Shown here one piece after another: positions 1-64,000 of a stretch of DNA of 64,000 nt. Each line of letters begins with the position of its first letter. Position 1 is the stretch's first letter. The notes beneath the pieces were generated by a model. It was not told the origin of the DNA. It did no database searches and saw only the letters and a program-made list of their open reading frames with translations. The position numbers and the translations under genes are program-made. This DNA comes from Apostichopus japonicus (lineage: Eukaryota; Echinodermata; Holothuroidea; Aspidochirotida; Stichopodidae), in contig NC_092580.1 of NCBI RefSeq assembly GCF_037975245.1, positions 29,105,501-29,169,500 of the forward strand. The letters run 5' to 3'.

Positions 1-1439
1 ATGTTCAATATCTTTCGATTCGCCATTTATAAAATCATCCTCATTTTACCGAAAATAAGTATTGTAATAATAAATAAAGAAAACCACTAAAAAAATTGAA
101 GCGAATATGTGGCTCGAATTTTGTCATATTTAGACTTGCTAAAATCTCCTCCTTGAGTGTATTGGTATTGCCAACATGGAATAAAACAAATCTTTGCTGT
201 TTGGGGAATTTTGTGTGTAGCAGTAAGCTCTATCACATAAACTTTTAAGTTCTTAATCTTTGTTCTATCCACAGACCGATACGGAAAATGAAGAAAATGA
301 TCAGGACCCCTAGACAAAGAGAATACCATCAATGACCTCAGCTTCATCATGGTTGGAGCCCAGGTTAGTTCCCGTTGTCACATCCCACACCCTCCTCCTT
401 GAGATGGAATTTTGAAAAGATTAAATGCCTTGACATAAGTTAATTTTGACCAGCCCGCACCAACCCAACCCGCCAACAAACTCCCAACCCCCTTAATAAA
501 AACAAACAATTAGAATCCATACCGACGAACATCCACTCATATATACATGCAAACAAAAATTATAATAATTGCAAGAAAGCAACCTCCAGTGCCAAACCCT
601 CCCCCCCAACCCCCACGAAAAGAAGGGAAAAGAACAAGAAACGGTTGAAAGAAAAAACCGTGGTGAGTCGGAATAAGTCGATCGAGGGGAATGATGATCT
701 TGAGTTCTATAGGTTACATCATATTTTAGTAATAACCATTCAAATCTCAGTGGCGTAGGAATGTACTTTTGAGTGGGGGGGGGGGCTGAAGACTGATGGC
801 CGGCCTGGGGGAGGGGTTTAAGGGGAGGGGGTGTCCCCCTCCCCTTTGAATTTTTTTGCATTTCCAGGTAGCCTCAGATGCAATTTCAGGTGCGTATCCA
901 GGGGGGGCGTTGGGGGCGCGCGCCCCCCGGTTAAGAAAAAGAGGAGAGAAAAAAAGAGAAGAAAAAAGGAAAAAAGAGGGGAAAAAAGAGGAGGAGGAGA
1001 GGAAGGAAGGGAAAAGAAAAAGAAGAAAGAGAGAAAAAGTAGAAAAGGAGGGAGTAAAAGAAAAACGCGAAGACACCGGGAAGAGAAAGAGGAACAGTGA
1101 CATCATTACAGCGCTGAAGGGTAGCCAGTGACGGATCAATGATTTCGTAAAAGTTTGACTCACCCTACCCCTTACATCGACAACTCCATTTTTTGACGTT
1201 TCCATTTTCCTCTCTCACTAATGATCTATATATATACTTTATATGGTCTATCATAACGCGTGTGTAGAATTGTGCTATGAAACCAACTGTGGCTGGTCTC
1301 GAACTCGACCGAGTCGTCGGGGAACATGACGCATTTTGGGATGGGGGCGACCGCCCGCCCCCCCCCCATTCAGCATTTCTTTAAATGATATGATATCGCT
1401 AAGTAATTTCAAAATAGAAAGTGCTTACATGCAACTTAC

Positions 1440-3018
1440 AAGGCCTGGGAAGTGTCATTTCCAGCGATCTGGGAGACATTTTCGGCCAAAATTTGCTTGT
1501 ACGCTTCGCGCTAACAAATGGTCCTGGGTAGTGCCATTTCCAGCGATCTGGGAGGCATTTTCGGCCAAAATTTTCTTGTACGCTTCGCGCCAACCTGTGG
1601 CGCTACGCTTAGATAATTTGCCTACAGGCTTCGCCCCTCACTTGGCAAATTCCTCGCTACGCGCCTGTTCGAATTTGTAACGCAAACAGCAGACACACAT
1701 CATATCAGTGAGCATGAAAATGGCGTTCCAGGATGAAAAGCCTCAAAACTGTCCGACTTGCCTGAAAAAATAACCAACAATTTTCGCGCGCGAAGCGCGC
1801 GTTCAACGTTCTGGATATCATATAAGCAAGTATCGGTTATTACATCGCATGCCATCATGTACCGTACGGTCCGTTCAAATTGCGCAGTATACCGCGGGAT
1901 GCTAATGTAAACAACGACATGTCTCATGTAGATGTATAAAAAGCATGGAGGTCCAATTATGTCAAAACTCTCTTTTACATTAGTAATGGCGAATTAGGGG
2001 CTGCACCCCCGCCGCGCAGTGGCGGAGCGTCCATACGGTAAAGGGGCGGATGCCCCCACCCCCTGACGGACTCAAATGGACTGCTGGTGCCTTTTTCAGC
2101 TCTTTACCACTTTTTACTTTTGTATTGCGCTCTCATCTACTTATTGACATTTGTCACATTTTGTTGGTGTAATTTGGCGATGACACCTTATTCTTCGTTT
2201 ATCTGCAAATTAGCCAGGCCCGGAAAGGGTCATTTCCGGCGATCTAGGGAATATCTTTACTCAAAAATTTTCTGCACGCTACGCGCCAACCAGTGGTGGC
2301 GCTCCGCTTAGATAGTGTCGAAAGCGCCCCTACAGACCATTCTCGCCCCTCCTGACCAATAACCCTAGCTCCGCCACTGCGCCTCCTACGCCTATGTGTG
2401 TAGTGTTCGGTTTCGGAAATATCTGCTATTTTTTCATTTCCTTCAACCAAGTTTTATAATAGCCGTTATAACAGGTTTTAATATTTGTACACCAATAAAT
2501 TAACTGTGTCTGAATTTTCGAAAATTTATGACCAACATACTGCATCACACTTCCCTCTACTCGTGCAATTTTGACCGGTCTGTTATAGGGGTTGAAGGAA
2601 GTTTTTCTATATTGGTTGTCCATAGATGAAATTTTGTACAACATTATGGGTATGTTTTGAAGTGAGTTTATTCACGAAAAATGTGAATTTTCAAATTCTG
2701 AACAAATATGGGGCTTAAAACCTTGAAAAGTGGGGCTGACGGGTATTGTGGGCCGCGACGTAGAATCACCTACTAAAGCAAAGCCCCACAGCAGATGCGA
2801 TCAGGTCGAACATGATGTGTGCCGGGTTGAACATCTTCAAAAAGGTTATGGATGGAAAAAGACTATTAGGAAATACTTGGTTCTCAGGCAAAAAGTGTAC
2901 ATCTGGTTGGTCATTTCAAGCCCGAGAAGTGCCGTTTCCGGTGATCTGGGGGGTATCAAAACAAGAAATTTTCTTGTACGCTGCGCGCCAACCGATGGTG
3001 GCGCTCCGCTTAGATAGT
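1440..3018 (+). repeat. Four copies of a ~110-bp module (GGCCTGGGAAGTGTCATTTCC...)
   Basis: Copies lie at about 1440-1516 (truncated), 1526-1619, 2216-2317 and 2918-3018. Each runs from a GGCCTGGGAAGTGNCATTTCC-like start, through GCGATCTGGG, to CTTGTACGCTTCGCGCCAAC and a GTGGCGCTCCGCTTAGATAG end. Inverted or partial copies lie at 50096-50197, 50500-50556 and 51409-51512. The same module occurs in elements with different termini (2017-2379 and 50449-50613 as well as the 2 kb elements), so it is shared between families. Confidence 0.7.
2017..2379. mobile_element. Short CAGTGGCGG-ended element inside the 2.2 kb element
   Basis: The ends read CAGTGGCGGAGC (left) and, inverted, CAGTGGCGGAGCTAGG (right). 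The sister copy at 50051-51969 lacks this 363-bp segment: its uninterrupted sequence there corresponds to gcccccgcctcctacg. Flanks cgccgcg and cgcctcc form an imperfect target duplication. The segment carries one copy of the internal module (about 2216-2317). It is the third level of nesting here. Confidence 0.65.
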
Positions 3019-4461
3019 AATTCGCGCCCCCCGGGTTTGAAAATCCTGGATACGCGCCTGAATTTGGTGCAATATAGCACACTTCAACACCGACTCCATT
3101 TTGTAAACTTAATTTTGTATTTTCACCTGGCCTTAGATGCAATTTGGTGCTCCAAATGAGATTTTTTTTCTCATTTGGAAATGAAAAAGGGGTTTTCTGA
3201 CTTGCGAAGCGGGGGGGCGGAATGATACTTCCGCCCCTCCACATTTTTCACTGGGGGGCTGGCGCCCCCCCCCAGCCCCCCGGTTCCTACGCCCTTGTCA
3301 AATCTAGTATACTTATAACATAGTCACGTGTGTCCCTTTATTCACTTTGATTGGGCTATGAATGGTAATTACGAAGGTCATAGGGAAGCACATAAAAAAA
3401 ATCGTAAAAACAGTTGAAAGAGAAAAACCAGGGTCGAGTCGGAATAAGAGTTCAAAGTGAAATGATGATCATGAGCATTACACCATTAAAGTCTAGTATA
3501 GTTCAGCATAGTCTGCACTTTCCACCTCTTTATTCACTTATTGGACTTGAAATGAAATCACGAAGGCCATATAGGCAAGCACATAAACCTTTTATTTTTT
3601 AAACTTTGTTTATAACCATTGAGCTTTAACGAATAGCTCAACGTCATGATGGTGCCTCGCTGATGTCAGCAGGTCAGTCAATTGCGACCTCCAGAATGTG
3701 CATTTCATTCATCTTCATCTGGTATAAATATTCCTGCAGGAACCCGTACATCGAACAAATTTTACTTAACATATATAATGATATGTCAGTTGCCACAGGT
3801 TCCCGGGAAATAACTAAACATATATTGCGTGCATGCTTTCTTGAAATAGAAGTATGACTGTGAAAAATGAAGAAAATGATCTGCAGGTAAGGTAACTAGT
3901 AGACGTCTTGAACATGACTCTATAGGTCTTGCACAACGATTAATTGTTCCATTGACTTACACACTAGACTCGTCACTTTCAAGACCTGCCAAAGCATAGA
4001 AGTTTCAACTGGTATAGGCTATATCCTACCCACCACATACATGATAGCTGAGATCTTGGCCTATCATGGCACTTGCAAACTTCCATATCATGACCGCTTA
4101 GATTTTGAGCTAGAAGAGGAGCAAAGTTTAGAGCCACCACCCTTCCATCTGCTCGTTCTGAGTAATATCAACATTTTACCAAAGATTTTCTAAAATGGCT
4201 TATATCACCTTCGATCCTCCCTATTTTCACACCATCTGAACTGCTCTTTGATATAAAGGCAGAACAAACGATGACAGTAACTGATAACATGTTTAAACAA
4301 GCTTTACCTTAGGTAATTTTACCTCTTTTCTCTTACATTGGTAACCTTTTGAGCGGGTGAACACTACTCTAATTGTGGTGAGTTACCCATAATAGTATAC
4401 AAAGTCGGACTTCGCGGCAAGTACAGTGATGCAATGAGTAGCATACTGATTGACCAATCAC

Positions 4462-4815
4462 ATTTCACTTAAGCGTAATTCTATTTCACTTAAGTAAAAT
4501 GCAATTTAGCTTAATGAAATTTAAAAGCCATTTGCTTAAGTAGAATAGCATTTTACTTAAGTAGAATTGAATATTACTTCAGCAGAATTGTATTTTACTT
4601 AAACTTAATTCAATTAAGCTTAAGCTAAATTGAATTTTACTTGAGTAAAATACGATATAGACATAAACCGTTTGGACTTAAGCTAATAAGAATTCTGCTT
4701 AAGTGGAATACAATTAAGCTTTAAGTAAAATGCAATTCTACTTAAGTGTAATTAATTTCTATTAAGCTTAATTGTATTCTACTTAAGTGGAATTAATTCT
4801 ACTTAAGAGAATAGC
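4462..4815. repeat. CTTAAG-centred degenerate tandem repeat upstream of COG5
   Basis: About 350 bp are built from an irregular unit of roughly 20 bp around the palindrome CTTAAG, flanked by variants of attctACTTAAGTagaatt. More than a dozen imperfect copies occur in both reading senses, because the unit is nearly palindromic. It ends about 260 bp before the COG5 start codon. Whether it is a satellite or a regulatory array cannot be told from sequence. Confidence 0.75.
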
Positions 4816-5074
4816 GAGGTAAATGTAAAAATGGCTTGCAATACGCCCGCCCACTTCTAGCATCCTTCTAGCATGGTACGAAACCTTTTCGTCCCATTTG
4901 ACTCACGATGACTGCAGTAGTTGGTGTAATAGTTATGAGCACCCTGGTACACGTATTTCACAAATTCGATAAGAACTGAATCGGATCATCAAGCAGCCAA
5001 ATAAAAACGAAGAACGTGAAAGAAACTGGCTTTGTTTTGGTTTCTTATTGAAGTTGTGAATTTGGGTGGCAACA

Positions 5075-39857
<34,783 letters not shown>

Positions 39858-40609
39858 ACGAAGCAAATGTAATAATGAACTAAATATTACACTACACTCA
39901 TCATTGATGACATTATCATGGACAGCCAATTGTGACAGTAATGTTTTCAATGAAAAATCGATGTGTTAATTATATCTGACAATTAGAAATATTCCATCCA
40001 AAAGTCAGAGTATTCCAGATGTTTAACTCAAATCACACCGTCATGGAGACACTTATAATTATAGAGCAGTGGTGTCCTCACACGGTGAAACTGTCGGTCA
40101 GAAACCAAATGTGACGGTAAATGTTTTTTTGACAAATCGATGTGTTTATATTCAACAACGGGAGAATTGACATATCAGTGGTTTGTGTTTTCCAGCTGTT
40201 AAACTCAAGCGGCAATGTGTTGGAGGAGAAGTGAGAGTAGTGCTACTGATTCGCTGCCGGAGGCAGAAGGAAGCTATGCGATGAGCATGTGTGTTTTGTG
40301 AGACTTTTAAACACTGTAACTCAAAACATTCATGGTGGATTAACTTCATACTTGGTTGGGGATGCTTCCTATCTTGTGCAAGTAGCCTATTGTTTTCTGT
40401 GTAGTTTGGGGTCAACAGAGTCTGAAAACTTTGTAGAATACAATAACTCAAGAATTGCAACTTTGTTGAAGGTCACACTTGGTATGTAGGTCCAGCTTGG
40501 TGATTACAAGAGCCCTAGTGAAATTGGTGTATGTCAGTGGTCATTTGTGGTCAACATAAACAAAGACTGTCAAACCTTGTAAATATGATAACTCAAAAAG
40601 TACATATTT

Positions 40610-40860
40610 GTGGAACTCTCCTCAGACCCACTTCTCTGATTGCTCCTCCCCGCAAACCCACTTCTGTGATTGCTCCTCTCCTCAGACCCACTTCTCCAAT
40701 TGCCCCTCCCTCAAACCCACTTCTGTGATTTGCTCCTCTCCTCAGACCCACTTCTCTGATTGCTCCTCTCCTCAGACCCACTTCTCTGATTTGCTCCTCT
40801 CAGACCCACTTCTCTGATTTGCTCCTCTCCTCAAACCCACTTCTCTGATTGCTCTCATTG
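40610..40860. repeat. ~30-bp minisatellite downstream of COG5
   Basis: Eight or so units of ctcctcagacccacttctct plus gattgctcctc, with small variants (gtgatt, ccaatt). It lies about 750 bp after the COG5 stop and could fall in the 3' UTR. Possible polyadenylation signals are weak: the nearest clear AATAAA after it is at 41062. The spurious ORFs across it simply follow the repeat. Confidence 0.8.
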
Positions 40861-41446
40861 TCTAACTTTAACATTCCTCAACATCAGGGAATAATTTGGA
40901 GAGTCTGAAATCTCCAGCAGAGCACTTTTGAATTTATTTATTTATTTTGTTTGCAACTTTTTTTATGGCTAAACTTGGAGGCAAAGCAGATGGTAGGATA
41001 AAGAGTGTCATTATCCTATATTGTTTGATAAAATGACCTTCAAAAGTCAAATCTAATTTCTAATAAATTTAATCCAGTCATTATATAATTTTAATACATA
41101 CCAAGGTAAGATTCCACAAGCTTGTTTGTGATACAGGTATTTACGTCAATTGTGAAAACGGAATGTAAAGTTAAAGCAAACAAAAAATGCATTTAAAGAT
41201 ATTTGTTTAAGTTCTAATACTTGAAGATATTACATATTTATTGTAAGTTTGTAACATATATACAGTATATATAAAAAAAAAAATCTGCCTTTTCGTTTTT
41301 TGTAAGTTCTTTTGTATCATATTTGTGTTGCTGGTTTTCTTTAGACATGTTTGTATCGGATCTTGTTTTGACATAAACTACCGTTTTTCTTTCTTCAAGA
41401 TGTACCATTAACAACAGGAAAGAGACTTTCATTTTAATTAGGTTAT

Positions 41447-41477
41447 ATATATATTTATATATATATTTATATATATA

Positions 41478-41520
<43 letters not shown>

Positions 41521-42050
41521 AGCGAATATCTTTAACAACGACTTACTGCTATATTTCGGAGTGGTCACCACTCCATCGTCAGGCAATTGTACAAGATCAA
41601 TTAAATACAAGGGCTAATATACATCCGAAGACGACAATAGTGATAAGCATGAGTGATTTGTTAAACTAGGAATGATTAGAACAAACCAGCAATAAAAAGT
41701 AAATAGGGATTAGAATAGCTCCAACCCGTAGCTCGCTACGTTTCTATTTAAGTCAGCATTTAAGTCTTTTATCAGGAGACTCTCTTTAATCTTCCTCCTG
41801 AACCACTGGAGTTCATTACCAATAGCGATACAATGGTCAACAAAAGTAGGCAGATTATGTTTGTGCGCAATACAATGAAGGTTAATAGCGCCTTTCTGAC
41901 CACCAAAAGAGCTCATCAGATGTTCTTTGAATCTATCCTTAAGCCGTCAATATAATATAAGCCGGTCACGTAATATAATGTCGGAGAAACCAATAGACGG
42001 CTTAAGGATAGATTAAGTCTATTGCCTATTTCCGTTGAAGTACTGTATAA
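41447..42050. mobile_element. Penelope-like retroelement end with inverted junction
   Basis: On the - strand, 41946 down to 41710 encodes RLKDRFKEHLMSSFGG followed by a tail with IKESLLIKDLNADLNRN. This is the GIY-YIG endonuclease end of Penelope-like elements. It is followed by a terminal sequence, about 41585 to 41530, with CTGACGA and a GGAGTGG-tga-CCACTCC hairpin followed by GAAA (hammerhead-like, with one extra base), then a (TA)n run (41447-41519). On the + strand, 41979-42035 encodes VGETNRRLKDRLS, the matching upstream part of the same domain. The two opposite-strand pieces meet across a 17-bp perfect inverted repeat (tctatccttaagccgtc / gacggcttaaggataga). The copy is inactive. Confidence 0.75.
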
Positions 42051-42894
42051 ACTCGTAAATTTTGTCTTCAGCTAGCTGACACGTAACTATCTCTAAACCG
42101 GTTCCAGAGCACAGTCTCGCATTTTTGAACGAATTATGTTTAAGACAATGTTAATAAAACAAATGGAATTTACAGTATAAACTTGGTAGTAATGTATCAT
42201 ACGGTCGATATTGCAAAATGTAGGTATATATTTTCTATTCCTTCTTTCATTTTTGTTTCCTTTTTGAGTGCGACTGGGGTGGAAGTTCGTTCGGGTTCAG
42301 TATAATTTGTAACATGTGAACATGAAAATAAGAAGATCGAAATGAAACCAAACTAATAATTTTCTCATTTATTACTCTGTATTTAATCACTGGAAAGGTA
42401 ACTGTTTGAGCTAAGATAAACTATACAAAAGATCGGCACACTTTTGCCTCGATAAAGTGTATTGTCTGCAGAACAAAAGAACGTATAGCAAGCTGATACC
42501 AGGCTCGTCCAAGTTGATTCGGAGAGTGAATCAGTCATATCGCTCCTCCCATTCTGCATAGGGCTTCTGCAAGGAGCTCATTTCACGGTGTGTGCACAAA
42601 GTGTAGAGGGTTCATTGTGCAATTATGGCGCCAACTAGAATTGGCTACGTTCCCTTATCTTTGCATTGCAATAATAAAATGAACTTCTTTTTTTTTTGCG
42701 AAATAGGCTATTTGAATATTTCTACTTTTTGCATTGTGGAGACCGCAAAGATATAAGGCAACATTACACCACAGCGTTTCTTTATTTTGAGGTACAGATT
42801 GGAAAGAAAATGACAATTGAAATCTAGGGCATCACAAGAATGTTCTTATCCTTCATATTTTGAGGATATTTACAAAGGTTCTCTTTCTCAGTTA

Positions 42895-43045
42895 CATAAT
42901 TTGATGTGCTAACTCTTCGTTGTAGTAGGCGTTGTTGTTGTGTAAAGTTCGGTTATTTTATAGAAAATACAAAACGCACAATAACCTTAGGTGCTACTTC
43001 AATTCATTCTCCTTCAAAAGTAAATAAACATAAATTAAAAACCAT
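42895..43045. repeat. Dispersed ~150-bp repeat (copy 1)
   Basis: Shares gatgtgctaactct-like start, gtagtaggcgttgttgttgt, ggttattttatag and aagtaaataaacat with 59968-60105 in the same order and orientation. The second copy lies directly before the LINE fragment at 60106. Confidence 0.7.
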
Positions 43046-43179
43046 TGCCATTTGGAAAAAAATGTTTGCTATTCTTTTCTTATTTATTAATCATGTGACA
43101 TTTACACACACTTTGAAAAAGGAATGGTTTATTTTTATTTGACAAGACAACTAATTAACATTGTTCAAATATGGTACAA

Positions 43180-43322
43180 ACACTATGTCTAAGATATCTG
43201 TATCTTATGTATCTGTATATCTATAATATATCTGTATGTTTGAGGTATTTGTATGTCCGAGGTATCTGTATATCTATAAGATATCTGTATATCTATAAGA
43301 TATATGTGTATCTAAGAGGATA
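43180..43322. repeat. Low-complexity tctgtatatctataagatat repeat
   Basis: Irregular tandem units of about 8-22 bp (tatctgtatatctataagat). The flanking stretches 43046-43179 and 43323-45301 have no recognisable gene. Confidence 0.6.
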
Positions 43323-45301
43323 TTCCGGTGGTAGAAGTTGCTGATGTAAGGTGCAGAAAGTTTCTCAACATCTAACAGCATTATGTTTCGTGGAGATACA
43401 AACTTTCAAAGTTTATTGACAAACTTTCAAAGTTGGTCGGAAACTGATGGATGGCAACAGCCAAGTTAAATGATGTCCTCATGGCCAATGAGCTGAAACT
43501 TTCGTTTTTTCCACCTTTTTTTCAAATTTACAAACCATTTATCCAGCGAAGAAAATAATATTCTTATAATACGACCACGCTGTAAAAATTGAAATGCAGT
43601 GAAACATTGACAACGAAACAAACATTTCAAATTTATCACACATTAAAGTATAAACAGTTAATATTAATATAGGAAGTAAACTTCTCCAAGAACATATTTA
43701 ATAATGACATCACAGACCACTTTGAATAATTGTGTTTGACTAGTGAAAATCGTAAACATTCAAACAATATACATAGATGATGTCGAAACAAGCTGAGTTT
43801 CAATCCAGCAGTTTAGAATATTGTTCTCTTCACGATAAGGGTTACATTGCCTGCCACCAAATTGTCCCTTTCAGAGGGGGGGGGGGGTTGCTGGGGGCCA
43901 GGGTAGGGTATCTACTGCATTTTTGCAAAGGTTTGAATTAGGAGAATGTGTCTTATCCACATAACACGTTGGACTGAAAGCCATCAACATAGGAGTAGAC
44001 TGGACACTCTTGCGTTTTAATTGCGTAATATAACTTGTGGCCGACATATCGGAATCATGCGATGACCCTTGTTAAACTAAAATCTTCTTATTCCCTCTGA
44101 TATTCGTTTTCTCTCACGTCTAAAGAAAATCCTCCCTGCTTACCTTTTAAGGAAACTGATCAGGACTTGAACGATATCCTCTTCGAGGGTAACTTAACGT
44201 TTTGGCGCAATCGGCTCGCTAGCTCGGCTGTACCATAATTAAGGCTAAGTTGTATTAACCGGACGGACTGATGGCATCATGAAAAGTGCTACCGTCTTAG
44301 TGATCCAACCTGGTGCGCTTGGGCTTTAAAATAAGAGGCTTTTTTGGGGAAGATGGGGGGGGGGGGCAGTAGTAACGGTTGGAATATCGAGGCGTCAGCA
44401 TGCCGGCTTTAGCATTTCTCTTGATATTGCTTGCGCTTGGTTGTAATGACTTAACTTCGGGCACGGAGGTCTAAAAGCTGGTGTGTATTATGGGTGGTAG
44501 TTATAAAGTTCGCAATGCATGACGTGACTAACATTTTTTTCTCTCTCCGTTTATTCAGATTGCATGTAATGTACAGTGATTATTAACTAACAGATACAAT
44601 GATTCGCATATTTACAATTATAGTTCACCTGCGCCTTGCAGCGTTCTGACAGAAAAACTACACAAATAATAACCGAAGCCGAAGACACGCATAAAAATGG
44701 GGTGAATGGACAACAATTCGTTTAAACAATACTGGAATAGAACTTGGCAGGGAGTAAAATCTTAAAAGTCAGAGAAAGTAACACGGTTTTTCCTAGATCT
44801 AGACACTACCAAACTATTAAAACGTCCGATACTAATTGCAAACTTGAACTGATAGAAACTCTGGTACGCGACTATTTAGTCCGCAATAATACTATACGTG
44901 TAAAATAAGAACATTGTATGAGTGTATCACACCTGTACCCCAGCCAAAGCAACTGTCCTGTTTTGAGAAAAAGAACTGTTTCTTAAGAAAACGCATTTCT
45001 ACATCTACAATGAAAGAAGCAGTGAAGCCAAACTCCCAAAAGAGATGTTCTAGCCTGTCAACTTCGACGTTACAAAAGGTGAACAAACTACAATCTACTT
45101 AACCCATCAAAGTAAGGGGTTCATTGGTTGACTACTGTAAGCTACCGTTGGTGTGGCTTTCATCTCGCGCTCTTGAAATGGTTTTAGTCTGACCCTGTGC
45201 GATATTAATAAGCTACGTTTAACGTAGCTACTAAGCTTTGCAATAGCATTTCTTTTCTAATGTGATGTCTGTTATATGAGGGGGGGGGGGGGGCTGCAGC
45301 A

Positions 45302-46648
45302 TTAGAAAGCTGTCCGCAAACGGTTGACTCGATCTTGAAAACTTCTCCTAAAGCAGAGGACCTTGAGCATGCCGAGACGGAAACGCATATTCATCTTCGC
45401 GTACAGGAACGGATTAAGCATAGAATTAAACCAGATGAGTCGCTGTAGAATCTCCCAGATCAACCCGGGAGCTTGATAAATATGCCATGATTGTAAGAAC
45501 ACCAGGATGTGGTATGGTAACCAACATGCAGTATATACGGTTGTTAACAGAAAGACACTTCGAGCAACACTGGAGTGGTCAACAAGTTTAGTATTTTCTT
45601 TTCGCTTGCGTACCCTCTTTCGATAACAAACACGGCTGTCCTCGCTTCCCGTACATTGTCGTTTTTCGTAGGTGACGTATTTCACGCCGCTGTCGGTATC
45701 ATGCTCTGCGTGTTGGTTTTCATTGCCTTCGAGTCTATTGTCTGTCTCAAATCCATCGTTTATTATTGCAAACCCTCCATGATCACCTTGTGAGCTGTTC
45801 TCTGCCATCCCTGTCGTTCCTGTAGAAATTACAGATTTCAAATCTGCGTCCGTTTCTTGAGAAATCGTTCTTTTCGGGTGAGAATTCCGGAGGTTACGAT
45901 TATTAAGTTTTCGATGTACCTTGAAGGCTACCGTTACATTGACTGCAACCAATAATACCAAAGGAATGATGAAATCTAAATTTTCCAAAATGATGGACAA
46001 TAACATGTTGTCTGTATTTTGAATCGCAACAAGGCATGTTGCTGACCCCCCTCTTCGAGTTGATGGGCTCATAATGTCGTTGGTCGACACCGAATACAGG
46101 ATGGTGTACAACGTGGTGTAGATCCACACCAATATGACCACACCCCTCGCAATGGTGTGATTCTGTAATCTCTTATATCTTAGCACATCGGATATCAGCC
46201 ATAATCGATCAATACTGATAACAATGACAGTCACCACAGACATGTAAATCACAAAGTAGTGCATCGATAACCAAGCAGCACAGAAGATATCACCGAATGG
46301 CCAGGAACCAATAGCCAAAGTTAAGAAATCCACTACCATCACAATCGAACCAACTAAAACATCCGATATCGACAAATTCAGGATAAAAATATTTGCAACG
46401 GTATTTCTGACGAAATCGTTGAGGACGTAGGATGCTATGACGATGATATTGCCGCCAATTGTAGTCAGTAACACAATCGCATAACACACCAAGAACATAA
46501 TCCAAAGAACTGGATGTGTCGAGTCTTGCCATGGCGTTGTGAGATCTTGTGACATGTAAGAGCTGTTCATAATATCCATCTTCGTAATAAATTCGTTTGG
46601 CGGCGAAAGGCGGCTGTATAATATTAAACAAGTTTCCGTTTCGATCAA
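45302..46648 (-). CDS. Class A GPCR, amine-receptor-like but lacking Asp3.32
   Basis: A single exon of 448 codons with seven hydrophobic segments. Landmarks: N67 (TM1 GGN), D96 (TM2 LSISD), C123 and C205 (conserved disulfide), D147-R148-L149 (DRY variant), W175 (TM4), P229 (TM5), C375-W376-L377-P378 (TM6), N412-P413-F-L-Y416 (NPxxY). The third loop is long (about 243-358) and basic near TM6. Overall pattern is histamine H3/muscarinic-like. At the amine-binding position 3.32, seven residues after C123, it has His130 instead of Asp, so a classical monoamine ligand is unlikely; the ligand is unknown. The first Met is at 1, but Met24 (MDIMNSS, followed by a glycosylation-type NSS) is a plausible start. 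The last exon residues RTAF precede TAA at 45302. Confidence 0.92.
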   Translation of the reverse strand: MIETETCLILYSRLSPPNEFITKMDIMNSSYMSQDLTTPWQDSTHPVLWIMFLVCYAIVLLTTIGGNIIVIASYVLNDFVRNTVANIFILNLSISDVLVGSIVMVVDFLTLAIGSWPFGDIFCAAWLSMHYFVIYMSVVTVIVISIDRLWLISDVLRYKRLQNHTIARGVVILVWIYTTLYTILYSVSTNDIMSPSTRRGGSATCLVAIQNTDNMLLSIILENLDFIIPLVLLVAVNVTVAFKVHRKLNNRNLRNSHPKRTISQETDADLKSVISTGTTGMAENSSQGDHGGFAIINDGFETDNRLEGNENQHAEHDTDSGVKYVTYEKRQCTGSEDSRVCYRKRVRKRKENTKLVDHSSVARSVFLLTTVYTACWLPYHILVFLQSWHIYQAPGLIWEILQRLIWFNSMLNPFLYAKMNMRFRLGMLKVLCFRRSFQDRVNRLRTAF

Positions 46649-48734
46649 ATCAAAATAAAGCAGAATATAGAAGAATAAATTCTAGTCATTTGCAGTAAAG
46701 TTAAAACGTTTTGAATTCTTAACGATGAAAACATACAGTTTTCAGTGAATAAATGTAAATATCTCCTCCTTAAGAAAAGATATACTCTTACTGAATGACG
46801 ATATTTTCTCTTAGAGCAAAACGCAACCGCTAATTTTATGCAAATATATAAATATACCTAGCTTCGTGTCCCGTCTTTTTATCGACCGTTTTCCTAGTTA
46901 ATCTCTCTTTCTCTCTCGCTTCATCTCTCTCCGCCTGTCTCACTTACACTCTCGCTTTCTTTGGAGGTAACTAATGAAGTGAACATATATATCAAAGATG
47001 CTTCTTGGCATTTAAACTTGATCGCACGCCTAGATATTATTTGAGCTTTGAAATTAATCTGCCTTAATGCACTGTAATCCTTATTCAGTCATTTACCATT
47101 CACCTGTTCACATGACCAAGAGTGACTTTGTGATTGGACAGAATGTGATTACTTAAAACAAACGTATTTGCGAAGATGCAGTAAAAGGGGAAACAACTTT
47201 GAATGGAGGTCAGTTTGTAATTATATTGAATACGGTTATATACTGAACAATAGAAAATTATTTTCCTTCAGCTTATTGACAATTTAATTGTTCAACACAT
47301 TTATAAATATACCATATCTTATCATTTAGAAATACATAAAAACGTCATACATTATATAAAAAAAATAACATCATGTTTATTTGAGACGGCACTGAGTATA
47401 TAATCGTTGTAAAAAAAAGTGAGAGAAAAAATCGTATTGACTCTGCCCTATATGCAGATGCCGTATAACTAGGCTACGTAGACTGGATGTTATGTCAAAC
47501 ATTACGAAACCGGTAAAAGAATTTTATCTGCTGCCTTGCCATCTACATCAAAGATTTAAGTCCTATTTCGTGACGTATTTACTCTTTAAGTTTCAGGTTT
47601 CTTCAATCTACTTGTTTACATCATTATTTGGAATAATAAGAAATGACTTGTGCAGGTGAAGGTTATCTTCATTTCTTTATATGAGAGTTTAGTAAAGAAT
47701 GAAATCGACAACGTTGATCAAAATTGCAAATTTGAAAGCCGCTTCTTATAGTTGCAATTTATTTCCGTGAATTTGATTAGTCCGATATCCGTTTTGATTT
47801 TTCGGTTCGTTAGTTGTTCGGGGAGTTTTCTTTGTTAGTGCATGTGTGTGTGGGGGGGGGGGGGGTGGGGGTAGTGTGTGCGTATAATTCATCCTTTTGT
47901 TTCGATCGATTATGTATTAATTATTTGCAATCGTCAGCTTTACAATATGAGCAATGTATAAATACGAGTGGAGTCTGATTCATTATTCTAGGTCCTAATT
48001 CGAGTCCCTGGTTATGTTGAGTGCGTATTGTCAAATTTCGATTAGATTCAGTCTTTTGGAAACTGTTTTAAATGTATAGTATTTCTTATTGGGGTTTATA
48101 TCTCCACTCATATGAAACTAGTCGATAGAAGAAGACAAAATTAAGCGCAAAATACAAAACAAACCTCAATTTGTTTTTTTTTTGTTTTCCATATAAGAAC
48201 GAAATAAGTCTTTGATAATGAATATCACGCGACAAAAGCATTTGCTGCAGAATCGACAATGACGTTACAGGTAGGACATGATTTAACTTTAGTCGACTAT
48301 TCATAGGGTTGAAATCAATCCAAGAGGTTTTACCATGGAAAGTACAGGGATAGGAGTGAAGAAGTCCTTTGGGGGGGGGGGGGGGGGGTTGCTCACACAA
48401 CCCCTGGATTTTGTGTACAGCTAATATTCCTTTTTTGCCTGCCAAACTATAATATTCCGCTGATTGTTTTAACTTTCTTCCCGTTATCAAGAATTTAGTA
48501 CAATTGTCAATTATATACGATATATTGAGCCGAGCAAGATCGTGCTGTTATTTCTCTTATTCACAATGTCTGCTGGAAAAGATCAAACTATTGCTAGAAT
48601 AAAACACAATTTTGACCGTTTTCTCATTTTTCAACTCTGATAACAAAATGTTAGCTATAGGGCTTATAGGGATGGGACGTAATCATGTTATATCTTCTGC
48701 AATCATGCAGTTCTGATCCAAGCTGGTTTTATGG
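46649..48734. other. No gene recognised; two long poly-G runs
   Basis: Intergenic DNA upstream of the GPCR. It contains G homopolymers at 47853-47866 and 48371-48388 and a TC-rich stretch at 46901-46960. The ORF on the - strand at 48086-48490 spans a poly-G run and has no domain I recognise. Confidence 0.5.
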
Positions 48735-49215
48735 TAAATATCGATTTATTGGGAAAATGTTCGATGTTTTGTTTTAGATCTCATCGATCATCAGTTACAT
48801 GCACCCAAAATGATTGGCATCATTTTTGTTTTTGGATTATTGTTGAAAAAGCTTTCAATACAATTGAATGGAACTTTATTGACATTGTCTGCATTTTGTT
48901 GGTTTTGAGGAGAAATGACCAAATTGGGCAAGCAGTTAGAGACCTTTGAACAATGTTTTTCTTGAACGGATTTTAAAATAAGTATAGAGGAGTTCGTCAA
49001 GAGTGTCCTTTGAGCCTCTATCGTTTCATTTTATTTATCAAGCTGTTAACTCTGAGCGTCATGGACCCCCCACCCCTCACACCCTGGGAAATACCATTCC
49101 TCCCCGAAGAGATAAAAAATCTAACAGTTTATGGATGACACTGTCATTTTCTTGGATGTCAGTTTTGATGCTCTTCGTATATGCTATTAAATATTCTTAA
49201 TTGCCTAAAATATGA
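48735..49215 (+). pseudogene. LINE reverse transcriptase fragment (copy A)
   Basis: Frames across this stretch give ENVRCFVLDLIDHQLHAP-like, then VEKAFNTIEWNFIDIV (RT motif A region, normally DxxKAFD), then RGVRQECPLSLYRFILF (the QGCPLSP motif). Finally VYG is followed, after a 1-2 nt shift, by DDTVIFLDV, the catalytic YxDD box. Stops and frameshifts show it is dead. The part from 48980 onward is duplicated at 60106-60340, where the LINE continues further. Confidence 0.8.
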
Positions 49216-49220
49216 GAAAT

Positions 49221-49880
49221 TATATGTTCAAAACTATTCTCATCACCTTCAAAACCTCAAGGACTAATTAGGAATTAACGTTCTCATATTCTCATCCGAA
49301 AACAGACCTCTGAAAAATGTGATTTCAAAACAAGAAAACGATGACGCCATATTAGGAACACAACTGCCAAGCACAGGCATGTACCGGATGCGCGACGATC
49401 ATACCGTCCCACATTCACATACATTTACACTGAGAAAAACAACCACTGTATTTCGCTATATCGTTAGAGATTTCAACTTTTCTTTACAACATGTAAAATA
49501 TCAGAGAAAAATGCCTGTCCGTTGTGTTGTTGGAGTCTGCAGTTATGTCATAACCCGTGCAATTAGCCTTCATCGTTGGCCAAAGGACGAAAAAAACACC
49601 AGCCAGTATACAGCTCCGTATGTAGCGAACACTTCACGGAAGCAGACTACGATCGCTCCTTCTACTGAAATAAAACAAATGGGCTTTAATGGGTCGACAT
49701 AAACGAGTCGTTCATACTGGCAAGTACCCCACATTAAAAACTCCTAAGACCAGAGCGGGGAACAGGAAACCTCCAGTGGGACAAGTGGCGATCCTTTGGA
49801 GGAAGCGCGGCCAAGCACTAATGCTAGTATTAGCGTTACTACACTGAAGTCGCAAAAGACGAAGAGTGTTTCCATTATCA
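49221..49880 (+). pseudogene. THAP-domain gene fragment (copy A)
   Basis: From ATG at 49511: MPVRCVVGVCS, then ISLHRWPKDEK, then, after a frameshift, the bases for CSEHF. This is the C2CH zinc pattern of a THAP DNA-binding domain, common at the start of P-element/Kolobok-type transposases and of host THAP proteins. The start MPVRC and the RWP segment are intact, but the domain is broken in the middle. The downstream bases match copy B at 61849-62520. Confidence 0.7.
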
Positions 49881-50050
49881 TCTTAATTCACACCCCTTAA
49901 TTGCCCTATAGTTGTGTAGTAAGAACTATAAGGTTAGCTTCAGAAGGGATGGGTTACACCGTCTGTGAAAAATCTCAGTGCCACAATTTCTTTCTGGAAT
50001 ATGCTGGGTCAGTTAGTTATTTCTTATTCGTATCCCAGGAAAACCATTTT

Positions 50051-51969
50051 CAGGCGCGTATCCAGGATTTTCTAACCCGGGATGCGCGAATTACTGTCTA
50101 AGCGGAGCGCCACCATCGGTTGGCGCGGAGCGTACAAGAAAATTTTTGGTTTTGATACCCCCCAGATCACCGGAAATGGCACTTCTCGGGCTTGAAAATG
50201 AGCAACCAGATGTACACTTTTGCCTGAGAACCAAGTATTTCCCAAAAGTTTTTTCCATCCATAACCTTTTTGAAGATTGTCACCAGTCACACATCATGTT
50301 CGACCTGATTGCATGTCCTATGGATCATTGCTTTTGTAGGTTATTCTACGTCACGGCCCACAATATCCGAAAGCCCCACTTTTAAAGGTTTTAAGCCCAT
50401 TACTTGTTGAGAATTTGAAAATTCACTTTTCTCGTGAATAAAATCACTCAGTGGCGGCGGAACCGGGGGGGGGGGCTTGGGGGGGCTCAGCCCCCCCAAT
50501 GAAAAATTTCCTTGTACGCTCCGCGCCAGCCGATGGTGGCGCTCCGCTTAGATAGTCTCCACACATTAGCCCCCCCCCCCCCCCCCAATAATTTTTACGT
50601 TCCGCCGCGCCTGAAATCACTTGAAAACATACCCATAATGTTGCACAAAATTCAATCTATAAACAACCAATATAGAAAAACCTCCTTGAACCCCTAACAG
50701 ACAGGTCAAAATTGAACGAGTAGAGGAAAGTATGATGAAGAATGTTGGTGAGGAAATTTTGGAAAATTCCGACACAGTTAATTTATTGGTGTAGAAATAT
50801 TGCAACCTCTTATAATGGCTTTTACAAAACTTGGTTGAAGGAACAGAAAAATAGGAGATATTTCCGATATCAGGTATATCGAAACCGAACACTTCACTCA
50901 TTGGCGTAGGTCCCGTAGGAGGCGGGGGCTGCAGCCCCCCCCCCCCAATTTTTTTCCCATTTTTTTTGGGCACCTACTGAAAGAAAAATAAATAGCAATG
51001 AATAGCTTAAAATGATCTCCTTGGTAATTTAAATAAAGTTGTAAGCTTGGCCGACATTACTACTGTAAAAGAGAGTTTTGACATAATGGATCTGTATGCT
51101 TTTTCTCCATCTACATAAGACATTTGGTTGTTTACATTAGCATCCGGCGGTATACTGTGCAACTTTGACGGACCGTGCGGTACACGATGCCATACAATGT
51201 AATGACCGATCTTGCCTATATGATATTGGCATCGACATGTTGAATGCGTGCTTCTTTGACTACACACATTGACAGTTTTTGAGGCTGTACATCGTGGAAC
51301 ATGCATTTCAATGCTCATTGATATGATGTTATATCTGCTCTTTGCTTTACAAATTCGAACAGGCGTGTAGCGAGTGATTGCCAAGGGAGGGCGAAGCCTG
51401 TAGGCAAACTATTTAAGCGAAGCGCCACCATGCGTTGGCGCGAAGCGTACAAGAAAAATTTTGGCCGAAAATGCCTCCCAGATCGCTGGAAATGACACTT
51501 CCCAGGCCTTGTAAGTTGCATCTAAGCATTGTCTATTTTGAAATTACTAGCGATGTCATAAAGAAAATTTGCTCGGGGGGGGGGCGGTCGCCCCCTTCCC
51601 GAAATGCGTTATGTTCGCCGATGACTCGGTCGAGTTCAAGTACATTAGTGAGAGAGGAAAAACGGAAACGTCAAAAATGGAGTTGTCGGGGTAAGGGGTA
51701 GGGTGAGGCGCACACCCCCTCCGTAATCCTTGATCTGTCACTGGCTACCCTGTGTATATAATAGGGATCTTTCTCTTCCCGAGGTCTTGGCTATCTTCTA
51801 CTCCCTCCTTTTCTCCTTTTTCTCTCTTTTTTCTTTTTCTTTTCCCTTCCTTCCTCTCCTCCTTTTCTTTTTTCCCCTCCTTTTCCCTTTTTTCTTCTCT
51901 TTTTTTTCTCTCCTCTTTTCCTTACCCGGGGGGCGCGCGCCCCCAACGCCCCCCCTGGATACGCACCTG
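50051..51969. mobile_element. Second 1.9 kb TIR element with 5-bp duplication (inverted copy)
   Basis: Ends CAGGCGCGTATCCAGG and CCTGGATACGCACCTG, flanked by ATTTT at 50046-50050 and 51970-51974. The duplicated segment at 62673 is uninterrupted here (aaaaccattctatgttgg), a direct empty site. Its sequence, read on the - strand, matches 887-3060 over most of its length, including the purine-rich block (pyrimidine-rich on the + strand, 51785-51925) and the internal modules, so it is the same family in opposite orientation. No transposase frame. Confidence 0.9.
50449..50613. mobile_element. 165-bp hAT-like MITE nested in the 1.9 kb element
   Basis: Ends CAGTGGCGGCGGAACC and, inverted, CAGGCGCGGCGGAAC, with a perfect 8-bp target duplication AAATCACT at 50441-50448 and 50614-50621. 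The sister element has an uninterrupted gttttgaagtgagtttattc at the corresponding place (about 2653-2673). It consists mainly of G and C runs around a partial internal module (cttgtacgctccgcgccagc ... gtggcgctccgcttagatag). Confidence 0.88.
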
Positions 51970-53002
51970 ATTTTATGTTGGGGAGGGAGTGAGGGTGAAA
52001 GGGATTGGTCAAAATAAGGTTATAAAGATTATATTCCAAAGGGTGTTTAAATCTCACAGAGATTTATTTTAAACAGTCACAGAGCCAAAAATTGGCACAA
52101 CGTAGTTCAAATATTAAATCTTTGAACGAAGTTCATTCAATATCAGTTCTAGACAGTCGTCATTCTGGACAATCTGAACAAGCCTGTGACTAAACCAACA
52201 TTAACAACAATCATTGCTTTATGTCATCAATATAAAACTGTACTTTTCATAGACAATATCATTCTTAAATTACACTGATGTAATTTGTGACATCAAAGGA
52301 GGTTTAAGGAAAAACAACTTACATGAAAGTTTTGGCTTCAAGCCTAAAAAAGATACATGTTCATTGCCATCAATCGTTGTTGTGACAAATTAATTAGAAT
52401 AAACCAGAGGCAAACAGAATAAAGGGTCATTTCAACCAAGAAACACTGCATGACGCAACTCACATGCAACAATGTTACCACACATGACGACACGTACAAC
52501 ACTGACGCAACGTGAAACACAGCATGACACGCATTATGAGTTTCTGAAGAAAGATTGTCAAACAAACCACCTGCTGCTGAAGAAACAACTCTAAACATTC
52601 AAGAGTTCTTCTACCTCCATTAATCTTTATTATGACTTTTTGACAAATATCATGGAAGCAAACATGTTTGGGAGGTAAATGCTCCGAAAATGGTAAATCC
52701 CCGTTCACTTATGCTCATATTATATGACATCATTGTCACGCCAATACATGTATCCAAATGCTTCAAAACATGCCTTTTCATTTCATTGTTGATATTGGGT
52801 CTGGAAAATGACCATTTCATCCTTAATTAAAAGTCTTGAATTTCAATATATCAACACTTAAGGAACCCTGACGGATTGATAATCCAACACAATCGTAGAA
52901 TAGAAAAGATGTTTCTGGAGGGATTTCTCAACCAAGGCTTCCTATACAATAGCGTTTTCTCTTGGCAACTTGAATCCAGTGTACATACCATTGGATGGAA
53001 AC

Positions 53003-53113
53003 TCACTTCTGATCCTTTGGACTGCACATGATGGTAACAAACCCCTGACTAGTCATGTTAGGACCCCCTAGCAACATGGAACCTGTTGACGGAATGCTAT
53101 GTATCTGTACTGC
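53003..53113 (-). CDS. Candidate terminal coding exon, copy A (unrecognised gene)
   Basis: On the - strand a good acceptor (ttttcttttcag) is followed by 36 codons and TGA. The peptide begins AVQIHSIPSTGSMLLGGPNM and ends TSQGFVTIMCSPKDQK. The phase is assumed to be 0. Sequence after the stop looks like a 3' UTR. I do not recognise the family, and no upstream exon is identified; upstream exons would have to lie to the right, beyond or interleaved with the + strand TIMP gene, so this copy may be an orphan duplicate. Confidence 0.45.
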   Translation of the reverse strand, partial: AVQIHSIPSTGSMLLGGPNMTSQGFVTIMCSPKDQK

Positions 53114-53479
53114 CTGAAAAGAAAATTATGAAAGTTTAAATGTATTAATGTGGGCCCTTGATGTCCACAATAACAAGCGTGATACAATGTACTGTTATGG
53201 TTACATTTGTTGTGAATTTACACCTTCCATGTTTCATGAACATTCTTTACAGTTTCAGACAATGATTTTCAAAACTCCAGGCCTAAGTGCTAACCTAGTA
53301 ATGAGTATAAAAAGACACAAATGCCTACCTAACATGGCTGCATAATGCAGTTTACATCCCTGAGCCAAACTTTCAGTATTCAACCAACCCTACTAGTAGT
53401 AGATACGAAAGATCTCCATATCAATAGAGACAACGCTTCATGGTAAACAGTCATGTGAAACAATCTCGACCAGGTTCAA

Positions 53480-53850
53480 TACCTATGGAAGTTGTACTAG
53501 AATCGTACCAAGCTGTTGCTAGCCTAGACGTTCTCGAACTCCTTAGAAGCTATATAAAGCGTACATTACACCTAAGAGGATATCAGACATAACTGTTTAT
53601 TAGTAACGCGCCACCACACAAATATGTGTCGACAAGTTCGTTATCACGGTGGCTTAAAGAAGAGGCAGCCTCTGGAATAAATGTGGAGCATTAAGAAGCT
53701 CTCAGTACTAGGTCAGCAGCCTTTTCAGCGGCAGAAGCAAATAATCTCCCGGTTAAAAATATCCTCCAAGTGGCAGGCTGGAAGTCCGAGGAAACGTTGC
53801 CATGTTCTATAATATACCAATTTAAGGAAAGCAAACAACGTTTGCACAAA
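53480..53850 (+). pseudogene. Tyrosine recombinase fragment (DIRS/Crypton-like)
   Basis: One + strand frame with two stops reads EVVLESYQAVASLDVLELL, then SYIKRTLHLRGYQT, then stop, SNAPPHKYVSTSSLSRWL, then stop, and STRSAAFSAAEANNLPVKN followed by ILQVAGWKSEETL. This is the C-terminal catalytic half of a tyrosine recombinase of the animal DIRS/Crypton sort (PHKPVSTSTISRWLK ... HSTR ... ILKAAGWxxxxTF). The active-site histidine of HSTR is replaced by leucine and the tail diverges before the catalytic tyrosine, so it is inactive. Confidence 0.8.
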
Positions 53851-55159
53851 CTTTATTGAATGACTGGGGACTTGACATGTTCCTACCATGCAAATGATGG
53901 AAAGAGCGTGTGTAATATTATGCTGGGAAAAAGGAAAGAAGCTCATTATGTTAAACTACGGCAGCATATCGTTCATATACTAAAGATACGAGATATTGGT
54001 ACAACTAAAGTAGAATTCTGATTTGTGTTATAGTTCATTGATCTTAAAAAGAATCATCATCGATGAGAGAAGTACAAGAATCTAAACAAGAACAGGAACT
54101 CTTAATAAAATTGAACGAGTAACGCTACCGATTCTGTGTTGTCTTATATGCTCATGAACAACTGCTTTAAAGTCTCATGTCATTCCGAAGTTTAGTGTGA
54201 TGGTGGTAGGATCCTAAATTTAAACGATACTTAAGTTGCAGTTTGAAAGGGGTTTTACCGACATCACACTAACGAGGGATAACATGCCCTCCCAATCTGG
54301 CAATATTGCTTCGATGATAAGATCTGCAAATTCGGCCCTCCCATGCAAACAGAAGCTTGATCAATTGTTCAATCTTATGTTATCCCTCGTTTGTGTAATG
54401 TTGGTAGAATCCCTATCCAGCTTCAACTTAGGTCACGTTTAATTTTAGGAGTATCTATCGCTTGCAGACATCAGATTGCGATCTTGTCTTTCTTGATCTG
54501 TAGTATCGATTTTTAATTGGAAGATATTCGTAATTCTTCATACTTGACGAAATACCAGCATGATCACATGTTTACAGTATGGTAGGGGAGTGTGATGAGA
54601 TTTTGAGAGAAGGAGAGGGAGGGGATTATTATAGCTTCTCTTTCACGAGCTTTATCGTACGTGACTTTTTACTAAAAGAAAGGAACCGTCTATCTGTCAG
54701 GGTTAAAAATCTACTAGTTTGCTCTGGATTATATGACGTCCCACAGAGACTTATCGAAAACAGGTGTTTTAGCTTAACAAGTAGTAAACCTTTGAACCGA
54801 TGAACGTGCCATCGACCGACCTTACATTAAATGATGTAACCCTATAGAGATAAGAATAGACAATAACAACATGTTGTTATGGGGATACAAAATATTACAT
54901 TTTGGCCAAATGACAAATGCGTCACACAAACACTACAAGATACGTATATTTAGCAAGTGTGTTAGACACTATTCAAGATTATACGTGATCTCAAATCAAT
55001 ATTCGGCCTAACATTGACTTTTCTACTTTTTACATGAAAAGGGAAAAAAACAACCTGAAATTTATGGAAATTTTACTACATTTGTGAAAGCATCGACTGT
55101 TGAAGTGTAATTGATTCACAAAGAGTTACTTCGAAAACCTTTCGATCAAACTAAATAAA

Positions 55160-58059
<2,900 letters not shown>

Positions 58060-59365
58060 CTTGTAATTTTGGGATGAGAAGAGGTCGCTGTTCCCACTTA
58101 AATTAAAATCAGATGTTGCTGTTTCACTTTCCTGAATTTATGTTGATGATGAATAATTCTGCAATGTGCCATTTAAATGTTACACTTTAAGAAAAACACA
58201 GGACGATTTGTAAGTATGACAAAGGACATGAATGTATTACTAAATAATACAATGTTCAATCATATATATTAAAACGTAATGAATTTCACGTCGTGCTTTA
58301 TAACAATATAAATCATATAATTATTACAACGATGGATTTTGCTAAGGAATACAGCTGCTCATATGAAACTTGACAGGGTCACCATCCCTCGTTATTACCT
58401 TTACACGTCTGGCTTTAACCCTTTTTGTGGTCGACACATCAATTCTCTACGCTTTTCCTCTAACCGAGCCTTCACCAATTAGCCAACCGATTTCCCGGGA
58501 ATACGTCACGGTCCCGGTGTGTGTCCTACCAGAAATATATTGCTAGCGAGTCAGCGATGCCACTGGCAGTGATTATGGTGTTTTGAAATAAGCCGCGCTA
58601 TCGGGAAAACGGACGAAATTACTACCTTACGCGATCAAGAAGATATTAGTGACTTTCGTGACTCATCCTAATGGTGTCTTCGTCCCCTCACCCAGCGGAG
58701 CAACGATTATGAACCAGAAAGTCGGTAGACCAATCTTAACCCCCCCCCCCTCTCCCTCTCCTTCTCACATCCTCCGTGTCCTACATTGGAACGTAGTAAA
58801 GTAACTAAAGTTTCACCGATTCGTCACAAGGCATTACGAACAACATTTGTGTATGATCTTAGATTTTGCACGTTCACTGCGTACATGATCTTAGGTTTGA
58901 TTATGATATACAAAGATGGTGCTTATTAACCTGAAAGGGATATAGATCACTTAGGTTCATCAACATCTGATGTAAAAGAAAGACTAATCGGAGATGATTG
59001 TAAAGATGAGTTTTCACTCATTCGTCTAAAAAATTTAAGAAAAGTTTGATACGGTTGGGAGTCTATATATGTTGACTGAGTACATGGCTTTAGTTTGAGT
59101 TATACTGTACAAAGATAGTGAACAAGAAATATAGCGCACACATTTTCATCTACATTTGAGGTATATAAAAGACTAAACGGATATCAAAGTTAGATACTCA
59201 TACACAGCAGACTAACATTCTTAAGTAAAAACCACATAAAGACGTACTTTTTCTAAGATTTCTCGATTTGACAAAACAAAGGTAGAAACGTCTAAAATTC
59301 AAACAAGTTGCCTACAGTGGAACTACGACCTCCCTGACCGGTGTCGAACCTCTGGACAAACAATC
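58060..59365. other. No gene recognised between TIMP and the SINE pair
   Basis: 3' flank of the TIMP gene. A variant polyadenylation signal ATTAAA occurs at 58268. A C-rich run lies at 58741-58765. No coding segment found. Confidence 0.4.
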
Positions 59366-59912
<547 letters not shown>

Positions 59913-59967
59913 TGTCTTTTCTTCTGTGGTTATTGTGATCCAGTGGGTATACTTTATACTTAATTAA

Positions 59968-60105
59968 TATGATGTGCAAACTCTGGGTGTAGTAGGTGTT
60001 GTTGCTGTGTACTTCGGTTATTTTATAGTAAATGAGAAGAACAATAAACTTAGATGCTACTTAAATTAATTTTTATTCAGAAGTAAATAAACATACACTT
60101 AAAGC
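59968..60105. repeat. Dispersed ~150-bp repeat (copy 2)
   Basis: Direct-orientation match to 42895-43045 (gtagtaggtgttgttgctgt, ggttattttatag, aagtaaataaacat), abutting the LINE fragment. Confidence 0.7.
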
Positions 60106-61840
60106 TATAGTAGAGGAGTTCGTCAAGATTGTCCTTTGAGCCTCTATCGTTTCATTTTTTTTATCAAGCTGTTAACTCTGAGCGTCATGGACCCCTCCCC
60201 CCCACACCCTGGTAAATACCATTCCTCCCTGAAGAGATGAAAAATCTTACAGTTTATGGATGACACTTTTATGTTCTTGGATGTCATTTTTGATGCTCCT
60301 TGTATTATGCTATTAATATTCTCAATTACCTAAAATCCTCTTCGAGTTTATAGGTGAATTATGGCAAGTCGCTTCTCTTTCCTTTAGTTGGCTAAAGAAT
60401 GAAACCCCTTGCTTTCACAACATATTTAACTTGAAATAGACTAGCCTCAATTAACTGCATACTAAAGCCTTCAGCGCCTTAAGTAATGATTTCATATTTA
60501 ACTCTACAATCGACAGGATTAATATCGTAAAATTGTTACAGTTGCCTCAATTAGTTTTTAATTCAGATCTTTCCGGATTCTCCATAAAGTCTTTCTCGAA
60601 AACACTCGACATTATTTGAACTAGTTTAAAGTAGCGCTAAGCCTGATATAATAGTAAGCGTTATACCATGTTGTTCAATGCTCTTGATATGGGTGGGGCT
60701 AAGGGCGATACACCTTCATTCCTCGTTTCAAGTTTAAAGTGTCCTTGGGTGAAACGGTATTAAGATACTATAACACAAATGATTTGAAAGTCTATTTTGT
60801 TTCTTTCTTTTATTTCCATATGAAAAATTATGGCGGTTCTAAGTTGTTTAATTGTAATTTTAAGAAGGAAGATATTACCCTACATAATCATTATATTTCT
60901 GGTGTGTGTACTTCGCCTGTGCAAGTTTACTCATCGAAGACCTGAACATAATGTTTTATCAAAGTAAATAATAACATTATTAACTGTCAATGTTTAACAT
61001 AGCAAAAGGTGTCCTTCAAGTCAAAGATATTTTCGACCACTATAAGCGTCATTTTGTCATATCCTGATTTTGTGGCAAAATGTTCTCTGAAATAATTTCC
61101 CATATTACTTTATTTTATGGTTGCTGTTCTGCCATCCGTCGAAGTTGCAGGAATAGTTTGCGCAACGATATTGAGGAGACTTTAAGATCCCCTCTGGATG
61201 GTTTTATTAGCACTTCCGCCTAACCAAGAATTATAATATTATCATAATTAGGTCAAGTAGTTACTCACCCTCCTACTGCTCATTAAAAATTGGAATCAAA
61301 TGTTTCAGTTCAAATAATAACCAATGGCCTGCCATAGATTCGTTGATCCTTTTCTTTCCGTTCGAGAAATATAAAGTCCAATATTTGCAATTTTGCTTCG
61401 TCCATAGAATATTGAGTATTTATCAGTTTCTCTATTGTATCAATAAAACAGTTATTGTTTCTCTGTTCGTTTTGTGGACGATTCTAAGAAACATGAGAAC
61501 ATTTCTTGGGGGACTGTGAATGTAACTTGAAGTAAATAGATGTCGAAAGTGCTATTGTTTTGGCAGGAATTAATTTTTAAACAAGCAAGATATTTTCATT
61601 GGTTATTGTCTTAAGCAGAATCAGCCGTATAACTTCCTTATTTTCAACATGAAGCACATCTTATTTAGTAAAAAAAAATGCTGATCATTGACTATGTGCT
61701 AAATTTTTGCAGAAACTTACGTTTATTTAAAAAGGAGAAAGTACTTCTAGCAAGGCTCATACAAAGTATGAGGAAATAAGACGTTCCTTTAAGAAGGCCA
61801 TGACATGCAATTCCAACTAAGAGTAACTTCCTCTGAATCT
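60106..61840 (+). pseudogene. LINE ORF2 3' half (copy B)
   Basis: Starts with the same RT segment as copy A (GVRQ..CPLSLYRF, then the YxDDT box), then extends about 1.5 kb further. Recognisable pieces are LPQLVFNSDLSGFSIKSF, GGAKGDTPSFLVSSLKCPWV (the GGLxxxxxxxFxxSLKxSWxKR motif of many LINEs), and a cysteine pattern with HENIFLG near 61490, followed by LIFNMKHILFS near 61630. Frameshifts and stops abound. The family was not determined. Confidence 0.7.
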
Positions 61841-61848
61841 ATGAGAAA

Positions 61849-62520
61849 ATATATGTTCAAAACTATTCTCATCACCTTCAAAACCTCAAGGACTAATTAG
61901 GAATTAACGTTCTCATATTCTCATCCGAAAACAGACCTCTGAAAAATGTGATTTCAAAACAAGAAAACGATGACGCCATATTAGGAACACAACTGCCAAG
62001 CACAAGCATGTACCGGATGCGCGACGATCATACCGTCTCACATACACGCACATTTACACTGAGAGAACAACCACTGTATTTCGCTATATCGTTAGAGATT
62101 TCAAGTTTTTTACAATATGTAAAATATCCGAGAAAGATGCCGGTCCGTTGTGTTGTTGGGGGCTGTAGTTATATCATAACCCGTGCAATTTGCTTCATCG
62201 ATGGCCAAAGGACGGAAAAATACCAGCCAGTATACAGCTCCGTATGTAGCGAACACTTCACGGGAGCAGACTACGATCGCTCCTTCTTACTGAAATAAAA
62301 CAAATGGACTTTAAAACGAGTCGTTCTTCTTGGCAAGTACCCCCACATTAAAAACTCCGAAGACCAGATCGGGGAACAGGAAACCTCCAGTGGGACAAGT
62401 GGCGATCCTTTGGAGGAAGCGCGGCCGATCACTATAGTACTAGTATTAGCGTTACTACACTGGAGTCGCAAAAGACGAAGAGTGTTTACATTATCATCTA
62501 AATTCACATCCCTTAATTGC
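61849..62520 (+). pseudogene. THAP-domain gene fragment (copy B)
   Basis: From ATG at 62137 one frame runs MPVRCVVGGCSYIITRAI, a frameshifted middle (the RWPKDE segment is lost), then YSSVCSEHFTGADYDRS and stop at 62296. The C-x4-C and C-x2-H zinc ligands of a THAP domain are kept, so this copy preserves the end that copy A has lost. The sequence downstream (gggacaagtggcgatccttt) is shared with copy A. Confidence 0.7.
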
Positions 62521-63696
62521 CCTATAGTTGTGTAGTAAGAACTAGCTCCAGAAGGTTAGCTCCAGAAGGGATGGGTTACGCTGTCTATGAAAAATCTCAG
62601 TGCCCCAATTTCTTTCTGGAATATGCTGGGTCAGTTAGTTATTTCTTATTCGTATCCCAGGAAAACCATTCTATGTTGGAGAGGGAGTTGGGGTGATAGG
62701 GATGGTCAAAATAAGGTTATAAAAGATTATATTCCAAAGGGTGTTTAAATATCACAGAGATTTATTTTAAACAGTTACAGAGCCATAAATTGACACAAAC
62801 GTAGTTCAAATATTAAATCTTTGAACGAAGTTCATTCAATATTAGTTCTAGACAGTCATGTTGGACAATCTGAACAAGCCTGTGACTAAACCAACATTAA
62901 CAACAATCATTGCTTTATATGACATCAAAATAAAACTGTACTTTTCATAGACAATATCATTCTTAAATTATACTGATGTAATTTGTGACATCAAAGGAGG
63001 TTTAAGGAAAAACAACATGAAAGTTTTGGCTTTAAGCCTAAAAAAGAAGAAGATGCATGTCCATTGCTATCAATCGTTTTTGTGACAAATTAATTAGAAT
63101 AAACCAGAGGCAAACAGAATAAAGGGTCATTTTAACCAAGAAACACTGCATGACGCAACTCACATGCAACAATGTTACCCACACACGACGACACGTACAA
63201 CACTAACGCAACGTTAAACACAGCATGACACGCATTATGAGTTTCTGAAAAAAGATTGTAAAACAAACCACCTGCTGCTGAAGAAACAAGTCTAAACATT
63301 CCAGAGTTCTTCTACCTCCATTAATCTTTATTATGACTTTTTGACAAATATCATGGAAGCAAACATGTCTGGGAGGTAAATGCTCCTAAAAAGGTCAATC
63401 CCCGTTCACTTAGGCTCATATTACATGACATCACGGTCACGCCAATACATGTATCCGAATGCTTCAAAACATGCCTTTTCATTTCATTGTTGATGTTGGG
63501 TCTGGAAAATGACCATTTCATCCTTAATTAAAAGTCTTGAATTTCAATATATCAACACTTAAGGAACCCTGACGGATAGATAATCCAACACAATCGTAGA
63601 ATAGAAAAGATGTTTCTGGACGGATTTCTCAACCAAGGTTTCCTATACAATAGAGTTTTCTCCTGGCAACTTGAATCCAGTGTACATACCATTGGC

Positions 63697-63807
63697 TCAC
63701 TTCTGATCCTTTGGACTGCACATGATGGTAACAAACCCCTGACTAGTCATGTTAGGACCCCCTAGCAACATGGAACCTGTTGACGGAATGCTATGTATCC
63801 GTACTGC
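63697..63807 (-). CDS. Candidate terminal coding exon, copy B (unrecognised gene)
   Basis: Same 36-codon exon as 53003-53113, with the acceptor ttttcttttcag and stop TGA. The only difference over 111 bases is CAG to CGG at codon 3 (Gln to Arg), while a 7-bp indel lies immediately past the stop and the flanks carry many changes. This contrast suggests recent coding constraint. Upstream exons of a real gene could lie beyond base 64000. Confidence 0.5.
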   Translation of the reverse strand, partial: AVRIHSIPSTGSMLLGGPNMTSQGFVTIMCSPKDQK

Positions 63808-64000
63808 CTGAAAAGAAAATTATGAAAGTTTAAATGTATTAATGTGGGCCCTTGATGTCCACAATAACAAGCGTGATACAATGTACTGTTATGGTTAGAT
63901 TTGTTGTGAATGTACACCTTCCATGTTTCATGAAACATTCTTTACAGTTTCAGACAATTGATTTTCAAAACTCCAGGCTTAAGTACTAACCTAATAATGA

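Follow-up and report, generated by a model that had tools for sequence, protein, structure and literature searches.

Elements of the hAT type are described with target site duplications of 8 bp in PMC3942097 and PMC8721813. For hAT families with 5-bp duplications the name hAT5 is in use (Kapitonov and Jurka 2007, Repbase Reports 7:1188-1191, cited in PMC12730594), and no hAT5 passage was obtained from PMC6004678. A literature search with five end sequences as strings revealed no matching paper, and among the titles listed for hAT elements of sea cucumbers and echinoderms none names the element family described here.

The element is located in a 64,000-nucleotide stretch of Apostichopus japonicus DNA (the window, C20:29105501-29169500). 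It shares 5-bp duplications and hAT-type ends with the hAT5 group, and a companion element of the same genome, which encodes a hAT transposase, is flanked by 5-bp duplications as well. Unlike such an element it lacks a transposase, and the likeness to hAT5 is one to the published description of the group. With a probability of about 0.85 we consider it a non-autonomous hAT5-like transposon, for whose movement a DUF4371-type hAT transposase with a 5-base stagger acts in trans. The features of the element, its insertion site and a second copy are as follows.

887..3060, minus strand: second copy of the family, subfamily B, 2174 bp, with the duplication AATTT at 882-886 and 3061-3065
48985..53304, no strand: duplicated segment holding the element; its paralogue lies within 60111-64000 in three aligned pieces of 92-94% identity
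50046..50050, no strand: left 5-bp target site duplication, ATTTT
50051..51969, plus strand: non-autonomous element, subfamily A, 1919 bp, left end ...CCAGGATTTTC, right end ...CCAGGGGGGG
50051..50066, plus strand: left terminal inverted repeat, 16 bp, CAGGCGCGTATCCAGG
50093..50149, plus strand: subterminal module, 57 bp, about 45 bp inside the left end
51780..51925, plus strand: pyrimidine-rich arm adjoining the right end, purine-rich on the minus strand, limits set by eye
51954..51969, minus strand: right terminal inverted repeat, 16 bp, CAGGTGCGTATCCAGG as read on the minus strand
51970..51974, no strand: right 5-bp target site duplication, ATTTT
62668..62672, no strand: unoccupied paralogous site, ATTCT

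An earlier note on this DNA had described the 16-bp ends, the ATTTT duplication around the insertion, an inverted copy at 887-3060 and a segment reading straight through the insertion site. The two ends, both ATTTT copies and the inverted copy with its own duplication are indeed present. With up to 3 mismatches the 16-bp end matches five times in the window compared to 0.22 expected matches, and none of 100 shuffles reached five. The empty site is also real and lies within a local segmental duplication. In the alignments the left flank (49211-50048 vs. 61840-62670) is 92.0% identical over 848 columns and the right flank (51970-53304 vs. 62668-64000) 94.3% identical over 1348 columns. Both alignments join where the element is inserted, and the empty site fits a duplication of 5 bp. 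The note's reading was too smooth in one point, as the site reads ATTCT with one mismatch to ATTTT, a difference to be expected from the 6-8% divergence of the segments. Since an unoccupied site and consistent duplications at differing sites (see below) are at hand, past movement of the element family is real, as the note had maintained.

Genome-wide counts, covering 671,581,487 bases on 35 contigs, revealed the 16-mer end at 1973 forward and 1969 reverse places, while the reversed pattern used as control was found at none. Five copies of one end within C16:44210490-45100138 (L087-L091) have the same right flank GTACGTAA and are spaced 176-337 kb apart; because of this shared flank and spacing, the series is probably a long-period repeat or segmental duplication. 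Target site duplications were scored in 36 inverted pairs, 34 on contig C1 and two in the window, so that these figures describe one contig plus the window and not the whole genome. The C1 pairs are adjacent, inward-facing and less than 8 kb apart (1.4-7.3 kb) among 100 listed 16-mer places, and 32 of these places without a near partner were left out of the sample.

An exact 5-bp duplication flanks 31 of the 36 pairs. One pair each shows a match of 6 bp (L010) and 4 bp (L036), and three pairs (L012, L018, L024) show no duplication. Mispaired flanks of different copies served as control and matched over 5 bp in 12 of 1260 combinations. The 31 exact duplications are A/T-rich as proposed, with 120 of 155 bases (77%) being A or T. 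Duplications of 8 bp with shifted ends, which the note had named as evidence against its view, were looked for in this C1 and window sample and occurred in 0 of 36 pairs, so that the family does not show the ordinary hAT duplication in this sample. The proposed family definition, with 16-bp ends and a length of about 2 kb, is supported. Together with the empty site and with terminal inverted repeats of hAT type (13-15 of 16 positions, see below), the family shows the duplication length and the ends by which the 5-bp group is described.

Transib and ProtoRAG elements make 5-bp duplications too, which as a rule are rich in G/C, and they have ends with a CAC-like start. An assignment of the family to such another 5-bp superfamily would account for the length of the duplication. 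However, the family ends begin with CAGGYGCG and not with CAC (an end that also served to select the pairs and is directly adjoined by the duplications), the duplications are A/T-rich to the extent given above, and elements with a hAT transposase in the same genome bear near-identical ends. We regard this assignment as very unlikely.

Beyond the terminal inverted repeat the two ends are unlike: one continues with ATTTTC in most copies, and the other with a G-run followed by the polypurine arm. The 31 copies shorter than 2.4 kb fall into two groups, one of 17 around the copy at 50051 (mean pairwise identity 93.9%) and one of 14 around that at 887 (95.5%), with 86.2% identity between the groups. 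In 50051-51969 the longest stop-to-stop frame comprises 133 aa, in 887-3060 it comprises 116 aa; as judged by eye, neither window copy contains a transposase-like frame, in agreement with the note. The family is an abundant, protein-less mobile DNA element. Elsewhere in the window, an open frame of 459 aa (45302-46681, minus strand) encodes a 7-transmembrane receptor (Pfam 7tm_1, 9.6e-46), and a long simple repeat at 55292-56345 gives rise to long low-complexity frames on both strands.

The subterminal module occurs twice more in the element, inverted at 50502-50556 and directly at 51408-51464. In a search of the window and the fetched loci, leaving out L001-L042, 12 of 20 module matches have a hAT-like end at most 120 bp upstream, at a distance of 44-86 bp, and these ends include those of other families, e.g. 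CAGAGGCGTAGCCAGG and CAGTGGCGGAGCTAGG. The inverted module copy lies within a short nested element:

50441..50448, no strand: left 8-bp duplication of the nested MITE, AAATCACT
50449..50613, plus strand: nested hAT-like MITE, 165 bp; its boundaries (at most 3 edits) are found in 1 of 36 elements
50614..50621, no strand: right 8-bp duplication of the nested MITE, AAATCACT

The 8-bp duplication of this MITE is perfect, and the copy at 887-3060 has the site unoccupied. One internal module of 50051-51969 is thereby explained by the nested 165-bp MITE.

A longer copy encoding a transposase had been suggested as a check, and no transposase between exact CAGGYGCGTATCCAGG ends was found among the copies examined, the five long copies fetched (3.3-7.3 kb) included. 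Three of these five hold other inserts and two carry extra segments, and they were rejected as autonomous sources. The insert of L015 (5.2 kb), about 3.3 kb long, contains a THAP domain (4e-6); past its position 48 the element breaks off, to continue from about position 40, which suggests a duplicated site of about 9 bases. The frames of L036 (7.3 kb) were read by eye as those of a non-LTR retrotransposon. In L042 (6.3 kb), of which about 5 kb match neither window copy, five frames were scanned and none reached the Pfam cut-off. The copies with extra segments are L030 and L039 (both 3.3 kb).

Elements with a transposase were found by means of the hAT dimerisation domain; of 633 first-look candidates, 150 were scored for it. 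Four of the 150 contain an open transposase frame of 804 aa. The corresponding hAT element of 7.7 kb lies at C1:1196941-1204684, and three more copies are located on C7. A C-terminal piece of 606 aa matches Pfam DUF4371 (4.4e-15) and Dimer_Tnp_hAT (3.5e-10) and contains motifs resembling the hAT catalytic and CxxH/RW signatures; a search of the PDB at E 0.01 gave no sequence match to this piece, and NCBIfam no match either. Between the 606-aa pieces of the four open-frame copies the identity rounds to 100%, and in all six pairwise comparisons the 3′ regions of these copies are 98.9-100% identical over about 2.87 kb of DNA, which suggests recent activity of a 5-bp lineage. A fifth copy of the 804-aa type on C17 is 94% identical and has two stops. 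Upstream of the transposase, the element contains a frame of 229 aa (L094:2121-2807, minus strand, corresponding to C1:1201820-1202506) with an above-cut-off match to Pfam Herpes_teg_N (PF04843, 1.2e-8). Herpes_teg_N is a cysteine-protease domain, and the frame possibly represents an accessory protein or a nested insert.

Like the family, the 804-aa element makes 5-bp duplications, in all four open-frame copies (ACTAT, AAAAT, CATAC, GTTAA), and has asymmetric ends ...CCAGGATTT / ...CCAGGGGGGG; it differs in its length of 7.7 kb and in having a transposase frame and one more frame. The 5′ end of the 804-aa element, CAGGGGCGGATCCAGGGGGGGGGC, agrees with the right (G-run) end of the family at 22 of 24 positions in copies with nine G and at 20 of 24 in the two window copies. 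For its 3′ end, CAGTGGCGGATCCAGGATTTCGCC, the agreement with the left (ATTT) end is 17 of 24. The crossed pairings reach 15 and 14 of 24. Within the first 20 positions, two differ at the right end (nine-G copies) and three at the left end.

A frame of 772 aa on C22 shows 48% identity to the 804-aa protein over query residues 2-605. The 3′ end of this copy, CAGGGGCGTATCCAGGATTTTC at C22:19510628, matches the left end of the family at 21 of 22 positions, whereas none of 200 shuffled 22-mers exceeded 17 within these 110 kb; the flank of this 3′ end is AATTA, and a pattern search near C22:19.5 Mb found no 5′ end flanked likewise. On C3 lies a third relative (48% over residues 2-251), between CAGGGGCGGATCCAGG ends 8.1 kb apart, with a flank match of 6 bp, CACACC, and not of 5 bp. 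No duplication was found at a CAGGGGCGTATCCAGG element of 1.09 kb around a transposase fragment on C1, nor at the short hAT-domain element L071 with the ends CAGGCGCGGATCCAGA / CAGGGCCGGATCCAGG; L065, a relative of L071, is truncated at the right end. Genome-wide, the related termini CAGGGGCGTATCCAGG, CAGKGGCGGATCCAGG and CAGGCGCGTAGCCAGG occur at 929 + 926, 401 + 391 and 574 + 596 places. Altogether, the family ends agree with the ends of elements encoding a hAT transposase in this genome at 13, 14 and 15 of 16 positions, and no transposase-encoding element with exactly these ends was found among them.

Two statements of the earlier note do not survive these comparisons. It had called the family unclassified and had held that 5 bp do not fit ordinary hAT. 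Since hAT5 is a named group of hAT elements with 5-bp duplications, this puzzle is answered, and the 804-aa hAT element provides a case with the same kind of ends in the same genome. For an already named family with the same termini, which the note would have accepted as a refutation, the group hAT5 as a whole is at best a counterpart.

The element, having no transposase of its own, would be mobilised in trans by cut and paste. A DUF4371-type hAT transposase would recognise CAG[G/T]nGCG[T/G]ATCCAGG ends and, as we infer the reaction chemistry, connect them with the target DNA at a stagger of 5 bases. The actual partner would belong to the 804/772-aa lineage and would most likely be a relative of the 772-aa copy on C22. 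The note had left the partner as an open question. As the genome contains hAT-transposase elements with ends of this kind, its lineage appears largely identified and is well supported, which does not extend to its identity.

The partner could also come from another hAT lineage making 5-bp duplications, one outside the sample. Only part of the first-look hAT candidates was scored and few were fetched, and among those fetched no autonomous copy with exactly the family ends was seen. Nevertheless, the 804-aa element combines asymmetric ends of this kind with 5-bp duplications, and the left end of the family recurs almost unchanged in the 772-aa relative, so that we consider a separate lineage unlikely, if still deserving some weight.

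Related ends are also found on elements with longer duplications. Places at which the family end is followed by C or T number 20, and on inspection by eye most of them represent variants of the two known ends. One of them, L085, pointed to a family of hAT-like MITEs of 304-306 bp with CAGGCGCGTAKCCAGG ends, which carries the subterminal module. Of this family, 3334 first-look candidates were obtained, of which 40 were scored. The copies read are:

L085:1501-1806: hAT-like MITE, 8-bp duplication
L095:41-345: hAT-like MITE, 8-bp duplication
L096:41-344: hAT-like MITE, 8-bp duplication

The 8-bp duplications of these three copies are ACTTTGAC, CTGACAGT and ATTCGATT, and the nested MITE of the window is a fourth case beside them. 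These MITEs have terminal inverted repeats near-identical to those of the element (19 of 22 positions between the left end of the 5-bp family and L095) and the module in common, with 78.8% identity over 99 bases to L085. They differ from it in their 8-bp duplications and in their lengths of 165 or 304-306 bp. Because similar ends occur on 8-bp elements, and because the match partly consists of a G-run, end similarity alone cannot fix the group.

The homologous ends, the 8-bp duplications in 3/3 MITE copies and the common module would agree with an ordinary 8-bp hAT transposase moving the family, the 5-bp duplication being an artefact of misplaced ends. But not a single one of the 36 family pairs has a duplication of 8 bp, 31 have exactly 5 bp, and the empty site fits 5 bp as well. 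We therefore find this explanation scarcely credible and keep to the non-autonomous hAT5-like transposon.

It is possible, though rather doubtful, that near-identical homologous ends, comprising terminal inverted repeat and module, are used with two cleavage staggers of 5 and 8 bp in one genome. If so, the staggers of two hAT transposases would have drifted apart, with the non-autonomous clients of both continuing to exchange or share ends, and the clients would record a change in the length of the target duplication within hAT. Either client elements passed module-bearing ends around, or hAT transposases of different stagger share end recognition.

Most likely, the element is a further member of a known hAT branch with 5-base and not 8-base duplications. 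An apparent exception would thereby be removed, as the high-copy 5-bp family is most simply viewed as a client of this branch. Families with 5-bp and 8-bp duplications and homologous ends in one genome may offer a natural case for studying what sets the hAT stagger.

Follow-up and report, generated by a model that had tools for sequence, protein, structure and literature searches.

Elements of the hAT superfamily usually make an 8-bp duplication of their target site, and their ends typically start with CAG. Transposon superfamilies are regarded as having a nearly constant duplication length, a property that mirrors the geometry of strand transfer. Named exceptions to the 8-bp rule are hAT5, hAT6 and hAT7 according to PMC12730594, where families with 5-bp and 6-bp duplications are designated hAT5 and hAT6 (citing Kapitonov and Jurka 2007, Repbase Reports 7:1188 and 7:1192, respectively) and are placed within the lineage of Blackjack and other animal hATs. 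PMC9004415 describes hAT5 as present in some invertebrates and fish and as unusual for its 5-bp duplications. For Apostichopus japonicus, the 2017 genome paper assigns 18.93% of the genome to unknown repeats (PMC5638244).

Here we examine a family of terminal inverted repeat (TIR) elements with two copies in a 64,000-nucleotide stretch of A. japonicus DNA (the window), giving one abundant family of repeats in this genome a probable classification and a candidate enzyme. The first-pass annotation had taken a 5-bp duplication to set the family apart from ordinary hAT and leave it unclassified. That argument fails because 5-bp hAT families are already named hAT5 in PMC12730594 and PMC9004415. Our best explanation, to which we give a probability of about 0.7, is that the family is a high-copy non-autonomous A. 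japonicus transposon with 5-bp duplications, that it most likely belongs to the hAT5 type, and that it is likely mobilized in trans by a transposase of the DUF4371-hAT lineage. A single full-length open copy of that lineage with a matching end, L093, came to light on contig C22.

The window family resembles hAT5 in its 5-bp duplications (31 of 36 copies exact), a comparison made with the published description of hAT5; the L093 lineage differs from hAT5 in making 6-bp duplications nearly as often as 5-bp ones. Duplications of 6 bp, as in hAT6, are found at 9 of the 20 derivatives of the L093 lineage and at one of the 36 window-family copies, whereas 5 bp is the majority length, by a very wide margin in the window family. 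Ordinary 8-bp hATs of the Hermes, Ac and Tip100 type are similar in their short CAG TIRs, and the candidate enzyme has a hAT-dimerisation domain and a Hermes-like topology. In contrast to those elements, 8-bp duplications occur in 0/36 window-family copies and 0/20 L093-lineage derivatives, although a small element nested at 50449-50613 does have 8. Neither the window family nor a mixed 5/6-bp hAT family was named in the titles and abstract openings searched, a set outside Repbase and the subscription journals. The window family is most likely a new non-autonomous family of a kind, hAT5, that is itself already named, with relatives whose stagger is unusual.

The window family and its empty site

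The features on which the mobility of the family rests are as follows.

50051..51969, + strand: copy B, putative non-autonomous element, most likely hAT5-type, 1919 bp, with exact TIRs, a 5-bp duplication and an empty site
50046..50050, no strand: ATTTT target duplication left of copy B, exact
51970..51974, no strand: ATTTT target duplication right of copy B, exact
887..3060, - strand: copy A, putative non-autonomous element, most likely hAT5-type, 2174 bp, with exact TIRs, an AATTT duplication and homology to copy B
882..886, no strand: AATTT target duplication left of copy A, exact
3061..3065, no strand: AATTT target duplication right of copy A, exact
49211..53304, + strand: duplicated flank interrupted by copy B, 92.2% and 94.3% identical to 61840-64000
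61840..64000, + strand: duplicated flank without the insertion, extending past the end of the window
62668..62672, no strand: paralogous empty site for copy B, reading ATTCT where copy B has ATTTT

The two copies are mutually inverted and are joined by six main homologous blocks with 85-90% identity. Their TIR, CAGGYGCGTATCCAGG, is short and begins with CAG; it is exact at both ends of copy B (CAGGCGCGTATCCAGG at 50051-50066(+) and CAGGTGCGTATCCAGG at 51954-51969(-)) and likewise at both ends of copy A, at 887-902(+) and 3045-3060(-). A search of the window that allowed up to three mismatches returned five matches, compared with 0.22 expected, the fifth being internal (1652-1667). In copy B, an ATTTTC-type left arm runs from 50051 and a G-rich, purine arm runs inward from 51969.

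The flanks of copy B are 92.2% identical to 61840-62670 and 94.3% identical to 62668-64000, and when they are joined through a single ATTTT they match window positions 62613-62732 with 94.2% identity over 121 columns. The empty site is paralogous, not allelic. Mobility, as first proposed, is upheld by the exact 5-bp duplication together with this paralogous empty site; the uninterrupted read-through also stands, but the site reads ATTCT (62668-62672) and not ATTTT. Because the site is paralogous and differs by this one base, the read-through could conceivably record the precise loss of an element, that is, excision rather than insertion. We consider this highly improbable: two copies of ATTTT flank the element whereas the empty paralogue has a single copy of the site, which is the signature of an insertion, and 30 further copies have exact 5-bp duplications of their own. 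For copy A, the best nearby match to the joined flanks extended over only 16 bases (AGATGCAATTTGGTGC at 3135) and was rejected as an empty site because it is too short.

In the 671.6-Mb genome, the exact 16-mer occurs 1,973 times in forward and 1,969 times in reverse orientation (3,942 in all), and the reversed-pattern control does not occur. These numbers, and the exact ends of copies A and B, bear out the proposal that 16-bp ends define a family. We sampled copies from the first 100 listed ends, all on contig C1, of which 68 form 34 inward pairs; all 34 were fetched and, with copies A and B, make up a set of 36. Every pair in this set is Y-type at both ends, so copies with G-type left ends do not enter the tally. 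An exact 5-bp duplication is present in 31 of the 36 copies and an 8-bp duplication in none, so that the 8-bp duplications with shifted ends that would have spoken against the family were absent from the copies examined. Among the remaining five, one has an exact 6-bp duplication (L015), one a 4-bp duplication (L011) and one 4/5 matching bases (L017), and L022 and L028 have none. Flanks taken from different copies matched over 5 bp in 12 of 1,260 comparisons. The duplicated bases are A/T-rich, as had been noted from the window, chiefly at positions 2 and 4 (28/31 each).

The family has two distinct arms with a fixed polarity: one ATTTTC-type arm and one G-rich (purine) arm are found in 34 of the 36 copies, and L033 and L041 score for arm type at one end only. 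When the copies are sorted on their length and on how closely they match copy B, two main groups emerge, one of about 1.8-1.96 kb and the other of about 2.1-2.2 kb; L017, L024, L038, L040 and L041 are among the exceptions. Identity between nearest neighbors reaches 97.3%.

Copy B has two notable internal features.

50449..50613, + strand: nested hAT-like element inside copy B, 165 bp, with ends CAGTGGCGGCGG/CAGGCGCGGCGG and an 8-bp duplication
51418..51510, + strand: internal module common to copies A and B, found by BLAST at 6 further places with 79-93% identity

The nested element is bounded by an exact 8-bp duplication, AAATCACT, at 50441-50448 and 50614-50621, and its site is uninterrupted in 31 of the 36 family copies, the exceptions being copy B, L010, L016, L017 and L041. 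The same reading thus returns 5 bp for the outer element and the ordinary hAT length of 8 bp for the nested one, which serves as an internal control. The purine-rich arm and internal modules described earlier were recovered, with a G-rich arm in 34 of the 36 copies scored together with an ATTTTC-type arm and the 51418-51510 module repeated in A and B. Copy A contains a nested stretch of its own at 2017-2379, between CAGTGGCGGAGC-type inverted ends, that is absent from copy B; no clear duplication was seen at its edges.

Coding capacity was assessed from open frames of 75 aa or more in copies A and B and of 110 aa or more in L009-L013 (3.3-7.3 kb), the five of the 36 copies longer than 3 kb. 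All 20 open frames overlapping copies A and B lacked a Pfam match over the cut-off, in agreement with the original statement that no transposase is visible; there was one weak DUF2889 match (E 0.07). The suggested longer, transposase-encoding copy was not found among L009-L013, where none of the 22 listed frames matched a transposase. In these five, the cut-off is exceeded once, by a reverse transcriptase nested in L011 (PF00078, 1.4e-36), and L010 has two low-complexity frames with Pfam matches below the cut-offs. Judged by its sequence, the window family is non-autonomous (MITE-like), with no recognized transposase inside and with ends common to a coding element.

A candidate transposase

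The genome contains 633 PF05699 candidates, of which 150 were scored, and ends were read at the 30 best PF05699 loci and in another 20 stretches that lie downstream of this domain. One of these 50 loci and stretches (C22:19511057) ends in CAGGGGCGTATCCAGG, 600 bases from the start of the stretch.

C22:19510628-19515813: L093, coding element of 5,186 bp with exact TAATT at both ends

Sites as good as the TAATT pair around L093 arose in 0 of 1,000 shuffles when an exact match was required and in 3 of 1,000 with one mismatch. The L093 frame is open over 772 codons and contains PF14291 (DUF4371, 8.8e-19) and PF05699 (hAT dimerisation, 5.9e-7); its product is 100% identical over 99% to an A. japonicus protein annotated at NCBI as '52 kDa repressor of the inhibitor of the protein kinase-like'. 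A structure model built from a 15-row alignment (pLDDT 81.7, pTM 0.65) was compared with known folds using Foldseek, and all 12 matches at E <=0.001 are Hermes. The correspondence is one of topology only, with TM-scores of 0.45-0.57 normalized by target and 0.33-0.38 by model and an rmsd of 9.9-13, and a sequence search of solved structures with the L093 protein found none. Residues D275, D279, D340 and E710 are invariant across the 15 alignment rows, and we take these to be the catalytic residues. If L093 is its partner, these domains and this fold would place the window family in the hAT superfamily.

At its 5' end, L093 lacks 14 bases that are present in its derivatives, with the duplication intact. 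The sole full-length coding copy found, L093 may supply enzyme yet no longer be mobile itself.

An origin in another superfamily that makes 5-bp duplications, such as a Transib/RAG-like one, with hAT-like ends acquired by convergence, would account for the duplication length, since 5-bp duplications are the rule in ProtoRAG/Transib. Transib ends follow a CAC rule, however, whereas those of the window family are CAG, and the element with matching ends encodes a transposase of the hAT type. We therefore regard this origin as very unlikely and retain the hAT5-type assignment.

The other hAT loci add related ends but no second candidate. None of the 30 best PF05699 loci has an exact TIR pair. Related single ends are present in L056, L064-L066, L068, L069 and L067, the last of which also has one exact Y-type end, facing away. 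Inward related ends (2 and 3 mismatches) surround the hAT domain of L071, which is 98.7% alike to L065 in this region, but L071 was rejected because there is no duplication. In the sister family L066-L069 (46-47% protein identity), the 3' end is CAGTGGCGGATCCAGG and no 5' end was found within 4.4 kb upstream; one copy has a pair of 5-bp flank matches, which we put down to chance. L126, a 48-49% relative, ends in CAGGGACGTAGCCAGGATTTGC, and L127 has no such end. In sum, the 50 hAT loci and stretches together with L126 and L127 yielded no other coding copy with these ends, most of the 150 scored places lying outside this reading.

Ends, arms and duplication lengths in the two families

Four elements, L094-L097, are deletion derivatives of L093 with blocks that are 93-97.5% identical; each is bounded on both sides by CAGGGGCGTATCCAGG, and the 5' arm is G-rich while the 3' arm reads ATTTTCC. 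Beyond the TIR, the left arm of the window family matches the 3' arm of L094 (shuffles as good: 0/2,000) and the right arm of copy B matches the 5' arm of L095 (8/2,000), and the crossed-arm comparisons of the family with L094 and L095 gave no match. A further resemblance links the left arm to the 3' end of L066 (4/2,000), so part of the arm similarity is a trait of the wider lineage. Homology of the family interior to L094 and L097 was discarded as evidence because the matches fall in the flanks of these elements, and the sequence common to the window family and L093 amounts to only about 37-42 terminal bases.

The two families also have end sequences in common. A 31-base pattern for the window-family left arm is joined to the Y-type TIR in 1,306 places and to the exact L093-lineage 16-mer in 406 (controls 0), so that 406 of 1,712 exact left arms carry CAGGGGCGTATCCAGG. 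We compared the positions of 32 single Y-type ends and 41 G-type ends on C1 up to 19.42 Mb, and found 10 inward Y-type/G-type rows within 8 kb (9 distinct G-type ends), with no outward and no tandem rows; random placement gives 0.27 expected and a maximum of 4 in 2,000 trials. The window-family left arm is present on 8 of these 9 G-type ends, and L001, the one mixed pair whose interior was read, carries the window-family right arm. One mixed-ended row, 12024950-12029486, was rejected as a simple copy because it has left arms at both ends. Three mixed-ended pairs on C1 (4082193-4087868, 7700955-7706711 and 11617133-11622542) are 5.4-5.8 kb long and thus gene-sized.

To compare duplication lengths we turned to the G-type 16-mer, which occurs 929 + 926 times in the genome (control 0), and read the ends of 20 G-type pairs on C1 and C2 (L106-L125 and L130-L149). 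By eye, all 20 have arms of the L093 type, some slightly changed. The duplication length of this lineage is not fixed at 5: exact 5-bp duplications were found in 11 pairs and exact 6-bp duplications in 9, with 8-bp duplications in none of the 20. Chance matches between different pairs numbered 2/380 for 5 bp and 0/380 for 6 bp. Two of the 5-bp pairs, L124/125 and L146/147, are probably one duplicated locus because their flanks are nearly identical; counted once, they leave 10 five to 9 six. Outside this set of 20, the duplication of pair L128/L129 is exact over 6 bp. In the five L093-lineage copies examined before these, it is exact over 5 bp in L093 and L096, L097 matches at 4/5 and L095 at 5/6, and L094 shows neither length. 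hAT5- and hAT6-type lengths therefore coexist within one family, the L093 lineage. The spectra of the window family (31:1) and of the L093 derivatives (11:9) differ (Fisher p 3.5e-4, or 2.4e-4 without the duplicate).

These results narrow the question of the partner transposase raised by the first-pass annotation to a hAT enzyme with matching ends and a 5-bp duplication in the same genome, but do not close it, because the family of that enzyme also makes 6-bp duplications. The difference in spectra argues against the L093 enzyme moving the window family in the same manner as its own derivatives, and the enzyme of L093 itself may not be the partner; the window family may depend on a second enzyme. 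The window family could be of hAT5 type and moved by a related, strictly 5-bp transposase that is now lost, rare or undetected, with the L093 lineage serving only its own derivatives. The short extent of common terminal sequence and the lack of a coding copy with these arms among the five long copies also favor such an arrangement. The identical 16-mer on 406 of 1,712 left arms, the existence of mixed-ended copies and the correspondence of both arms in order point the other way, as does the failure to find another coding copy with these ends in the 50 hAT loci and stretches, L126 and L127 (150/633 candidates scored). We judge a dedicated second enzyme possible but clearly less probable than mobilization by the DUF4371-hAT lineage.

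Under the preferred reading of mobilization in trans by that lineage, an enzyme of the lineage would bind each end across the 16-bp terminus plus the next 20-25 bases. By analogy with hAT biology, it would then excise the element and join it to a target whose strands are cut at a spacing of 5 (or 6) bases, and repair of the gaps would yield the target duplication. The window family would supply the ends only and would owe its abundance to mobilization in trans, as is the case for MITEs.

The 11:9 ratio among the L093 derivatives favors a lineage in which the stagger is not fixed. We tentatively suggest, at somewhat less than even odds, that this hAT lineage cuts its targets 5 or 6 bp apart about equally often for its own derivatives, whereas the window family, with its identical 16-bp end, is kept at 5. 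The arms that adjoin the TIR, or else a sister enzyme, would then set the spacing, and hAT5 and hAT6 would form one continuum instead of two separate groups. A mixed 5/6-bp lineage and a sister family that has the same 16-bp end and nearly pure 5-bp duplications make a natural pair with which to probe how the spacing is controlled.

Other features of the window

Outside the two copies, the window contains one gene with a close match in A. japonicus and two tRNA-like sequences.

45302-46681, - strand: histamine H4 receptor-like gene, 96% over 93% to an A. japonicus protein
8026-8114: tRNA-like Thr(tgt), found by ARAGORN and as tRNA in Rfam too
59366-59439: tRNA-like Cys(aca), found by ARAGORN and as tRNA in Rfam too, adjoining a TA array

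The Cys(aca) sequence may be a tRNA-derived repeat. Pfam gave no match at E 0.01 for the duplicated open frames at 49268-49702 and 61897-62298, whose cysteine/histidine pattern is THAP-like by eye. Long TGA and TA microsatellites occupy 55339-56148, 59487-59660 and 59759-59912.
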